Part shown: positions 1 to 64,000 of the stretch, piece after piece | Numbering within the stretch: the first letter of the stretch is position 1 | Layout of the letters: the number at the start of each line of letters is the position of its first letter | IMG/VR virus record: IMGVR_UViG_3300024265_000041 | Coordinates: 20,256 to 84,255 of that record | Strand: one strand, 5' to 3' | Length of the DNA: 64,000 nucleotides | Source: a virus | Notes under the pieces: model-generated | What the model was told of the DNA's origin: nothing | What the model saw: the letters and a program-made list of their open reading frames with translations, nothing else | Databases searched by the model: none | Translations under genes and position numbers: made by a program

Positions 1-1851
1 ACTAATTTGAAAAATAAAGAAATACTTTATAGTAAAACGTTTAAAAATATTATAAACCTACAGGAAGGATTCCAGAGTCTACTTGCAGAAAGAAGTAAAG
101 GTACAGAAGATAAGCCAGCTGCCTTAGTTGATGTTGCCCAACTTGAAGATACTCAGAACAGACTAGCTGTACTTTACGATTTTAAGGACTACCAGGATTA
201 CCTTGATTTTCTGGAGTCTGGAGCTGCTTTGGAAAAAGAAATTGGAGATCAGAGAGTAGCTAATGCAAGAGTGGTTGCAGCTAGGTTAAACGCCATACAA
301 TTATCTCAGTTGGGAATCAGTTTAGGGGAATTGAAAGATAGAGGTGACAAGGAATTAGAACTGATCGAACAAAATCAGGATCGATTGCAAGCTAAACTTA
401 AGGCTGGTTATGATGCTAGACTTTTGAGTCTGTCAGATTACATAAACTCTGAAGGTAAACTTATAACTCAATCTGGACAAGAAGAAATAAATGTCCTGAC
501 CATAAGGCTGTTAGAGCTTAACAGAGTTAGACAAGCACATAATGAAGAAGCCAAGAAGTTTGAGTCTACTGGTAATATTGAGGCGTGGAAACAAGAAGCT
601 GAAGCGGTGAAAGCTTTAGATGAAAAAATAAGGGAATTGACAAAAACAATAGACGGAAACAAACTAGCTACTCAAAACCAATTGGGAGCAATTAATCAGT
701 TGATAGACACTATGGAAAGTAAAGCTATAAAAGCTGCCACTTCAGCCATAGTAGCTCAGGATGCTCAAATTAATAGAAATAAATTTTTGGCTGAAGGGTT
801 TTTATCAGTTGCTGAAGCTAACGTTAATTATACCATTGCTCAACTTAATGGATTGAAGGCTACTAGAGGGCTGACTAAGGAGCAAGACGCACAATTAATT
901 AGACTGACAGAGTTAGAAAAAAAGTTAAGGGATAATGCTATTGGAATAAATGGGTTAGCAGTAACCTGGGACGCGGCGGCTAACACTATGGCTGGTAAAG
1001 CTGTACAGTCAGCCAAATCCATGCAGGGAGCATTTGTTGAGTTCTTCTTAGATCCAACTAAAGATGGGTTTGACGGATTACTAGATGCATTCTCTAACAT
1101 GATACTCAAAATGAGTGCTGAAAGAGCTGTTCAAGGTCTATTTAATGAGGGAGGGTTGGGGGACTTTTTTACTGAAACATTTGGAAAAATATCTGGGGAA
1201 GGCTCTACCGGTGGGACTGAGGAGTCAGTAAGTACTGCCGCCTTGACTACAGCAGTTGGGGTAAATACCACAGCACTTGGCGTTCAGACAGCTGCAGAAG
1301 GGGTAAGCAGTGCAGCACAAGGAGTAACTAGCACTGCCCTCGGATTGACATCTACAGCACTAGGGTTACAGACAACTGCTAATGGACTAAATACTACTGC
1401 CCTTGGGATATTAACTACAACTGGTCTCGGACCAAACACTTTGTCGTTAGGATTGTTGACATCATCGAATGGGATATTGGGTGGGTTTATTAGTGCTAAC
1501 ACTGTAGCGCTTATAGCTAATACTTCTGCTTTAGCAACTTCTGGTATAGGAGGGTTTTTTGCTGACGGGGGAAATGTTAAAGGTAATGTCCCAATTATTG
1601 TTGGTGAGAAAGGCCCAGAAGTTTTTGTACCAAGTGGGTCTGGAACTATAGTGCCTAACAGAGATATAAGTAAAAGCTCTAATGCTAGTTCTGCTGGAAA
1701 TGTAACCTTCGAAAATACTGTACAAATTATTGGAGATAACTCAAATAAAGAAGAGATCAGAATAATGGTTAAGCAGGGAATGGACGAATTAGAATCTAAG
1801 ATTATTAGGCAACAACAACGAACTCAGAGAACATTAGGAGTCAGGAGGTAA
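1..1851 (+). CDS. Tail tape measure protein, C-terminal part (5' end outside window)
   Basis: The frame is open from the first base, so the 614 residues after the TTG at position 7 are the end of a longer protein. The first ~330 residues are helical and rich in Glu, Lys and Gln, as in tape measure rods. Residues ~340-395 (motif FVEFFLDPTKDGFDGLLDAF) resemble the lambda gpH-type C-terminal domain. A low-complexity Ala/Thr/Ser/Gly stretch follows (TTALGVQTTA-like repeats, ~405-510), then the very common tape measure ending GGFFADGGNVKG...VGEKGPEVFVPSGSGTIV. The protein sets tail length and is probably ejected with the DNA. The next gene starts 4 bases after its stop and the tail tip genes follow in lambda order, which supports the call. 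Confidence 0.88.
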   Translation, partial: TNLKNKEILYSKTFKNIINLQEGFQSLLAERSKGTEDKPAALVDVAQLEDTQNRLAVLYDFKDYQDYLDFLESGAALEKEIGDQRVANARVVAARLNAIQLSQLGISLGELKDRGDKELELIEQNQDRLQAKLKAGYDARLLSLSDYINSEGKLITQSGQEEINVLTIRLLELNRVRQAHNEEAKKFESTGNIEAWKQEAEAVKALDEKIRELTKTIDGNKLATQNQLGAINQLIDTMESKAIKAATSAIVAQDAQINRNKFLAEGFLSVAEANVNYTIAQLNGLKATRGLTKEQDAQLIRLTELEKKLRDNAIGINGLAVTWDAAANTMAGKAVQSAKSMQGAFVEFFLDPTKDGFDGLLDAFSNMILKMSAERAVQGLFNEGGLGDFFTETFGKISGEGSTGGTEESVSTAALTTAVGVNTTALGVQTAAEGVSSAAQGVTSTALGLTSTALGLQTTANGLNTTALGILTTTGLGPNTLSLGLLTSSNGILGGFISANTVALIANTSALATSGIGGFFADGGNVKGNVPIIVGEKGPEVFVPSGSGTIVPNRDISKSSNASSAGNVTFENTVQIIGDNSNKEEIRIMVKQGMDELESKIIRQQQRTQRTLGVRR

Positions 1852-1854
1852 ATC

Positions 1855-2826
1855 ATGGTAGCAAAAGTAATCCCATTCCCAATAGCTTTAGCTCCGGTCT
1901 CTATGACTGAGAGATTACATGGTAATACAAATGTGTTCTTTTCTGAGCTTAATAAAATACCAACTACTACCGAAAACCCAGGCGCTAGATGGGGCTTTGA
2001 TTTAGATTATTCAGAGATTGACGGATACAGTCTTAGGGGCCAGAATGTCGGCGCTGCCATTTCTAGATTAAGAGGGCAGGCTGTAAGGATGCACTGTCAC
2101 TCACTAGCAAGACCTAACACTACAGGATCTCTTGACACCGCTAATAAAGTTGGGAATGGGGACTTTTCCCTAGGTGGTAGCGGGTGGAGCAAATCTGAAG
2201 GGGCAGGCAGTAAAGTGGGTCTAGAAGGAGGCAGAGCAAGACTTGATAAAGGGACCGGTGAGGCTTCAGTTAGTAGGACTATTTCTGTTACTTCTGGTGA
2301 GACTTATTCTATGGGGGTCTCAGTATACGAGGGGAGCGGGGATTCTGTTACCATGACTGTAGGGTCTAGTAATGACACCTTCACTGGAGGGGGAAGACAC
2401 GCCAGCACTTTTACTGCTAGTGGTTCTTCTATCACTGTTACTGTGGCTAATAATACAAATAATACGGTCTTATCAGTTGGAGATATTATTGTTGCAAGAG
2501 CTGCCACTGTCAGCGGTGCTCAGACAGGGTCAACTATTTTGATTACAGGGTTAGGGTCAAGCTCTGATAACGCAATTAACCCTATGGATTGGATTAGTAT
2601 TAACGGGGAGTTAAAACGCGTGGTAGAGCCCTGCATGAGTAACTCAGGAAGCGGAAGAGTTACTTTTGAGCCACCACTTAGGGCCTCAGCTCCTAATGGC
2701 TCTGCGGTGGTTTTGCATAGCCCATTTGCTAAATTTATTTTAAATGGGGAGTCTAGTCCTATGTCAACATCTGCCCCATATTTTACAAGTTACACTCTAA
2801 GTTTGTTAGAGGATACTTCCCTATGA
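1855..2826 (+). CDS. Tail tip protein (lambda gpM-like position) with carbohydrate-binding-like insert
   Basis: 323 residues between the tape measure and L-like genes, where lambda encodes gpM. An N-terminal part (~1-95) and a C-terminal part (~220-323, including INGELKRVVEP and a beta-rich ending) look like one small tail protein. Between them lies a Gly/Ser/Thr-rich insert (~98-215) that begins NGDFSLGGSGWS and reads as a beta-sandwich of the CBM4/9 sort, such as proteins bearing surface-binding jelly rolls. The stop overlaps the next ATG by 4 bases, so translation is coupled. The tail role comes from position; the carbohydrate-binding reading is inference from strand pattern and the GDFS...GW opening only. 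Confidence 0.6.
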   Translation: MVAKVIPFPIALAPVSMTERLHGNTNVFFSELNKIPTTTENPGARWGFDLDYSEIDGYSLRGQNVGAAISRLRGQAVRMHCHSLARPNTTGSLDTANKVGNGDFSLGGSGWSKSEGAGSKVGLEGGRARLDKGTGEASVSRTISVTSGETYSMGVSVYEGSGDSVTMTVGSSNDTFTGGGRHASTFTASGSSITVTVANNTNNTVLSVGDIIVARAATVSGAQTGSTILITGLGSSSDNAINPMDWISINGELKRVVEPCMSNSGSGRVTFEPPLRASAPNGSAVVLHSPFAKFILNGESSPMSTSAPYFTSYTLSLLEDTSL

Positions 2827-3461
2827 GCAGAGGATTATCTGGGGCTTTATTAACTCATTTTTCAGCAGATCATATCATTTCTATTGTGCTAATAGAGTTG
2901 AGTTTTGATAGTGGAACTCAAAGATATCACACAGGGATAGGAGATATTACCTATAGGACTTTTACCTACGTCGGTATTGGCACGCTAGGACAAATAGAAC
3001 CAATACTTGAAGACCAGGGTATAAAAATGAAAGGAGTAAGAGTAGCTCTCCAGGGGGTTGATACAACCGTAATAGATTTAACTAGTAATGAAGATATTCA
3101 AGGTAGGGCAGCTAGAATTGATGTGGCAGCTTATGACTATGAAACTGCAACTATTATTGACGGGTTTGAAATTTTTTCAGGGACTATGGATACCTCTGAA
3201 ATTACTAGAGGTGAAAATGCTTCTTTGGTTTTAACTTTAGAGTCTATAATGTCTCAATTCGATCTTCCAAACGTAAGAAGATTTACCGATGAAGATCACA
3301 AGACAAGACATCCTAATGACGAATTTTTTTCCTTATTAGTTACTATAAATGAGCAACAAATTGTTTGGGGGGCACAACAAGATGATACTAGTGGGGTCCC
3401 AGGGGGAGGGGGAGGTAGAGGGGGAAGATCAGATCAGCATAATCAAAGAGAGTTTAGATAA
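2823..3461 (+). CDS. Minor tail protein, lambda gpL-like position
   Basis: 212 residues, starting at an ATGA overlap with the preceding stop. The N-terminus (LIELSFDSGTQRYHTG...YRTFTYVGIGTLGQIEP) and the pattern of short beta strands match the phage minor tail family described as DUF2163-like or gpL-like, which sits between the distal tail and the hub. The C-terminus is a Gly/Arg-rich tail (PGGGGGRGGRSD). The order relative to the NlpC/P60-like and J-like genes downstream supports a tail tip role. The exact family is not certain. Confidence 0.6.
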   Translation: MSRGLSGALLTHFSADHIISIVLIELSFDSGTQRYHTGIGDITYRTFTYVGIGTLGQIEPILEDQGIKMKGVRVALQGVDTTVIDLTSNEDIQGRAARIDVAAYDYETATIIDGFEIFSGTMDTSEITRGENASLVLTLESIMSQFDLPNVRRFTDEDHKTRHPNDEFFSLLVTINEQQIVWGAQQDDTSGVPGGGGGRGGRSDQHNQREFR

Positions 3462-3479
3462 CATAATTAGGAGATTACT

Positions 3480-3866
3480 TTGCAAAGACAAACTTCATTA
3501 TTACTTTACATTACTGCACACCAACATACCAAATTTGAGTGGGGAGTGAATGATTGTTGTACTTTTTCCTGTAACTGGTTTAAGGAAATCACCGGTAAAA
3601 ATTTACTCCCACTAGTAGGGGGTGATTACAACGACGAAAAAGGAGCTATGCTATTATTAGAAAAATTTGGTAGGGATAATGCATCTGCTTTATTTGGGGA
3701 GGAAATTCACCCAAGTTTAGCCACCCCCGGAGATATAGTTGAGGCAGATATGGAATACGGTGAAACTTTAGGGATTTGCTTAGGATTAGATTCAGCATTT
3801 ATAGGGATTAAAGAACTTATAACAGTAAGAACTCTAGAATGTAAACGAGCCTGGAGGGTTAACTAA
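3480..3866 (+). CDS. DUF6950-type / NlpC-P60-related tail assembly protein
   Basis: 128 residues with a TTG start placed just after a good ribosome site (TAGGAG at 3467-3472). The segment FEWGVNDCCTFSCNW carries the Asp-Cys pair typical of the DUF6950/NlpC-P60 fold in tail genes next to the hub, and LATPGDIV fits the usual G-D turn that follows. In lambda the comparable gene is K. Such proteins may cut peptidoglycan during entry or only assist assembly. A clear catalytic His was not identified, so enzymatic activity is unproven. The stop codon overlaps the start of the hub gene. Confidence 0.65.
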   Translation: MQRQTSLLLYITAHQHTKFEWGVNDCCTFSCNWFKEITGKNLLPLVGGDYNDEKGAMLLLEKFGRDNASALFGEEIHPSLATPGDIVEADMEYGETLGICLGLDSAFIGIKELITVRTLECKRAWRVN

Positions 3867-6800
3867 TGCCACCAGCAGTAGCAGCTGTAGCAACAATAGT
3901 TGCAGGGTTCGTTATCAAAAATATAGTCATCTATGTGGTGGTTGTTCTTTTGATAAACATGGCTGCTGCTAGCTATGCCAGACATCATCAACCTACCTTT
4001 TCTGACCCTGCTGATAATCGTAGGTTAGTTTCTAGAAGTAGTGTATCTCCAACCATTATTCTGTACGGAGAGAGGAGACTCGGAGGCACTATGGTTTATT
4101 GGGCAACCGGAGGGGGCGCAAAGCCTAATGCCCCTCCTAAATCTCTGTGTATGGTCCTTTGTTTAACTCAACATGAAATTAATAGTATTGGTGATGTTTA
4201 TCTTGGGGATACTTTGTCAACAGATCCTTCTATCCCTGTAGCTGATACTTTTGAGAAATTTACAGGAGCTAGTGGGCAGACTGTAAGCACTACGGTTCAG
4301 CAGTATAATGTAAGTGGAGAACCATGGACTACTAGTTTTACTGGGGACAGTGTTGCTTATTTGGTCATTGTTCTTGATAGCTATGAGGACTGGGATAGGA
4401 TCCCAGATGTTTCTACTGTATGCCAGGGGTCTAAAATTTATGACCCAAGAAAAGATAGCACTAATGGAGGGTCTGGATCTCATCGTTACACTGACCCCTC
4501 TACATGGGAGTACTCAAATAACCCAGCTTTGATTGCCAGAGATTATCTCACTAGGGATGAAGGATTTGGGGAAGACCATATTAAAATTGATGACGCCTTT
4601 ACTATCGCGTCTGCAAACACATGTGATATTTGGGAAGCTGTACCTGAAGATGAAGATGGTACAGACATATCTTTTGATTCTGCTAGTAGTGAGATTAGGG
4701 ACGTTGGGGCTACCCTTCCTGTCTACTCAGTTGGGACTCCAATTTTGATTTCAGGGTCTTCTAGCAATAATGGAAACCATACAGTCTTAACTAGTACTTC
4801 TGCTGTCTTAACAACAACAGGATCCCCGGCAATAGTTACAGAAGCTGCTGGAAGTTTGGTTGTAGTTTCTGAACGACAACCAAGGTACTCGTGTGATCTT
4901 GCCCTCTCACTAACTCAGTCCAGAAAGGAAAATCTTCTTCAAATCTTGGAGACTATGTATGGAGAAGTAGTTTATGTAGGAGGGGAATGGAAGATCATGG
5001 CAGGGGAGTTTACCACTCCTACTTTTACTATAATAGAAGACGACATTGTAGGATCCTTTGCAATCGGTAGTAGCACTTCTGCATCAAATTTGTATAACTC
5101 TGTATCTGGAACTTACTATGATTCTAAAAGATTTTACCAACAAGTGAGTTTTAAGCAAAGAGACAATGCTGGGTATGTTTCAAGAGACGGAGGTAGGGAA
5201 GTTACCAGGGAAATTAGATTGATTGGTGTCACCGATGAGTACCAAGCACAACGACTAGCAACATTTGAACTAAATCAATCAGAGCATCAAACCTTAGTTA
5301 CATTTATTGGTAAACCAAGACTGTTGGATCTGCATGTCAACATGATGGTTAAGTTAACTCTAGATAACCCGGCGTGGACTGATAAACCTTTCAGAGTCTT
5401 ATCATGGGAATTGCAAAAAGATTTAACTGTAAGTATAACTCTAAGAGATGAAAACTCTGGGGCATGGGATTCTGGGTTAGGTATTTATAATCAAGTTCAA
5501 TCTCATCTACAATATAACCCTTACATCCCAAGACTTGTAGACGTCCCTACTAATTTTAGATTTTTTACTGGGGGGAATATAAGCAAAGAGACAGCATTCA
5601 AATTATCTACTGATGCTATTAGAGGTGGGTATGGTGCCTATGCGTTATTAAGATGGGAGGATTCCCCAGACGATCAATTAGCTGGATATAGGATCAAATG
5701 GAGAGAGACTTCTTCTTCTGCTGGACTTAGTGATGCTATAGCGGAAATGGTACCAATTGTCTCTTTTGCTGGTAATGAAAATGACAGTAATCCAGATGCA
5801 ATTAATGACTCTATCAGAGAAATGGTTGGGGTGTACGGAACCAATACAGATACTTCTGGGATGAGCGGAGCAACGCTGAACCCTTTTGAAAGTGGGATTA
5901 AATCTATTAACGTGGCGGGTGACTCTGATAGGGTATTAGACATAACAACCCCTGTGGACGAATACCCTACTGATGAGTTTTCTATGGTGACTTTGTTTAG
6001 CGTAGCCACGGCTACAGCAGACACAACTATTGTAGGACAATGGGGCAGTACAGACGCTAAGAAAGGATTCAGATTTGGTACAATGGAGGGCTCTACTAAT
6101 ATTGGGGTCACGGTTTATGATAGTACAGGGACTAAGCGGGAGATCGATTCTGGGGCTGTTTACGATGGAGATGTTGCCCACATAGCAGTGATATCAAAAC
6201 GAGATGATAAATTAATTTTAGAAATCGACGGAGCCCCAGTTGGTGAGTACAATTTTACTGGTGGTGACACTATGAATTGGGACCAGACTGAAGACCTCAA
6301 GATTGGAGGAGGATCGGTAGGTGCAGTTCATAATGGACGGTGGAGTAACGCTTTAGTTACGAATCGACACATGGATGAGTACGAAAGGGAGAACGCTTAT
6401 AATCTTTGGGCTACTGGAGATGTAGCTATTGGGAAGGCAAACACTTGGAATCGAGATTCGGTAGGTGAAACTGAACGATCATGGACAAGAAGATTAACAG
6501 AAGGGAGAACTTACGATTTTGAATTAGAAGCCTTCAACAAAAAAGGGTTATACAGTTCCCCAATTGCTTTGATAGGTAAAACTGTACTAGGAGCCACAAC
6601 CCCTCCTAAAGAATCTATTTTTTTATCAGCAATAGTAACTCCAATAGGAAACTTAATGACCCTGAATATTTCTAGTGTAGTTGCCAGAGATTTAGCTTAT
6701 GTAGAATGGGCGTACAGCACAGTAAATGATAGAGATGATTCAGTTATTCAGTACAGCTCTGTCCTAACTGAAATACCATCTGGGGCCCGAGGGTTCCCTA

Positions 6801-7576
6801 ATTACAAAAAAGTTTCACAACTCATAGGGAAAGTTGTTCAGCAATATCTTGTGTTTACCGGGGTTAATTATGTTTGGGCTAGAATTATTAATTCTTCAGA
6901 CCAAACAGGAGATTGGAATACTGGGCCAACAGCTGGGTTAGAAGTAGTAGGAGGGGAACCTGCCTCTGGTATTGTTAACTTAATCCCAACTAATAGAAGG
7001 GCTCAAATTAGTGTTTCTGATGGGCACGTTTTCCACCAAACAAACGCATCTAACTCTAAGTTAATTCTGGCAGACCATGATATTGCAGAAAACGATTATA
7101 TGTCATGTAGTGTGTGGGTTGATCGAGAAACTGCAACCGAGTGTACTCTGACTGTTGAATTTTTTGACAGTATAGATGATCTGATTGTGACAGACCCACT
7201 GTTTGAATTTAACCATACACCAGTACCGGTAGTTCTTACCAGAACAGTCCTTGAAGGCATCCTTGTTCCTGTAGGGGCAGTAACGATGCAAATGAGATTA
7301 GAAACTGTAGGAGGAACTGTATTGACAGCTAACCCTGTCCTTAATGAAGGACTAACCGTATTAAGATTTATTAGCCCGTGGGGGGATAGATTTTTAGACC
7401 CAGATGATGATGGAGTTTATTTAGATGTTGGTGATTACCAAAACCTATTAGATGGACAAGTTGAAGCCCCTGTAGAGGACAGCCCAACAGTAACCACAGC
7501 TTCGGGGGGTCCTTTTAAAGACCCAGAGTTAGATGAAGGTGGGTGGTACGACCGAAAATTCAGTGACCCTCTGTAA
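3866..7576 (+). CDS. Tail hub / host specificity protein (lambda gpJ-like) with LamG-like insert
   Basis: 1236 residues. A hydrophobic N-terminus (~7-35) is followed by the conserved tail hub region (SPTIILYGERRLGGTMVYW, then QHEINSIGDVYLGD) seen in J-like proteins. The middle holds the usual hub blocks (VSGTYYDSKRFYQ, FELNQSEHQTL). A fibronectin type III-like domain starts at ~591 (ALLRWEDSPDDQLAGYRIKW) and its second half lies at ~870-898 (RTYDFELEAFNKKGLYS). A LamG/concanavalin-like segment (~680-850, with VLDITTPVDEYP and AHIAVISKRDDKLILEIDG) sits between those halves. The C-terminus (~1030-1236) is beta-rich and probably contacts the receptor. The protein closes the tail tube and recognises the host. 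Confidence 0.85.
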   Translation: MPPAVAAVATIVAGFVIKNIVIYVVVVLLINMAAASYARHHQPTFSDPADNRRLVSRSSVSPTIILYGERRLGGTMVYWATGGGAKPNAPPKSLCMVLCLTQHEINSIGDVYLGDTLSTDPSIPVADTFEKFTGASGQTVSTTVQQYNVSGEPWTTSFTGDSVAYLVIVLDSYEDWDRIPDVSTVCQGSKIYDPRKDSTNGGSGSHRYTDPSTWEYSNNPALIARDYLTRDEGFGEDHIKIDDAFTIASANTCDIWEAVPEDEDGTDISFDSASSEIRDVGATLPVYSVGTPILISGSSSNNGNHTVLTSTSAVLTTTGSPAIVTEAAGSLVVVSERQPRYSCDLALSLTQSRKENLLQILETMYGEVVYVGGEWKIMAGEFTTPTFTIIEDDIVGSFAIGSSTSASNLYNSVSGTYYDSKRFYQQVSFKQRDNAGYVSRDGGREVTREIRLIGVTDEYQAQRLATFELNQSEHQTLVTFIGKPRLLDLHVNMMVKLTLDNPAWTDKPFRVLSWELQKDLTVSITLRDENSGAWDSGLGIYNQVQSHLQYNPYIPRLVDVPTNFRFFTGGNISKETAFKLSTDAIRGGYGAYALLRWEDSPDDQLAGYRIKWRETSSSAGLSDAIAEMVPIVSFAGNENDSNPDAINDSIREMVGVYGTNTDTSGMSGATLNPFESGIKSINVAGDSDRVLDITTPVDEYPTDEFSMVTLFSVATATADTTIVGQWGSTDAKKGFRFGTMEGSTNIGVTVYDSTGTKREIDSGAVYDGDVAHIAVISKRDDKLILEIDGAPVGEYNFTGGDTMNWDQTEDLKIGGGSVGAVHNGRWSNALVTNRHMDEYERENAYNLWATGDVAIGKANTWNRDSVGETERSWTRRLTEGRTYDFELEAFNKKGLYSSPIALIGKTVLGATTPPKESIFLSAIVTPIGNLMTLNISSVVARDLAYVEWAYSTVNDRDDSVIQYSSVLTEIPSGARGFPNYKKVSQLIGKVVQQYLVFTGVNYVWARIINSSDQTGDWNTGPTAGLEVVGGEPASGIVNLIPTNRRAQISVSDGHVFHQTNASNSKLILADHDIAENDYMSCSVWVDRETATECTLTVEFFDSIDDLIVTDPLFEFNHTPVPVVLTRTVLEGILVPVGAVTMQMRLETVGGTVLTANPVLNEGLTVLRFISPWGDRFLDPDDDGVYLDVGDYQNLLDGQVEAPVEDSPTVTTASGGPFKDPELDEGGWYDRKFSDPL

Positions 7577-7631
7577 TTAAATTTGTTACCATCTGAAAAT
7601 TAATTTAGATTAAAAATTTTAGTAGAGAGAA

Positions 7632-10600
7632 ATGGCAAACAATAGACTTCTAACAGACCTAAACCTTGAACCAGGGAACGTAGTTTCTTCTGGCCTGGAG
7701 TTGCAAACTAAAGATTGCACTGCTGCAGGGTTTCAGCTTAAATTAGTATTCTTCGACTCAGGTGAAACTGTCATATCTTCTTTCCTTGGTAATGTGGTTG
7801 ACCCTCATGACAGTACCTCTGATAACCTATGGCAGAGGTCAGTTAAAAACAATGTTGGAATTCCTAATAATGCAGTCTATTTAAACATAGGATTTGTTTA
7901 CACTTCTTTGAGTGTTGCTAATGAAACAGTTGGGTCTCGAAAACCTACACTGAATAGAGGGGTTAAAGTAGCCCCATTCACTAGACCTTCAAATACTGCT
8001 GGCAGCGGGGGGTCTGGTAGTACACCACGGTTTACTGATCATACTGGATTAAGAAATCACGTAATCGGGGAGGCACGGTTAGTCTTTGTAAAAGGTCTAC
8101 CAGCTTATGAGTGGGATTCCACTTCCACAGAAAGCGATAATGGGTGGACAGTTATTAAGCCAGCAACTTTTCTCACCACAGATCCAGGCAGATGGAAAAT
8201 TACCAGACCAAATACTTTCGAGTATGATTCATCTTGGGATGAAAATTGGGTTGATGATTATGTAATAGATGGTGGTGATACTGAAGGCCCAATAGACCAC
8301 TCTAATAACACTGGCACAGACATGTCTGCTGTTATTCAAGCTCAGATTGATTACCTTTCAGATTTAGTTAAGCAGGACCCTTTCTGGGTTGAAAATACTG
8401 ATATCTCGTTTACAGCTCCTGACAAAATAAATTCTGCAGGTAGCGAGTTTGGTTCATTTTCTGTTGGAAACACTATTGGTACATTCGGATCTGTTGCTAA
8501 TAATTTTAGCGCTACTATAACAGCGGTAACTGCAGCCCAAATTACTGTAGACACAACATTTCCAGGGAGGCCATTAACTACAGAATCAGCTGGGCCTGAG
8601 GTTAGAATTACACGTCTTTTAGCTGATGAAACAACTGGAAGGAGACAATTTGTTCGTCTAGTAATTCCTCATCAAGCAAAAATAGCTAATACAGTTTATG
8701 TTAAGTCTGGGGTCCAAATTCATACCTCTGAAGTTTTATATAGTCATGTGGAAGACGCCGGGGAACAAAATGATACTTACGCCTGGGCTTTTGTTTTCAT
8801 GTCTGGTTCTCATATTGATCAGTTTAAGTTATGGGGTAGAGGTAACTCAGGAATTCTATTAGGAACTGAAAGAATTTTAAATGATATGAAGATCGGTAAT
8901 ATTAGATTATTTAATATTGGTGAAACTTATGTTAGTGAGACTCAATCACATATTGGCGTTAGGTTTCAAGGGTTCAATTTCGAGTACAACCACATTCAGG
9001 TTGACGGAGGTAACCTAGGGTTTGATTATAAAGCAGTTTCTGATGTTCGTGCCGTAGCAGCATTGAGCGTAACTGCCTCAACTGCTTTCCGTATAACCGA
9101 TGGATGCGAACAATTAGACTTGGGGGCTCAAGTTGCTGATAGTCCAAATTTTCTTGGGGTTCAAATTGATAGTTCTGGTAATCTTAAAGGTAATTTCAGA
9201 ATGTTTTTCAACGAGGATTCGTTCCCAAGTGAGGGTTGCTTTGAATCTGGATATGCGGCTAAGGTTGGGATATTCTCTACGGCTGACCCTGTGGCCAACT
9301 GTGATTTAACTTTCCAAATTGCTAATACTCATGCAAGAATTGGAACCGATCCAGAATACGGAGGTAACAGTGTTGGGGTATTATTTGGTGCTATTGAAGA
9401 TAGTTCTACTGTCATCATAATGGCGAATGAATCTTTGCATACTACCCAAACTTTACATACAGAATACGCGGCTGAAGCTGACCCTACTTTTACTATATCA
9501 TCACCTAACTTACAGGTGACTAATGATATTAGAATCCATGGGTCAGGATCTGTATACGGAGGAACGTCAGGAGGTGCCGGTACAGGCGATCTTGATGATA
9601 TGTGGTTGGGCATCCGTCCTCCTGGGGTTGGGTACCTTCGAGAAACCGAAGGGCAAACTACTTACCAGGGTGTCGATATAGGAGGGGGCGGAATAGGCGG
9701 AGGCGGAGGGTTCTCTAATGTTACTTACATTCTAGATAACACAAATTCAATTGGGTGGTATCGAGTAGCTCAGGCCCCAACAAATTTTGGGGAAGGAAGC
9801 TTTGAGATCAGTGTATCCTATAAGACTGACGCAATTCCTCCAGGTGCTACTCCCGTACTGCAAAACGCATGGTCAGGGGTTGGTGACGACGACACGTTCC
9901 AAGTTACTGCAGTTTATAACTACCCGGCAAGTGCCGATGTTGCTAGATGCTATGCCATCCCAGCTGATTTTGCAACCCTCACTGCAGCTGCTTCTAAAAA
10001 CGACACAACATTATCACTTACTTCTGTTACCGGGCTAGCAGTAGATGACTATATGACGGTGACAGAGAAGGGGGAATCAAGTTCTCATAAAGTGACGGCT
10101 ATAGACACGTTAGATGTCGATATAATTCCAGGAATAAATTTTGATGCAACAACCTCTGCCGGAGTGTTTGAAGAAGCTGCAATAGGGTCACATGTTGCTG
10201 AGGCAACAGTGGTTCGAGGAGACAGTAACAGGAGAAACAAATTTTCATTCAGCGGCCTAACAGCTAAGACTCGTTATTACTACAAAATTTTCCAAGAGGG
10301 AGTGGGGGAAGATGCTGCAGTTTTCACTGGATTTTCTAAAACTATGGAAATTGCTAACACTGCTAGAAGTTTCACTTTCTTTGGCGGTTCATGTGCTGCA
10401 TGGTCGAACTCAAATACGTTTATTTCTATGGCGAAAACTCTTGATGCCTTATCTGATGTTGATTTTTTTATCCACACAGGAGACTTAGCTTATCTTGATA
10501 CTTGGTCAAGTATTGATACAGCTCGTGAAAATTACGACGTAGCTATAGGGGATGATAGACAACGACTTATTTGGAAGACTTACCCTGCTGCTTACATGTT

Positions 10601-11384
10601 TGATGATCATGATATGGGAACTAATGACGGATATAAAGGGAGCGCTACTGTAACCTGGGCTCATGACTCATTCAGAGAAAATTGTCCTAACATACCAGAG
10701 ACAGGATCTGGGTCTCCCTATTACAGTTTCATTAATGGTCGGGTGCGTTTTATTATGTGCGACAACAGGTCAGAAAGAGACATTAAGACAGCAATTGATA
10801 ATAGCAGTAAACTAGTTTATTCAGCAGCGCAAAGAACTTGGTTAATGGCAGAATTGGATGCCGCAGCGGACGCCAGTCAAATCGTTGTCTGGATGCACAG
10901 TTACCCTTTCATTTCCGATGTATCAACCGGGATTGGGTCTGATAACTGGCGTAAGTACTCAACTTACAGAGAAGCTTTAGTTGATGACTTCCAGATAAGA
11001 GGAACTGGAGGAACCACAGACATGACATTGTCAATGCTTTCTTTAGGCGGCGATGCTCACATGATGGCATGGAGTAATGGAGTTGGTTATGGGGCAGGAA
11101 GTTCAGGTGCGTTCCCTAGCGTCCAAGCAGCCTCTTACCATAGCGGTGGTTCGCTTAAAGGCGGTCCATGGTCTGATATGCCAACTACTGACGAAGGGGG
11201 GTATAGTTGGCCAGATGGGGCTGTTGTAGGGGAAAGGCATTATGGCGTGTTTACTGTCACTGATTCAGGAGGAGCTACTATCTCAATCAGGTTCAAGGGT
11301 TATGCAAGACCTGATCTTACTCTTAATGACCCAGACACTGAGTACCTATCAATCGATGAAACGTTTGTAATTACTGTACCTTAA
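7632..11384 (+). CDS. Tail-associated protein with C-terminal PhoD-like metallophosphoesterase domain
   Basis: 1250 residues. The N-terminal ~680 residues are beta-rich and fibre-like. A Gly hinge (GGGGIGGGGG, ~685) leads to a beta domain (~700-905), then a metallophosphoesterase of the alkaline phosphatase D type from ~912 to the end. Visible metal-site motifs are GGSCAAW (~914), FIHTGDLAY (~948), FDDHD (~989), WMHSYPF (~1087) and LGGDAHMMAW (~1139), in the PhoD order. The expected activity is phosphomono- or diester cleavage on the cell surface, such as polymer or lipid phosphates; the substrate is unknown. Its place between hub and fibre genes argues for a virion enzyme. Ribosome site GTAGAGAG precedes the ATG. 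Confidence 0.8.
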   Translation: MANNRLLTDLNLEPGNVVSSGLELQTKDCTAAGFQLKLVFFDSGETVISSFLGNVVDPHDSTSDNLWQRSVKNNVGIPNNAVYLNIGFVYTSLSVANETVGSRKPTLNRGVKVAPFTRPSNTAGSGGSGSTPRFTDHTGLRNHVIGEARLVFVKGLPAYEWDSTSTESDNGWTVIKPATFLTTDPGRWKITRPNTFEYDSSWDENWVDDYVIDGGDTEGPIDHSNNTGTDMSAVIQAQIDYLSDLVKQDPFWVENTDISFTAPDKINSAGSEFGSFSVGNTIGTFGSVANNFSATITAVTAAQITVDTTFPGRPLTTESAGPEVRITRLLADETTGRRQFVRLVIPHQAKIANTVYVKSGVQIHTSEVLYSHVEDAGEQNDTYAWAFVFMSGSHIDQFKLWGRGNSGILLGTERILNDMKIGNIRLFNIGETYVSETQSHIGVRFQGFNFEYNHIQVDGGNLGFDYKAVSDVRAVAALSVTASTAFRITDGCEQLDLGAQVADSPNFLGVQIDSSGNLKGNFRMFFNEDSFPSEGCFESGYAAKVGIFSTADPVANCDLTFQIANTHARIGTDPEYGGNSVGVLFGAIEDSSTVIIMANESLHTTQTLHTEYAAEADPTFTISSPNLQVTNDIRIHGSGSVYGGTSGGAGTGDLDDMWLGIRPPGVGYLRETEGQTTYQGVDIGGGGIGGGGGFSNVTYILDNTNSIGWYRVAQAPTNFGEGSFEISVSYKTDAIPPGATPVLQNAWSGVGDDDTFQVTAVYNYPASADVARCYAIPADFATLTAAASKNDTTLSLTSVTGLAVDDYMTVTEKGESSSHKVTAIDTLDVDIIPGINFDATTSAGVFEEAAIGSHVAEATVVRGDSNRRNKFSFSGLTAKTRYYYKIFQEGVGEDAAVFTGFSKTMEIANTARSFTFFGGSCAAWSNSNTFISMAKTLDALSDVDFFIHTGDLAYLDTWSSIDTARENYDVAIGDDRQRLIWKTYPAAYMFDDHDMGTNDGYKGSATVTWAHDSFRENCPNIPETGSGSPYYSFINGRVRFIMCDNRSERDIKTAIDNSSKLVYSAAQRTWLMAELDAAADASQIVVWMHSYPFISDVSTGIGSDNWRKYSTYREALVDDFQIRGTGGTTDMTLSMLSLGGDAHMMAWSNGVGYGAGSSGAFPSVQAASYHSGGSLKGGPWSDMPTTDEGGYSWPDGAVVGERHYGVFTVTDSGGATISIRFKGYARPDLTLNDPDTEYLSIDETFVITVP

Positions 11385-11397
11385 GGATAATTAGAAT

Positions 11398-14034
11398 ATG
11401 GCAGAACCAACCCCAGCCCCGCAGACGTTTAGAATATCGAAGACTAAAGGTCAGGCGTCAGTCATTACTCATCTATCTGGTGCTGGTATTAATCCAGAAA
11501 TCACCAAAGTTAGATTAGTTGACGATCCCACTGGCGAGGCAGCGTATTTTGAGGTTTACATAGCGTCTCTGCCAGACGCCACAACCCCTCTGTCTATCTC
11601 CCTACTGTCCGATAACCTGTTTGATGACAACTGGACTCTACTAGGACAAAAGACTGCAGGAGCTATACCAGGAGGCGGGGATTCACTTGAATATGAGTTA
11701 CTGAAGACTTACGACGGAAAAACTAATATCCCTAAAATTTTTGGACTCATTAGTACTGACGATTTAGATGTAGGAGATCAGGAAGCTTTCAATGTTATGG
11801 AAAATGGAGACGCCCATGTTTATGGAGATTTCTACATTGGAGGGGTTAAAGTAGACCCGGCTGCAGGCAGTGGAATTACTGACGTTGATCCTATCCTTAT
11901 CATAAAGGACAGTGATAGTGACAGCACAGTAAGTTTTGGGGTTGGCTTAACAGGGATTGTCAGATGGGATGACCTGAATGATGTAATAGTAGCTAACCTA
12001 GGGTTTGATGAGGCAACCACTAATGATTTTGTAATCGAAAACCTCTTAGGAAATATTGTACTTGGAAGTGAGACTGTAGTTGAGAACAAAGTTTGGTCTG
12101 CAGAGTCTAATCCTACTTATTATTTGTTGGATACTTCTGCAGCTGCAGTTGACGCGACTAACTCAACCGGAATGATTAAATTCAAGTTTGGTTTAGATGT
12201 TGACAATACGACTACGTATGCACAGCTAGGATATAATTCAGCCACTGATACTGTTTTTGAAATCACTAACAATCAAGGGTTAATACTGTTAAACGGAGAA
12301 GGGAACGAGTTAGAAATAAGTGCCAATGAAATAATTTATAGAGATGGAGATCCAAAATTTGTTTTAAAAGATGACGATACTTCTGATGTGTTTAACGCTA
12401 CCCCAATTTACTCAACCCAGGAGTTAAATTTCAGAGATAGTGTAGATGCTGAGGTCGGTATTGTAGGATATGAGGGGTCAGCAGTTCTAAAGGTGACTAA
12501 CAGAATAGCAATTGGGGGTAGTGTCGCTATAAGAGCTAATAACACATCTTCAAATGAATTATTAATAGCTACAGATTTACAATTTGGTGGAGACTCGGTT
12601 CATCACGAAGGAAGTTTCCCTACCAATAATATTTTGGATAATACAACTATTACTGATGGGTATGTTCTCACCTGGGATGACACTAACAATTATTGGTATG
12701 CAGCAGCCGGAGGTGGAGGAGGGGCAACCCTAGGGGCTAACACTTTCACTGGTGAGCAAACTATCAATATGGCAAACCCATCTTTACATTTAAAAGATAC
12801 TGTAGGTAATGGGTACAGAATGGAATGTGACACTGCTCAGTTAGATATCGATGAGTTAGACTCAAGTGGTACTTATATTTCAACTCCTTTTAGAATTGAT
12901 ACAGGAGCCCTTAGGCTAAATCTTCAGTCTACAAACATGGAGTGGAACGGGAACATTGTTTGGAATGCATCTAACTTAGCGAACGTTTCTCAGGCTTCGG
13001 CAGAGGCAGGAACTTCTACTACATTCCGTTCATGGTCTCCACAAAGAGTTAAACAAGCAATTGATGCCCTAGCACCGGGCGGAGGTAATACTGCATTCAC
13101 GAATGTTGCTAATATTTTTACAGAGGATCAAGAAATCAAAACCACTTCACCAGCTTTATTCCTGAATGAAACTGATGCAACTGACAATAATTGGTTATTT
13201 ACAGTTTCTGCCGGAGTATTTAATGTTGAGAGAAGGACTGATGCTAATGTTTACGTTTCAACACCACTTAGAATTTCTTTAGCTGCAAAGAGGCTTGAAC
13301 TAACTAGCACCACTTTGATTTGGGACGGGAACGCAGTTGCTACTGGTAGCGGTTTTGCTAAAACTAATGTAGGAAATACATTCACCGTAGACCAAACCAT
13401 ATCAACAAGCTCTCCTAAATTAACCTTAACAAATACAGGCAGTACAGGAGGATTTATAGATTCTTCAGGTGATCTTGTTAGAGTTAGGAATGAAGGGTCT
13501 GGTACAGGAACTAGTATGGTTCAATTAATCCCAGGTAACTCTTCCTCTTTTGCTTTCCAAGTTGGTAGCGATTTGACTTATAGAGGCGGTGAGGTTTGGC
13601 ACTCTTTATCTACAGTAATTTCTCAGGCTGATGCAGAAGCAGGGACCGCGACAGGCTGCGATGGTTGGTCATCACTTCGGGTAGCACAAGCTGCTACCGC
13701 CATCCATACATCTGCTAGGAGACTTAAAACTATAAAAGGAGTAGAATATGACCTATTGGATCTGGTTTGCAAAATAGGCAAATTAGGATCAACTCTTTAC
13801 ACATTAAATTCTGACCCTAAGAAAGAACTACGTAGAGGGTTTGTTCTTGAAGACATAAAAGATTTAATGAAAGGGGTTACCGGGGTTGACGATAAGGGGG
13901 AAGATAAATATTTATTTTATACCAGTATGGTATCTCCTCTTTATGTAGCATTTTCTCAGGAGGTCAAACTTAGAAAGAAGTTAGAGGTAGAAATTGACAA
14001 ACTTAAATTAGCAATATTTGGAGCCAACAAATGA
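11398..14034 (+). CDS. Tail fibre with repeated modules and S74-like intramolecular chaperone end
   Basis: 878 residues. From ~445 to ~755 a module recurs two to three times: NTFTxxQxI, SPxLxLxxT, a STPLRI-type strand, L-x-STxLxWxGN, then SQAxAEAGT and a WSxxRVxQA segment. The last ~110 residues resemble the peptidase S74 chaperone: SARRLKTIKGVEYDLLDLV at ~771, RRGFVLEDIKDLM, then a coiled helix ending KLRKKLEVEIDKLKLA. In S74 proteins this part trimerises the fibre and cuts itself off at the Ser; here the usual Ser-Asp is Ser-Ala, so cleavage is uncertain. The stop overlaps the next ATG. It probably acts in host binding. Confidence 0.75.
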   Translation: MAEPTPAPQTFRISKTKGQASVITHLSGAGINPEITKVRLVDDPTGEAAYFEVYIASLPDATTPLSISLLSDNLFDDNWTLLGQKTAGAIPGGGDSLEYELLKTYDGKTNIPKIFGLISTDDLDVGDQEAFNVMENGDAHVYGDFYIGGVKVDPAAGSGITDVDPILIIKDSDSDSTVSFGVGLTGIVRWDDLNDVIVANLGFDEATTNDFVIENLLGNIVLGSETVVENKVWSAESNPTYYLLDTSAAAVDATNSTGMIKFKFGLDVDNTTTYAQLGYNSATDTVFEITNNQGLILLNGEGNELEISANEIIYRDGDPKFVLKDDDTSDVFNATPIYSTQELNFRDSVDAEVGIVGYEGSAVLKVTNRIAIGGSVAIRANNTSSNELLIATDLQFGGDSVHHEGSFPTNNILDNTTITDGYVLTWDDTNNYWYAAAGGGGGATLGANTFTGEQTINMANPSLHLKDTVGNGYRMECDTAQLDIDELDSSGTYISTPFRIDTGALRLNLQSTNMEWNGNIVWNASNLANVSQASAEAGTSTTFRSWSPQRVKQAIDALAPGGGNTAFTNVANIFTEDQEIKTTSPALFLNETDATDNNWLFTVSAGVFNVERRTDANVYVSTPLRISLAAKRLELTSTTLIWDGNAVATGSGFAKTNVGNTFTVDQTISTSSPKLTLTNTGSTGGFIDSSGDLVRVRNEGSGTGTSMVQLIPGNSSSFAFQVGSDLTYRGGEVWHSLSTVISQADAEAGTATGCDGWSSLRVAQAATAIHTSARRLKTIKGVEYDLLDLVCKIGKLGSTLYTLNSDPKKELRRGFVLEDIKDLMKGVTGVDDKGEDKYLFYTSMVSPLYVAFSQEVKLRKKLEVEIDKLKLAIFGANK

Positions 14035-14357
14035 GTGAAACAAAAGACACAGTAAGAAAACAAATTTTATCTGAGGAGCAATCCTCCTCTATAGGGGACT
14101 GCTTATTACAGGTACTTAATAAACCTGGGATAGCGCCCCCTTTAACCCCTGAAACTATGGAACAGCATAGACAATGGCAGCAACTTTGTAATGTTGCTAT
14201 GGCTTTATCTTCACGTCATATGGGCCTCTATCAAAACGAACTTATTGAGGGAACTTCTAAAGGGAAGGATTCTAAAAAACCTGGAGTTAAAAAACAGGCT
14301 AAGAGAACAGCAGGGACCAGAGGCAATCAAAGAGCTAAATCACAGGAGAAAAAATAA
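14031..14357 (+). CDS. Small protein with basic C-terminus, unknown
   Basis: 108 residues; the ATG overlaps the fibre stop (ATGA), and its own stop overlaps the next start (TAATG), so it lies in a tightly coupled fibre-lysis transcript. The N-terminal 70 residues are mixed and predicted helical. The last ~35 are very rich in Lys, Arg, Gly and Gln (KKPGVKKQAKRTAGTRGNQ), suggesting contact with nucleic acid or membrane phosphates. No family was recognised. A fibre-assembly or lysis accessory role would be guesswork from position. Confidence 0.6.
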   Translation: MSETKDTVRKQILSEEQSSSIGDCLLQVLNKPGIAPPLTPETMEQHRQWQQLCNVAMALSSRHMGLYQNELIEGTSKGKDSKKPGVKKQAKRTAGTRGNQRAKSQEKK

Positions 14358-14812
14358 TGTTATTAATACTAAAAAGAGACCCATCAACAGAAACTGAAAC
14401 CCAAGGGTCCCTTAGTGTTGGTGGTGAAATGTTCGATACCATAGAGCCTCCCTGGGGTGACAATAAGCCATTTAAGTCATGCTTGCCTGCTGGTAATTAC
14501 TTGTTGGTACCTCATACAGGTGGAAGGTATAAAAACACTTACTGTATGGTTAACGAAAAACTTGGGGTATATCACCTACCAGAAGAAAGAGTTCATAACA
14601 CTGATCGCTATGCCTGTGTATTTCATGCCGCTAATTGGGCCAGTCAATTAGAAGGTTGTGTTGCTTTGGGCCTAGGTAAATCAACTGCGTATGACAAGAG
14701 AACTTCTATGATTTTACCTATGGTTATTAGGTCTAGGGACGCGGTTAGGAGGTTTAAAATACTAATGCACAATAACCCTGGTCCTCATTCACTAAGAATT
14801 ATTGACGGTTAG
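14357..14812 (+). CDS. DUF5675-like protein, candidate cell-wall enzyme of the lysis block
   Basis: 151 residues with the layout of DUF5675: an N-terminal strand pair (LLILKRDPST...GSLSV), a Pro-Gly turn (LPAGNYLLVPH), a central HAANWASQLEGCVALG block matching the H-x-x-N...GC-x-x-G signature, and a C-terminal SRDAVRRFKILM helix. The His and Cys of that block look like a catalytic pair. Family members often sit beside phage holins. Here the gene is directly followed by holin and spanin genes, and no other endolysin was seen in the window, so it is the best candidate for the wall-degrading enzyme. Activity is inferred from context, not from known biochemistry. Confidence 0.65.
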   Translation: MLLILKRDPSTETETQGSLSVGGEMFDTIEPPWGDNKPFKSCLPAGNYLLVPHTGGRYKNTYCMVNEKLGVYHLPEERVHNTDRYACVFHAANWASQLEGCVALGLGKSTAYDKRTSMILPMVIRSRDAVRRFKILMHNNPGPHSLRIIDG

Positions 14813-14814
14813 TA

Positions 14815-15138
14815 ATGGAACCTAAATCAGAAGAGAAGGCAGAGGTTAGGACTTCTGCCGAAATTCAGGACGTTCGTTGGAGGAACCGCCGTCGAATGGC
14901 ATGGAAAGCATTTAACTTAGCTTCTTTCTTAAGTGTATTTACCATTGTTGGAATTTCTTTACTAGTAATTTTTGGCACCCCTGAAAAAATAGAATCCGCC
15001 TCAAATAGTTGGGCAGCACTTGGGATAGTGTTTGGTGGTTTGTGGGGGGTGGTCATGGCTTATATTGGGTCAGCTGCATACTCTGATACCAGAGTAAGCG
15101 GAACTCCTAAATCAAAAGGGAAAGAGGAAATTTACTAA
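14815..15138 (+). CDS. Holin candidate, two transmembrane segments
   Basis: 107 residues: a charged N-terminus (~1-30), transmembrane helices at ~34-54 and ~66-86 separated by a short polar loop (GTPEKIESASNS), and a Lys/Ser-rich C-terminal tail. Both ends would be cytoplasmic, as in class II holins. It sits between the candidate lysin and the spanin genes with 2-base or overlapping junctions, which is the usual holin position. The role is inferred from topology and order; no sequence family was recognised with certainty. Confidence 0.6.
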   Translation: MEPKSEEKAEVRTSAEIQDVRWRNRRRMAWKAFNLASFLSVFTIVGISLLVIFGTPEKIESASNSWAALGIVFGGLWGVVMAYIGSAAYSDTRVSGTPKSKGKEEIY

Positions 15139-15599
15139 TGTTTAATCTTGGAATTCTAGGTCTTAATAAATTTGCTATAGGGGGGGTTGTCCTTCTAGGT
15201 TTGTATGCAGGTTGGCAGAAAATTAAAGTGGTAGGGTTAGAAAAAGATTTAATTGTAATAACTCAGTCAAGAGATTCATGGAAAGCTTCTGATGCAAAAC
15301 TCAGAGTAAAAGTAACTCAGGTTGAAGCCTCAGCTAAGAAAGCTAATGACTTAAACAATGAGTATTTAAAAACAGTTAGGTTATCTCAACATAACTATCT
15401 TGAACTACAACAGGAGCTGAAAAATGTCACACAAAAATCTGAGGAAATATCTCGCATATTCGCGGAGCATGATTTTGAGTTTTTGCTCATGTCTAAGCCT
15501 TCTCTTATGCAGCGTAGGATTCGTAATGGTACTAAGCGGCTGTTCGAGTCTTTTAAGGCAGAAGGAGACCCCACCGGCACCTCCTCCGGTAATAATTGA
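15138..15599 (+). CDS. i-spanin (Rz-like inner membrane lysis protein)
   Basis: 153 residues. A single N-terminal membrane anchor (~11-30, FAIGGVVLLGLYAGW) is followed by a long periplasmic helix with heptad-like Leu, Val and Ala spacing (~35-120), as in Rz proteins. The second half of the gene contains the start of the next gene in the +1 frame, the classic embedded Rz/Rz1 layout. It would bridge the periplasm to the o-spanin and fuse inner and outer membranes in the last step of lysis, which implies a Gram-negative host. Confidence 0.75.
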   Translation: MFNLGILGLNKFAIGGVVLLGLYAGWQKIKVVGLEKDLIVITQSRDSWKASDAKLRVKVTQVEASAKKANDLNNEYLKTVRLSQHNYLELQQELKNVTQKSEEISRIFAEHDFEFLLMSKPSLMQRRIRNGTKRLFESFKAEGDPTGTSSGNN

Positions 15600-15858
15600 T
15601 CAGAAAGAACTGGTTAGTATTGAGTGTGTACTCCCAGCTGCAGCAGAAGGGATTAATCCTTATATCACTGATCCTACAGTTATAGAGACTAAGGACGGAA
15701 AGGTTTGGGTAGCGTGGACCCCAAAGAATTACGAGTTGCTTTCTAAAAACTTATCTCAGATAGAGGACGGGTGGGATGCTAGGAACAAGACTATAAAGTA
15801 CCTTAAGGGATGTATTCTGAGGTCAAGGGAGAAGTTAATGAGTGACCCAGATACATAG
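15424..15858 (+). CDS. o-spanin (Rz1-like outer membrane lipoprotein), embedded start
   Basis: 144 residues, starting inside the i-spanin gene in another frame and running past its end. The start at 15424 is backed by AGGAG a few bases upstream. A basic N-region (KNLRKYLAYSRS), a hydrophobic core and the lipobox VLSGC (Cys at ~39) give a lipoprotein signal; a Pro-rich stretch (ETPPAPPPVI) follows, typical of Rz1. The mature part of about 105 residues is longer than lambda Rz1. It should pair with the i-spanin across the periplasm. Confidence 0.75.
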   Translation: MSHKNLRKYLAYSRSMILSFCSCLSLLLCSVGFVMVLSGCSSLLRQKETPPAPPPVIIDQKELVSIECVLPAAAEGINPYITDPTVIETKDGKVWVAWTPKNYELLSKNLSQIEDGWDARNKTIKYLKGCILRSREKLMSDPDT

Positions 15859-15891
15859 ACCTTGATAGCATAAGTATGAATTAGTTTTATA

Positions 15892-15921
15892 TTGTGGTAT
15901 TTTTAATGAGATTAGTATAAA
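15892..15921 (+). promoter_or_regulatory. Possible sigma-70-type promoter before the tandem paralogue cluster
   Basis: TTGTGG at 15892-15897 and TATAAA at 15916-15921 are separated by 18 bases in the gap between the o-spanin gene and the gene at 15948. It is a fair match only. It would give the structural cluster to the right its own transcript. Confidence 0.3.
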
Positions 15922-15947
15922 GACTCAAACCGTTTAGGAGAAACAAA

Positions 15948-16418
15948 ATGACAGATCAAGTTTTCAATATAGCAAAGGGCCGCGTAGCTGAACTTCATAA
16001 CAAAGTACAAACTAATGAAGTAGCAGCCTCGCAATTGGTAATTATCGCAATCGTATCGACTGACACAGATGATTTAATCAGGGATGTCGATGACATAGCA
16101 GCGTTACTTGTTTTAGGTAATACTGCTGAAGCTACTAATGGCGGGTACGCAAGGATCGATTTAGACGATACAGATTTAGATGCGATAGACAATGATGATA
16201 CTAACAACCGTATGGACGTAAATATCACGGTTGACCCTGTATTCAGTTCTATTACTGGTGGCGATAACTGGACCCATTTAGTCATTGCTTATGACACTAC
16301 AGGGTCTGACACTGATGCGAATCTTCTTCCACTGACTATTCATGACTTTGTAGTTACTCCGAACGGAGGCGATATTACAGCACAAATCGCTGCAGACGGT
16401 TACTTCAGAGCTTCATAA
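15948..16418 (+). CDS. Tandem paralogue 1 of 3, probable virion-type protein
   Basis: 156 residues, first of three neighbouring related genes (with 16493 and 17022). Shared landmarks are an opening with FNIAKGRVAELH, a VIIAIVSTDTDDLI-DVDD block, NTAEATNGGYARIDL, DPVFSSI-GGDNWTHLVIAYD, and the ending HDFVVTPNGGDIT. It is acidic and beta-rich with no signal peptide or membrane segment. Ribosome site TAGGAG precedes the ATG. The position between lysis and repeat-protein genes suggests a virion decoration or fibre-attachment role, but the family was not recognised by name. Confidence 0.65.
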   Translation: MTDQVFNIAKGRVAELHNKVQTNEVAASQLVIIAIVSTDTDDLIRDVDDIAALLVLGNTAEATNGGYARIDLDDTDLDAIDNDDTNNRMDVNITVDPVFSSITGGDNWTHLVIAYDTTGSDTDANLLPLTIHDFVVTPNGGDITAQIAADGYFRAS

Positions 16419-16441
16419 ATTGATCTATATTTCTAACAAAC

Positions 16442-16471
16442 ATGTGGGTTTTTATAGGCCCACATAATTTT
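16442..16471 (+). terminator. Intrinsic terminator-like hairpin
   Basis: Perfect 7-bp stem ATGTGGG (16442-16448) / CCCACAT (16459-16465) with a 10-base loop, followed by AATTTT. It lies between the first and second tandem paralogues and may lower transcription of the later genes. Confidence 0.55.
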
Positions 16472-16492
16472 CTGGTGGAGGGGCACAAAATA

Positions 16493-16987
16493 ATGGCTAA
16501 TGATGTTACATTTAATGTAGCTAGAGGCCGAGTAGTGGGGCTGCATGAGAGGGTTAGGGCACAAGACCCCACAGGGTCTGTGTTGACAATTATTGCAATT
16601 CAATCTACTGAACTCACTGGCACAATTAAGGATGTTGAAACTATAGCTGAATTACTTGCCTTATCTGGCGTGGATGAGGCAAATAACTCTGGGTATTCTA
16701 GGCTAGTTTACACGGATACTACTCTTGCTTCGTTCCCTGTAGTGATTGATGATACGTTGGATTTAGTCGAGCTTCCTTTACCTGATCCAGTATTTACTTC
16801 AGTTTCAGCCGGTGATGGCCCTGGGGACCTCTGGACTGATATAGTTATTGCTTATGACAAAACAGGATCTGAAACTGACGCTAATCTTATCCCAATGGTT
16901 ATATTGACTATCATAAATGGCGTTACCCCGAACGGAGGGGATATTACAGTCCAAGCTTCTGGTGGTAACTACTATTTGAACTCGTAG
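16493..16987 (+). CDS. Tandem paralogue 2 of 3, probable virion-type protein
   Basis: 164 residues from the ATG at 16493, preceded by GGTGGAGGGG. An upstream in-frame ATG at 16442 lies inside the terminator hairpin and is unlikely to be used. It aligns end to end with the neighbours: FNVARGRVVGLHERV, LTIIAIQSTEL, GYSRLVYTDTTLA, DPVFTSVSAGDG, then TDIVIAYDKTGSETDANLIP and VTPNGGDIT. It differs mainly by a few extra residues before WTDIVIAY. Function is as unknown as for its paralogues. Confidence 0.65.
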   Translation: MANDVTFNVARGRVVGLHERVRAQDPTGSVLTIIAIQSTELTGTIKDVETIAELLALSGVDEANNSGYSRLVYTDTTLASFPVVIDDTLDLVELPLPDPVFTSVSAGDGPGDLWTDIVIAYDKTGSETDANLIPMVILTIINGVTPNGGDITVQASGGNYYLNS

Positions 16988-17021
16988 GAGGAGTTATGAC
17001 GGAATTAAGGGGGGCAACTGG

Positions 17022-17492
17022 GTGAGTGACATATTGTTTAACATAACTAGAGGACAAAAGTCTGAATTACATTTAAGGGTAAATGCCAACGACCCTACCA
17101 ATGCTGTCCTAGTTATTGTTGCTGTAGTATCTACTGACACTCAAGCTGTACTTGAGGACGTTGATGACCTAACAGAGTTATTAGCTTTATCCAATACTGC
17201 TGAAGCAACTAATTCTGGGTATTCAAGGCTAATTTTAACTGACACAGATCTAGAAGATATCAGAGTTAACCATACCACTAATACTATGGAGTTAGACCTT
17301 ACAAATGACCCAGTATTTAGCTCAGTATCAGATGGGGATAACTGGACTCATTTAGTTTTTTGTTATGATAGTGACTCCACTAGTGGGTCGGATTCTAATA
17401 TTATACCAATGACTATGCACGATTTTGTTGTTACCCCAAATGGTGGGGACATAACGGTTGGGATAGACCCAGTCGGGTATTGTAGGTCATAA
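17022..17492 (+). CDS. Tandem paralogue 3 of 3, probable virion-type protein
   Basis: 156 residues with a GTG start, backed by the AAGGGGGG ribosome site at 17008-17015. It keeps the same block order as its two neighbours (FNITRGQKSELHLRV, LVIVAVVSTDTQAVLEDVDD, NTAEATNSGYSRLIL, DPVFSSVSDGDNWTHLVFCYD, MHDFVVTPNGGDITV) and is closest to paralogue 1. The set reads as a gene triplication with divergence, perhaps allowing a heteromeric surface structure. Confidence 0.65.
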   Translation: MSDILFNITRGQKSELHLRVNANDPTNAVLVIVAVVSTDTQAVLEDVDDLTELLALSNTAEATNSGYSRLILTDTDLEDIRVNHTTNTMELDLTNDPVFSSVSDGDNWTHLVFCYDSDSTSGSDSNIIPMTMHDFVVTPNGGDITVGIDPVGYCRS

Positions 17493-17505
17493 AGGGTAAT
17501 ATTTA

Positions 17506-20301
17506 ATGGCTACTGCAATAACCTATATAAAGTCAGTTACACAATCAGGAAGTGATTCTGATGTTTCTACCCTGAACATTAACGTGCCTGCAGGAAGTGG
17601 CGCTTGTTTGGTAGTTTCTATAGCGGCAAAAGACACTAACATAACTGTCAATAGCGTGGTATTCAACGGAAGCGAAACCTTTGATGAAGTAGGAGTTTCT
17701 AGAAACGGTAACGCTAGTTCTTTTTTATATATATTGAAATCCCCCTCAATAGATCTAACCGCAGATGTAGTTATTACAATGAGCGATTCCTCAAGACTAG
17801 TGACTGGGGTTTCTCTCTATAATGGCGTTGACCCAAATAGCCCATTCAACGTAAGTTTTAACGCCCAATCTAACGGCACTGACAACAACCCAAGCCTACA
17901 AGTTACCCCTGACGACGGTAATTGGTATGTCGATAGTTTGTGTCAAGTTTCAGCAGGGCCAGACACTATAGACACCCATTCTCCAGGCACCTTAGTAACC
18001 AATCAAGCAGCCATAGGTGGAGGTACAGACACTAGGGTAGGATCCATGTACTTTGCTTGTGACGGTACTCAAGTTAGCGCTAGTTACGGTATGTCTGGGT
18101 CTGATAACTGGGCTCTCCAAGCTACTGCTTTACGGGTACCTCAGGTAGCTAACCAAACAGTTTCAACTAACTCAGCATTTGATGCCGATACTATAGAATC
18201 TCTTACTCAGAGTTCTAACATAAATATAGCTGTTGCCCAAGTTTTTGAGACTAATCTTGCACAGCCGATTACTCTAGACAATGGGGCTCAAGGGGTCAAT
18301 GTATTCCAGGTCACAGAAACTAATTTATCTCAAACCATTACTCCCTCAACTGGTAACGTAAACATAACTGTTTCTCAGTCCACTGAAAGTGATGCTTCCC
18401 AATCTGTAACAGCATTTTCTTCTATACCTATAACGGTAACTCAGGTCACAGAATCTAATTTAGCTCAGGTGATAACTCCGGTTGTTGGGAATACAAACAT
18501 TACAGTGTCCCAGATATCAGAAACAGATTTATCTAGAACTCTTACTATTTCAGCTGGGAACGTGAATGTGTCTTTGGCTCAATCTGTTGAGACTGACACT
18601 TCACAAATAGTAATCCCAGTCCAATCAACTAATGTTTCTGTTCTACAGGTTACTGAAACAGATTTATCTCAAATCATTACTCCATTAGCTGGCAATGTTG
18701 ATGTAACTTTAAACCAAAATTCTGAAACAGATTTATCTCAAACACTCACCCCATTAGCTGGCAATGTTGATGTAACTTTAAATCAGATTTCTGAAACAGA
18801 TTTATCTCAGGTTATTATTCCTATTCAATCAACTGTTGTTGCTGTTAGTCAAAGTTCTGAAACAAATTCATCTCAAATCATTACTCCATTAGCTGGAAAT
18901 GTTGATGTAACTTTAAACCAGATTTCTGAAACAGATTTATCTCAAACCCTCACCCCACTAGCTGGTAATGTTGATGTAACTTTAAACCAGATTTCTGAAA
19001 CAGATTTATCTCAAACCCTCACCCCATTAACTGGTAATGTTGATGTAACTTTAAATCAGAATTTTGAGACAGATTTATCTCAGGTTATTATTCCTATTCA
19101 ATCAATTGTTGTTGCGGTTAGTCAAAGTTCTGAAACAGATTTATCTCAAACCCTCACCCCACTAGCTGGTAATGTTGATGTAACTTTAAACCAGATTTCT
19201 GAAACAGATTTATCTCAACCCCTCACCCCTACTAGTAACATTAATATTTCTGTTGGTCAGGTTTTAGAAATAGATTTATCTCAGGATATTATCCCACTTG
19301 CTGGTAGCGTTGGTGTCACTTTAAGTCAGATTTCTGAAACTGATTTATCTCAAATCATTACTCCATTAGCTGGTAATGTTGATGTAACTTTAACCCAGAA
19401 TTTTGAAACAGATTTATCTCAGATTATTACCCCTACTCAATCAACTGTTGTTGCTGTTATCCAGGTTTCTGAAACTGACTTATCTCAGGTTATTAACCCA
19501 TTTGAAGGTAATGTTGATGTTACTTTAAATCAGATTTCTGAAACAGATTTATCTCAAACTTTCACCTCCACTAGTAGCATTAATATTTCTGTTGGTCAGG
19601 GTTTAGAGACAGATTTATCTCAAACCTTCACCCCACTAGCTGGGAATGTTGATGTAATTTTAAATCAGGTGTCTGAAACAGATTTATCTCAACCCCTCAC
19701 CCTACTTGCTGGTAATATTGATATAGGTTTAAATCAGGTGTCTGAAACAGATACGTCACAGATTATTAACCCAACCCAATCATCTTTTGTTCCCCTTAAT
19801 CAAATTACTGAAACAGATTTATCTCACGTTATTAACCCACTAGCTGGGAATGTTGATGTAATTTTAAATCAGGTGTCTGAAACAGATACGTCACAGATTG
19901 TTACCCAGGTAAATAACATTGACCTTTCTGTTGGGCAGGTCTCAGAATCAAATTCATCTCAAATAATTACACCATCTGCTGGCAATGTCGATATCTCTGT
20001 AACTCAGGTTGTCGAGGTTGACACTTCTAAGGCTATAGGAGTTTCAGCAGATGGGGTTATATCTGCTAATCAGGTTTTCGAGACAGATTTAGCCCAGCCA
20101 ATAACAGTGGTGGTAGGTGGAATTAACATAAATGTTAACTTAGTCAATGAGATCGATTTGTCACAAGTAGTAACAGTTATACCTAGCAATATCCTTGCTG
20201 TAGGTCAGGCTTTAGAAGTAGAACTAGCTCAACCTATATCTCCTCTTATTTCAAGCTCTAGTCTGTTATATTATCAGACTATAATTAGATTAATGAGATA
20301 A
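17506..20301 (+). CDS. 931-residue protein with about 30 tandem 22-residue repeats
   Basis: Residues ~1-212 form a beta-rich non-repeated domain. From ~225 to ~912 the protein is an array of about 30 units, mostly 22 residues, with consensus near GNVDVTLNQISETDLSQTIT plus PLA. Hand counting gives 30 units, with SETDLSQ best kept. Central units are almost identical in DNA as well as protein, with a ~66-base period at ~18700-19250, pointing to recent duplication. The C-terminal 15 residues (SSSLLYYQTIIRLMR) break the pattern. Similar E-T-D-x-A/S-Q repeats occur in other phage proteins; a surface filament or stalk is likely, but the role is unproven. Position after the three paralogues suggests it belongs with them. 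Confidence 0.75.
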   Translation: MATAITYIKSVTQSGSDSDVSTLNINVPAGSGACLVVSIAAKDTNITVNSVVFNGSETFDEVGVSRNGNASSFLYILKSPSIDLTADVVITMSDSSRLVTGVSLYNGVDPNSPFNVSFNAQSNGTDNNPSLQVTPDDGNWYVDSLCQVSAGPDTIDTHSPGTLVTNQAAIGGGTDTRVGSMYFACDGTQVSASYGMSGSDNWALQATALRVPQVANQTVSTNSAFDADTIESLTQSSNINIAVAQVFETNLAQPITLDNGAQGVNVFQVTETNLSQTITPSTGNVNITVSQSTESDASQSVTAFSSIPITVTQVTESNLAQVITPVVGNTNITVSQISETDLSRTLTISAGNVNVSLAQSVETDTSQIVIPVQSTNVSVLQVTETDLSQIITPLAGNVDVTLNQNSETDLSQTLTPLAGNVDVTLNQISETDLSQVIIPIQSTVVAVSQSSETNSSQIITPLAGNVDVTLNQISETDLSQTLTPLAGNVDVTLNQISETDLSQTLTPLTGNVDVTLNQNFETDLSQVIIPIQSIVVAVSQSSETDLSQTLTPLAGNVDVTLNQISETDLSQPLTPTSNINISVGQVLEIDLSQDIIPLAGSVGVTLSQISETDLSQIITPLAGNVDVTLTQNFETDLSQIITPTQSTVVAVIQVSETDLSQVINPFEGNVDVTLNQISETDLSQTFTSTSSINISVGQGLETDLSQTFTPLAGNVDVILNQVSETDLSQPLTLLAGNIDIGLNQVSETDTSQIINPTQSSFVPLNQITETDLSHVINPLAGNVDVILNQVSETDTSQIVTQVNNIDLSVGQVSESNSSQIITPSAGNVDISVTQVVEVDTSKAIGVSADGVISANQVFETDLAQPITVVVGGININVNLVNEIDLSQVVTVIPSNILAVGQALEVELAQPISPLISSSSLLYYQTIIRLMR
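18640..19940 (+). repeat. Tandem ~66-bp repeats coding for the 22-residue units
   Basis: Within the 931-residue gene, copies such as AATGTTGATGTAACTTTAAA and TCTGAAACAGATTTATCTCA recur at ~66-base spacing. The repeats are in frame, so copy number can change without a frameshift. Confidence 0.8.
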
Positions 20302-20338
20302 GGTTAATATTTAAAAAAACTTAAAAGAGGAGAAAACA

Positions 20339-20659
20339 ATGAGCCAAAAAATCAAAACAACCATGACTGACGGTAGTGAAGTAACTTCAGATCACAGAGA
20401 TATTGACCCTGATACCCACCAACAAAAAGGGTATGTGATTTTATCTCAGGAGGAAAGGGACAAAGGATTTGTCAGGCCTGTTCGTAAGTCTTATGTACAC
20501 AAACATTGTGGGGCAACAACTATAATAAGTAATTCAATAGCAGAGACCTACGCTAGGGATCCTAAATTTTATACAGGAACTTTTTGCTTTCAGTGCAAAA
20601 CCCATTTTCCTATTGATCAATTTTGGTGGGAAGGAACTAAAGAAACATTAGGAACTTAA
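20339..20659 (+). CDS. Small Cys/His-containing protein, unknown
   Basis: 106 residues behind a strong AGAGGAG ribosome site. The N-terminal half is polar. The second half carries HKHCGATT and FCFQCKTHFP, a likely zinc site (Cys/His plus C-x2-C), and ends QFWWEGTKETLGT. Proteins with this C-x-C arrangement and a WW-x-G ending are common as hypothetical phage proteins near structural genes; no function is known to me. It precedes two more small plus-strand genes. Confidence 0.65.
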   Translation: MSQKIKTTMTDGSEVTSDHRDIDPDTHQQKGYVILSQEERDKGFVRPVRKSYVHKHCGATTIISNSIAETYARDPKFYTGTFCFQCKTHFPIDQFWWEGTKETLGT

Positions 20660-20675
20660 TTAATGGAGGTCAGTT

Positions 20676-21089
20676 GTGATAGAACTACTTCAATTACTGC
20701 AGGTTATAATAGAGTTGGCAAAATCTTATGGGTATGGCGTAGTCACCCTGACAGTTGTGTTAGCTAATTTTTATTTGTTGTTCACCTTAAGGAAGGGGCA
20801 TAAATCCCTGTTAGAGTCAATTAAGATAGAAACTGAAAATTCTTTAAAGGCTAACGAAGAATTGTCTTCTGCTATTATTCAATCCATGATTGACATCATT
20901 GATGAATCCAGCATAAAAATTACTGAGACAATATTAAATTGTGAAAAGTACCAAAAGTACAAACAAAAATCACATGCAAAATCTTTAGAAGAAATAATCG
21001 ACGTTCTTAATGAAATGAACAAAAGTCATTCTGAACTAAGAGGGATGTTCGGGGCTTCTTTAATGATAGGTCAAAAGAGGGTTAAATAG
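20676..21089 (+). CDS. Membrane-anchored coiled-coil protein, unknown
   Basis: 137 residues with a GTG start behind GGAGG. One transmembrane helix at ~18-38 (YGVVTLTVVLANFYLLFTL) is followed by a mostly helical, charged cytoplasmic or periplasmic part (~40-125) with heptad-like Leu/Ile spacing. It abuts the next gene (stop at 21089, start at 21090). Candidate roles such as lysis control or superinfection exclusion cannot be separated from the sequence. Confidence 0.6.
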   Translation: MIELLQLLQVIIELAKSYGYGVVTLTVVLANFYLLFTLRKGHKSLLESIKIETENSLKANEELSSAIIQSMIDIIDESSIKITETILNCEKYQKYKQKSHAKSLEEIIDVLNEMNKSHSELRGMFGASLMIGQKRVK

Positions 21090-21812
21090 ATGTTCGTCCC
21101 AAATAATGCTCAGTTCAGAATTCTTTCCAGTTTATGCTTGAGTAAATACAAAGAAGCTCAGGCAGCTGCTCTAAATGAGGTCCAATCCAACCTGATGTAT
21201 AAGTTCCATAATATGACAAAATCTGCATTACTTCTTCAGTATGATTTATGGTTCGGGTGGCTGATCCATGTCGACAGATCTTTAGTCAGGAAATCGAAAG
21301 ACGAACTCTTAAGTAGGGACACATCTAACTCCCTTTTGGTAGCAGCAGAAACTCTTGAAACTCATAGGTATGAACACATCATAAAACGTGAAAATAAAAT
21401 ATTTTCTAATGATTTTTTGGAAGGTCATTTTGCTGTTAGGAAATTCTCGTTCGATGCTTTTAGGGTGAACATAAGAAAATCCTCAGGGCAAAAAGTCGGT
21501 GATGCTATGTACTCACTCACAAGATCTGTAATGACCATGTTAGAGAATTCCCTTTATGAACTACAGGAGTTAGATTTCATTTTGTTTGGAGATAAGAGTG
21601 AGAAAGCTTTTTTAAGCATCCAGGACTGGGATATGGACCTACTTAGAACTACAAATAATTGTGTAGTACTGAGAAGAGGTAAGTTATTTTCTGAAGTCTA
21701 TGGGGTATCTGAGTTTAACCTGAAAAGTTATACATCAGATCAAACTCCTAATATTGGATTATTATTAAAAAAACTTGAAGACTTAGAGATATCAGTTATC
21801 AACGTAATTTAA
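21090..21812 (+). CDS. Unknown 240-residue protein, last plus-strand gene
   Basis: No family recognised. The protein is soluble and predicted mostly helical, with no signal peptide or Cys motif. It is translated immediately after the membrane coiled-coil gene, so the two may form a pair. Its stop codon (21810-21812) is followed at once by the stop of the converging minus-strand gene at 21813, so the two transcripts meet here without a visible terminator hairpin. Confidence 0.6.
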   Translation: MFVPNNAQFRILSSLCLSKYKEAQAAALNEVQSNLMYKFHNMTKSALLLQYDLWFGWLIHVDRSLVRKSKDELLSRDTSNSLLVAAETLETHRYEHIIKRENKIFSNDFLEGHFAVRKFSFDAFRVNIRKSSGQKVGDAMYSLTRSVMTMLENSLYELQELDFILFGDKSEKAFLSIQDWDMDLLRTTNNCVVLRRGKLFSEVYGVSEFNLKSYTSDQTPNIGLLLKKLEDLEISVINVI

Positions 21813-21974
21813 TTAAAGATTCAACCTGTAAGAAATTTCTTTTAATGTTTCGTCCTGTCTGACTGACAGAGTTTCTTGCTCTGCTATACTCATAACAAAG
21901 TCGTATTCCCATGAAGTGAGGTCTTCAGGGTCATCTAAGAGTTCATTGATTACTTCAATCTGATTTTTGTTCAT
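21813..21974 (-). CDS. Small acidic protein (53 residues), unknown
   Basis: Short gene starting MNKNQIEVINELLDDPEDLT and ending YRLNL. Its ATG overlaps the stop of the upstream gene (ATGA), and GGAGC lies just upstream. Acidic composition with a likely helical body. It is the last gene of the long minus-strand block. Confidence 0.6.
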   Translation of the reverse strand: MNKNQIEVINELLDDPEDLTSWEYDFVMSIAEQETLSVRQDETLKEISYRLNL

Positions 21975-22150
21975 TTTTGCTCCTTTTTGATAGCTCTTCT
22001 ACAACGAGAACAGATATTTCCAAAGGCACTAGAAGTCTTACCTTTAGACATTAATATTTTGTTGCAAAGGCTGTGGTCACCAGGAAATGATCCCTCCCTG
22101 TATGCGTGATTAACTTTAGTGGATGGGTGAGGTTGCCAAACTATATTCAT
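21971..22150 (-). CDS. Small zinc-finger-like protein (59 residues), unknown
   Basis: Starts MNIVWQPHPSTKVNHAYREG. Cysteines in HSLCNKIL and NICSRCRRAI suggest a small zinc site. Basic C-terminus (RCRRAIKKEQK). The ATG follows CCAGGAGAAATC and the stop overlaps the next start. It reads like a small phage regulator, but no family was recognised. Confidence 0.6.
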   Translation of the reverse strand: MNIVWQPHPSTKVNHAYREGSFPGDHSLCNKILMSKGKTSSAFGNICSRCRRAIKKEQK

Positions 22151-22162
22151 GATTTCTCCTGG

Positions 22163-22441
22163 TTACCTTTTGTACTGCCATTTGATGGAAGGTTTTAACA
22201 TGGTGTGCCTTTCGTAAGCGCCCCAGACAGCTCCTCCCATAAACATAACTGTATGAGGATTGAACCACCACTTGAATTCTTCTGACATCAAATAGGTAAT
22301 TATTAGGTCTGGAATTGTTATGCACACGACCATAACCAATAACGATTTAATCCTACGTTTAGTGAAAATTTTACGCCAAAAACCTTTTACTTTTATATGC
22401 TTTAAGCTCCCCCATCTTAAATCTTTCCAATTTATTTTCAT
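22163..22441 (-). CDS. Small membrane protein, unknown
   Basis: 92 residues: a basic N-terminus (~1-31, many Lys and Arg), a transmembrane helix at ~32-52 (KSLLVMVVCITIPDLIITYLM without its ends), a short polar stretch, then a second weakly hydrophobic segment ~63-77. Positive-inside reasoning puts the N-terminus in the cytoplasm. It sits at the distal end of the SbcC/SbcD transcript. Function unknown. Confidence 0.55.
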   Translation of the reverse strand: MKINWKDLRWGSLKHIKVKGFWRKIFTKRRIKSLLVMVVCITIPDLIITYLMSEEFKWWFNPHTVMFMGGAVWGAYERHTMLKPSIKWQYKR

Positions 22442-22456
22442 TACTACCTTCCTCAG

Positions 22457-22639
22457 TTATTTAATTATCCTGCAACCGCATTTTCTCCTAACGATAGACA
22501 ACCTCTTTTTCTTATTTTTATCCATTCTAATTTCCCTAGCAATCCTTTTAGCGCATTCCGGGCAATCGTTGTGGTTGTAATACTCTCCTAAATATTGCCT
22601 GCCGCACCCAAAACATGCCTTAGTTACCATCAATGCCAT
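22457..22639 (-). CDS. Small Cys-rich zinc-binding protein, unknown
   Basis: 60 residues from the ATG at 22639, chosen over an in-frame TTG at 22657 because GGAGGGGAG lies at the right distance. Two C-x2-C pairs (CFGCG and CPECA) and a late CGC indicate a zinc ribbon. The C-terminal half is very basic (KNKKKRLSIVRRK). The start lies just after the SbcC-like stop, so it is probably co-translated. It may bind nucleic acid. Confidence 0.6.
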   Translation of the reverse strand: MALMVTKACFGCGRQYLGEYYNHNDCPECAKRIAREIRMDKNKKKRLSIVRRKCGCRIIK

Positions 22640-22640
22640 C

Positions 22641-24827
22641 TTATTGCTCCCCTCCAATAAAAATGACGTTCTGAGCTATCGTCTGCTCTGCCATTCTGTG
22701 GGTAACGTACAGTATTTGTTTACCCGTAGCAGCCAGGATACCAGCGAGCGCCGCTGAGTTCTCTTCGTTCATTTGGGAACTCGCCTCATCCAGCATCAGA
22801 TAGCTGCTCTGGCCGTAGAAAAGATCACATAGAGCTAACCTCAAAGCTACCCCCATAATCTCCTGTTGGCAACCAGAGGCCGATTTGACGGAGAATTCTC
22901 GACCTTTCTCGACGTAGGAGAATGTACCGTTGTCTTTGAGGCGTATTTCAGTTATTTGATCTTCCTGGTTTTGTGTAGTGGAAGAGGCAATTTCGGATGC
23001 CCTGGCCAATATGACTCCCCAAATAGACCCGAGGAAGCGAGTTCTGCTATCGCGTAGGTACTTCTGGAGGTCCTGGGTGAGATTCAATTTTACCTTGACC
23101 TGTTTAACCTCCACCTCTTTGTTACGTGCTACGGTGAGCGCGTTGCCCTTAGCAGTGACATCATATTCGAGTTCGGTATCTTCTCGGGTAACGTCTGCCA
23201 AATTTTCTTTGGCGGTTTCGAGGTCGTTCTGACTGTGTCTTAATTGAGTATAAAATTCATTAACCTCCAATAATGAGGTATTAGCTATGGGCTCCTGCTT
23301 GGCAATATCGTCTAGTAATTGATTAATAGATCTTTTAAGTGACTCTAACTCACTAGTGGCAAGTGTCTGATCGCTAAGGGCCAAATTAAGGTCCTCCCGA
23401 ACGGTGGTCAGGGTTGCTAATTCATGTTCGGCTACTTCTATTTTGTCAGAAGAGGGTAGGTCTTTGTATTCTTCTATCTCTTTTTTAAGTTCACTCAGTT
23501 GGGCAACGGCTGAATCCAAAGCCTCCTGGGTTCCGTCCCCAGGGTGTTCTTCAATCAGTTGATCTAAATTCTCTTTAGACTCAGTGTAAGATTTAGATGC
23601 TATATCAGTCTCGCCCAGTAAGATTTCTGTACGGGCATTTAGTTTTTTTATCTCAGTTTCTAAATCTCTTTGATTGAAGTTTTCGTGTTCCCTGTGACAG
23701 GTTGGGCACTCACCTTCGTCTAACGCTTTTTCCAATCTGCTAATATCCAACTGGATAGATCGGACAGACTCTTTGGCAGTAACATAAATTTTCTCCAAAC
23801 CGTCTAATTGAGATTGTTCGTTGGCAATTACTATGTCTAGTTCCTCTGCCAACTTCACATTAGGTTTCCCTGTTATACCTATCCATTCTTCAGTCTCATA
23901 CAAAGAAATTTCAGCAGAGTCCCGTCTGGGAGCTTTCTTTGCATTCTCCAAATGGTTCTTAAGAAACTCAGATTCTTTTTTGGTTGCAGCCTGAGCCTGT
24001 TCAGCTAAGTCTTTAGGGAACGAGTTCACTTGATCCTTACTCTCTTCAAATTGTTTTTCTACATCCATCAACCTGATTTTAAGACCTGCCATACAATCTA
24101 TAGCAAAGTTAACTTTCTCGTTGGATGCCTCAGCTTTACGAATATTTTCTTCTAACTCTTTTTTCTTATTACAGGCATTATCAAAAACTTCAGCTGCATC
24201 TTTAAGGGTGGAAGCGTGAAGCTCGTGAGCAACCTCTGACTCCTTCAGCATTTCTTTTAACTGTTCAATACTGAACTCACCGATATCCATCCCTTCAATT
24301 TTCCCAGACAGGAAGGTAGCATTTTTACCGGCCTTCTTAATCATCTTGTCGATGATTGAAATCTTGGCCATGGCCTCAACTTTCTTCTGCAGGTCGGTAG
24401 CCCCTATTGTTAGGAGAACGCTGGTCTCCATCTGGCGAGAGTAAGTGTGGGTGAGGAATTCTTTTACATCTGCCCCGTAAGTATCCTCTACCCAGGAAGT
24501 GACTGACGTGCTCCCTGTGGCTATCATCTCCCCAGTTTTTACGTTAAGAACTTTGGCATCTTTATGGGTACGGATAACTTCAACTTCGGTTCCGTCTTCC
24601 GGGGTTATTAAATTTAATGAGACCTTACATGACTTCTCCCCGGTTGTGATTAACTCAGATTTATCACTACCAATTGCCCTCATGCCATACAAGGCAAAAG
24701 CAATTGCTGCTAGTAACGTAGATTTACCTGAGAAGTTTGGCCCACGAATGACGTTCATCCCGTCAGTAAAATTTACAGATAAGCTGTTGTGCTTTTTAAA
24801 ATTGGTTAGTTCTGCTGCTAGTAGCAT
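22641..24827 (-). CDS. SbcC/Rad50-like recombination ATPase (T4 gp46-like)
   Basis: 728 residues with the SMC/Rad50 plan. Walker A is RGPNFSGKSTLL (~28-39). Long coiled coils flank a zinc hook CPTCH (~372). The C-terminal lobe has SASGCQQEIMGVALRLAL as the signature region and YLMLDEASS as Walker B. It would pair with the SbcD-like nuclease encoded two genes upstream to process DNA ends and make recombination intermediates, as T4 gp46/gp47 do. The length is shorter than bacterial SbcC (~1050) and nearer to phage forms. Confidence 0.9.
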   Translation of the reverse strand: MLLAAELTNFKKHNSLSVNFTDGMNVIRGPNFSGKSTLLAAIAFALYGMRAIGSDKSELITTGEKSCKVSLNLITPEDGTEVEVIRTHKDAKVLNVKTGEMIATGSTSVTSWVEDTYGADVKEFLTHTYSRQMETSVLLTIGATDLQKKVEAMAKISIIDKMIKKAGKNATFLSGKIEGMDIGEFSIEQLKEMLKESEVAHELHASTLKDAAEVFDNACNKKKELEENIRKAEASNEKVNFAIDCMAGLKIRLMDVEKQFEESKDQVNSFPKDLAEQAQAATKKESEFLKNHLENAKKAPRRDSAEISLYETEEWIGITGKPNVKLAEELDIVIANEQSQLDGLEKIYVTAKESVRSIQLDISRLEKALDEGECPTCHREHENFNQRDLETEIKKLNARTEILLGETDIASKSYTESKENLDQLIEEHPGDGTQEALDSAVAQLSELKKEIEEYKDLPSSDKIEVAEHELATLTTVREDLNLALSDQTLATSELESLKRSINQLLDDIAKQEPIANTSLLEVNEFYTQLRHSQNDLETAKENLADVTREDTELEYDVTAKGNALTVARNKEVEVKQVKVKLNLTQDLQKYLRDSRTRFLGSIWGVILARASEIASSTTQNQEDQITEIRLKDNGTFSYVEKGREFSVKSASGCQQEIMGVALRLALCDLFYGQSSYLMLDEASSQMNEENSAALAGILAATGKQILYVTHRMAEQTIAQNVIFIGGEQ

Positions 24828-24852
24828 CCCTTCATACCTCCTTCTATTTTAT

Positions 24853-25128
24853 TTAGTTCAACCTGAGGTCTATGACTACATACTCACAGGTCATTTCAAC
24901 TCCTGCTCCAAAAACAGGAGTGCTGGCCTTAAACTTAATTGTAGCTCCAGGTGTGTTATTACATACATCTACCATACTGTTATAGTGGATTATTTTTGAA
25001 TTCTGACCTGCTTTGTAATACCCAACTAACCAAAGTACTGATACCATGAACCCCGCTATTATGAGGCACAGTATTACGAACCTAACTAACTTTTTGACTA
25101 ACTTCATAACATCTAACTTTATGTCCAC
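24853..25128 (-). CDS. Small single-pass membrane protein, unknown
   Basis: About 91 residues from a GTG at 25128, which has AGGGG at suitable spacing; a TTG at 25134 and an ATG at 25107 are alternatives. One transmembrane helix at ~14-36 (VILCLIIAGFMVSVLWLV), then a probably periplasmic domain with two Cys that could form a disulfide. It lies between the SbcC-like and SbcD-like genes, but nothing ties it to recombination beyond position. Confidence 0.5.
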   Translation of the reverse strand: MDIKLDVMKLVKKLVRFVILCLIIAGFMVSVLWLVGYYKAGQNSKIIHYNSMVDVCNNTPGATIKFKASTPVFGAGVEMTCEYVVIDLRLN

Positions 25129-25138
25129 AACCAATCCC

Positions 25139-26197
25139 CTATTCTACTTCAGTCAGTATTTCTTCAAAAATCTCTTCCAGGTTTGTACCTTTCAACTCTT
25201 TCCTGATGGTGTCTGGCAACGACTCAAGTTCATCGACGTTGATTATTTTTTCTTTCTCAACGCTAATGGTCTCTACTGCATTTTTAATTGCGTAGGCGTT
25301 TGGGAATTTCTTCCACAGACCAACCATCCATTTTGAAAAGGCCGGGTATTCTTCTGAAGGTATTTCACCGACTATACGAACGAACTGAGTATTGTCACTA
25401 AGGAACCCTTCGTCTAACTCCTCAAAAGGATCTAGTTCCAGGTAGTGAAGTGCTTCTTCCCAAATTAGATTTTTAGTCATTCCGTTCTCTTGATCATAAG
25501 ACCAAATATATTTGTCGGCAATGTCAGCGAACCCTGTTGGGTGGTGGTTGCCTAACATAATAATGCGACCTTTTTTGTAGGTGTTTGAGTTATGCTCATG
25601 CCCTATCAAAACATAATCGAATGAGTCCAATAGAACATCACCATCATCGTCAGTTAGGTTCAGAGTGGTATCGTTCTTATCCCACGGCATATTATAGTTG
25701 CAGTGGAGACATAGGATTTTGACTGTACCATCGTCCATACTGTCTGCCCTTTCCATAGCTTCTTCTATGGTGCTTTCGAAAAGTTCCTGGTCGCAATGAT
25801 GAGGGATCATAAATACCATGACATTGTCTATAAGTTCCAGAGAGTACCCACCTTTCCCAATTTCGTTTAAAACTATTTCTGAGCAGGAGTCCTGTTCGTC
25901 TAACATTTCCTTTATCAACTGAAGAGACCCCTTAATCCCTTCCTGATTTTTAAGGTCATGATTACCGGCCAAAACATAATCAAAATTACTGCAAATAGAA
26001 TACCCCTGAGCTATGGTCATTTCATTATTGCTGTAGGAGTCGAATAAGTCCCCACAAAACACAGAAAAGTCGCACTCCTGTGTGGATACTTCGTATGCTA
26101 GGTCGTATAACTTTTGTTTCAGCAAACGTCGTGAAGCAAAAGTGGTGTTCGCATTGAGGGTTTTTCCTAAATGGAAGTCACTGGGGAAGATAATCAT
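25139..26197 (-). CDS. SbcD/Mre11-like nuclease (T4 gp47-like)
   Basis: 352 residues with the calcineurin-like phosphoesterase metal motifs in order: FPSDFHLG (~4-11), VFCGDLFDS, VLAGNHDLKN, LCLHCNY and LIGHEHNSNT. The C-terminal ~100 residues would bind the SbcC-like partner. Together they form the Mre11-Rad50-type complex that trims DNA ends. The start codon overlaps the upstream stop (TAATG). All metal-binding residues expected for activity appear present. Confidence 0.9.
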   Translation of the reverse strand: MIIFPSDFHLGKTLNANTTFASRRLLKQKLYDLAYEVSTQECDFSVFCGDLFDSYSNNEMTIAQGYSICSNFDYVLAGNHDLKNQEGIKGSLQLIKEMLDEQDSCSEIVLNEIGKGGYSLELIDNVMVFMIPHHCDQELFESTIEEAMERADSMDDGTVKILCLHCNYNMPWDKNDTTLNLTDDDGDVLLDSFDYVLIGHEHNSNTYKKGRIIMLGNHHPTGFADIADKYIWSYDQENGMTKNLIWEEALHYLELDPFEELDEGFLSDNTQFVRIVGEIPSEEYPAFSKWMVGLWKKFPNAYAIKNAVETISVEKEKIINVDELESLPDTIRKELKGTNLEEIFEEILTEVE

Positions 26198-26415
26198 TAG
26201 TTTTCATCCTCATATTTGTTTACTAATACCTTACCGTGGATATTGTTTAGAGACCTAACCAAATCATCTTTCTTTTGGCTCTCTCTATGAAGTTTATCAA
26301 ATTTCTTTTTCTCTTCTACATACTCAGATTTATACATTACAAACAACTTTATAGACTCAGACATTAGCCAAACGCTTAAGATAAGTAAAATACTTCCTAA
26401 AATAAAATCAATCAT
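26197..26415 (-). CDS. Small single-pass membrane protein with coiled tail, unknown
   Basis: 72 residues: transmembrane helix ~4-26 (FILGSILLILSVWLM), then a highly charged Lys/Glu-rich helix (SEYVEEKKKFDKLHRESQKK). Its stop overlaps the SbcD-like start. No family recognised. Confidence 0.5.
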   Translation of the reverse strand: MIDFILGSILLILSVWLMSESIKLFVMYKSEYVEEKKKFDKLHRESQKKDDLVRSLNNIHGKVLVNKYEDEN

Positions 26416-26419
26416 GTTG

Positions 26420-26740
26420 TTAATAAATCCAAAGAGACTCAGTTAGGATCTTAGTTACTTTTTTCAGAGGTGCGCTTTTCTTATTTTTGTTCAACTCTAC
26501 CAAAGCCTCATGCAAAACTCTTGACTCAGGTTTCGTCAGGCGAATACAGGGGTGTAACTCTTGAGAACCTTTTTTGAAATAGATTTCTAATGATTCTATT
26601 TTCTTTTTCCTTTTGTTAATCAGGTACTGCTCTCCCAACCACTTAGATATGAGAATAAAATCTCGTTTGCTCCCAATAAATATATGATCTTCCCCACAAC
26701 TTTCTCCCATACCGTTTAGTTTTGCGAATACTTCTAACAT
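26420..26740 (-). CDS. Unknown 106-residue basic protein
   Basis: Soluble, Lys-rich protein (NKRKKKIESLEIYFKKG; LNKNKKSAPLKK) with a short acidic N-terminal part. It runs in a coupled string: its start overlaps the stop of the upstream gene at 26740. No motif recognised; DNA binding is possible given the charge and the recombination gene neighbourhood. Confidence 0.5.
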   Translation of the reverse strand: MLEVFAKLNGMGESCGEDHIFIGSKRDFILISKWLGEQYLINKRKKKIESLEIYFKKGSQELHPCIRLTKPESRVLHEALVELNKNKKSAPLKKVTKILTESLWIY

Positions 26741-27036
26741 TAGTTTACCTTGTCTCTTAACTTATTTGACTCGTGGATAGCTATCTCACCCCTAACTGTG
26801 GAGCCGTCTTCGTACTGGATATAGGCCTCTTTAACAACACCGTGACCACAACATGCGTTCATAACTCCGGGTAGCGTCCCTAAACAGGGGTCATGTCCTT
26901 CTGGCGTATTCTTTTCTCCGCACTTACCGCATGACCTTTCTAGGTAAGTAAATCTAGAAGGTTCCTTAGTATCTAGGTAAACCCACTCACCATTTAAAAA
27001 TTCAATTTCGTGTCCTCTAAGTTTACTTTTTATCAT
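26740..27036 (-). CDS. Cys-rich protein, paralogue A of the ACCGHG pair
   Basis: 98 residues. CGKCGEKN, then DPCLGTLPGVMNACCGHG, then a short beta stretch AYIQYEDGSTVRG. The Cys/His pattern (CxxC, DPC, CCGH) suggests a zinc-binding fold. The same pattern occurs in the gene at 50694-51011, so the phage carries two copies. Such small CCGHG proteins are widespread in phages and prophages as unknowns. Confidence 0.65.
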   Translation of the reverse strand: MIKSKLRGHEIEFLNGEWVYLDTKEPSRFTYLERSCGKCGEKNTPEGHDPCLGTLPGVMNACCGHGVVKEAYIQYEDGSTVRGEIAIHESNKLRDKVN

Positions 27037-27037
27037 A

Positions 27038-27520
27038 TTACGTGACCCTCCTGTTTAAGTAAGCAAGGATCTCTTTCACGTTCTGCTTGGTGTACTTCCT
27101 CACGTCAGCTGCATATCTAATATTAGGTTTAACTCTTGGAGTGTAATAGGCCTTCATAAGGTCTTTCGCATTCCATAACTCAAGTGAGTAAGTAAGCTCA
27201 CTGGCGAACAGTATCCAGTAAGAACCTCCAGCTCTGATTTGTTTTTTAGCCGCTGTCATTTGATGATCTTTGACAGAAGTTTTTAAACAGTCAACTAAAC
27301 TGCCATGCTTCACTGAGGCTTTACATTCAATTCGATGGTGGTGCCCAGCTATTAACAGTCCATAGTCAGCAGGGGCCTTCTGTGCAAACCCACGAACTCC
27401 AGCAGCTTTTTTATCAGGGTATCGATACATACGGGCATCGCATAAACTTTCAATTTCTTTTAGAGCTTCTTGTGTTTTGTCTTCCAGCCGGTTACCCGCT
27501 GCCTGAGCCTGATTTCTCAT
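27038..27520 (-). CDS. RecU-like / PD-(D/E)XK nuclease, candidate Holliday junction resolvase
   Basis: 160 residues. The N-terminus (GNRLEDKTQEALKEIE) matches the start of RecU-type resolvases. The core ADYGLLIAGHHHRIECKAS contains the D...E-x-K catalytic triad, followed by DHQMTAAKKQIRAGGSYWIL, where an H-Q-x-x-A segment is typical of RecU. Such enzymes cut four-way DNA junctions made during recombination and packaging. The SbcC/SbcD genes nearby and the polymerase upstream fit. A related archaeal-type or VRR nuclease is the alternative. Confidence 0.7.
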   Translation of the reverse strand: MRNQAQAAGNRLEDKTQEALKEIESLCDARMYRYPDKKAAGVRGFAQKAPADYGLLIAGHHHRIECKASVKHGSLVDCLKTSVKDHQMTAAKKQIRAGGSYWILFASELTYSLELWNAKDLMKAYYTPRVKPNIRYAADVRKYTKQNVKEILAYLNRRVT

Positions 27521-27523
27521 TAC

Positions 27524-28171
27524 TTACCTCTTAAGGTTTATAAAATATTTCCCGTTAATGTGTTTTTGACCAGGAGGTATCCACATCCCTCCGTTACTTC
27601 CTCTACTATCTGAACCGGCAGTGTACCCACACTGATTACACACAGGGTAGTCCCAGCAGGAAGGGTCAGAGGTATTAGATAGACACCCTAAAGGTTCATG
27701 TCTTACATTGTGGGACCAGCAAACAGGACAGGTTTTCGTATCCTCTATCTGATCCCTAGTTACTTCTAATGCACTTGAAGGAAGTAACTTTCTGTGTTTC
27801 CTTATCCACCGTTTTGCTATCTTGTTAACAGGACTAGAGAAGAAGTATTCTTCAGGAACATCCACGACTGTTGTCCCCATTAGGTGGGCGTGATTTAACT
27901 CAACAATTACCCCTGGGGAGGTGTCATGACCTTCAAGTTTTAGTAAATGTAGTTCAGCAGCTAGGTCTAACATGTGAAGGTTTTCTTGTTTCCAATACTT
28001 AAACCCTTTTTTGAGTTTATACTCATAAGCTAACTGGTGGAAGTGTACTATTGGGGAATATACGCCAACAACTCCATCCCTTTTTAATTGCGCGCAATAG
28101 GCCTTAGCTAATTGAAATCTTACTTCCATTACTTCCTTAATCCCACTGTACGGGTGAGCCACATAGATCAT
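27524..28171 (-). CDS. DUF1937/DUF4406-like domain fused to a Lar-type zinc ribbon
   Basis: 215 residues. Residues 1-~110 match the nucleoside deoxyribosyltransferase-like DUF1937/DUF4406 fold: MIYVAHPYSG, YSPIVHFHQLAY, LHMLDLAAELHLL, SPGVIVELNHAHLMG. The last ~70 residues carry CPVCWSHNVRHEP and CNQCGYTAGSDSRGSNGG, the four-Cys ribbon seen in restriction-alleviation (Lar)-like phage proteins. The linker is basic (AKRWIRKHRKLLP). A role in nucleotide handling plus nucleic acid or protein contact is plausible but untested. The start overlaps the upstream gene stop. Confidence 0.6.
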   Translation of the reverse strand: MIYVAHPYSGIKEVMEVRFQLAKAYCAQLKRDGVVGVYSPIVHFHQLAYEYKLKKGFKYWKQENLHMLDLAAELHLLKLEGHDTSPGVIVELNHAHLMGTTVVDVPEEYFFSSPVNKIAKRWIRKHRKLLPSSALEVTRDQIEDTKTCPVCWSHNVRHEPLGCLSNTSDPSCWDYPVCNQCGYTAGSDSRGSNGGMWIPPGQKHINGKYFINLKR

Positions 28172-28392
28172 TACACTTCCCTCATGGTTACCTGATTATT
28201 GGCTGATTTTTCTACTAAGTAAGGGACTCCTTCAAACCTCATACGCTGTCCCACTTTGGGTGGGATTGGTATATGCACTTTGGAAGGGTAGTTGATAGTA
28301 TCACCGTTGAGTTTTATCAATACTAGTTTGTACGCAACATTTCTAATCGAAGGTAATTCTGGGTCTAACTCCACTATTTTATCTTTACTCAT
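28171..28392 (-). CDS. Unknown 73-residue protein
   Basis: Small soluble beta-rich protein (AYKLVLIKLNGDTINYPSK, IPPKVGQRMRFEG) with no Cys or membrane segment. It precedes the DUF1937-like gene with an overlapping stop/start. Nothing specific was recognised. Confidence 0.5.
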   Translation of the reverse strand: MSKDKIVELDPELPSIRNVAYKLVLIKLNGDTINYPSKVHIPIPPKVGQRMRFEGVPYLVEKSANNQVTMREV

Positions 28393-28421
28393 ATTGATTC
28401 CTCCAGATGAATTACCTTTTA

Positions 28422-29180
28422 TTAAAGACCAGCATCACGCCCTGTGTGGGCTTCCCAAAGAGAGGGGAACTCTAGCCTTACTGTGTGAAGAAAATCTGCG
28501 TCAGTGTTAGCAATATCCGTCTTCTGCATCATGTATCTCACGAAACCGTAACCGGCCTGTTTCATAGTTTTTCCCTTGTGCTTACCAAAAGGGATAACTT
28601 TCATTGCCTGAGGGGTGCCACAAAACTCTGCTAACTCAATATAATTCATGTCAAAATATTCACAGTAGTAGTCAACCAATCTGGCCACGCCTAATACATC
28701 TGCCATCGCATCATGAGCCCCTGTTAACTCTTCACCAAACGCCTGTTGGTAAGTGTAACTAAGCTTATGGTTTGTTGCTGTTGGGTTAGCTCTGCGAGCC
28801 AAAATTATCGTATCAATCTGGGGGTAATCGATTATTTCTTCCCACCCAAGATTAATAGAAACAACGTTATCAAATCTAATATGATTATGACCAGCTATGA
28901 TGACTAAACGACCTGAGTCCTGAAGACTTTCTACATAGCTTTCTAACATCCAAACTATTATGGAAGGATGAGGGTACCCGAGGACCATAGTTTGTGAAAT
29001 ACCATGAACCTTAACTGCTTCTGGATGGATCTTTTTACCTGGGTTGCTTATGGCATGAACAATAGGTAAGTGGTCTCCTCCATCTATCGATAAGGTTGCA
29101 GCAGTTTGAACTGGCAAATCAACTTTTGGTTCAGGTCCTGTTGTTTCGTAGTCATAAGTTACTAATGCAATTTCTGACAT
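28422..29180 (-). CDS. DnaQ/ExoI-like 3'-5' exonuclease with DUF3820-like C-terminus
   Basis: 252 residues. DEDD motifs: TYDYETTG (~8-15, D-x-E), AGHNHIRFDNVV for motif II, and GAHDAMADVLGVARLV for motif III with the H-x4-D of the DEDDh group. Residues ~185-225 (KVIPFGKHKGKTMKQAG) match DUF3820, a small module often found on phage exonucleases. It may proofread or degrade host DNA. It lies two genes downstream of a polymerase that already carries its own 3' exonuclease, so it may serve repair or host DNA breakdown. Confidence 0.8.
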   Translation of the reverse strand: MSEIALVTYDYETTGPEPKVDLPVQTAATLSIDGGDHLPIVHAISNPGKKIHPEAVKVHGISQTMVLGYPHPSIIVWMLESYVESLQDSGRLVIIAGHNHIRFDNVVSINLGWEEIIDYPQIDTIILARRANPTATNHKLSYTYQQAFGEELTGAHDAMADVLGVARLVDYYCEYFDMNYIELAEFCGTPQAMKVIPFGKHKGKTMKQAGYGFVRYMMQKTDIANTDADFLHTVRLEFPSLWEAHTGRDAGL

Positions 29181-29416
29181 CCTTCTCCTCCTGTGAATTT
29201 CTTTTCATTTTTCATGTAATCCAATACGACCTCTAAAACTGAGATCAAATTATCTCTTGGTAAGTTACTGCATGAAGAAGGGTAAAAGTTTTTTTCATTT
29301 TCACCTTGGATAGGGAATGCCAGGAGGTAAAACCCTGCTTTTTCCTCATAGATAATATCTAAAGTATCAGATATAGCCCCACCAAGTTCTTTGAGTTCCA
29401 TTTTAATTTCGTTCAT
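29162..29416 (-). CDS. Unknown 84-residue protein
   Basis: Start placed at the ATG at 29416 because AAGGAG lies 10 bases upstream; an in-frame GTG at 29425 is too close to that site. The protein has a short acidic helical start (MNEIKMELKELGGAISDTLD) and a mixed body. It overlaps the exonuclease start by 19 bases. No family recognised. Confidence 0.5.
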   Translation of the reverse strand: MNEIKMELKELGGAISDTLDIIYEEKAGFYLLAFPIQGENEKNFYPSSCSNLPRDNLISVLEVVLDYMKNEKKFTGGEGCQKLH

Positions 29417-29445
29417 TTTGAACACACTCCTTAGGTGTTATCCTA

Positions 29446-32400
29446 CTAATCTTTACCTTCTGTTAACACTCTTTCTGAAGTTTCCATAATGGAATCCTCT
29501 GTTGGGTTAATTCCTATCTCAACCTGGGAACCCCAATTGATCCCTATACTAACATCAGCCTCCATTGGTACTGCATGTCCAGGGGGAGTCAGTGACATTA
29601 TTTCCGTCATTTCGTTAATGTAAGTCACTACAGTTGATACAGGTACCCTGGAAACAAATTCATCGTAAACAGGGGCGATCAATTTTGCTCTAGTACGCTG
29701 CATTAATTTAATCCTACGAACTATGCCCAAAACTTTCACTAGAATGTCAGCAGCACAACCCTGTATTGTGGCGTTGATAAGCTGACGTTCTGCCCGAGCA
29801 ACAGTTTGTTTGTTACTAGAAAAAATCTTGGCATCAATATGACGGCGATTACCAAAGGCGGTTTCGGTGTATCCATGAAGTTTAGCAAACTTGGCAACAC
29901 TCCTCTGCCAGGGTGTGATGCCTGGGTAGGTTTCCATTACAGCGTCGAATATCAGGTTAGCTTCTTCAAGGGTAATGATTAGTCGTTCAGATAATGTTAA
30001 GGCTCCTCCACCATACCCTATTAGAAAGTTTGTTTCCTTAGCTTTTGCCTTACGGGTGAAGACACAAAGTTTATGATGTTCTAATTCTGGGTTTTCGTAG
30101 TAGTCAACGTAATGGTCGTAGTCTAAATGCAACTTGTTAACTTTAGAAATGATACCAACAGCAGACTGACTATGTATGTCTCGTCGTTCAGATCCAATGT
30201 AACACCCCATCATTGTTTCGTCCTGACACTCACTCGCCATGATCCTCAACTCTTGTTGAGAGAAATCGATTGCTACTACCACATGAGGTTCTTCCCCTCT
30301 CTTTTTCCACCCTGCCCTCTGAGCCGGGAAGCAACTTCTTAGCCTACCTCCGTCTTTATAGCCAGAAACCTGCAACAAATTAGGGGTACCTCCAGAGGGT
30401 CTTCTAGTTACAGTTCCACAATTCTTAATAGAGGGGTGTAACATTTTGTCACTTGTGTAAACCCAATTTGGGTAGGGTTTGAAATACAGTCCATTATAAG
30501 TTTTATCGGTTTTAATAATACGCAAATAATCTAGGGCCTCTATTCTCCAATCCCCTTCTTTCATGTCATAAGCCTTGGCTGTATCCATAGCTAAAACATC
30601 AGTACCAGGGCTTCCCTTCAAATTATGTGTTGCTCTGAAGCTTTTAAAATCAGTAATTTTAGAATGTCTTCTAACCGGCAGTCCCATCATGCAATATAGC
30701 ATTGCCTGCATTTTTTTATAGGAGCCGACTTCGATGTGGGTGCCATGTTTGATCGTCTTAGTCGTACCATTCTCAGCCGCTTCCTTATCGATGAGATCTG
30801 CACAAAATTCAAGGAATGTCTCATAATTTTCCCCTTTTCTTCCCTTGAGTTGGTTGGCTGCTGGCCCTAACACTCTAAGGAACTCCCCTGCTAAACTGCT
30901 AATCTTCCCAGAGCTGTAAACCCCCTCGATGTAGTCTGCCAATCTAGAAACAGCCACTGAGACTGGGGGGGTAATCCCAACTATACCACAAACCTTTTCT
31001 AACCCTTTAACAGTTGGTAGCCACTTGGTAGAGGATGAGATTACTTCTTCAGTCGGAGGTACAAAAACACAAGAACCTAAAAGCTTCTCTTTTTCTGAAG
31101 CTACCCTGGAGTTTATTTGCTCAAGGTTTAACTTTTTCTCTTCTGGTTGATCTTTATTTTTAGCCACTAGGTAAGGCTTAACTTCAACTTTAATGAAACT
31201 GTCAACCGCTGCTGGGTTTGGTGTATTACAATTTTTCAACAGCAGCGGTAGTAACTTTCCCATGGCTTCCTCCGCCCCCTCCTTAGAGGACTTCACGTAC
31301 TCTCGTAACTCTTCTTCATCCAGTGGAGTACCTTCACGTTTCGCTTCAATCAAAACTCGTTCAGCGTCTGGCTGGTTCGCCACATAGAAATCCCAAGTGC
31401 CTTCTATCATCATCTTCAATCTGAGTAAGTCCCAGAGATGGGCAGTAACAATTGCATCGTCGCAACCGTAAGGGAAAGCGCACTCTTCAGCGGTCAGTTC
31501 AGACATGTTAGCTTTATCGCCCAGAGTCTCTAAGAAAGTTTGCTGTTTGTAGCCTAAAAGTTCTTTACTTAATGATTTCAAATGGGCGCTTAGATTTTCA
31601 TCTGCATACGCTGACATGATCACGGTATCCATAACTTTCTTTGGAGAGTACTCACATTCTCGTTCAGTCAACTCGACTTCAAAGGACTCGTTGTGAGCAA
31701 CCAAAGGCGTACCAGATTTTTCAGCCGCAGCTAAGAATTGACCTAAAACTCTATTAGGTAAATTGTTAGAATCTTTGTGGCCGGTGGTGACATAGAAACA
31801 ACTTTCGTAGTTAGCACCGAAGCAAAAGCTGGCTCCCACTGGTACCTGCCTCAGTACGTCTACGAAATCTTTGTTCTTACTGGCAATCTGCAATGACTCC
31901 TGCCTTACTGGATCAAATGACTCGTAATCGAACGCAACAATTGGACCCTCAGCGAACGCCTCAACTGCCTCTTTTAAATCTGCTTCCTCAAAAGTTTCTG
32001 AATCTATTAACCATGAGGTCGGGCATAACTCTTCCAGCCGTTCAAAATAGTCCATGCAATTAGCTTTCTCCAAAACCTCTCGCAAACGATCTTTACTTGG
32101 AATTCTCTTGAAGTATTTAATACACCCTTTCTTCTTGGCGAAAGGTTTCCCCACCCACTCTGGGTGTAAACTAGCCAACGAAAACATGATTTCCCAATCG
32201 TGTCTGTTGTCATAAAGTTTTCTTAAATTTCTAGATTCTTCTACTTCAAGTGATTCTAAAATTAATGAGTAGTCTGAGGTAGCTACACATTTTTGAATTT
32301 CCAGCATACCTTCAATTTCGAACTCCCCTAACAAAGAGGTAAACGCTGCTGACCCCATTCCTTTAATACCTGGGTAACAATCTGACCTATCTCCCACGAT

Positions 32401-32949
32401 TGATTTCTCTAAAGTAATTAACTCTAAAGGGACCCCTTTATGCTCACCGATAATTGGATCACCTTTCAGATGTACCAAAACATTTTTACTGGAAAGTGCA
32501 AGTAGGTCAGCGTCGATTGTTTTTACTTCAATTTCCCCAGGAAGGCAACCACATAACATAGAAATAACATCATCTGCTTCACAGGCAGGTGCCAATATTT
32601 GAGTATACCCTAGCGAAGCTAATAGACCTTTGGCCAGTAGCATTAACTTGTCGGTTTCGGCGACTGAGACAAGGTCTCTTTTTTTATCGTCAGCTTTCCT
32701 CTTCACTTTGTAAGGCGGGTAAATTGCTTTACGTCTAGTGTTATCGTCGTCCCAACAAGCTAATGTTGACCTGGGATAGACCTCTGACTCTTCTATTGTG
32801 TTCAGGATTATAAACTCAATGAAACGACTTAGGCCAAACCCAGCTGTATTACAGGCTTTACCGTCGTCCCCCATAATAGAATCTTTGTCATTACCTGAAT
32901 GATATAGGTTAAGCAGTAACCCTCTTATATCTAAGATAACAGTCTTCAT
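29446..32949 (-). CDS. DNA polymerase I-type fusion: 5' nuclease + 3'-5' exonuclease + PolA polymerase
   Basis: 1167 residues from the ATG at 32949 (AGAGGTG upstream); the open frame extends further upstream, but the MKTVILDIRG start is the natural one. Residues ~1-290 form a FEN-type 5' nuclease (ILDIRG, EADDVISML, GDRSDCYPGIKGMG). The 3' exonuclease follows: VAFDYESFD (~336), VAHNESFEVE, YGCDDAIVTAHLW. The polymerase shows motif A VVAIDFSQQELRIM (~891), motif B FTRKAKAKETNFLIGYGG (~971) and motif C APVYDEFVSR (~1094). Motif C has Tyr where most family A enzymes have His. This is the phage replicative polymerase, with a palindromic operator just before its start. Confidence 0.92.
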   Translation of the reverse strand: MKTVILDIRGLLLNLYHSGNDKDSIMGDDGKACNTAGFGLSRFIEFIILNTIEESEVYPRSTLACWDDDNTRRKAIYPPYKVKRKADDKKRDLVSVAETDKLMLLAKGLLASLGYTQILAPACEADDVISMLCGCLPGEIEVKTIDADLLALSSKNVLVHLKGDPIIGEHKGVPLELITLEKSIVGDRSDCYPGIKGMGSAAFTSLLGEFEIEGMLEIQKCVATSDYSLILESLEVEESRNLRKLYDNRHDWEIMFSLASLHPEWVGKPFAKKKGCIKYFKRIPSKDRLREVLEKANCMDYFERLEELCPTSWLIDSETFEEADLKEAVEAFAEGPIVAFDYESFDPVRQESLQIASKNKDFVDVLRQVPVGASFCFGANYESCFYVTTGHKDSNNLPNRVLGQFLAAAEKSGTPLVAHNESFEVELTERECEYSPKKVMDTVIMSAYADENLSAHLKSLSKELLGYKQQTFLETLGDKANMSELTAEECAFPYGCDDAIVTAHLWDLLRLKMMIEGTWDFYVANQPDAERVLIEAKREGTPLDEEELREYVKSSKEGAEEAMGKLLPLLLKNCNTPNPAAVDSFIKVEVKPYLVAKNKDQPEEKKLNLEQINSRVASEKEKLLGSCVFVPPTEEVISSSTKWLPTVKGLEKVCGIVGITPPVSVAVSRLADYIEGVYSSGKISSLAGEFLRVLGPAANQLKGRKGENYETFLEFCADLIDKEAAENGTTKTIKHGTHIEVGSYKKMQAMLYCMMGLPVRRHSKITDFKSFRATHNLKGSPGTDVLAMDTAKAYDMKEGDWRIEALDYLRIIKTDKTYNGLYFKPYPNWVYTSDKMLHPSIKNCGTVTRRPSGGTPNLLQVSGYKDGGRLRSCFPAQRAGWKKRGEEPHVVVAIDFSQQELRIMASECQDETMMGCYIGSERRDIHSQSAVGIISKVNKLHLDYDHYVDYYENPELEHHKLCVFTRKAKAKETNFLIGYGGGALTLSERLIITLEEANLIFDAVMETYPGITPWQRSVAKFAKLHGYTETAFGNRRHIDAKIFSSNKQTVARAERQLINATIQGCAADILVKVLGIVRRIKLMQRTRAKLIAPVYDEFVSRVPVSTVVTYINEMTEIMSLTPPGHAVPMEADVSIGINWGSQVEIGINPTEDSIMETSERVLTEGKD

Positions 32950-32966
32950 TCTGCACCTCTTATATC

Positions 32967-32981
32967 TCGTACTATGTACGA
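32967..32981 (-). promoter_or_regulatory. CGTAC palindromic operator, copy 1 (before DNA polymerase)
   Basis: TCGTAC-TAT-GTACGA, a perfect 6-bp inverted repeat with 3-base centre, 18 bases upstream of the polymerase ATG. It resembles the copies at 59504 and 63717 but has one base less between the half-sites. Confidence 0.5.
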
Positions 32982-33006
32982 AATTAATTATTTTTCTAAA
33001 TGTACT

Positions 33007-33028
33007 GAGGGGGAATGAGATCCCCCTC
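33007..33028 (-). terminator. Strong hairpin at the 3' end of the ssDNA-binding candidate gene
   Basis: GAGGGGG (33007-33013) / CCCCCTC (33022-33028), extended by one A-T pair, with a 6-base loop. On the minus strand it follows the stop at 33042. There is no clear T-run after it, so termination may be partial or need a factor. Confidence 0.4.
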
Positions 33029-33041
33029 TCTCGGTGGTTTC

Positions 33042-33974
33042 TTAATCTTCTAATACGTCTTCTAACAGACCCAAACAACTAAACTTCCAAGGGCACCAAG
33101 AGTTCTTTCCTTTAGTAATTTTCTTACCAACGGAGACCATGGTGACAACCTTGTCAGGGTTAACCCCATACTTGTGTTGAACCTTTACTACATACCCAGA
33201 AAAACGCTTCAGGGAGGAAGGCGGAATGCTTAGTAAAACAAACTCCCCATCAAATTGTCCATCCTTGATTTCAGCTACAGCTTCTAGGTAAGTTTTAGTT
33301 TCTACCTCTAGCCCCTGACCAGCTAGCCTACTTCGGAAGCTTTCCACCGGGACTCCGGAGGTGTCAGTCACATTGTCATAGCTATAAATAAACTCGTCTG
33401 TATCCCCGTCGCATAGCTCTTTAATGATGAACTTTTCTCGTGTCTGAGTGACGATCATTGGGACTTCTTTTTCGTCTAATGTTTCCCCATCAATCATGAA
33501 GCTCTCTCCGTCAAGTTTCATAATATCGAAAGACCCAAACCCTATCTCTAACCCACTGAACCCTGCCTGAGCAGCAACAGCCAATGCTCCTCCCTGAACC
33601 TGATCTGGGTTATAAGAAGCTATTTGAGTGTGGGCAGAAGGCTGTGCCATAGAGGTTCCTGTGTGGACTTCTGTTTCGTCGTCAGGGTCAGACTGATCTA
33701 CATTGGAAATAAGATTATCTTCTTTATCGGAGGGACCAGAGTTTTCCTCTATTTCCCTCTGGTTAGCCGGAGGGGTTGGAGGTTTCTTTCTTGAGGTGGT
33801 ACGTGAAGGCGGTTTACTTGCCGCCTTCTTTTTAACTGCAGATTTTTTGGCGGCTTCAGCTTTTTTGTCAGATGCAGATTTTTTGGCGGCTTCAGCTTTT
33901 TTGGCATCTTCAATTTTTTTAGATTCGGCCTTTTCATCGGCTACGGTGTTAACAGTGGATTTTTTTCTAAGCAT
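33042..33974 (-). CDS. Candidate ssDNA-binding protein with histone H1-like Lys/Ala tail
   Basis: 310 residues. Residues ~10-75 are a Lys/Ala/Pro-rich repeat region (KKAEAAKKSASDKKAEAAKK) like bacterial histone H1-type tails. An acidic linker (~80-110) leads to a folded domain (~125-300) starting GFSGLEIGFGSFDIMKLDG, with a beta-rich body. The C-terminus is acidic and short (LLEDVLED), as in many single-strand DNA-binding proteins. It lies between the helicase and polymerase genes and has its own promoter. The ssDNA-binding call is inference from composition, acidic tip and location. Confidence 0.5.
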   Translation of the reverse strand: MLRKKSTVNTVADEKAESKKIEDAKKAEAAKKSASDKKAEAAKKSAVKKKAASKPPSRTTSRKKPPTPPANQREIEENSGPSDKEDNLISNVDQSDPDDETEVHTGTSMAQPSAHTQIASYNPDQVQGGALAVAAQAGFSGLEIGFGSFDIMKLDGESFMIDGETLDEKEVPMIVTQTREKFIIKELCDGDTDEFIYSYDNVTDTSGVPVESFRSRLAGQGLEVETKTYLEAVAEIKDGQFDGEFVLLSIPPSSLKRFSGYVVKVQHKYGVNPDKVVTMVSVGKKITKGKNSWCPWKFSCLGLLEDVLED

Positions 33975-34002
33975 GGTAATCTCCAGTTATATTAAAGTTT
34001 AA

Positions 34003-34023
34003 ATTTACATTTACATTTACATT
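34003..34023. repeat. Three ATTTAC direct repeats in an AT-rich spacer
   Basis: ATTTAC three times in a row plus a partial fourth, in the AT-rich 5' leader of the ssDNA-binding candidate. Possibly a protein-binding or origin-type site; too short to say. Confidence 0.4.
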
Positions 34024-34055
34024 AGAATGACTAGATATTTCTACCTAGCAAAATA

Positions 34056-34084
34056 ATATTCCCATAGTGTATTGTCTATGTCAA
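34056..34084 (-). promoter_or_regulatory. Sigma-70-like promoter reading into the ssDNA-binding candidate gene
   Basis: On the minus strand TTGACA (34084-34079), a 17-base spacer, then GAATAT (34061-34056). The spacer contains an inverted repeat CATAG...CTATG that could be an operator. The -35 is a full consensus match and the spacing is ideal. Confidence 0.6.
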
Positions 34085-34090
34085 GTGTAT

Positions 34091-35686
34091 CTAAAACATG
34101 TTACCCCATTCAGGTATCTCTGCTGTTACCCCCTTTTCGTCGAAAAGTTGTTCATCCTTGAATCCCTTTATGCTGCCTACAGGGTCTACTCCTTCTACCT
34201 CAATTTTAAACAGAGTTGTGGTATCGAAAGTAACCTGCCTGTTCTGGTCGTGTTTTGACAACATTTGATTTCTGGTTTCCACTGAGCATGTCTTCAGAGG
34301 GGTAATTAAATAAAAATTTGTAGAGAACGTCTGCCCAATACGGTGTATCCGGTCACAGGCCTGAGCGAACCTCCCTGGGACCCCTACAGGCTCTGCGAAA
34401 ATCATGTGGGAGCATTCCTTTTGAAGATTCAACCCAACACCCCCACTTAGGTAATTTGATATCAATATCCTGTAATTTGGGTCAGTCTGAAACTTTTTAA
34501 TCACCTCTGGCTTACTCCCCTTAGTCCCCCCATAAAGGGTTAGAGGGTTAAAGTGAGAGAATGTCTTCTCCAGGTTCTCAACAGTCATTCTGAAATGACA
34601 AAAAATTACTACCTTATGTTTCTCCATGCCAATGTTATTTAACAACTCTGCTATAGCCTCAACTGGGGTATTCTTAATTTTATTGTCTGAAAAATTATGC
34701 GGGTTCATTACTATCTGCATAAGCTTCTGACGCAGTGAGACTTCCATCTCAGCATCAATCATCCTATCCTCAAGTTCTAACAGTCGTTCTTTGGCTAATT
34801 TTCGGTAAAGTCTTAAGTGTTCAGTAGATAGATCAATCTGTACTTCTGAATACAGTTTAGGGGGGAGATCTAGAACATCTGTTTTCTCCACTCTACGAGC
34901 CTGGGAATAAAATGTTTGTGAAAGGTAGTCTAAATTTTTGTACCCTTCTATTTCCTCAAAATCAGAATGAGGATTATAAACAACGTGCATGGCTTCAAAA
35001 TTCCTCATTGATCCATAGGTTCTTGGGGTTATTAAGGCTATGTAACCATATAAATCAATTAACGTATTCTCTGCCGGGGTGCCAGTCATTAACAGTAACG
35101 CTGACTCCCCCTCAGGTCCTAAGAATCTTGACACACACTTACTAATATTACTCGTCGGGGTTTTCAGTGCCGTTGCCTCGTCAGCTACTAAAACATTAAA
35201 TCCGTTGTTTTTTAAAAACAAGCACTCCAACAGAGGAATAGACCCGTTTGCTCTTTGCTTTCTGGTGTAGACCTGATCACGGAATCTGTTATATGACATT
35301 AGCAAAACATCTGGAGTACCATCCTCTAACCAACGGTCTCTTTGCTTCTGTCTCTGCTCAGGGTTACCGTTATATAGTTCAATTTTTAAATAATCATCTA
35401 TACCAATGAGTACGTCAGAGAATTCATTTCTAAATTGGTGAAGAAGAGTTGGTGGCATAATACAAACTGCTCTGTTCCCCTCTCCGCAAAAGAAGGATAT
35501 AAACGCCTGAGCGATTAAAGTTTTACCAGTTCCTTGATCGTCATACAGACCGAACCTATCATAACTACAAGCTTGAGATAGTCCTGAAACTTGGTGGTGC
35601 TTTGAGTCAAACAAAAGTTCAACCTTCTTTGCCCACGGTGCAGGGGTTTTTATCCCTGCAGCTTTCATATACTCATCTAAGGTCAT
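34091..35686 (-). CDS. SNF2-type helicase/ATPase
   Basis: 531 residues. Walker A DDQGTGKTLIAQ (~49-60), motif II VADEATAL, motif III LLMTGTPAENTL, then the second RecA lobe with VVIFCHFRMTVENL, SGGVGLNLQKE and the SNF2 hallmark ACDRIHRIGQ. It has the compact size of phage UvsW/SNF2-like helicases and likely remodels DNA forks or recombination intermediates. Its start overlaps the stop of the primase-helicase gene (ATGA), so the two are coupled. Confidence 0.88.
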   Translation of the reverse strand: MTLDEYMKAAGIKTPAPWAKKVELLFDSKHHQVSGLSQACSYDRFGLYDDQGTGKTLIAQAFISFFCGEGNRAVCIMPPTLLHQFRNEFSDVLIGIDDYLKIELYNGNPEQRQKQRDRWLEDGTPDVLLMSYNRFRDQVYTRKQRANGSIPLLECLFLKNNGFNVLVADEATALKTPTSNISKCVSRFLGPEGESALLLMTGTPAENTLIDLYGYIALITPRTYGSMRNFEAMHVVYNPHSDFEEIEGYKNLDYLSQTFYSQARRVEKTDVLDLPPKLYSEVQIDLSTEHLRLYRKLAKERLLELEDRMIDAEMEVSLRQKLMQIVMNPHNFSDNKIKNTPVEAIAELLNNIGMEKHKVVIFCHFRMTVENLEKTFSHFNPLTLYGGTKGSKPEVIKKFQTDPNYRILISNYLSGGVGLNLQKECSHMIFAEPVGVPGRFAQACDRIHRIGQTFSTNFYLITPLKTCSVETRNQMLSKHDQNRQVTFDTTTLFKIEVEGVDPVGSIKGFKDEQLFDEKGVTAEIPEWGNMF

Positions 35687-38544
35687 ACAACTATCTCTGA
35701 CTCAATAAAGGTTTCTGTCTCAATACCTTTCAATTTAAGTTTAGATAGTTCAATAACTACGCATGGCCTTTTATTAGCAAAATCTGGAGATTCAATGCAC
35801 GTTTGGTTTGTGCTTAAACAGTAGTTTTCTTGATCCACCAGTTTAATAAATTGAGATCTGTATTCTATTACTGTCTTGTTCCCCTGAAGTCTGACATACC
35901 TAACGTATAACGAATGACAAACTATCATATCTAAATAAAGTTTATTCCCTATTCTCAAGTAATGTTCGTCTGGCACTAACCATGTGCCAGCCCCTGACTC
36001 CTGGAGAGCCGCCATTTCTGATAAATTATCCATGACTAAATCAATTTCAGTTCTAGATTTCTCCATACTTAATTCTTTTGCAATGTGGTCAAGATGACTT
36101 ATGAACTCATTTCTCAATTTATGGATCTCTTCTGAGATATCTATACCAAATTCAGTCAGTGCTTCGTTAAGCAAATCCAGTCCAGAAATGGTTAATTGCA
36201 AAGCTATTTTTGGTCTGGTGTCTAACTCTTCAGGCATCACTGACTCGTAACTGTCAACTAAATGTCTAACGTGGGGACGGGGAGTTTTTAAAGCGTATAA
36301 CATCATTATTTTTCCCAGCATGACTAGCGAGGGATGATTTCTAGAAAGGAATTTAAACGTATTCTCCCTGCCCTGCTGCCCCTCTAACTTCATATGAACC
36401 ATTACCGAACGCTGCTGGAGCGCCGGAGCCATAGGCTGCTGCTCTGAACACACACACAATGGAGAAGTTATTGGGTAGGCCACCGTTGAAGCTCCAGTTC
36501 TCCCTCGTTGTACTGAGGGTCCTTTTTTATTGACCGTCCCCTTACGAACAACCTGAGACCCCCAGGCCATTTTCAATATTTCCCCTGCTTTTTCATAAGA
36601 AAAAGTAGTTGACATTTTCGACTTGTTGTACTCATCTAAAACGCGTGGGGTGGTCGTTGTCGAAGATACCAAGTCTAATAAAGCGTAAGGGGTTATGGCT
36701 GACAGAGCTGCGGGGCTGTCCCCATTAACATGGTCTACTCCGTGTAGGAAACTGAATAGTATAGCTGTTTCTGTTTTACCAGACCCAGCGTTACCGTATA
36801 ACGAGAGTAAAGGAAATTGTTTTCTGCCTTCTGCTCCGGTAATTACATGAGTTTTAAAATGGCTAATCATAAACCAACCAAGGATAGCGCCTACAGCATT
36901 CATCTCGTTGACATCTAACAAGGACAAGGCTACTTTCTTCAGGTGGTTCATTTGGTCTAAGTCTGATAGGTTAGGTAATCTTGTTTTTGAAAGTATAGGA
37001 GGACACGGGATTGCTCCAACAACGTCGTGGGTACCAGAGACCATGTACTGATCTAAACTAAACCCAGGCTCTGTGTAAACTAATCTATCTGACCCTGGTG
37101 AAGACGGTGTAATACCGCATGTAAAAACTTCCATAATTTCACCAACCCCCTCGTCTACGTCGTTGAATAATTTGTGTTTAATTTTTTGAACATCAGCATC
37201 AGACCCATAAAAAACTGGAGTTCCCAACCCAGCTATACTTTGGATTAATGAGCTTTTACTATTAAATGAATCTTCTGCAACCCTAATGACCTTATTTACC
37301 GATCCGTTTTCTATAACTTCAACCTCTACTGCAGTTATTAACGACCCATGCTTATCGTCTGTGGACCCCATTTCTATAAATGCTGACCCAGATAGTTTAT
37401 ACAAATTACAAGGTCGAAATACAAAGGTTGAGACTCTTTGAGGTCCTCTGTAGTACCCATCACTCTCCTCAGAAATCCCTAACTCCCCCTCTCCATCTGC
37501 AATTTGACATATCCCTTCAATAGGGCAACCTACACATGGACTCTCTTCAAAAACAGACTCCATAATTCCACAATTAAATTTGTACCTATCAGCATGACTT
37601 ATCCCATAACTGACTAAACTTTTTATTTCTTTCCGCCTTTTTGAAGGGGAGTTGTGTCTGCTGCTTTTGCTGTTATTTGAGAACTCATCTATTACTGAGG
37701 ATAGATCATTAATTGACTTACCTGAAGCGGAGCAATAAGTCATGAACTGCATAATGTAATCATTAAAATGTTTGTCTGGGTTCATCCCAGAGAATGCCGC
37801 CATTTGTTTAATACAGTTCGGGTCTTCCCCATTAAGAGATTTAAGATCCTCATCTGTAACTCCTATTGCGTTTGCTATTTTCTTATCTTCTTGTACCACC
37901 ATCCTCCTAGAAGTTTTATACAACCCAGACAACGCATCTGATCTTAACCCTTTTTCAAATTTAGGAAACTCAGGATTAGGCTTAGGGTTTTTTGAGTAAG
38001 TTACATAAGTGTCTGGGGTTAAATCTTTCAAGTCTCCAAGGGATACTCTAGTTTTTCTCTTGCCATTGTCTCGAAGTACATTGGCGACCCTCCACATCCT
38101 TCCCTTACCTTGACTATACACATTATAATCTAATCCCTCTTCATGAAAGTGACGAGCTATGCGTTTGTAAATCCTGGGAAGGCTGTCCTTAAACCTGAAG
38201 TCTATGAAGAATTCCTGTGGCACTAGGATATGGAACCCCTTCCCTCCAGAGCAGTAAATTTTTATATACCTTTCTGGAACCCCATAATTTATCAATTTAT
38301 TAACTATTTTAATGGCAGAGTCTATTGATATTTCCAAATGACCCTGACAGTCAATATCAAAATACATTGGCCCTTTATATTTCAATGTTGACTGGTCTGT
38401 CTCGTCGCTGACTGGCATGTTCAATTCTAAAACTGAAACGAACATTATGTTTTCTTCAGATAATTCCTCTTCGGTCGCGTTGTCTGTCCTTAAAATCCAT
38501 TTCTCCTGGATATGACCCTCCCCTGCTTTAGTATATCTAATCAT
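35683..38544 (-). CDS. AEP-type primase fused to a P-loop helicase domain
   Basis: 953 residues. N-terminal archaeo-eukaryotic primase: metal site YFDIDC (D63, D65) and CSGGKGFH (S99, H105), with VYSQGKGRMWRVANVLRDNG as the later basic segment. A Cys cluster at ~325-350 (CGIMESV, CVGCPIEGIC) may hold zinc or an iron-sulfur cluster. The helicase part has Walker A LYGNAGSGKTETA (~584-596) and a LDEYNKS segment as candidate Walker B. The ending is winged-helix-like. It should make primers and unwind DNA in one polypeptide, taking the place of DnaG/DnaB-type genes. Confidence 0.85.
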   Translation of the reverse strand: MIRYTKAGEGHIQEKWILRTDNATEEELSEENIMFVSVLELNMPVSDETDQSTLKYKGPMYFDIDCQGHLEISIDSAIKIVNKLINYGVPERYIKIYCSGGKGFHILVPQEFFIDFRFKDSLPRIYKRIARHFHEEGLDYNVYSQGKGRMWRVANVLRDNGKRKTRVSLGDLKDLTPDTYVTYSKNPKPNPEFPKFEKGLRSDALSGLYKTSRRMVVQEDKKIANAIGVTDEDLKSLNGEDPNCIKQMAAFSGMNPDKHFNDYIMQFMTYCSASGKSINDLSSVIDEFSNNSKSSRHNSPSKRRKEIKSLVSYGISHADRYKFNCGIMESVFEESPCVGCPIEGICQIADGEGELGISEESDGYYRGPQRVSTFVFRPCNLYKLSGSAFIEMGSTDDKHGSLITAVEVEVIENGSVNKVIRVAEDSFNSKSSLIQSIAGLGTPVFYGSDADVQKIKHKLFNDVDEGVGEIMEVFTCGITPSSPGSDRLVYTEPGFSLDQYMVSGTHDVVGAIPCPPILSKTRLPNLSDLDQMNHLKKVALSLLDVNEMNAVGAILGWFMISHFKTHVITGAEGRKQFPLLSLYGNAGSGKTETAILFSFLHGVDHVNGDSPAALSAITPYALLDLVSSTTTTPRVLDEYNKSKMSTTFSYEKAGEILKMAWGSQVVRKGTVNKKGPSVQRGRTGASTVAYPITSPLCVCSEQQPMAPALQQRSVMVHMKLEGQQGRENTFKFLSRNHPSLVMLGKIMMLYALKTPRPHVRHLVDSYESVMPEELDTRPKIALQLTISGLDLLNEALTEFGIDISEEIHKLRNEFISHLDHIAKELSMEKSRTEIDLVMDNLSEMAALQESGAGTWLVPDEHYLRIGNKLYLDMIVCHSLYVRYVRLQGNKTVIEYRSQFIKLVDQENYCLSTNQTCIESPDFANKRPCVVIELSKLKLKGIETETFIESEIVV

Positions 38545-38933
38545 GGACGGCCTCCCTTTTTTATGGACTGAAATAAATTCTTATCTTTAACCAGATACTT
38601 TTTCTTAATAGAAGAGAGGGTAGCAACTACAAAATCTTTTTCCACTTTAAAAACAAACTCTGGAGACAGACCATTCCATCTTTTATTAAGAACTACTGGG
38701 ATGGATGGGGTAAGTGTTACCCCACATGAGAGCGACACCATACGTAAACCACCCTGGTAAATACTCCCCTTGCTATCTATCACTGTCCAATGAACTGATC
38801 CGTTAGAGATCGTAAAATGGTCTAAAGTTACTAGGTCTATAAGTGTAGGATCTTTACTGGTAGAATTAGGCTCTCTCCCAATAAATATGGGGGACCCAAC
38901 CTCAAGTACTATCCTGATGGTTTTTTTATTCAT
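38541..38933 (-). CDS. Unknown 130-residue protein before the primase-helicase
   Basis: Beta-rich, Ser/Val-rich protein with a basic C-terminus (SSIKKKYLVKDKNLFQSIKK). Its stop overlaps the primase-helicase start, so it is in the same transcript. The N-terminal part (VGSPIFIGREP...GSVHWTVIDSKGSIYQGG) faintly recalls FHA-like beta modules, but this was not established. Confidence 0.5.
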   Translation of the reverse strand: MNKKTIRIVLEVGSPIFIGREPNSTSKDPTLIDLVTLDHFTISNGSVHWTVIDSKGSIYQGGLRMVSLSCGVTLTPSIPVVLNKRWNGLSPEFVFKVEKDFVVATLSSIKKKYLVKDKNLFQSIKKGGRP

Positions 38934-38950
38934 TAAATAATTCTGACTAT

Positions 38951-39193
38951 TTACATCGTTATTTCTTTATCGCTAAGTTTTTTAAGAATAATACCCCCTA
39001 TGGAACTTCTTTTCATATACTTAACAATGAATACTATGTCTTCATTTTCTTCCAGCCCCTTCAACATAGTCTTAGTTGCCTGAACGTTAATTTCATCCAA
39101 AACTAACAGCCCACCTACCGCCATTTGGTTGTATTGCAGTGGGAGTTTTGAAAGATCTGTACAAAACTTTGTTTCTTTATGTTTTCTTGGCAT
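38951..39193 (-). CDS. Unknown 80-residue protein
   Basis: Small soluble protein, basic N-terminus (MPRKHKETKFC) and a mixed alpha/beta body (GLLVLDEINVQATKTMLKGL, EDIVFIVKYMKRSSIGG). No motif recognised. It is set in a row of small genes between the replication and structural blocks. Confidence 0.45.
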   Translation of the reverse strand: MPRKHKETKFCTDLSKLPLQYNQMAVGGLLVLDEINVQATKTMLKGLEENEDIVFIVKYMKRSSIGGIILKKLSDKEITM

Positions 39194-39212
39194 TTCTTAC
39201 TCCTGGTAATAA

Positions 39213-39665
39213 CTACAAACTAGCCACCCCTGCCTTATTTAATAAGTAGGAGAGTACATGTAAGTCGCTCTTTAAACTTTGAACTTTCTTTAGAATTAAA
39301 TTATGATTGACATTAAAAATATCCGAAACTTCCTTAGTAGTAAACAGGACATCCTTAAACCTCATTATTATCAACCCTTTTGGTATAATGCAATTGCTAT
39401 TGTAAGACCCTACGAAGTCTATGTTGTGAGTTGAGATAGGGAATTTCCTAGTTTTTCTAGTAATAAAAACATTACCTGTCCTAGAATATAAAAACTTATT
39501 ACAGTCTATAAGCCTCTCTAACCCTTCGCTCAACCCTACTACTTCTGATCCTCCAGCATACCCCCCTAAGTTTGGTTGCAGGTCATAAAAGTACATAGCT
39601 ACCATACTTCTAAATTGCATTTCTAAAATGCTACAATCTACCAGGGTATCTGAGGGAGATTTCAT
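39213..39665 (-). CDS. Unknown protein with possible C-terminal DNA-binding helices
   Basis: 150 residues from the ATG at 39665 (AAAGGTG upstream; an in-frame GTG lies at 39674). The C-terminal third (FTTKEVSDIFNVNHNLILKK) looks like a helix-turn-helix: TTKEVSDIFNV as helix 2 and NHNLILKKV as the recognition helix. The N-terminal part is without a recognised fold. A regulator is a reasonable guess. It overlaps the upstream gene by about 35 bases. Confidence 0.5.
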   Translation of the reverse strand: MKSPSDTLVDCSILEMQFRSMVAMYFYDLQPNLGGYAGGSEVVGLSEGLERLIDCNKFLYSRTGNVFITRKTRKFPISTHNIDFVGSYNSNCIIPKGLIIMRFKDVLFTTKEVSDIFNVNHNLILKKVQSLKSDLHVLSYLLNKAGVASL

Positions 39666-39915
39666 CTGAAACACCTTTACTTAAAGTTATTAAATCTGCT
39701 GGGTCTAGAGTTTTAGAAAATTCCTTACCGGCCTCTTTAAGAAGATCTGCAGCTAGCTTAACATTAGGAGGTATCCCTCCCGGAGTACCGTATATTGCAT
39801 GACTTATCATTATCACAATATCAGACAGGGGGCACTTGATGCCTTTGCTTTCTGGCTTGATCATCCTCATCTTTTTTAATCTTGCATACGACTTAAACTG
39901 AATCAACTCACCCAC
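39631..39915 (-). CDS. Unknown 94-residue protein
   Basis: GTG start overlapping the stop of the upstream gene. Mostly helical, with a basic N-terminus (FKSYARLKKMRMIKPES) and a Pro/Gly turn (YGTPGGIPPNVKLAADLL). No membrane segment. Nothing recognised. Confidence 0.45.
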   Translation of the reverse strand: MGELIQFKSYARLKKMRMIKPESKGIKCPLSDIVIMISHAIYGTPGGIPPNVKLAADLLKEAGKEFSKTLDPADLITLSKGVSDEISLRYPGRL

Positions 39916-40210
39916 GCTTAACCCCCCATATATTTTTAAGGATTTCTACGTCCTTTTCCATTTGCTTGCACAGTTCATCATCTCCAGCATCGATAAATAT
40001 AGTTTTCAATTGTTGTCCTGAGTACTCAGGTTTAACGTTGTCCCCATATAGGAAAAAGCAGGTTCTTGAAAACACTAGAGGAGGTAAAAACGGCCCAGCA
40101 AGTTTAAGTGAATAGTGGTTAATTAGTGATCTTTTCAGGGTAGACAAACGACTATTTGCCCCTTTAAGATCTGGTTTATCTAACCTCAGAGTGAGAGTTA
40201 TTTTTTTCAT
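39908..40210 (-). CDS. Unknown 100-residue protein
   Basis: Starts MKKITLTLRLDKPDLKGANS. Alpha/beta pattern, no Cys motif. Its start overlaps the stop of the HNH-like gene upstream and its stop overlaps the next start, so it is part of a tightly packed operon. No family recognised. Confidence 0.45.
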   Translation of the reverse strand: MKKITLTLRLDKPDLKGANSRLSTLKRSLINHYSLKLAGPFLPPLVFSRTCFFLYGDNVKPEYSGQQLKTIFIDAGDDELCKQMEKDVEILKNIWGVKRG

Positions 40211-40731
40211 TCCCTAAGTCTCAGCCATTCTCTTCTGTGACTGTAAATGGTGTCTATTTTCACACCAAACTTATCAGCAATATCACCTTTATTCTGTAAG
40301 TCGTACTCCCCTGAGTCAAGCATGTGGTAGAGTTCTTCAACTTTATCTTTAGTCATAATGACTTTACCGTGATTGTCCCCTCTACATGCAGTTAGCTCTT
40401 TATACTTCTGAATAGTTACCCACTTTTGATGCCCTGGTCTAACACACCTACTATTACCACAGGTTGGCACCAGAATATGGGACATCGGTTTCGCTACGAA
40501 ATGGTTAGGCAACCTTGGGGCTCTTGCTTCTAGGTCATCCATATATTGATAAACTAAATAGTTAGCAGAAAATTCTTCCTTCATGAATTTTGCTCTGTTA
40601 GATATCCTGTTACGCCAGTATTTTGGTTGCTCCCAAATCCAATGCGCTACTAACCCCTCGCCCATGGTTATCTTGCCCTTTAAGTAGAATTCTAATCTCT
40701 TAAGGAATTTAGTTTCTATCAAGTTTTTCAT
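40207..40731 (-). CDS. HNH-like plus HTH protein (homing-endonuclease-type architecture), copy A
   Basis: 174 residues. The centre reads HILVPTCGNSRCVRPGHQKW, the C-x4-C...N/R-P-x-H ending of phage HNH nucleases. Residues ~120-170 form a helix-turn-helix (NKGDIADKFGVKIDTIYSHR) of the kind used for DNA recognition by homing enzymes. The gene at 46533-48263 shares both parts in the same order. The first catalytic His is not certain, so it may be a nuclease or only a DNA-binding regulator. Confidence 0.6.
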   Translation of the reverse strand: MKNLIETKFLKRLEFYLKGKITMGEGLVAHWIWEQPKYWRNRISNRAKFMKEEFSANYLVYQYMDDLEARAPRLPNHFVAKPMSHILVPTCGNSRCVRPGHQKWVTIQKYKELTACRGDNHGKVIMTKDKVEELYHMLDSGEYDLQNKGDIADKFGVKIDTIYSHRREWLRLRE

Positions 40732-40739
40732 TTACGCCT

Positions 40740-41147
40740 CTAAATTTGGTACATTAATCCTTCACATGATTTTAAAATGCCTTCCCCTATTTCCCTCAAC
40801 TCCTCAGAGTCTTCACCACATAGCCAATCTATTTCGTCTTCTTCTCTGCACAACAAATCAGCGTGACTGTCACCTACTGGCATCCCACAAACTTCCTTCA
40901 ATAACTCCCCCACCCCTCTCCACCCTAAATACTCAGGCCACTCTTCAGCAGTCTTGCAGTGGCAACTCGGGTTGAAATTAGTTCCTGATAAAACTACCTT
41001 CTGTGATCTTAAATCTAAAATAGTGTATTGGTAGTTAACTAGATACACGCCAGAGCTATGAAACTTAGTATCTACTTTATAACGAAGATTCAAAACAAAT
41101 ATAGAACCAAGTTTATCTTGATAGTCTTCGGTAACCGATCTTTTCAT
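40740..41147 (-). CDS. Unknown 135-residue acidic protein
   Basis: First gene after the promoter at 41256-41279. N-terminal beta hairpins (YKVDTKFHSSGVYLVNYQY) and a strongly acidic C-terminal half (LLCREEDEIDWLCGEDSEEL). A pair of Cys-His residues (SCHCKT) is present mid-protein. No family recognised; acidity may suit a protein inhibitor or regulator, but that is speculation. Confidence 0.5.
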   Translation of the reverse strand: MKRSVTEDYQDKLGSIFVLNLRYKVDTKFHSSGVYLVNYQYTILDLRSQKVVLSGTNFNPSCHCKTAEEWPEYLGWRGVGELLKEVCGMPVGDSHADLLCREEDEIDWLCGEDSEELREIGEGILKSCEGLMYQI

Positions 41148-41250
41148 AACTTCCTCTATGATTGATTATTTAACAGAGTAAAAGCAATAAAGCTTAAGCT
41201 AAATGGTAAATCTCTTACTGTTTTTAATTACCCTGTGTACTTCTAAGCCC

Positions 41251-41279
41251 AGTATCCTATCGACTGTGGTTTATGTCAA
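41251..41279 (-). promoter_or_regulatory. Sigma-70-like promoter downstream of the structural cassette
   Basis: On the minus strand TTGACA (41279-41274), 17-base spacer, GATACT (41256-41251). It closely resembles the promoter at 34056-34084 (both begin TTGACATA with 17-base spacing) and would drive the gene string from 41147 leftward. Confidence 0.6.
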
Positions 41280-41324
41280 CTAAGTCTGGCGTAGCTTTAG
41301 GGATTTCCTAATACCCCATTTGTT

Positions 41325-41660
41325 CTAACAGGTTCTTTCTGTTGCTCTGCATTTTAACAGGCATTCGCTCTCTAACTGGTCAGTACCAACAACTTTAATT
41401 ATTACGTGGTATACATTGCCCACCACAAGATTCGCAAAAGGATCGAATATTTTCCTGTAAACCCCATTCGATGCGGTGACATAGGGCAACGTAACAGGCC
41501 ATGACTCACCAATCAAATCAACTCCGTTACTGTCTGTAATAGTTACTGTCACGGTGGCATCGTTAACATAGATTGGGTTTGCTAACGGGTTTGTAACTGT
41601 GTGCTGTATTACTGTTGAGTTCCCAGGGGATAACTCATTAGATTCAGTTGATTCACTCAT
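41325..41660 (-). CDS. Small virion-type protein of the embedded structural cassette
   Basis: 111 residues, Thr/Val/Asn-rich and beta-patterned (VIQHTVTNPLANPIYVNDAT, VTVTITDSNG), typical of small phage surface or fibre proteins. The sequence around VTLPYVTASNGVYRKIFDPF resembles the N-terminal part of the 868-residue protein two genes upstream, which also pairs a substrate term with a value-type beta module. It is probably a decoration or fibre-attachment component. Confidence 0.5.
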   Translation of the reverse strand: MSESTESNELSPGNSTVIQHTVTNPLANPIYVNDATVTVTITDSNGVDLIGESWPVTLPYVTASNGVYRKIFDPFANLVVGNVYHVIIKVVGTDQLESECLLKCRATERTC

Positions 41661-41662
41661 TA

Positions 41663-41869
41663 TTAGTTTCCTGTAATTTCTGTCTCACCGGTTAAACCTG
41701 CAGTTACGCTAGCTTCCCCCGTTAGTGCATTTGTTGGTACTGTATCAGAGCTATACGCGTAAGTTACTGATAACTCACCCCTAAGGAATCCAATTTGCCT
41801 TCTGGAGAAAAACCCTCGTGTGATTATCCTCTGTATCAAACCAAACCCACGAGATATTAAATTAGACAT
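41663..41869 (-). CDS. Small protein with basic amphipathic start, structural cassette
   Basis: 68 residues. The N-terminus is hydrophobic and basic (RGFGLIQRIITRGFFSRRQ), the rest Thr/Gly/Ala-rich (TGEASVTAGLTGETEITG). Its start overlaps the upstream large gene's stop region, and its stop is 2 bases before the next gene's start. Function unknown; co-translation with the 868-residue protein suggests a virion component or assembly aid. Confidence 0.5.
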   Translation of the reverse strand: MSNLISRGFGLIQRIITRGFFSRRQIGFLRGELSVTYAYSSDTVPTNALTGEASVTAGLTGETEITGN

Positions 41870-44475
41870 TATGTAGCCCTAGTTTTACTTGTTGGAATAT
41901 CGGCGTCATCCAGGGTGAATGTCATTGCTGCCGTTACGTTGTCAATTTTATAATCTGTCCATGTTGTACCTACTTGTGCAGGGCTTCTTAAATCTGACCA
42001 AATCATATAAAGTACTTGTGAAGGGGTCATTGCGGATCCGTCAGCCGCGTAGCTTTCAGTCATTGCTGTTGTCCAGACTCCATTAATAGAATCTAATATC
42101 AGATCTAATCTACCACCGTCCGTCCAGTCAGTTTGTAATTCATTTGTGTCAGCTAAAATTGAAGCTACATCCACGCCTTTAATAGCTCCATCGGTGTTAA
42201 CTGTTGGGGACCCTGTTAAGTTGTTAACTAACTCCTTGTAAGTTCCTCTTACCTCCACAGTTGCATCTGCACCGTTTAATGTAACAGTACCTAATTCCCC
42301 ACTGACCGTAATAACGTCACCAGCCTCTAACCCAGAAAGTGTGATCCCACCACTGTAACGCCTAAACTGAATTGTTACAGCTTGCCCTGCTGTTTTTGTG
42401 AACGTAGGGGCTGCGGCTCCAGGTACCTTACTATAGCAGTCGTGATAATTATAATCCCCTGCAAGAGTTTGAGTTACTGTCCCTCTGAATCCGCAAAAAT
42501 CAAAGTGCCCTAGCTGAACAGAAATTGAATCTATATCGCAACCCTCAAAATGCACTTCTTCTGTCCCTGTACATATTCCAGAAACCTCTGAAGCACCTTG
42601 GAAATACGTTCCAGAAACACTTTTATTATTTAAGGCGAGCGTCCAATGATCACCGAAGAATGAAAAATTATCACTAATCCCTTCCAAGGTAATGATGGAT
42701 CCGTTTATGGTATGAAAATCTGTAAGTCCGACGCTAGATGAAAGAGTTAATGCGTCTGCTAATGTTAAAACTGGCCTATCAGCAACGCCGTTAAAGAATG
42801 CAACGACCCCCGCTTTCCCAGATAAAGTATTAACCCATATTCTTCCTAAAGCGTAACCAACAGAATCAAAGTTAGTAACGAAATCAAACCGCAAACGATC
42901 AGTAGCAATATTATTTGCGGTTGTAGATAAAAATCTAAATCTTACTTTCCCTAAATTAGCACCTGTCCCAGTATATGCGTTAACAGCTCTAATTGTTTCC
43001 TCTATTAAGGTTGTACCAACAGCTCCAGGCAATACTAACTCTGTTTTGAATGCAGCATCACCCCAATGGTAAAATTGAAGTTCTACAGAGTCCAAAATAC
43101 CACTAACGTACCCTCTCCAGGTGACGTCTGTTGCAACCTGAGTTCCTCCTAAAGTTACTTCATAATAGAAATCTGTGTTCCCCCCAACAGCGGCAACTTC
43201 ATGTACAACTCCGTCCTCTTCGTGAGTCGCTTCGAATGTGAGAGTTTCAGTTCCGGTTGTAATCACTACACCAGTCGCATTGATTGCCCCACCTCCAGAA
43301 ACCCCTGTCGACAACAGTCCAATTTGAGCTTGGGTTGCAGGGGCTTTGTCATTTTCATACCCGGTGCCGTCGTAAGTATCTTCAAGATTTCCTGCAGCAG
43401 TTGCGCTAATAGTCCCCGCTTCTATGTTATCTATACTTGCCTGAGTAAGTGCTGCTAACAGGACAGGTGAGCTAGGTAGCATTACATACCCTGATGTTGT
43501 GTTGGGAATTCTCTCCCATGGCCTATCGAGAGAAGCAATCTTTGTCGTACCATCGTAACTGAGAACTAATCTAGCCTGATCTTCCCCAGTGCCTGACATA
43601 ACAAAAACCATTTGCCCTTCATACGCGTTATCATCTGGGGAAGCTAAAGTGTTTAAAGTGACTGTTGTTGATGTCCCAGCTTGTGCAAGGCCCTCATTAA
43701 CATGCGTTCCTCCTGCATCTGCTATAATATTAAATTCGCTAGTCGCGTCAGGGTTCATTTTCCAATTACGATTTACTGTTGCAGTTTTAGATGTGCCATC
43801 ATATTGTAATATACGTCGTGCCTGACCTTCACCTGTCCCTGCAATTATTGCCACTATAGCGGGGTCATAAGCTCCGTCCATTGAACTAGCACCTGTATCA
43901 AACTGTATTTGATTATCCCCTGTTCCTGGTCCCTGAGCTGTCTCCGTTCTAATAACTATACTGGCTAAGCTTCTCAATTCTTTGCCTGCACTTTGGGCAA
44001 TATTGTGGTTCGCTTTGGTAATAACTCTATCCCATATGGCTTTTGCTATTTCAACCATACCAGTTGCAGTTGAAGCAATCGCATCTAGACCAGTAGAGGC
44101 TAACGAATATCCTTCTTTACTGACTATGTCAACTATAATTGGTATTGCTATGGCATTCTTAGAGCCTTCTATAACAACCTGTAGAGACACCTGATCAACG
44201 CCAGTAACAAATGCTGCGTCCGGGTAATCGCAACGATACAATCCTGGGAAATTAGTATCGTCAACAAGAATAAACCCACCATCTGAGTGAGCAGCGCTTG
44301 ACGAAGCTAATGTAATAAGCGTTAAATCTGTTCTAGCCTCCCCCTGTCTCGTATAGGATGCTGATCCACCTGTCTCTATGTCTGAATATAGCAACCCTGT
44401 TACGGGTAACCCAGTAGTTTTGTCTAAAATGTAATAATACGCACTTACATCGACTGACCCTTCTGTAATTATCAT
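41869..44475 (-). CDS. Large fibre-like virion protein in minus-strand cassette
   Basis: 868 residues, Gly/Thr/Ser/Ala-rich and beta-patterned. The N-terminus (SAYYYILDKTTGLPVTGL...GLYRCDYPDAAF) matches a common phage fibre or decoration protein start. A module recurs at ~195-250 and ~275-325: IAGTGEGQARRILQYDGTSK then MSGTGEDQARLVLSYDGTTK. The middle is a right-handed-helix-like run, and the end holds a SDLRSPAQVGTTWTDYKIDN block. It is encoded against the direction of the other virion genes and has an inverted repeat in its leader. Surface fibre or spike is most likely. Confidence 0.65.
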   Translation of the reverse strand: MIITEGSVDVSAYYYILDKTTGLPVTGLLYSDIETGGSASYTRQGEARTDLTLITLASSSAAHSDGGFILVDDTNFPGLYRCDYPDAAFVTGVDQVSLQVVIEGSKNAIAIPIIVDIVSKEGYSLASTGLDAIASTATGMVEIAKAIWDRVITKANHNIAQSAGKELRSLASIVIRTETAQGPGTGDNQIQFDTGASSMDGAYDPAIVAIIAGTGEGQARRILQYDGTSKTATVNRNWKMNPDATSEFNIIADAGGTHVNEGLAQAGTSTTVTLNTLASPDDNAYEGQMVFVMSGTGEDQARLVLSYDGTTKIASLDRPWERIPNTTSGYVMLPSSPVLLAALTQASIDNIEAGTISATAAGNLEDTYDGTGYENDKAPATQAQIGLLSTGVSGGGAINATGVVITTGTETLTFEATHEEDGVVHEVAAVGGNTDFYYEVTLGGTQVATDVTWRGYVSGILDSVELQFYHWGDAAFKTELVLPGAVGTTLIEETIRAVNAYTGTGANLGKVRFRFLSTTANNIATDRLRFDFVTNFDSVGYALGRIWVNTLSGKAGVVAFFNGVADRPVLTLADALTLSSSVGLTDFHTINGSIITLEGISDNFSFFGDHWTLALNNKSVSGTYFQGASEVSGICTGTEEVHFEGCDIDSISVQLGHFDFCGFRGTVTQTLAGDYNYHDCYSKVPGAAAPTFTKTAGQAVTIQFRRYSGGITLSGLEAGDVITVSGELGTVTLNGADATVEVRGTYKELVNNLTGSPTVNTDGAIKGVDVASILADTNELQTDWTDGGRLDLILDSINGVWTTAMTESYAADGSAMTPSQVLYMIWSDLRSPAQVGTTWTDYKIDNVTAAMTFTLDDADIPTSKTRAT

Positions 44476-44491
44476 AACCTTATGTCCCGGA

Positions 44492-44519
44492 TTACTATTG
44501 ATCTAGTTATTAATAGTAA
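44492..44519. promoter_or_regulatory. 8-bp inverted repeat in the leader of the fibre-like gene
   Basis: TTACTATT (44492-44499) and AATAGTAA (44512-44519) are perfect inverted repeats separated by 12 bases, 17 bases upstream of the start codon at 44475. It may be an operator or an mRNA hairpin. Confidence 0.4.
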
Positions 44520-44562
44520 CTCACTTATAGGATCTTCACCAGCGAGTTTTAATAGTGACCCC

Positions 44563-45477
44563 TTACTCTTCCAAATTGTCAAGTAAATGGTTAATTTTAT
44601 CCCAGTTGTCGTAGAGCTTACCAAGACGCTCCTCGACATCTACCTCCTGTTCCTCAACTTGAGTCCATAAGTACTGGTCTACATACTCGTTGATTTCGTC
44701 TTTTATCATTTCCTCCATCACAGCAGGTTCCAGAGCATCTAACTCCCAGGACGTGTTACCGAATTTTTTGATGTACTCTTTAGCCCTACTGTCAGTAATT
44801 TTGGCAGGATTAGGAGGAGGTGAGTATCGTTCTACCTGATCCATGTTGAGCGCCAGCCGGATAATTTCTACTTTTCCAGACCCTCCTGTAAATAAATCTA
44901 ACCGGTCTTTATTATCCCGAGTCATATCCATTCCGCTCGGGTCATGGTCTCCAAGATGAATTAGGACACAATGTTTCCCTTCGTTCAATTTATCTTCATA
45001 ACGTTGACCCGCTCGCCATGCTTCAGAGGCAGACAGGTAACCTTTACATGCCATATGAGGCACCAGAAGGGGCCTACACGCTCTCGAAACTACGTTACCT
45101 AGTGCTTCCTTCTCTACCCAAACTTCTATGTAGCAGGGTTGCCTCCCCCACTGGTCGAATCTAATAAATCTTGGCAACATCTCAATCGCTTCAGCTTCGT
45201 CTTCTCGGTACCAAAAATTGTTATGCTCACGATTTCTGTCTTCGATAGCTTTCCATGATATTAACCCTGCTAGCCTAGCCTTGTTAATTAGGTTGCCCAA
45301 ATTTTTGTATGACCTGTCAGAATTTTCTAACCACCACCTGGCTACAAATTGGTAATAGATTTGCCTTAAGGTCAGAGTGTACCCCTGCTTTTGGTATTCC
45401 CTGATTATCTCTTCAGCTTGGTAAACTATTGCCAAACTTTCTGATGTTGGGTTCCAATTTTTGTACCAAATTTTCAT
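44563..45477 (-). CDS. Topo mini-A protein (Spo11 / topoisomerase VI-A-like)
   Basis: 304 residues, shorter than Top6A (~370). Residues ~33-48 (TLTLRQIYYQFV) match the winged-helix motif with the catalytic tyrosine pair (Y41/Y42). A KARLAGLISWKAIEDRNRE segment continues the 5Y-CAP fold. The TOPRIM half has E122 (EVWVEKEALG) and the D-x-D of HLGDHDPSGMD (D177, D179). All key residues look intact, so cleavage of duplex DNA by tyrosine attack is possible. No partner B subunit (GHKL ATPase) was seen nearby, which fits the mini-A group known from phages and mobile elements. ATGA overlap couples it to the upstream gene. Confidence 0.8.
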   Translation of the reverse strand: MKIWYKNWNPTSESLAIVYQAEEIIREYQKQGYTLTLRQIYYQFVARWWLENSDRSYKNLGNLINKARLAGLISWKAIEDRNREHNNFWYREDEAEAIEMLPRFIRFDQWGRQPCYIEVWVEKEALGNVVSRACRPLLVPHMACKGYLSASEAWRAGQRYEDKLNEGKHCVLIHLGDHDPSGMDMTRDNKDRLDLFTGGSGKVEIIRLALNMDQVERYSPPPNPAKITDSRAKEYIKKFGNTSWELDALEPAVMEEMIKDEINEYVDQYLWTQVEEQEVDVEERLGKLYDNWDKINHLLDNLEE

Positions 45478-45713
45478 TTTATAGCCTCCGAGTAGTCCAA
45501 TATTTTAATCAGACTTTCGTCTACATCTACTTCACCTTCAATAAACAAATTGGCTTTCAATTCCATATATATTAAATCCTTAGTATCCATGTAGATGTTG
45601 ATCTCTGTTACTGAAATACCTTGGTCACTTAATTTCTTTAAAACATTTTCACCTTTACTATCCAGTAGTTTGATGTCACTACTAGATCCATTTTTAGGTA
45701 ATATTAATTTCAT
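45474..45713 (-). CDS. Unknown 79-residue protein upstream of Topo mini-A
   Basis: Small acidic alpha/beta protein (LLDSKGENVLKKLSDQGI, TKDLIYMELKANLFIEGEVDVD). The stop overlaps the Topo mini-A start, so the pair is co-translated. It could be a partner or inhibitor, but only position suggests this. Confidence 0.5.
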   Translation of the reverse strand: MKLILPKNGSSSDIKLLDSKGENVLKKLSDQGISVTEINIYMDTKDLIYMELKANLFIEGEVDVDESLIKILDYSEAIK

Positions 45714-45715
45714 AA

Positions 45716-45793
45716 TTAATCCTCAATTATCGGTAGTTTAATAGGCATTTCTGTATCCGGGTTCAGACTTCCATCACCTTTAGGTCCAGCCAT
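45716..45793 (-). CDS. Possible 25-residue leader-type ORF
   Basis: Reads MAGPKGDGSLNPDTEMPIKL then PIIED, with its stop 2 bases before the next ATG. It overlaps the end of the frameshifted remnant at 45763. The Pro/Gly/Asp-rich composition looks coding, but the ribosome site is weak. Confidence 0.3.
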   Translation of the reverse strand: MAGPKGDGSLNPDTEMPIKLPIIED

Positions 45794-45984
45794 CGATAAA
45801 CCGTCCCATCTCTAAGATTTTCACAGTCTTTGCATCTGCGTTTTTTAGCTTCCCTACAGATCCCTTGTTGTGAACCCGATGTCCACAACTTAAAGTTTCT
45901 ACCTGCCTATAGGAGTTAACGTGATAACCGTAAACTGGGGGGTTTTAAGTAATCTTTAACTTTTCTCCAAATGTATTCATACAT
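45763..45984 (-). pseudogene. Frameshifted remnant of a small zinc-finger protein gene
   Basis: Three overlapping frames together read as one protein of ~70 residues: MYEYIWRKVKDYLK, then PPVYGYHVNSYRQVETLSCG HRVHNKG in the next frame, then REAKKRRCKDCENLRDGTVY in the third. The first shift falls at a run of six C on the coding strand, the second near GGATCTGTAGGG. The start has a good ribosome site (GAGGGTAGG). CGH and CKDC would bind zinc. Either it is a decayed gene or the sequence has two errors here. Confidence 0.5.
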
Positions 45985-46000
45985 ATTTGACCTACCCTCT

Positions 46001-46540
46001 TCAGATTGGTATGCGGGTAAGTATTTTATAAATGTGAGTATAAGGTATTTTCCCTTTTGGTTGAGGTCCAGTTAGTAAAACCTGAGACTCAATGTAGTCG
46101 GAAGTATGAAACCCATGCTCTAACGTTGGGTCTTGTGGAAACTTTAGTTCGACTGTAGTTTCAATCGCAGATTTAGCCCTATAAATAATGCCTTTTAAAT
46201 TCTTGATTTCCTGCTCTAAATTTGGGATACCCTGAAGCTCTCTCTTCTGTTTTCTTTGAAGATTATCAAGATTTATGATTTCCTTGTTTTTTTCGTCGAT
46301 AGCGATTATGTGACCGTCTTTAACTACTGCTATCCGACTCGTTAAGTGTTCTACTTGGCGCTTTAGTCCAAGTTTTTCTTTACGTGATTTTTTAACTTCC
46401 AAAATTAACTGTTCATTGGTTAGTGTGTTTAAAGATTTCATTTTTGGGTCCTCTAGTTTTTCGCTTTTGGTGCTTTTAGGAGCGGGGCATCCTTCTGACC
46501 CGCAGTTAAGTAAACAATGTTCATGAGGTATGTTATTCAC
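46001..46540 (-). CDS. Coiled-coil protein with Cys-containing N-terminus, unknown
   Basis: 179 residues. N-terminus HCLLNCGSEGCPAP may bind a metal. Residues ~40-120 are a highly charged coiled coil (EVKKSRKEKLGLKRQVEHL). The ending is Pro-rich with a short conserved-looking beta stretch (GKIPYTHIYKILTRIP). The start overlaps the HNH-like gene's stop. No family recognised. Confidence 0.5.
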   Translation of the reverse strand: MNNIPHEHCLLNCGSEGCPAPKSTKSEKLEDPKMKSLNTLTNEQLILEVKKSRKEKLGLKRQVEHLTSRIAVVKDGHIIAIDEKNKEIINLDNLQRKQKRELQGIPNLEQEIKNLKGIIYRAKSAIETTVELKFPQDPTLEHGFHTSDYIESQVLLTGPQPKGKIPYTHIYKILTRIPI

Positions 46541-48263
46541 AGATATTGTACCTCCCCCCTAAATACAGAAGATCTCTGGTACCAACTTTACCTCCGTTCT
46601 CGTTCGAATGGATTAAAGTATTAACCACAATTTTATCTTCACTATAATATGCCACAACCCTCATACAACGAGTGTCTCCTAGTTCTTTAATAACTCTTAA
46701 TTCTTCCTCACAACCTACGTCTGTAGTGAGCGCATAACTAATAACCATAGAATGGTACTCAGGACTTATTGATTGTGCCTTTTCCATTGCTATAGTATCT
46801 TCGTCTGCTTCTAGCCAGTCCCAAGAACGTCCTCCAAAAATATCCCCATCAGGTAACTTTTGTTCTGGGTCGAAACTGAATTCATGAATTTGACCATAGT
46901 CAGGGAACGCTGCTGGAGGAAAAGTACTCCAATAGTCCTCTGTCTGAATTACTCCTTCCATTTTGAAATAATCTCTTGGCCATGTAGTCTTTAACCAACC
47001 TCTGTATTTTGCCCCTCCATCCCCAAGTTGGATGTCAATATAATCTTTATCTTCTTCTAAACAACCCCCAGGTCTGTTTGATATTTTGTTTTTTCTTTTT
47101 ACTTTTTTAGGAGGATTAGAGGGTACTGAAGATTGTATAGATTCAGACTGTTTGATAATGGTTTCTTTTTTATATTTTTCAAGACTTTCTACCCTGGTTG
47201 TTAAAGATTTTATGATCTCAGTCTGATCTACGATTAAATTAGCGTTAGCCAATAATTTTGACAATACCCCTTCTGATAAAAGTAATCTATTGAGAAACCC
47301 TTTAGCTTTTTGATTCAACCTTTCATTAGGTTTAGCTTTAGAAGTTATGAAATTAGACTGTTCAGGAAGTCTTCCAGTACCGGCCATTATAGTAGATAAA
47401 GCAATCTTACCTAGTGTTGCTAAATTTTCTTCTCTTACTACTTTTAACCACCCTTTCAATTTTAATGCATATTTAGGATCCCTTGATACCTCTTCAGAAA
47501 ACATAGGATTAAAGTTAGATAACCCAATAATTCCATCAACTCCTAAAATGAAGTAGTCTAGGTCTAGTATCCCTCTTTCTGCAACTTCTCTGCTAGCCTT
47601 TTTAATTCGATCATATTCGTTCAAATATTTGTACGCAGTAGGGTAACTAACCTTGAGACTTTTAACTATTTCTTTTACCCCTAGCTTCCCCCCTTCAGGT
47701 ATGAATTTATTTAACTCATTAAGTTTATCAATAATTTCATCAGTTACAGAAGATTTTCGTAGAAACTCTTTATCTAAACCAAAATCGTAGTCCCTCCTCT
47801 CGCTAGGGAATAACATAGTTAAATGCTCTGGATTGATACAATCTTTGCTTCCGCAACAGGGGACGATTAGATCCCCTCTTTCGTAAAGCAATTTGGCTTC
47901 ATAACCTTCTGGGAAAGAGTTTGGAGTTTCTATCTCTAAGGCTTTCAATCCCCCTTTTGATTTATAAAAACACTCTAAAAACCCATAGAACACTGACTCA
48001 TAGTAATCCTGGTAGGTCTGAGGCCACAATGGTTCCGGTCTAGATAACATCCATAAATATTTACGGATATCAACCTTCCTTCCTCTGTTACTGTCTCTGG
48101 GGTCACCGTTAATATTAGTCGGCCCATTCCAAATCATGCATTGACTGTTAGAGTTTTCGTCTGGGCAATTAACTAATTCAATATGTTTTTCTAGCTTCAA
48201 CAACCTTGCAGTTTTATGGTAGTTGGAAGCACCAGCCGCCTTAAGGGTCATATCCTCCTGCAT
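46533..48263 (-). CDS. Large HNH-like plus HTH protein, copy B
   Basis: 576 residues. Residues ~130-155 (LIVPCCGSKDCINPEHLTML) carry the same Cys-rich HNH ending as the 174-residue protein at 40207, and a helix-turn-helix follows (GVKEIVKSLKVSYPTAYKYL). The middle (~220-340) is helical and unknown, a Lys/Pro/Ser-rich hinge is at ~390-405 (NPPKKVKRKNKISNRPGG), and the last ~170 residues form an acidic domain of unknown type. It might be a homing-type nuclease that has gained extra domains, or a regulator. Confidence 0.5.
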   Translation of the reverse strand: MQEDMTLKAAGASNYHKTARLLKLEKHIELVNCPDENSNSQCMIWNGPTNINGDPRDSNRGRKVDIRKYLWMLSRPEPLWPQTYQDYYESVFYGFLECFYKSKGGLKALEIETPNSFPEGYEAKLLYERGDLIVPCCGSKDCINPEHLTMLFPSERRDYDFGLDKEFLRKSSVTDEIIDKLNELNKFIPEGGKLGVKEIVKSLKVSYPTAYKYLNEYDRIKKASREVAERGILDLDYFILGVDGIIGLSNFNPMFSEEVSRDPKYALKLKGWLKVVREENLATLGKIALSTIMAGTGRLPEQSNFITSKAKPNERLNQKAKGFLNRLLLSEGVLSKLLANANLIVDQTEIIKSLTTRVESLEKYKKETIIKQSESIQSSVPSNPPKKVKRKNKISNRPGGCLEEDKDYIDIQLGDGGAKYRGWLKTTWPRDYFKMEGVIQTEDYWSTFPPAAFPDYGQIHEFSFDPEQKLPDGDIFGGRSWDWLEADEDTIAMEKAQSISPEYHSMVISYALTTDVGCEEELRVIKELGDTRCMRVVAYYSEDKIVVNTLIHSNENGGKVGTRDLLYLGGRYNICE

Positions 48264-48277
48264 TTTAACCCTCCAGT

Positions 48278-48463
48278 TTAAAGACCGTCATCTATCACTC
48301 CCTCTTCTAAAAGGAAGTCATAGACAGCCTCATCATGAGTATCGATTGGTACTGCTACAAAAATGTAATCGTCTGACTTATGGTGTTCCTTCGTGAATTT
48401 ATCTAACTCACATGGGAAGCACCAAAAATTATCTGGCCAGACGCATACATAAAAGTTATACAT
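48278..48463 (-). CDS. Small acidic protein, unknown
   Basis: 61 residues, rich in Asp, Phe, Tyr and Trp (YNFYVCVWPDNFWCFPCELD). Strong negative charge. Such short acidic proteins are common in phage early regions as inhibitors of host proteins, but there is no direct evidence here. Confidence 0.45.
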   Translation of the reverse strand: MYNFYVCVWPDNFWCFPCELDKFTKEHHKSDDYIFVAVPIDTHDEAVYDFLLEEGVIDDGL

Positions 48464-48472
48464 ACATAACCC

Positions 48473-49657
48473 TTAAACGAGGGGCTTACCTTGAGAGTTA
48501 CATTTCCTTTTCGCAAGACCAACTGCGAAAGAGGGCATCCCGTCTTCTGTTACGTCTTGGTATTTACAAGTGATCCATTTACCAACCCACTCTTCAGGAG
48601 CAGTAAGCATTACCTTACGTTCTTTGTGGGTTCGTTTAGGGGTGCAATTGAAAGTAGAAGTTTCCTGAGCAATGTAACTCTTATAGGCGAATTTGAACCC
48701 TTCAGGAATTTCACAGGTTAGCATGGCGTTTCCATTTTTGTCAGGCCACATATCTACAATTTTGAATTCGTTGTCATAAAATATTTTATATTTGAACATG
48801 TGGGCAGACCGTTTCCCCATGGTATACTCCCCAGAAAGGTGTCTGATAATGATACCTTCAAACCCTTGTCCGGTAAGTTCCATGTGTGCTCTACGCATAG
48901 ACTCTTCGTTAGGGATTGAAATACATCCAACTAAGTGAAAATTATTTTCAGAGTAATTGTATTCCTCGTAGGCCTTATTTAAAAGCCTATACCGCTCACT
49001 GAATGGCATACCTAAAATGATTAAATCAAATAAATGAAACTCAAGCTCTTCAGTCAAACCTGGCTTATAAACTTCAGCTCTTGAGAAAATCCTTTGAAGA
49101 GGTAATCCGTGTAAATAAACTTCACCGTCCAACGCTAGACATCGGTTATTACAAAGTTTATTTACAGATCTTAATAATTGGTCAGAAGCCTCTACAAGAT
49201 GCTCCACATTGTAGACTTCACCTTTGCGTGATAGCATCTGAAAATCACCGGGGGTGAACCCATTAGGCCAAAGTTTATTACCCACGGTCAGTCTTAACCC
49301 ATCGAGTTTAGCTTGCCCTACTGTGTCATCCCAGTTAACCCTATGCGGAACTTTTTTGAAATCCAGAGCCAACTGCGCTCGTAACTTCAAACCTGACAGT
49401 TCGATGTCTACGTTATAGTCGTCAAGTTTTACTTTGGCTCGATGCTTAGATTTAGACTCAAGTACTGCCTGTTCTTCTGGGGTAGTTTCGTTAGATTTTC
49501 CCACGTTCTTAGCTTTAGATTTAGACCTTTGCTGTTTTAGCTTTCCGCCAACTAAACCTGACTCGCTGACTACAGTGTCCCCTTCAGTCCAAACTGACCA
49601 TTGTCGGTCTCTGTTTTTAGAGTCACGGATAAAAACTGTCGGTAGTAATTGTTGCAT
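48473..49657 (-). CDS. ATP-dependent DNA ligase with N-terminal WGR-like domain
   Basis: 394 residues. Residues ~8-45 resemble a WGR domain (RQWSVWTEGDTVVSESGLVG), followed by a basic linker (KLKQQRSKSKAKNVGK). The nucleotidyltransferase core has the AMP-attachment motif GQAKLDGLRL (K117), then LSRKGEVYN, LALDGEVYLHG, FHLFDLI, FEGIIIRHL and MFKYKIFYDNEFKIVD, matching ligase motifs III-V, and an OB-fold ending. It seals nicks in replication and repair. WGR on a phage ligase may help to hold DNA. Confidence 0.85.
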   Translation of the reverse strand: MQQLLPTVFIRDSKNRDRQWSVWTEGDTVVSESGLVGGKLKQQRSKSKAKNVGKSNETTPEEQAVLESKSKHRAKVKLDDYNVDIELSGLKLRAQLALDFKKVPHRVNWDDTVGQAKLDGLRLTVGNKLWPNGFTPGDFQMLSRKGEVYNVEHLVEASDQLLRSVNKLCNNRCLALDGEVYLHGLPLQRIFSRAEVYKPGLTEELEFHLFDLIILGMPFSERYRLLNKAYEEYNYSENNFHLVGCISIPNEESMRRAHMELTGQGFEGIIIRHLSGEYTMGKRSAHMFKYKIFYDNEFKIVDMWPDKNGNAMLTCEIPEGFKFAYKSYIAQETSTFNCTPKRTHKERKVMLTAPEEWVGKWITCKYQDVTEDGMPSFAVGLAKRKCNSQGKPLV

Positions 49658-49689
49658 CTTGTTCTCCTGTAAAGTAAAACGATTTTTCT

Positions 49690-49935
49690 CTAACTATTTT
49701 TCAATTCACGATCAACTCGTTCTTCCATCATCTCCCAAACTTTTTCATACTCAGGCCATCCAGATTCTACTACAACACAATTGAAAGGAGGATTATGGCA
49801 TGTACCTCCCCTCCTAATTTTCTCAATGGTATTACACACCATTTGAAAACCCTCAAGGTGCGTCTTAGGTAAAATTGATCTGGCTGTTTCCAGATCACTA
49901 AGTTTTATTACTAAATATCTGTTCTCTCTTTTCAT
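49690..49935 (-). CDS. Unknown 81-residue protein
   Basis: Small soluble protein ending in a charged helix (YEKVWEMMEERVDRELK). Features Cys in RGGTCHNPPFNCVVVESGW. It follows the Dam-type methylase gene by one base. Nothing recognised. Confidence 0.45.
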   Translation of the reverse strand: MKRENRYLVIKLSDLETARSILPKTHLEGFQMVCNTIEKIRRGGTCHNPPFNCVVVESGWPEYEKVWEMMEERVDRELKNS

Positions 49936-49936
49936 A

Positions 49937-50503
49937 CTATTTCCCAGAGTTAATTGAAAATTTCTTTTTAATGCTATCTCGTCTTACATAGAATAATCCT
50001 AGAGGACGTTCTTCAGGCTCAAACGTAACTACAAACGAACCTCTTGTGTTCCCTGAGACAGGTTCTCCTTTCTTAATATACCTATCAGGTTTTCCACCTT
50101 TACCGGGGATAATCCAATCACATGCTGCGATGAAGGAGATACGACCGTTTATGTAAATAAGGTCGCTGGCATTATCAAAAATTTTCTCATAATGATCCTC
50201 ACCGTTCGCTGTAGGGATCAACATAACTGTGATAAACCCTTTCTTTTTCTCCTCAATCGCCTTATCTACCCAGGGAGAAATTTTGTCATACGGAGGATTT
50301 AAAAACCCACGCCTAAATTTAGACCAGTCCTGTTTCAGACTATCTTGTTCAAGTGTGAAATAGTTATCACACAACGCGTTCTCATCAGACGCTGCTAGGT
50401 CTACATCGAAGTCGTATAAACTGTCTAACCAGTTAGCTAGATAGTAAGGGGTTCCGTATGAGTTTCTAAACTCTAAAGGGGTTTTAGAGTTATGATCAGC
50501 CAT
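49937..50503 (-). CDS. Dam-type DNA N6-adenine methyltransferase
   Basis: 188 residues from the ATG at 50503, with a GTG at 50506 as alternative. It matches the phage Dam family (PF05869-like): TPLEFRNSYGTPYYLANWL, DVDLAASDENALCDNYF, the catalytic NPPYDKISPW (N69-Y72) and GRISFIAACDW. It has the compact form without a separate target domain. It likely methylates phage DNA against host restriction or marks it for repair. The start overlaps the 59-residue gene upstream. Confidence 0.85.
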   Translation of the reverse strand: MADHNSKTPLEFRNSYGTPYYLANWLDSLYDFDVDLAASDENALCDNYFTLEQDSLKQDWSKFRRGFLNPPYDKISPWVDKAIEEKKKGFITVMLIPTANGEDHYEKIFDNASDLIYINGRISFIAACDWIIPGKGGKPDRYIKKGEPVSGNTRGSFVVTFEPEERPLGLFYVRRDSIKKKFSINSGK

Positions 50504-50675
50504 CACGTCTTTTTGTTGCTAGCCTACTTAGCAACATCCCAAGTTCATTCAGGTTCCTATAATCCTGGAGAACCAGCTTATCCATTTGAGGTAAAATATC
50601 CTCAAAAAAATTGTTCGACCTGTCAATGCACTCCTGCATGTCTTTCACTCGTTGTTCATTAATAGTGATACCCAT
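50496..50675 (-). CDS. Small protein (59 residues) upstream of the methylase, unknown
   Basis: Starts MGITINEQRVKDMQECIDRS behind AGAGGTAAAG, helical and charged, ends MLLSRLATKRRDG. It overlaps the methylase start, so the two are co-translated. It could be a partner or leader; no homology recognised. Confidence 0.55.
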   Translation of the reverse strand: MGITINEQRVKDMQECIDRSNNFFEDILPQMDKLVLQDYRNLNELGMLLSRLATKRRDG

Positions 50676-50693
50676 CTTTACCTCTTTCTACAG

Positions 50694-51011
50694 TTATTTT
50701 TTACATTGGAATATTAATTTATATCCTAAAAGGACATTTTGTAATTTAACGGCTAGAGCACCATGAACCCTGTTACCTCCATAAAACTGGATGTAAGCTT
50801 CTTCAGTTACCCCATGACCACAACACGCATTCATAACTCCCCCTGGTAATTTCTCTATGCAGGGGTCATCACCATTTGCATTTCTCATTCTTTTACAAAC
50901 TCCACAAGGAGTTTTTCTCCAATTTTCTACTGTTGGTTCCATAGTGTCTGTGTAAAACCACTGACCTTTCACACAAATCATTGGATTTCCTCTTAATAGA
51001 TCTTTGTCCAC
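50694..51011 (-). CDS. Cys-rich protein, paralogue B of the ACCGHG pair
   Basis: 105 residues. CGVCKRMRN, then DDPCIEKLPGGVMNACCGHG, then AYIQFYGGNRVHGALAV. The same zinc-type arrangement as the gene at 26740-27036, but with a longer basic C-terminus (GYKLIFQCKK). The pair probably arose by duplication within this phage lineage or by separate gain. Confidence 0.65.
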   Translation of the reverse strand: MDKDLLRGNPMICVKGQWFYTDTMEPTVENWRKTPCGVCKRMRNANGDDPCIEKLPGGVMNACCGHGVTEEAYIQFYGGNRVHGALAVKLQNVLLGYKLIFQCKK

Positions 51012-51033
51012 TAATTGCTCCTTAATTCATCGG

Positions 51034-51885
51034 TTACACACTGAAAGGGTATTTTATTGCAGGGTGATGTTGATACCCAATCAATTTAAAGTCATCCAAG
51101 GTGACCCAGGTTTCTAAGTCCTCAAGTGATTTAATTTTTGGGTTTATTTTCATGGTCGGCAGACGGAAGGGGTTTCGAATAAGTTGAACGTCCCGCAAAA
51201 GTATTAACTGATCTTCGTAGATGTGAGCATTAACAATTTTATGAAAAGCCGTGCCAGGTTTTAGCCCAGTAATTTGAGCCATAATCATTAACAGCCATGC
51301 AACCTGAATTTGATTAAACCCATGACCTAAACATAAATCGTCTGACCGTTGGTAAGAGGTTAGGTACAGAACCCCGTCGAGAATACTGAAAGTGTGAGTG
51401 TGCATACATGAGTTTAGGCAGGCTCTGTCACGCTCTCCAGGATTCATGAATGTAACTATTTCACTTCTGTTGTCTATACCCTTTCTAAGGTCCATATAAA
51501 CGTCTCGAAGTTGGTCTACCTTATGACCTTCTGGGTTCCTCCAATCGCGTCCCTGGGCTCCGTAGCATCGCCCCATGTCGTCTTTTCCCATACGGAATGG
51601 GTTGGCTAACCAATCTTGGTTTTCATTGGCGTTGGCGTCCCAAGTGTTTGTTCCAAGTTCTCTGAACTGCCTAGCGCTGGTGTATCCTCGAATGTACCCC
51701 AACATTTCTGCCACTGCTTTTTTCCAGAAAGACTTCTTCGTGGTAAGGATTGGCAATATCCCTTCACTCACGTCGTATTCAAAGTCAGCATTAATAACAG
51801 TAAGGCACCTCTTCCCAGTGCGTTTATTTTTAACCCAAACACCCTGATTAATTACCCGCTTACATAAATCTAAATATTGCTGCAC
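51034..51885 (-). CDS. thyA: Thymidylate synthase (ThyA-type)
   Basis: 283 residues with a GTG start behind TTGGAG. The ThyA fold is clear: [28 protein letters not shown], the catalytic Cys in [11 protein letters not shown] (C160), [21 protein letters not shown] (R180, S181, D182-D183, N191) and [13 protein letters not shown]191 is at the position of E. coli N177, which favours dUMP over dCMP as substrate, so thymidylate synthase rather than dCMP hydroxymethylase. The loop around the catalytic Cys (NSCMHTH) differs from the usual PPCHT. It makes dTMP for phage DNA. Confidence 0.88.
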
Positions 51886-52007
51886 TTTGTTTCTCCAATT
51901 GTTTGGTTTTCTGAATCTGTATATTACACGAACAGGTATTAATAGGCAGTTGCTTTAGCCTGTCACTTACGCCCCAGCTTCGAGGGGACCTTATTCTTTA
52001 CTAATTT

Positions 52008-52084
52008 TGGTCGGGGCAACAGGATTCGAACCTGCGACAACTCGCATCCAAGGCGAGGACTCTACCAAACTGAGCTACACCCCG
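52008..52084 (-). tRNA. tRNA-Pro (anticodon UGG), CCA encoded
   Basis: 77 nt, minus strand. Acceptor CGGGGTG / TGCCCCG (two wobble pairs), D-arm GCTC-GAGT, anticodon stem CTCGC / GCGAG with loop CTTGGAT (anticodon TGG), T-arm GCAGG-TTCGAAT-CCTGT, discriminator A and encoded CCA. It reads codon CCA and possibly others, likely helping translation where phage codon use differs from the host. Confidence 0.93.
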
Positions 52085-52090
52085 TACTAT

Positions 52091-52663
52091 TTATTCCTCT
52101 TCTGCTTTATCTGCGCGAGCGTTAGCAGCGTCGTTCGAGTATTTAAGCCCTTCATACCGCTTAGATAATTTCTCCACGTTATGCTCAAGTGTTTCCTGGC
52201 GGGTGATGCCTAAACCCTGACGAATACCCGCCATGTAAAACTCCAAATCACCAAGTTCTTCTTTGGCATTTTCTCGGTCTAGATCTTTACCATAGATTAC
52301 AAACTTTTTAACCGCTTCTGACAGCTCCCCTGCCTCCCCGACAATCCCAGTAGCCATGTGCCAAACATGGGCTTTCTTTGGGGTTAGTTCAGCAATGATA
52401 TCTTCCCCCTTCTTACAAAGCGCCTTTACCATTTCTGAATGTACTATTTTCTTTTTAAAATCATTTGAATCTAGCTTACCCACTTCCTTTTTTGTTAAAC
52501 TTAAAATCTGGCTACGGAGAGACGCTATTTTGATTCTGCATTTCCTACTTGACAATGGAAGTACCCTAGTACACTCTGCACAGATCGTCTCCCCGTCCAT
52601 AAAAGTTGGCATTACCCCTTCCTCGCCACAATAATCACATTCTTTAATTGGTGCATCACTCAT
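52091..52663 (-). CDS. MazG-like nucleotide pyrophosphohydrolase with N-terminal zinc ribbon
   Basis: 190 residues from the ATG at 52663 (GGAGG at good spacing; an earlier ATG at 52666 and a GTG at 52675 are less well placed). The N-terminus CDYCGEEG...ETICAECTRV is a four-Cys zinc ribbon. The C-terminal half has MazG hallmarks: GIVGEAGELSEAVKK (E-x2-E) and ENAKEELGDLEFY (E-x3-D). MazG-family enzymes hydrolyse NTPs to NMPs and may lower alarmone levels. It lies in the RNA-rich locus between tRNA-Pro and the structured RNAs. Confidence 0.8.
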   Translation of the reverse strand: MSDAPIKECDYCGEEGVMPTFMDGETICAECTRVLPLSSRKCRIKIASLRSQILSLTKKEVGKLDSNDFKKKIVHSEMVKALCKKGEDIIAELTPKKAHVWHMATGIVGEAGELSEAVKKFVIYGKDLDRENAKEELGDLEFYMAGIRQGLGITRQETLEHNVEKLSKRYEGLKYSNDAANARADKAEEE

Positions 52664-52680
52664 CATTACCTCCACTTTAA

Positions 52681-52778
52681 GAAATTTACATACGGAGTAG
52701 GTCGGATCCCTCTACAGGAATAAGGTTCGCGCTGACGAGGCGCTAATCCGATCCACTTCCTATATAAACTTAAATTTC
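52681..52778 (-). ncRNA. Large structured RNA element (3-way junction type), unassigned
   Basis: Outer stem GAAATTTA (52778-52771) / TAAATTTC (52688-52681), an internal loop, then a long inner stem GGA(A)GTGG(A)TCGGAT (52760-52746) / ATCCGACCTACTCC (52707-52694) with one bulge and one A-C mismatch. Inside are two small hairpins: GCGC-CTCGTCA-GCGC and CCTT-loop-GAGG. It lies between the GAC-like RNA and the MazG-like start. It could be a second small RNA or a 5' leader control element of the MazG gene. No known RNA family was recognised. Confidence 0.5.
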
Positions 52779-52784
52779 TCTAAC

Positions 52785-52865
52785 TAAGTATAGGCAACTA
52801 GTGAACTGTTACGCTTTCTTTAAAGGATGGCTGTCTCTAAGCCTACCTCTTAGCTCCCATACTTA
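52785..52865 (-). ncRNA. Standalone mimic of the 23S rRNA GTPase-associated centre (helices 42-44)
   Basis: Read on the minus strand, positions 52854-52797 align without a gap to the 58-nt E. coli 23S segment 1051-1108 (the L11/thiostrepton domain), with about 48 of 58 bases the same against the E. coli sequence as I recall it. Key bases A1067 and A1095 are kept. C1053-G1106 becomes U-A and U1058-A1080 becomes G-C, both compensatory. Position 1061 is A, as in the stabilised form used for structure work. A private clamp helix TAAGTATGGG (52865-52856) / CCTATACTTA (52794-52785) closes it, replacing the rRNA context. It is likely a stable RNA cut from the operon transcript and may bind L11. Confidence 0.8.
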
Positions 52866-52869
52866 ACTC

Positions 52870-53124
52870 TCAGATATCTTGATCTCTTTCACGCTTTCCT
52901 ACTATAGTCCCAGCCAACATCTCTATGATTCTACCTGTCGCCATTACTAGAAACTTTTTCCCACTCTCGTCCTGCATTTGAATGTCGACTGTAGGTAGCC
53001 CGTTTATTGTGCCCTTGCCTACAATAACGCATTTCTTAATAACAAGTAAGGTAGTTTTATTTCCATACTTTTGAGCCTCTTCCGGGTAGTCAACAATCTC
53101 CACCTTAAAATTACGGGTTTGCAT
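52870..53124 (-). CDS. Unknown 84-residue protein upstream of the GAC-like RNA
   Basis: Beta-rich protein (VEIVDYPEEAQKYGNKTTLL, VIVGKGTINGLPTVDIQMQD). Its stop lies five bases before the clamp helix of the GAC-like RNA, so they share a transcript unless an internal promoter exists. No family recognised. Confidence 0.5.
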   Translation of the reverse strand: MQTRNFKVEIVDYPEEAQKYGNKTTLLVIKKCVIVGKGTINGLPTVDIQMQDESGKKFLVMATGRIIEMLAGTIVGKRERDQDI

Positions 53125-53183
53125 TTTTCTATCTCCAAATTGTTTTTGAATTTTGCTAAACTTATATCAAAACTACTTCCAAA

Positions 53184-53360
53184 CTACTCCTTATATTTAG
53201 TCAGGTCAATTTCTACCGCTTTCCCTGTTACTTTGTCAGTTACATTGAAGACCAAGGCGATAGTGTCCGGGTTCCTCTGAGCCTCTAGTGCCTTCCTAGC
53301 CGCCTCCAGAGGGGAGTCGGCTTCTTCATCAATTATCCATTCTACTAAATAACTTCTCAC
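53184..53360 (-). CDS. Small protein (58 residues), unknown
   Basis: GTG start behind a strong AGGAGG. Begins MRSYLVEWIIDEEADSPLEA, continues ARKALEAQRNPDT and ends VEIDLTKYKE. Reads as a small alpha/beta protein of a type common in phage early regions (short beta strand, Ala-rich helix, beta hairpin). No function known. Confidence 0.6.
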   Translation of the reverse strand: MRSYLVEWIIDEEADSPLEAARKALEAQRNPDTIALVFNVTDKVTGKAVEIDLTKYKE

Positions 53361-53369
53361 AACTACCTC

Positions 53370-53624
53370 CTAAAAATACTTTTTCAAAATCTCATAATCA
53401 CCAAGAGGAATAGGCTTCACCTTAAAAACCTTGTAGACCATTTCATCCCTATCCCAGCACTTTTGTTTCAGTACAGGATCTATCCCAGCCCAATCTGGTT
53501 GCCCATGGCACTCACCTTCGAGCGCCTTAGTTCCTGCCTGAAGTGCATCAGGCGCTTCAATTAGTTGCTTCGACCTTTTCTCATACTCTCCAATGTGAAG
53601 AGATAATGTGACTAGAAATTTCAT
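53370..53624 (-). CDS. Unknown 84-residue protein
   Basis: Soluble alpha/beta protein with a beta N-terminus (MKFLVTLSLHIGEYEKRS) and an Ala/Glu helix. It has a layout like the 58-residue neighbour (beta, Ala-rich helix DALQAGTKALEGE, beta), suggesting a shared small fold. No family named. Confidence 0.45.
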   Translation of the reverse strand: MKFLVTLSLHIGEYEKRSKQLIEAPDALQAGTKALEGECHGQPDWAGIDPVLKQKCWDRDEMVYKVFKVKPIPLGDYEILKKYF

Positions 53625-53671
53625 ATCTTTTCCTCTGTTAATTATTTATACCCAAACCAACTACAATCCGT

Positions 53672-54175
53672 TTATAGAGTCTCTAGATATTTCTTCCAGT
53701 TTTTCCATGATTGACCTTCCATATCGATCGTCCCAGTTTTCTGTAACTCTTTAAAAGGCTCACTTTCCCTCCATTCCTCACGAGACCGTTGACTCTGTCG
53801 AGCCCCTTGTTTATTCTTAAACTTTTCTAAATCAATCTCCATCTCAATATTTTCTTCAAGACGTTCCCACCAGTTGTCACTAGGATTTCCAGAGATTGAT
53901 AAGGTTAAATTCCCGTCTTTTATACCTAACTGTAAAATCCATTTCCAACAATCTGAAGTACCCTCAGAGCCAAAGCCACAGTACCCATTTATTGCTATCA
54001 TAAAGGAGTCACCGCACTCCACATGCATCCCTTCAATACCCCTCCCCTGATTAGAGAATTTAAAACTTTTAGGGTAGGGATGCCCTCCAATTTTTAAACC
54101 AGTGAACCCCATTTCAGCAGCTTTATCTAAAGCCGATAGACTACATATTTTAACTTGATCTTTTTCTTTTTTCAT
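53672..54175 (-). CDS. Unknown 167-residue protein
   Basis: A beta-rich core with Gly/Ser turns (GGHPYPKSFKFSNQGRGIEG, GYCGFGSEGTSDCWKW) and a basic, polar C-terminal third (KNKQGARQSQRSREEWRESE). Its start overlaps the stop of the upstream gene. Nothing recognised. Confidence 0.45.
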   Translation of the reverse strand: MKKEKDQVKICSLSALDKAAEMGFTGLKIGGHPYPKSFKFSNQGRGIEGMHVECGDSFMIAINGYCGFGSEGTSDCWKWILQLGIKDGNLTLSISGNPSDNWWERLEENIEMEIDLEKFKNKQGARQSQRSREEWRESEPFKELQKTGTIDMEGQSWKNWKKYLETL

Positions 54176-54408
54176 TTAATTACTCTCATGCCTGTACTGG
54201 TTACACTTAATGGACACCATTTTGGTATTTTCTGATTTTCGGGGATACTGGCAGTTATAATTCCATGAGACTCCCCTACTTCGTATGGTATTGTCTTACT
54301 TTTGCTCCCGTGGTTACAAACAGGTATGTAACTAACTTTTGCAAACCCTCCACGATGCCCCTCATGTGGGCACTGGGAGCAGTGAGTTATTTCGATAAAT
54401 ACAGACAT
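54172..54408 (-). CDS. Small Cys/His-rich protein, unknown
   Basis: 78 residues with HCSQCPHEGH near the start and VCNHGSKS, then WCPLS, a candidate zinc site. The remainder is short beta strands. It is coupled by overlap to the next gene. Possibly a small regulator. Confidence 0.5.
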   Translation of the reverse strand: MSVFIEITHCSQCPHEGHRGGFAKVSYIPVCNHGSKSKTIPYEVGESHGIITASIPENQKIPKWCPLSVTSTGMRVIK

Positions 54409-54445
54409 GCTTCTGCCCTCTGTTGCTAATTATTTATAGCCAAAC

Positions 54446-55042
54446 TTATTCAGCTTTTGGATCGCATTTTTCCCACGAGTCATCTATCTGACCATACGCG
54501 CCCCTACTAACTCTTTCTCTGGCCTCCTGCGCTACTTTGTCCATGTCTGCCTGAGTAAAATTTGCAGGGACAGATACTGTTCCTGAGTACTCTAAGCGAA
54601 TATATGCCGTCAGAGTTATGGTAATTTTCTTTTCTTCTGAGTCCAATTTTCTACCAAGGTTACGCAATCGTCTGACTTCCTCGTCTACAATGGTTTTAAT
54701 TTCACTTCCCCTTTTCAATCGCCCCAGTTGTTGATCGTATTGATTACCCTTGTGAATGAGAATTGCATTCTTATCAGACGGTTCGGTGCCGTAGGTTATT
54801 TCCTTAGCAACCCCCAGCCTATTATCATGAAAGATATCACTGTCTCTAAATAATAGTACATTGCCCGGTATTTTTAAACCTAACTTAATGTCAGAAAAAC
54901 TACCTGGAAAATGAGAAAACACGAACCAGTTTTCAGGGATGTTCTTCTCATAAAATGACCCTTTACATTCCAGGTAAGCACTCAGGGCGTTATAGCTTAA
55001 GGTTGTGTGGGTCTCTATAACCCTCGATTCTTCATCGACCAC
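54446..55042 (-). CDS. Unknown 198-residue protein
   Basis: GTG start with a weak ribosome site; the reading frame stays open for about 20 more codons upstream but offers no ATG, GTG or TTG. The C-terminal half contains a helix-beta part (VRRLRNLGRKLDSEEKKITI then TLTAYIRLEYSGTVSVPANF) that resembles the small beta module found in phage hypothetical proteins. Function unknown. Confidence 0.45.
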   Translation of the reverse strand: MVDEESRVIETHTTLSYNALSAYLECKGSFYEKNIPENWFVFSHFPGSFSDIKLGLKIPGNVLLFRDSDIFHDNRLGVAKEITYGTEPSDKNAILIHKGNQYDQQLGRLKRGSEIKTIVDEEVRRLRNLGRKLDSEEKKITITLTAYIRLEYSGTVSVPANFTQADMDKVAQEARERVSRGAYGQIDDSWEKCDPKAE

Positions 55043-55108
55043 TCCAGTTATGTATACCCCATAATCTTTAGATAACCGCTCCAGAATAGTTGTATTCGGG
55101 TTTTCCTT

Positions 55109-55537
55109 CTATTTTTTACCCACAAGGGTAGCAGTTTTTGTTGTGCCGTCGTAGTCTGTAACTGAAACTAATGCACGTTCCGTAGTGTGATCAAGATTAT
55201 GGTCTTTCATTACTTCCCAATACCCTGGTATCACACTAGGGTACATCTCACGCCCTTTATCGTCCGTAATTCTGTCCCCAATCATTTTGTAAATCTGCCC
55301 CTTAGTGACTCTATTAGTGGTTCTGCCCGTTCGTTTTATAACCCTATCCATTTTGATTTTCCTCATGGCCAAACCGAATTCTCTCAACGCTGCGTTGGCC
55401 CTTTCCGCAGTCGATGATAAATCTTTAACTCTCTTCATGTTTTCTTCAAAAGCCCTAAGACGCTGCATATGTTTAGGGAACACAGTAGCTATTACTGCCG
55501 CTTGAGGAAAACTAAGTTTAGGGAATTTATATTTCAC
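55109..55537 (-). CDS. Unknown 142-residue basic protein
   Basis: Basic helical protein (RLRAFEENMKRVKDLSSTAE, AMRKIKMDRVIKRTGRTTNR) followed by a compact beta ending (RALVSVTDYDGTTKTATLVG). The middle has RVTKGQIYKMIGDRITDDKG, which looks like a small SH3- or KOW-like turn. Nucleic-acid binding is possible. No name. Confidence 0.45.
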   Translation of the reverse strand: MKYKFPKLSFPQAAVIATVFPKHMQRLRAFEENMKRVKDLSSTAERANAALREFGLAMRKIKMDRVIKRTGRTTNRVTKGQIYKMIGDRITDDKGREMYPSVIPGYWEVMKDHNLDHTTERALVSVTDYDGTTKTATLVGKK

Positions 55538-55556
55538 TTTACTTCAATCCTGTTAC

Positions 55557-55826
55557 TTACAATTGATCCTGCTCTGACATTGAAACAACTTCATGCCCAG
55601 CCACTATTAAGTGATCTAACACTGTAACATCTATGACCCTTAATATATCCTTCAATTTTTTAGTGATATGTACGTCAGGCCCACTTGCTTCAGCTACCCC
55701 GCTGGGGTGGTTGTGGGCCAGGATTACAGCTGAAGCATTCAATTTCAAAGATCGTTTTACTATCACCCTTGGGTGGACTGAGGATGAGCTAATCGTTCCA
55801 TGAAACTCCTCTATGTATTCTATCAA
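55557..55826 (-). CDS. RadC-like JAB/MPN+ domain protein, apparently lacking a normal start
   Basis: 89 residues from a TTG at 55826. SSSVHPRVIVKRSLKLNASA, then the metal site AHNHPSG and DVHITKKLKDIL, then LDHLIVAGHEVVS match the RadC JAB domain. The same frame continues upstream as conserved RadC sequence (EHFAVFYLDNQHS), overlapping the end of the neighbouring gene, but has no usual start codon there before a stop. Either a rare start codon is used or the gene has lost its true N-terminus. RadC proteins are associated with DNA repair and mobile elements. Confidence 0.6.
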   Translation of the reverse strand: MIEYIEEFHGTISSSSVHPRVIVKRSLKLNASAVILAHNHPSGVAEASGPDVHITKKLKDILRVIDVTVLDHLIVAGHEVVSMSEQDQL

Positions 55827-55863
55827 GCTATGCTGATTATCAAGATAGAATACTGCAAAATGT

Positions 55864-56124
55864 TCAGAATTCCTGAGGGAATAATAAAGTCCCGCCCTTA
55901 ACCTCTTTCAGGTATTCTTCTAAAGCGGTTTTGGCGATCACCAACTCTTCTAGTGTCTCATACCCCTTCCCAGGGGTTAATTGGACAATTAACCCGCGAC
56001 TGAAAACTTCCCAATTAATGTTTCTTTCGATTATTAATTCAATGTCGTTTTGAGCTTTACGTTTCAATCTGTCTGAGATTTCGATGTTCTCAAGTGACAC
56101 AAATAACTGATATAAAATTTTCAT
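55864..56124 (-). CDS. Unknown 86-residue protein
   Basis: Helical, charged protein (NIEISDRLKRKAQNDIEL, LEELVIAKTALEEYLKEVKG). Its 3' end overlaps, in another frame, coding-like sequence of the RadC-like gene. The start overlaps the upstream gene stop (ATGA). No family recognised. Confidence 0.45.
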   Translation of the reverse strand: MKILYQLFVSLENIEISDRLKRKAQNDIELIIERNINWEVFSRGLIVQLTPGKGYETLEELVIAKTALEEYLKEVKGGTLLFPQEF

Positions 56125-56483
56125 TTTGTTACTCCTTTCTCATACTGCTCCACTAGTTCCTTAACGTCATGTAGGTATAGATAATCACTTGACCCACTGT
56201 GCATTGACGCAAGAACAACAGGGCTCGGTGATATAAGAAATGCTTCCGGCTTTACCCCCTTAAGGAACTCCTTAAACATCTCGTATAACTTTTCAGTAAC
56301 TACCCCTTTAGAGGCTTCGATAACGTCCCTCTCGTGGGCAATTAATGTGTTAACCTGCCAAACAGGTTCATTCAAAATTACTTTTGGGAGACCTCCTAAA
56401 AATTCATCCAAATCCTGCTCTAAATCCCAGCCGTACCTAAGCGCTGTTTCAATTGCTACGTGATAGAAGAATGATTTTTTCAT
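56121..56483 (-). CDS. Unknown 120-residue protein
   Basis: Mixed alpha/beta, acidic overall, starting MKKSFFYHVAIETALRYGWD. The opening resembles the 22-residue micro-gene at 56716 (MKQSFFNH), hinting at shared origin of their starts. No motif recognised. Confidence 0.45.
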   Translation of the reverse strand: MKKSFFYHVAIETALRYGWDLEQDLDEFLGGLPKVILNEPVWQVNTLIAHERDVIEASKGVVTEKLYEMFKEFLKGVKPEAFLISPSPVVLASMHSGSSDYLYLHDVKELVEQYEKGVTK

Positions 56484-56510
56484 AAAATTTCCTCAGACCT
56501 GTTATGTCCC

Positions 56511-56723
56511 TTAGAGTTTAACTTCTACCCAATTGGCGTTCACTTCTATATCAGACAAAGACCCGTTTTGTCGTTCACGCTCTAACGCCCACAAAACATT
56601 TCTTTTCAACATTTCTTTGTCTATCTTAGCTTCACACCTAACGTCGTACTCAACTGTCACTGAGAAGGTGAGCCTCTTTTTCATCTTCTGAGTTTTTTCT
56701 ATATGAGGGTTAGACCTACTCAT
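56511..56723 (-). CDS. Unknown 70-residue basic protein
   Basis: Basic N-terminus (SRSNPHIEKTQKMKKRLTFS) and a beta-alpha-beta body. Its ATG overlaps the end of the micro-gene at 56716-56784. Function unknown. Confidence 0.45.
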   Translation of the reverse strand: MSRSNPHIEKTQKMKKRLTFSVTVEYDVRCEAKIDKEMLKRNVLWALERERQNGSLSDIEVNANWVEVKL

Positions 56724-56784
56724 GTTTTTTCTCCGCCATACTTCTAATTGCGGGTTTGGTATGATTAAAAAATGATTGTTTCAT
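56716..56784 (-). CDS. Micro-gene (22 residues), likely translated
   Basis: MKQSFFNHTKPAIRSMAEKK followed by HE, with GGGAGAAATCTA before its ATG. It starts on the stop of the upstream gene and ends overlapping the next start, so it fits a chain of coupled translation. Confidence 0.45.
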   Translation of the reverse strand: MKQSFFNHTKPAIRSMAEKKHE

Positions 56785-56996
56785 TAGATTTCTCCCTTAA
56801 GTGTATCGTCAATATTAGCGTCGTTTAACCATTCAAGATCTTCATCATTATTCAAATCCCAAATGACGAAACTACCGTGAATATCTTCATGCCCAATATG
56901 ATATTTATACTCACGACAAAGTTCATTAACCTTCTCCATGAACTCATCAATTTTAGGAGACTCTACATAGTCACCAACTCTACAATCAAAGCGCAT
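56784..56996 (-). CDS. Unknown 70-residue acidic protein
   Basis: Acidic small protein (NDEDLEWLNDANIDDTLKGE) with a helical middle (IDEFMEKVNELCREYKYHI). Part of the coupled string. No motif recognised. Confidence 0.45.
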   Translation of the reverse strand: MRFDCRVGDYVESPKIDEFMEKVNELCREYKYHIGHEDIHGSFVIWDLNNDEDLEWLNDANIDDTLKGEI

Positions 56997-57036
56997 TACA
57001 TTTACCTTCAGGTTGACAAGGAATTAGAATTAGGAG

Positions 57037-57264
57037 CTATCTTTTAACTTTCCTAATGCAACATTTTTTAAATTTTTTGCCGCTCCTACATGGGCATGGA
57101 TCGTTCCTGCCGATTTTCATTCTCCCCTTTACTGAGTACCCCATAGACTTCTTCTCTTTCGCCGCCTTATCCATAGCCTCCATTAATTTTTCCTGGCTTT
57201 TAGATTCAAAATAATCTGGGTCAATTTCTTTAAGAAAACTCTCGTCTGGTGTATATAATTGCAT
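57037..57264 (-). CDS. SEC-C zinc-motif protein
   Basis: 75 residues. The C-terminus [18 protein letters not shown] is the SEC-C zinc motif (C-x-C ... C-C) known from the end of SecA, where it binds SecB and ribosomes. The rest is short, charged and helical. A standalone SEC-C peptide could bind a host chaperone or ribosome partner, which is interesting given the GAC-like RNA in the same region. Confidence 0.75.
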
Positions 57265-57305
57265 TTTACTTCTCCGCTAAATTGTTTTTAAGCTATACTT
57301 TCACC

Positions 57306-57339
57306 CAAAAAGCCCAATCCTCGAAAGGGTATGGGCTTT
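57306..57339 (-). terminator. Intrinsic terminator (minus strand)
   Basis: 8-bp stem TGGGCTTT / AAAGCCCA (57332-57339 with 57309-57316), 15-base loop, followed on the minus strand by TTTTT. It ends the transcript coming from the gene at 57354-57629 and precedes the SEC-C gene. Confidence 0.7.
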
Positions 57340-57353
57340 GACTTTATGTCGCT

Positions 57354-57629
57354 CTAATTTATATTGGTCCCATACACTGTCCAAATCCAGTGCGGTCTTA
57401 CCTCATTCCCCACTTCTCCTAGTTTTAGTTTGGGCGGGTCGTGGCTGTTTCGCTCTGATTCAGGCGCTACCTCCTGAGTGTCTATAAATTTTGGAGCTTT
57501 ATTACAAGGTTTGATTTTGTAGAGTAAATATAATCCCAGACGACTCAGGCGAGTCTTCCACTTGACGGAAATACCTAGCACCCCTAAGGTCAATAAAAAT
57601 AAAATATAAGACGCTATAGATTTATACAC
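57354..57629 (-). CDS. Small membrane protein, unknown
   Basis: 91 residues; a transmembrane helix at ~6-22 (ASYILFLLTLGVLGISV), a second weak hydrophobic part ~32-37, then a Pro/Glu/Ser-rich soluble tail (EVAPESERNSHDPPKLKLGE) with an aromatic ending HWIWTVYGTN. Followed by the terminator. No family recognised. Confidence 0.5.
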   Translation of the reverse strand: MYKSIASYILFLLTLGVLGISVKWKTRLSRLGLYLLYKIKPCNKAPKFIDTQEVAPESERNSHDPPKLKLGEVGNEVRPHWIWTVYGTNIN

Positions 57630-57645
57630 TTTAACTCCCCTGCTA

Positions 57646-58041
57646 TTAGTCTAACTGATAATAGATTTCACCGTCATGTCTATAAAACATTTGTCCTGAG
57701 CATTGTCCAGACTCCCACTCTTTCTTATAGAGTTCCCAGTCTTTATTTGTCAGGCCTTCACTAGATCGAATATCGCCAGAAACAAATTGAATAAACAAAG
57801 CATCCAGCTCGACAACCTGCCACGAATTAATCTGGTCATCTGTCCAAGCTCCAAAGGCTCTAACATGATCACGAAACGCCTGCTGCTTTTCAACCGTATC
57901 TAAAAATTGATATTCATCTTCCGCAGCTTCTATCGCATATTTCCAGGTATAAGCTCCAGCGTTCTGGCCCATTTCTGCCACACTTGAACAGAAGTCAGAA
58001 GGTTCTGCTTCATTAAAAAATTTTGTTATATTAATTTCCAT
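57646..58041 (-). CDS. Conserved-type phage protein of unknown function
   Basis: 131 residues from the ATG at 58041 (GGGAGGGAATTGG upstream), not the longer open frame to 58110. Core FGAWTDDQINSWQVVELDAL, then FIQFVSGDIRS and YRHDGEIYYQLD; this set of blocks is familiar from many small phage and plasmid proteins in Gram-negative hosts, though I cannot give it a function. Mostly helical and acidic. Confidence 0.6.
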   Translation of the reverse strand: MEINITKFFNEAEPSDFCSSVAEMGQNAGAYTWKYAIEAAEDEYQFLDTVEKQQAFRDHVRAFGAWTDDQINSWQVVELDALFIQFVSGDIRSSEGLTNKDWELYKKEWESGQCSGQMFYRHDGEIYYQLD

Positions 58042-58255
58042 TCCAATTCCCTCCCCACGTTCCCTTCCACTCTTCAGGCGGAGGACTGTGATACGCTTTA
58101 ATTTTCTCAAATTGCTCTATGCTAAGACCATCCCCACGATGGCGAACTCCTACCGCTCTGGCATCTGCTCGTCTAACTAAACTCTCTCGGCAGAAACAAC
58201 ATAGACCATCATAGGAGCTGGCATAACCTTTACCGCATTTGCACTTTAGACCCAC
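58031..58255 (-). CDS. Small zinc-finger-like protein
   Basis: 74 residues. CKCGKGYASSYDGLCCFC is a four-Cys zinc ribbon. A basic stretch (RRADARAVGVRHRG) and a Trp/Gly ending (EEWKGTWGGNWNGN) follow. It overlaps the next gene's start. Possibly binds nucleic acid or a host regulator. Confidence 0.55.
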   Translation of the reverse strand: MGLKCKCGKGYASSYDGLCCFCRESLVRRADARAVGVRHRGDGLSIEQFEKIKAYHSPPPEEWKGTWGGNWNGN

Positions 58256-58291
58256 TAGTTCACTCCTTCCTGTATTCCAGCTGCTTGATTA

Positions 58292-58558
58292 CTACCTCGC
58301 AATTCTCTCCAATATTGAGATATTTATAGAGTTTCCTTTTTCGGATTTCTCTACTTTAACCGTGACGTCCCTTTGGTTATCTGTCTTATGACTTCTCACA
58401 TAAGTGTAGGTATCCCTTCCGTCACCGTTTATCGGCGGGTGTTTACAATAAATAGGTTGCCCAGGGAACTTAAGATCAAGTACTTTTCGTATAGCCCCAT
58501 CCCAAGTTCCACAGTCTTCTCCGCAGATCCCAACGTAAATTTCTCTAACTTTATACAT
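58292..58558 (-). CDS. Unknown 88-residue protein
   Basis: Starts MYKVREIYVGICGEDCGTWD with a possible Cys pair; beta-rich end (TVKVEKSEKGNSINISILER). Its ATG overlaps the stop of the upstream gene. No family recognised. Confidence 0.45.
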   Translation of the reverse strand: MYKVREIYVGICGEDCGTWDGAIRKVLDLKFPGQPIYCKHPPINGDGRDTYTYVRSHKTDNQRDVTVKVEKSEKGNSINISILERIAR

Positions 58559-59085
58559 TATGCTTTATCGTACCACTCATCCCTTAACGGAAGAAATTCC
58601 GTATTAAACTCATAGACTAAAGGTACTCGACCATAAAACCTAACGTAATCAAACAGAACCTTAGCCGCAATTCCTTTGACTAGTTCATACTGATAAACTC
58701 CCGGACAGTTTCTCTCTATTCTTTCAGAATACAATCTTTCAAGTTCTACAGCCAGTGGGTAGCATTCCCAGACAAGTTCATCAAACCCAATACCACTATG
58801 AATATTAGTAAAAAATATAGGGAGAGTTCCAACACGGTGATTAAATCCGTCGATTAAAAATGATAGAGTTATTGCAACCCCTCTGCTGTTGCCTATAACC
58901 TTAGGATCCTCCTTCTGTCCTACCTTCCCAGAAACCTCGATAGTCAAATACTTACCATAGGCTTCATCAGCATACTTCTGGATATTTGTCCGGGCGTCAG
59001 AACTAGAATCCTTTCTGTTTTCCCAGATTCTTTTTTCTAGAATAGTGCCGCCTTGAATGATACTGAATAAATACTGAAATATCAC
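58558..59085 (-). CDS. Unknown 175-residue protein
   Basis: Alpha/beta protein. No Cys motif or membrane helix; the middle (GVAITLSFLIDGFNHRVGTL) is hydrophobic and folded. The ATG overlaps the stop of the upstream zinc-finger-like gene. No function can be assigned. Confidence 0.45.
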   Translation of the reverse strand: MIFQYLFSIIQGGTILEKRIWENRKDSSSDARTNIQKYADEAYGKYLTIEVSGKVGQKEDPKVIGNSRGVAITLSFLIDGFNHRVGTLPIFFTNIHSGIGFDELVWECYPLAVELERLYSERIERNCPGVYQYELVKGIAAKVLFDYVRFYGRVPLVYEFNTEFLPLRDEWYDKA

Positions 59086-59486
59086 GATTTCTCTCCTAAG
59101 TCAGACTCAGGTGGCTCCATCCCTCTCAGAGCACTAATAACCTCAGGTTCAACAAAGGCCATCGGCCCATTGGGACAGGGGACATTAAATATATTGTGGA
59201 ACACTGATCTTTTCAGGTGAGCAACTTCCCCAGTCCGGTGAGCCTCTTCTGGATTTAAGTTTCCGTTCGGAAGAGGGTCACCAGATTTTTCTGGGTCGGC
59301 TCCTACTAAGGCAATAAACCCATCGTCAAATAATTTTTGATGTTCCTGACATAACCCAGGTCCGGTGCAAGTAGTATTTTCAAATTTGTCTCGCAATCCT
59401 CTGTCCATCAAAATTGCCCCTGATTCCTTCTCTGAGCCACAAATTATGCAAAACACAGTTTCCATTGTTACGTATGATTTACCCAT
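59082..59486 (-). CDS. Cys-containing phage protein of widespread type, unknown function
   Basis: 134 residues. FCIICGSEKESGAILMDRGL, then GPGLCQEHQKLFDDGFIALV and a later RTGEVAHLKRSVFHNIFNVP block. The C-x2-C and C-x2-H spacing suggests one zinc. Proteins with this start and a G-L-C-x2-H block are common in phage genomes without known role. It follows a CGTAC operator 18 bases before the start, so it is probably tightly regulated. Confidence 0.6.
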   Translation of the reverse strand: MGKSYVTMETVFCIICGSEKESGAILMDRGLRDKFENTTCTGPGLCQEHQKLFDDGFIALVGADPEKSGDPLPNGNLNPEEAHRTGEVAHLKRSVFHNIFNVPCPNGPMAFVEPEVISALRGMEPPESDLGEKS

Positions 59487-59503
59487 GATCTTATCCTGTT
59501 TGT

Positions 59504-59521
59504 TTCGTACATTTGTACGAA
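59504..59521 (-). promoter_or_regulatory. CGTAC palindromic operator, copy 2
   Basis: TTCGTACA-TT-TGTACGAA: 8-bp half-sites with a 2-base centre, between the gene at 59568 and the gene starting at 59486. TTGAGT lies nearby on the minus strand and might be a -35. Confidence 0.6.
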
Positions 59522-59567
59522 GGTTATTAACTCAATAAAGTTTTAAAAATATCAGTAATTGAAGGCA

Positions 59568-59801
59568 TTATTTTGATTTTCTCTTGTGGTCATCCTTAGC
59601 TTCACGACGCAACTCTCTAACCATTGAACAGAAATCTTCCAGACTAGCAAGATTTAGGATGATTGTATCTTCTTGTTGTTCCAGACAGATTAAATCATTA
59701 GCATCCAATGAAGCTGCTACTGCCGGTTCCGGCAAAGCGAGCTCTTCATCCTCCTTTTGCCAGAGAACTTTTGCATGTCTATATAATATTGTATGACTCA
59801 T
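59568..59801 (-). CDS. Unknown 77-residue protein
   Basis: Charged small protein (LWQKEDEELALPEPAVAASL) with a basic end (RREAKDDHKRKSK). Good ribosome site GGGGAG before its ATG. It ends shortly before the operator region. The role is unknown. Confidence 0.45.
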   Translation of the reverse strand: MSHTILYRHAKVLWQKEDEELALPEPAVAASLDANDLICLEQQEDTIILNLASLEDFCSMVRELRREAKDDHKRKSK

Positions 59802-59817
59802 TCTACTCCCCTAATTT

Positions 59818-60082
59818 TTACCTGTGCATAGTTATATATACAAACTTCCCGTAGCAAAAAGTTTTAAGTTTTCCAGTGTCTTCGTCGTACTCCAACGAAT
59901 TAATTACGTGACAATCAAGTAATTCGAAATCCGGCTGATCTTCAAACTCTTAGGATTGGGGACTCTTTCTCGATTTGATCAGCCGAAAAAATAGTTAGAT
60001 GAGTAGAAGACCAGCGAAAATTAACCGTTATGTAGGTCATCAACTTAACTTTTTTGTGGTACATTTCTACTAACTTATCCAT
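59818..60082 (-). pseudogene. Frameshifted gene remnant, related to its neighbour
   Basis: A 46-residue frame from the ATG at 60082 (MDKLVEMYHKKVKLMTYITV) ends at 59942. A second frame begins there and reads EFEDQPDFELLDCHVINSLE then YDEDTGKLKTFCYGKF to the stop at 59818. The second part resembles the C-terminus of the next upstream protein (EETGKLSTFYCGT), so this looks like a broken duplicate. One-base change near CCTAAGAG would restore the frame. The first part may still be translated, as its ATG overlaps the upstream stop. Confidence 0.5.
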
Positions 60083-60555
60083 TATTTAAACCCCTTACCT
60101 AACTCTAAAACAATAGGTGTCCCGCAGTAAAAGGTAGATAACTTACCCGTCTCCTCAACATAGTAAGTCGCAGCTAATACGTGTTCTATGTATAATTTAA
60201 AAGTGGTACCGTCATCAAACTCTGCCACACAAATTGGGGAGCCTTTATTCTCAATATCTTCAAGAGAATTGATATGAAGGTGGTTCGACGTAATATTGTT
60301 GATAACCAATACCTTAGCTAAATGAAGTTTTTGGTAAAACTTCTCCATTACTGTAAACTCCGGTTCTTTTTCTGATTCAGACCAACCCATATCCCTTAAA
60401 ACTTCCTCTGGATCAAGTTCTTCCCCTTCTTTTTGATGTCCTAAATAAAGGAAAATTAACCTGTCTCCTTTATTCCTAGCTTTTAACCCATACTCAGTTG
60501 TACCGTCTTTAACTTTAGCCGTTGTCATTGGGCATATACTTCCACGTTTAATCAT
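60082..60555 (-). CDS. Unknown 157-residue protein with a duplicated, decayed neighbour
   Basis: Mixed alpha/beta protein (FLYLGHQKEGEELDPEEVLR) whose C-terminus (VEETGKLSTFYCGTPIVLEL) is repeated in the adjacent remnant. Its start overlaps the upstream stop. No motif recognised. Confidence 0.5.
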   Translation of the reverse strand: MIKRGSICPMTTAKVKDGTTEYGLKARNKGDRLIFLYLGHQKEGEELDPEEVLRDMGWSESEKEPEFTVMEKFYQKLHLAKVLVINNITSNHLHINSLEDIENKGSPICVAEFDDGTTFKLYIEHVLAATYYVEETGKLSTFYCGTPIVLELGKGFK

Positions 60556-60848
60556 CAGATCTTATACTCCGTTATAAACCTATTACTCTGCCTGCTGGTT
60601 GTCTTCTCCCCATATCCGTACTTCAATAGAACTGACTTAATGTCAGCCACCATCTCGTCTATGGTTTCTTCTTTTTCGTCCTCTTTAAAAGAGATTATTA
60701 CCTTCAAGGCTGGCCACCTTCTAGCCCCACCGTAAAACTTTGGGCCGCTTCCGTTAATATGTTCTCTAAGTTCTATTTCAGCAGCATCTTTTGAACGCCA
60801 ACCCCTAGCCATTACCCCTGACAGCTCTATTAGCTCATTTATTTTCAT
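60555..60848 (-). CDS. Unknown 97-residue protein
   Basis: Alpha/beta protein with a central beta hairpin (GGARRWPALKVIISFKEDEK) and a helical C-terminus. Coupled by start/stop contact with its neighbour. No family recognised. Confidence 0.45.
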   Translation of the reverse strand: MKINELIELSGVMARGWRSKDAAEIELREHINGSGPKFYGGARRWPALKVIISFKEDEKEETIDEMVADIKSVLLKYGYGEKTTSRQSNRFITEYKI

Positions 60849-60852
60849 TGCT

Positions 60853-61041
60853 TTACTCCTGTATGTGAGAAACCTGAGGTAATAGCGAATCTAATTGATC
60901 TGCCATTTCTATAAAATCAATTTCTTCGTGTCTAGGGTCACTCTCGTTCATTTCACGAATTTTATTTTCAGCTTTCATCCCGTCCACCCTGACCATTATA
61001 GCCATAGCTTGAATTTGTATTTCTAAATTAGTTGGGCTCAT
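60853..61041 (-). CDS. Unknown 62-residue acidic protein
   Basis: Small helical acidic protein (KIREMNESDPRHEEIDFIEM) with a ribosome site AGGAGT before its ATG. Overlaps the stop of the upstream membrane protein gene. No motif recognised. Confidence 0.45.
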   Translation of the reverse strand: MSPTNLEIQIQAMAIMVRVDGMKAENKIREMNESDPRHEEIDFIEMADQLDSLLPQVSHIQE

Positions 61042-61351
61042 CGGTACTCCTTAGTCTTTTACAATTTTTCTCGTCAGTCTTAATCAAACGACTGCCGTAC
61101 TCGAAAGCCAAAGATCCATCATCTTGATAACGGGTTATTTTCTTCCCCTGCCCTACTCCTTCAATCCTTGAATACCTTTTTTCCTCTATACTAATTGACT
61201 CCACACAGTCTCCGATTTTGAGTGGTTCTTTTTCACTTCCTTCCTCAGGCAAAAATAATATTAAAATAAGCCCAAAAATTATTGCTATATACAGTAGACA
61301 TATTGATGTTATGACTCGTTCAATGTCACTTAAGTTTTTAGAATTCATCAT
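61028..61351 (-). CDS. Small membrane protein, unknown
   Basis: 107 residues; a transmembrane helix at ~13-34 (ITSICLLYIAIIFGLILILF) followed by a charged beta part (KIGDCVESISIEEKRYSRIE). It likely sits in the inner membrane. Overlaps both neighbours. Function unknown. Confidence 0.5.
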   Translation of the reverse strand: MMNSKNLSDIERVITSICLLYIAIIFGLILILFLPEEGSEKEPLKIGDCVESISIEEKRYSRIEGVGQGKKITRYQDDGSLAFEYGSRLIKTDEKNCKRLRSTDEPN

Positions 61352-61611
61352 ATCCTATCCTCTTGAGTGTCATAGATATTCATCCAATGCTTACTGGTAA
61401 GCCCTTCTACTCCTTCAAGATGTTCTACCACCGTCCAGATATCGAAGTCCCCATTGTCGTCGGTGAATTCTTTTATCTTGTTGTCCAGAATTTCGTCCAG
61501 ATCATCAAACTCAATGTCTATGTCTGGTATGTTTTTCTCTTGTTCAATCTGACGTTTAGCCATAACCAAACCTTCGTGCTTAGGAACACAAAGAAAATCT
61601 AATTTCCCCAT
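61348..61611 (-). CDS. Unknown 87-residue acidic protein
   Basis: Very acidic middle (DIDIEFDDLDEILDNKIKEF) and a helical end. Good GGAGAAG site before the ATG. Acidity suggests a protein-binding or DNA-mimic role, which is only inference. Confidence 0.45.
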   Translation of the reverse strand: MGKLDFLCVPKHEGLVMAKRQIEQEKNIPDIDIEFDDLDEILDNKIKEFTDDNGDFDIWTVVEHLEGVEGLTSKHWMNIYDTQEDRI

Positions 61612-61676
61612 CTATCTTCTCCTTTTCTTTTGAGTTTATCCTGGAGGTGGACAACAGCATCACACTCTACCTGGAG

Positions 61677-61940
61677 TTAATTTTTGAGAGATACTTTTTC
61701 CTTATTCAGAGTGGCTACATACCTTCTCAGCCTCACATAAGCGACCGTGATATAGGAGTAAATTAAAGAGTCTGCTCCACCTGTCACTCCTAAGGATCTA
61801 GGGTTTTGCCCTACAGCGAACGCCCTGTACTTATCCAGTTGTGCTGCTAACTCATCCCTTTCTTTTTTCAGCCGGTCGCAGGTTTTACCTAGAAAATTTA
61901 TTTTCCCTTGGTAATGTAGAATTGATTTTCCTTCACTCAT
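61677..61940 (-). CDS. Unknown 87-residue coiled-coil protein
   Basis: Start set at the ATG at 61940 (GGAGGG 6 bases upstream), overlapping the upstream stop; the longer open frame is ignored. Begins MSEGKSILHYQGKINFLGKT, with a charged helix DRLKKERDELAAQLDKYR. No family recognised. Confidence 0.5.
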   Translation of the reverse strand: MSEGKSILHYQGKINFLGKTCDRLKKERDELAAQLDKYRAFAVGQNPRSLGVTGGADSLIYSYITVAYVRLRRYVATLNKEKVSLKN

Positions 61941-62145
61941 CCTCATCCCTCCAGAGCCCATCACTTTCAATAAGGTTGCGGTATTTAATAATGTCTTCAG
62001 GGTCAAAATCACGATGGCTGGGAAACTCCTGGCCGGTTTCGAGGTTAGTGTTCTGACCATAGACACACAGCCCAAGCTCCTGCTCAAGGTATTCAATCAC
62101 CTTTAGGATCGTTTTATTTTGTGGCCTGTAGTTTTCCTTTGTCAT
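61933..62145 (-). CDS. Unknown 70-residue acidic protein
   Basis: Begins MTKENYRPQNKTILKVIEYL, ends acidic (LIESDGLWRDEDE). Lies in the chain of coupled genes: it overlaps both neighbours. No family recognised. Confidence 0.45.
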   Translation of the reverse strand: MTKENYRPQNKTILKVIEYLEQELGLCVYGQNTNLETGQEFPSHRDFDPEDIIKYRNLIESDGLWRDEDE

Positions 62146-62431
62146 ACCCTAACCTCTTAACTTCGTCACTAAAAATGTTTAACTTCTCGATAACTATTTG
62201 ATGTTTCAATAAAATACCTTTCCTAACTGAATCCTGGGTAGTTGGCCCCATGTCCTCCAGCGCATTTTCAAAAAGCTTCCCTTCCGCTAGAAGTAATTTC
62301 ATCTCCAAAACAATTTGACTTAGATAGACAGGGATAGCTAGATTACCACCTCTGAACAGCCCCGAGGATTTCATAATTATACTAATCTTGGCCATTTGTT
62401 CTATTTGTTTTTTAGAAAGTTTATTGCTCAC
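62114..62431 (-). CDS. Unknown helical protein (105 residues)
   Basis: GTG start at 62431 chosen because AGGAGG lies 4 bases upstream; an in-frame start at 62452 is within the upstream gene. Helical, with two amphipathic runs (KKQIEQMAKISIIMKSSGLF, LEMKLLLAEGKLFENAL). No motif recognised. Confidence 0.45.
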   Translation of the reverse strand: MSNKLSKKQIEQMAKISIIMKSSGLFRGGNLAIPVYLSQIVLEMKLLLAEGKLFENALEDMGPTTQDSVRKGILLKHQIVIEKLNIFSDEVKRLGYDKGKLQATK

Positions 62432-62696
62432 AGGACCTCCTATACTCATCATTTATTGTCACTCTAGACAAAATTAATTCTTCGTTCCTTTCTCCCATCG
62501 TCAAATCAATTTGAATCCACATAGCCGACTTTAAGGCTAAAAACTGATCCTTGGGAAGATAACAATTGAATTCAGATTCCAACATTTTTGCAACCTGAGG
62601 GTGTGAATACCCCTTACATAGCATATCTGCTAATCGATCCCACAATTCTTTTTGATTGTGGGGGTAAACCACATTTACAGACTCAAGTCTTTTCAT
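62421..62696 (-). CDS. Possible small DNA-binding protein, unknown
   Basis: 91 residues. LADMLCKGYSHPQVAKMLES followed by FNCYLPKDQFLALKS resembles a helix-turn-helix (K-G-Y-S-H-x-x-V-A-K-M-L as helix-turn-helix start), of the kind used by small phage regulators. If so it might be the protein that reads the nearby CGTAC operators. This is inference. Confidence 0.5.
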   Translation of the reverse strand: MKRLESVNVVYPHNQKELWDRLADMLCKGYSHPQVAKMLESEFNCYLPKDQFLALKSAMWIQIDLTMGERNEELILSRVTINDEYRRSCEQ

Positions 62697-62719
62697 CAGT
62701 TTTCCTTTTAGGATCTAGT

Positions 62720-62917
62720 CTAAAATCGATTAACTAAAATAATTTTCTTCGGTACTTTTGGACAAACTACAACAAGGATGGACTCCCCTAATTCGTTTTG
62801 GTTTTCATCTATTGCAAATATACCTAACCCGTTGCTTAAGCAATAAGGACAACATAGGTTTTCATAAACCTCCTTAGCTTTCCAAGGTTCTCCGCAAACT
62901 GCACAATGGAAGTTCAT
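62720..62917 (-). CDS. Small zinc-ribbon protein
   Basis: 65 residues. FHCAVCGEPW and LCCPYCLSNG give two C-x2-C pairs, a standard zinc ribbon. The rest is beta-rich (ILVVVCPKVPKKIILV). Unknown partner; typical of small phage proteins that bind host factors. Confidence 0.55.
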   Translation of the reverse strand: MNFHCAVCGEPWKAKEVYENLCCPYCLSNGLGIFAIDENQNELGESILVVVCPKVPKKIILVNRF

Positions 62918-62993
62918 AACAATTTACTCCTATTCATGCTCCCGTTTTGATCTGTTTATTTTACCCTTTAGCTAATATATTGAATGCAACTTT

Positions 62994-63392
62994 TCATCCG
63001 TGGCAGTATTCCCACATGTCAGCTAAAGTATAGCTATAATTCTGTTGTCCGTTTTCATAAAACTGCAAAGAATCTAACCTAGCATCGCGTTTTAAGACGG
63101 CCTTACTACACCCGCTCTTATCGTTTGGTGATCGAGGGAAAAATGATTTAAGTTGAGGGTGTAACCAGTTTTTAAACCAGTAAAAAACAACGTCCTCATC
63201 CTGCATATAAAGCAAAACTTCTCGGTTAGGAACTTGACGAGTTTCCAGGTCTATCAACTTGTTCTTAATAGCCTCCTTTGAAATACCAGAGTATTCAATC
63301 TTGTTAAAGATGTCGTAAACTAAGTCAAAAACTTTTCGACATTCCTCCTCTGTATGAGGCCTTTTCAAGGTGTTAAGGTCGACGGTTTTCAT
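62994..63392 (-). CDS. Unknown 132-residue protein
   Basis: Helical protein (ECRKVFDLVYDIFNKIEYSG) with a Trp/Phe-rich middle (EDVVFYWFKNWLHPQLKSFF) and an aromatic end (YTLADMWEYCHG). The ATG overlaps the upstream stop. No family recognised. Confidence 0.45.
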   Translation of the reverse strand: MKTVDLNTLKRPHTEEECRKVFDLVYDIFNKIEYSGISKEAIKNKLIDLETRQVPNREVLLYMQDEDVVFYWFKNWLHPQLKSFFPRSPNDKSGCSKAVLKRDARLDSLQFYENGQQNYSYTLADMWEYCHG

Positions 63393-63682
63393 GCTTGACT
63401 ACTCCAAGAGTGATCATCCTTTGAAAACATTATACCACCGTTCAGGATACTATCCCCTTTCTCGTTGAAGTAAGCAAACGGCCAAACATATTGGCCACGA
63501 TTTTTCTTGATCGGTAAATCAGAAGACGGGAATATAACTAACCAGTAATCCTCATGGCTTTGCTTTATTTTATTAATAAGAAGATGATTCAACTCCTCTA
63601 TGGACTGAGTAGTTGCCGCAGTCTGTAGCATTTCTTTGATAGCGGATAACATGCGCTCCGCGTTTTCCTGTTGTAAGTTCAT
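63389..63682 (-). CDS. Unknown 97-residue protein behind a CGTAC operator
   Basis: Starts MNLQQENAERMLSAIKEMLQ behind TAGGAG; mixed body with a Trp/Tyr-rich part (EDYWLVIFPSSDLPIKKNRG). The operator at 63717 lies 35 bases before the start. It is the first gene of the coupled string to the left. Confidence 0.5.
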   Translation of the reverse strand: MNLQQENAERMLSAIKEMLQTAATTQSIEELNHLLINKIKQSHEDYWLVIFPSSDLPIKKNRGQYVWPFAYFNEKGDSILNGGIMFSKDDHSWSSQA

Positions 63683-63716
63683 TTCGTTTTTCTCCTAAGT
63701 AAAAACAAACTTGATG

Positions 63717-63736
63717 TTTCGTACATTTGTACGAAA
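63717..63736 (-). promoter_or_regulatory. CGTAC palindromic operator, copy 3
   Basis: TTTCGTACA-TT-TGTACGAAA: 9-bp half-sites with a 2-base centre, between the genes at 63744 and 63682. Same core as copy 2. Confidence 0.6.
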
Positions 63737-63743
63737 CTTTTAA

Positions 63744-64000
63744 TTACTTTAGTTTTCCTTCCCATACAATTTCTGCATCTTTACCGCAATGCAACCTCCA
63801 AAGCTTACCATCAAAAGATGGGATATACCCAGCCTCCCAAAGGTCAATGCAGGATTGAAATTTATTTTCTCCTTGTGATTTTTTATGGAAAATAGATGAT
63901 ATGTAAGCCCACACAGAATCCCACACAGAATCCCACACAGAACCCCACACAGAATCCCACACAGAACCCCACACAGAACCCCTCACAGAACCCCTCACAG
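63744..64000 (-). CDS. Partial gene with SVWD/SVWG repeats (5' end outside window)
   Basis: At least 84 residues; the frame is open through the window edge. The visible N-terminal part is a string of four-residue repeats (GSVWDSVWGSVWDSVWDSVW) coded by a 12-bp tandem repeat, followed by a unique domain (FQSCIDLWEAGYIPSFDGKL). Similar Ser-Val-Trp/Arg-Asp repeats occur in various bacterial and phage proteins; function unknown. Copy number probably varies. Confidence 0.6.
   Translation of the reverse strand, partial: VRGSVRGSVWGSVWDSVWGSVWDSVWDSVWAYISSIFHKKSQGENKFQSCIDLWEAGYIPSFDGKLWRLHCGKDAEIVWEGKLK
63908..64000. repeat. 12-bp tandem repeats (CACACAGAAYCC type)
   Basis: About eight units of a 12-base repeat, with the plus-strand unit CACACAGAATCC or CACACAGAACCC, drifting to CTCACAGAACCC at the edge. 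The 12-base length preserves the reading frame. Confidence 0.8.

Follow-up and report, generated by a model that had tools for sequence, protein, structure and literature searches.

A phage-encoded copy of the 23S rRNA GTPase-associated centre and a widespread phage RNA family that conserves its tertiary fold

Introduction

Known viral genes for translation include those for tRNAs, tmRNA and a few ribosomal proteins; for a selected piece of an rRNA functional centre, we found no report. Among structured noncoding RNAs that occur in phages, and in other places, are the large ornate RNAs GOLLD and ROOL, and to our knowledge no core of the GTPase-associated centre (GAC) has been described for either. 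The L10 leader (RF00557) is a ribosomal protein mRNA leader that mimics rRNA. The GAC RNA domain has long been used as a model of RNA folding and is a thiopeptide target; uL10 and bL12 attach at the base of its helix H42, and RelA activation by deacylated tRNA needs uL11. Phage-encoded ribosomal proteins include bS21, bL9, bL12 and others (PMC6375957), the 58-nt GAC region folds autonomously and is the L11 site (PMC4409310), and 1072·[1092-1099] is a known base triple of the domain (PMC8614978).

Here we report a GAC copy in a 64,000-nt stretch of viral DNA (the window; positions 20,256 to 84,255 of IMG/VR record IMGVR_UViG_3300024265_000041, which has 84,255 bases). A first-pass annotation of the window, made from the letters alone, had pointed to such a copy and knew of no described phage RNA of this kind. 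We likewise found none in Rfam 15 or in the literature searched, whose scope left preprints and subscription papers mostly outside, so an earlier description is possible. A comparative jumbo-phage paper and the XacN1 genome paper do not mention rRNA.

Results

A free-standing GAC copy in the window

The features of the locus are as follows.
52797..52854, minus strand: GAC core (H42 tip, H43, H44), without insert; ungapped 58-nt alignment and LSU covariance match
52856..52868, minus strand: 5' arm of the non-rRNA closing helix; 13-bp helix, shuffle test, MFE fold
52782..52794, minus strand: 3' arm of the non-rRNA closing helix; 13-bp helix, shuffle test, MFE fold
52676..52776, minus strand: second structured element, next downstream of the GAC element and within its intergenic region; fold z-score -3.69
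52008..52084, minus strand: tRNA-Pro (UGG); ARAGORN and Rfam

The GAC core, read from 52854 to 52797 on the minus strand, is the equivalent of E. coli 23S positions 1051-1108 over 58 nt with no gaps. The identity, which the first-pass annotation had put at about 48/58 for this same alignment, is exactly 48/58 (10 differing positions). That annotation had also suggested a search with a bacterial LSU covariance model, and in a cmscan of 52650-52900, LSU_rRNA_bacteria matched at 52870-52769 (minus strand) with 43.7 bits and E=2.8e-12, a value that rules out a chance match. The Rfam gathering score of this model is 50, so the match is unlisted in the whole-window scan at that threshold, where tRNA was the sole family of Rfam 15 to match.

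We found H43 and H44 in place, with both A1067 and A1095 kept as the annotation had said, and A1084, A1085, A1088, U1060 and the pair U1082-A1086 retained as well; the bases for the tertiary pairs U1060·A1088 and 1082-1086 are therefore present. The triple 1072·[1092-1099] is C·[C-G], and the triple 1071·[1091-1100] is A1071·[G1091·U1100], compared with G1071·[G1091-C1100] in 23S rRNA. The MFE fold sets this GAC layout atop a long closing helix. The helix stands just outside the core, where an arbitrary sequence replaces the base of H42; it was seen earlier as a 10-bp helix unrelated to rRNA, and it spans 13 bp including G-U pairs. A helix as good as this one arose in 28/200,000 flank shuffles and in 4/63,850 other 58-nt blocks of the window.

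The GAC element lies among same-strand phage genes, namely a MazG-domain gene, thymidylate synthase, Dam methylase, an ATP-dependent ligase, a topoisomerase-like protein and a family A polymerase, whose relatives were found among phages of Vibrio and Pseudomonas. The tRNA-Pro gene shares this strand and follows some 700 nt further downstream, with the MazG-domain gene between it and the core. A 23S gene or an assembly contamination was ruled out for the window: homology ends at the domain, phage genes flank it on both sides and there is no further 23S sequence, and the true 23S pieces that we met in two other records (L150 from IMG/VR and L185) differ in look from this locus. Hence, the window element is confirmed as a free-standing, phage-encoded copy of the 23S GTPase-associated centre.

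The second structured element (52676-52776) could be part of the GAC RNA or of a separate one. It had no Rfam match up to E=1 and no similar sequence among the fetched loci, and for lack of similarity it was rejected as kin of the inserts described below. Promoter and terminator scans of the GAC region gave scores no better than shuffles.

A GAC RNA family in phages of many hosts

The first blastn of phage records gave matches in XacN1, pf16, GAP32, CBB, UNO-G1W1 and Astolliot, all at unannotated places and several inside tRNA arrays. Further cultured carriers found by blastn were Milchi, Aeromonas phage 4_4572, Serratia phage BF, six Erwinia SNUABM phages, Kaldavass, XbC2, XaC1 and Acinetobacter phage ME3; for 4_4572 and ME3 the sequences were inspected directly, beyond the blastn match. 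In total, 19 named cultured phages carry a matching RNA, including Pseudomonas phage pf16 and Cronobacter phage GAP32. Scanning IMG/VR with patterns for one half or the other yielded 51 contigs in one scan, at least 120 in another and 74 in a third. With both halves paired, there were 93 distinct elements from the first sets and 158 across all fetched loci. A set of 84,980 bacterial and archaeal genomes gave nine pattern matches, six of them with both halves, and neighbouring proteins matched phage protein families at all three of these six that were checked. Records contaminated by true 23S were excluded, among them several GenBank phage records (e.g. L011, and MZ092003, i.e. Paenibacillus phage Pd_22F, our L185) and L150 from IMG/VR; these GenBank entries and other short 'phage' records are true bacterial 23S, apparently through contamination or assembly error.

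Rfam 15 has no family for the phage GAC RNA, and 11 related loci matched only tRNA or tmRNA at the gathering cut-off. A relaxed Rfam search of the pf16 and GAP32 elements gave weak LSU matches over the GAC part only and no other rRNA in the inserts.

The family keeps H43 (of the GGCUUAGAAGCAGCC type) and the H44 loop (of the GCGUAAYAGC or GUGUAAYAAC type). An insert separates 1090 from 1091. It ranges from 25 to 623 nt with a median of 159, although the largest lengths could come from wrongly paired halves; a separate covarying helix (columns 55-70 and 56-69) closes it, and UUUG comes next. Position 1101 is A in place of U1101 of 23S, and where 23S has the base of H42 the family has a covarying helix whose sequence is arbitrary. 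The inserts are mostly unrelated, falling into 58 clusters among 93 elements, the largest of which holds 20/93 and has the recurrent submotif GGCACCCCG..GGUAAGGC.

This motif, in the form GGCACCCCG(GAGA/GAAA/UAAC)..GGUAAGGC with a GNRA- or UMAC-like loop, is in the 3' part of the insert (e.g. L005, L009, L030, L036 and L056). In GAP32 (L006), the insert has a hairpin loop, ACGGGCGG, at about 3150-3170 of the locus, and CBB (L007) has it at the same place. The loop is complementary to CCGCCCGU, a sequence of the 16S decoding region; this complementarity may be chance.

The family conserves the GAC tertiary fold

We measured covariation in 85 family sequences that are less than 85% identical. 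The strongest signals came from the column pairs that the GAC fold predicts: 1058-1080, 1054-1105, those of the closing helix and the insert helix, and the tertiary pair 1082-1086, which varies as U-A/C-G/A-U. The ME3 element hinted that the triple 1072·[1092-1099] changes as a unit, and this prediction was then tested by a new scan that sought U1092-A1099 with 1072 left free in the pattern and returned 58 distinct two-half elements. We found that 1072 is U in 58/58 of these and C in 100/100 elements with C1092-G1099 (87/87 at an earlier count, before that set grew), with no mixed case; shared ancestry inflates the simple probability of this statistic, and both forms span very diverse sequences and inserts.

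The scan patterns fix bases of the 3' half and so impose part of the conservation seen in that half; the first scan fixed parts of the 5' half too, and the other two left the 5' half free up to eight mismatches. Within the 5' half, U1060, G1071, A1077, A1084 and A1088 are conserved at 92-100% (G1071 at 99%), U1060 and A1088 being almost invariant, whereas position 1061 is open and A1067 is relaxed (72% A, 23% G). Since the secondary pairs, the tertiary pair 1082-1086 and the triple 1072·[1092-1099] all covary, the sequences indicate that the L11-binding tertiary fold of the family is under selection. The relaxation of A1067, an exposed base, suggests that the L11-binding core is under stronger selection than the A1067 contact. 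In addition, with the base of H42 replaced by an arbitrary helix, the site of uL10 and bL12 is probably not kept.

Genomic context of the family

Where the fetched stretch contains a tRNA, the family element always matches the strand of the nearest one (66/66), at a median distance of 24 nt; the remaining 27/93 have no tRNA there. A tRNA lies within 150 nt of 45/66 elements, compared with 39% of random places in the same tRNA-dense loci. Hence, the closeness to tRNAs is only modestly above expectation. tmRNA accompanies the GAC RNA and tRNAs in three loci (L019, L037 and L134).

A search of 44 phage records for a uL11 gene returned none. A bL12-like domain was over the cut-off in 5/44 GAC-RNA phage records, with L182, L183 and L184 among the matches. 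In the annotated loci viewed, no stalk protein gene follows the GAC RNA and no adjacent protein-coding gene is held in common, the sister phages GAP32 and CBB excepted.

Origin of the window copy

The nearest gammaproteobacterial 23S found (L161) is identical to the window GAC core at 52/58 positions. The six substitutions are G1055A, U1061A, A1070G, G1071A, U1097C and C1100U. G1055A breaks the pair 1055-1104, and the changes at 1071 and 1100 fall in a single base triple, 1071·[1091-1100]. U1061A agrees with the A reported at 1061 by the first-pass annotation; 30% of the insert family has A at this position too. The annotation had further singled out double changes at 1053-1106 and 1058-1080. 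These are real relative to E. coli, but L161 and other gammaproteobacterial 23S already have them, so they were inherited from host-type 23S and were rejected as evidence of selection on the window copy.

The window copy has A1089 A1090 and U1101, like gammaproteobacterial 23S, in place of the G1089 U1090 and A1101 of the family, and it has none of the family's helix-closed insert after 1090 with its following UUUG. These three features (no insert, A1089 A1090, U1101) rule out a plain member of the insert family. Uninserted GAC forms in the three IMG/VR scans were true 23S contaminant only, and blastn of the window element against phage records gave true 23S pieces at 83-88% over 59 nt, with E down to 3e-12. 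Because it has no insert and is closer to gammaproteobacterial 23S than to the family, the window copy is probably a separate capture, going by its sequence, with the same architecture. A 23S comparison within the phylum of one genome (G008) gave no matches and carries no information.

We found no orthologue of the window locus with the MazG protein as query, tblastn of the upstream ORF or megablast of 24 kb. The function of the window copy is judged from its architecture and from the family.

Discussion

A standalone phage copy of the GAC, as first annotated, is borne out, and the family that keeps the tertiary fold adds support to it, although the window copy is not a typical member of that family. 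Among the functions first suggested, titration of L11 fits best. The parts that make the uL11-binding fold are kept, the base of H42 is not, A1067 is relaxed and no uL11 gene turned up in 44 phage records; taken together, these point to the capture of host uL11. We give an even chance to the reading that these noncoding RNAs, folded as the GAC, are a sponge for host uL11 and perhaps blunt RelA activation. The RNA, which we infer to be transcribed and processed, would fold into the GAC tertiary structure and present the uL11 binding site off the ribosome. Host uL11, newly made or exchanging, would be captured by it, and part of the ribosome pool would then work without uL11. Activities that depend on uL11 would be blunted, with possible effects on translation factors and above all on the response of RelA to deacylated tRNA, since a sudden supply of phage tRNAs might otherwise trigger RelA; the family RNA is often encoded with such tRNAs. 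Given that RelA needs uL11 and that phage tRNAs are frequent neighbours of the RNA, the most economical purpose would be to blunt the stringent response. We also put forward, tentatively and with more doubt than belief, a broader form of this proposal, in which a widespread, old RNA family in phages of several bacterial groups would capture uL11 and set a relaxed translation unresponsive to RelA while tRNA arrays are expressed, the window copy being a second, independent invention.

Several points count against a uL11 sponge. The window copy lacks the 1055-1104 pair, has two changed bases in the triple 1071·[1091-1100] and gave no orthologue in our searches. Infected cells may contain little unbound uL11, in which case the sponge RNA would have to be abundant. 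The proposal gives no role to the large, variable inserts, and tRNA arrays also collect translation-related genes of any purpose, with 27/93 elements having no tRNA in the fetched stretch. The main rival is a decoy against host defence, in which the GAC mimic would bind a nuclease, toxin or modifying enzyme that attacks or docks at the GAC, much as phage tRNA arrays substitute for cleaved tRNAs or compete them out. We know of no defence factor that targets the GAC, and it is the L11-binding core that is conserved, not the exposed A1067 of the loop, which is relaxed; we regard such a decoy as unlikely. The RNA does occur in phages of many hosts, its large and fast-changing inserts (58 clusters among 93) suit an arms race, and it often sits within tRNA arrays, which earlier work ties to overcoming defences that cleave tRNAs (PMC7824862).

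The inserts would gain a role if the GAC held uL11 while the insert, or the second hairpin in the window, bound another factor, phage RNA or protein, for example bringing ribosomes or stalk proteins to phage transcripts. The submotif that recurs in the largest insert cluster (20/93) and the bL12-like domain in some carrier phages (5/44) are in keeping with such a scaffold or regulator, but inserts mostly unrelated between phages and the want of a common adjacent protein-coding gene in the annotated loci viewed, save in GAP32/CBB, make it distinctly improbable. For the window copy alone, a functionless, recently captured piece of host 23S would account for its nearness to gammaproteobacterial 23S (52/58), its six substitutions from L161, one of which breaks a pair, and the lack of orthologues found; yet the limits of the piece are those of the autonomous domain, chance seldom yields a closing helix as good as its 13-bp one, and it has the overall architecture of the conserved family, so we see very little chance of this. 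Least credible of all is a spare ribosome part that would act in trans within the 50S subunit in place of a damaged GAC. Isolated GAC RNA does fold alone and is the L11 site (PMC4409310), but this use is disfavoured because the H44 inserts of the family, from about 25 to several hundred nt, are hard to fit into the subunit and an unrelated helix stands where the base of H42 would connect the domain to the ribosome.

A wide phage family with a kept fold suggests that phages act on the host translation machinery through RNA. If uL11 binding holds true, the RNA would be a phage handle on the stringent response and translation factors, and a natural in vivo tool for the GAC RNA domain. The family is present in cultured phages (such as pf16 and GAP32), so these ideas are directly testable.

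Like GOLLD and ROOL, the phage GAC RNA is a structured noncoding RNA occurring in phages, but 11 of its loci scanned with Rfam have no match to either. It resembles leaders of the L10 type in being an off-ribosome RNA mimic of the site of a stalk-base protein; unlike them, it has no Rfam leader match and no stalk protein gene after it in the annotated loci viewed. With phage ribosomal proteins, whose bL12 belongs to the same stalk, it shares its nature as a ribosome-derived viral gene, but it is RNA and not protein, and the 44 phage records have no gene for uL11. Phage tRNA arrays and tmRNA are also phage-made copies of translation RNAs, and the family is often in or beside such arrays; the GAC RNA, however, is not a tRNA and derives from a functional centre of the ribosome. 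Closest is the bacterial 23S GAC itself (H42-H44; RF02541 about 1071-1177), which it matches in sequence and secondary structure, in the key tertiary pairs and the triple, in A1095 and, for most elements, in A1067. In contrast to the 23S GAC, it is a standalone phage gene in which an arbitrary closing helix replaces the base of H42, and the family alone departs further through its insert between 1090 and 1091, the change of U1101 to A and a relaxed A1067.
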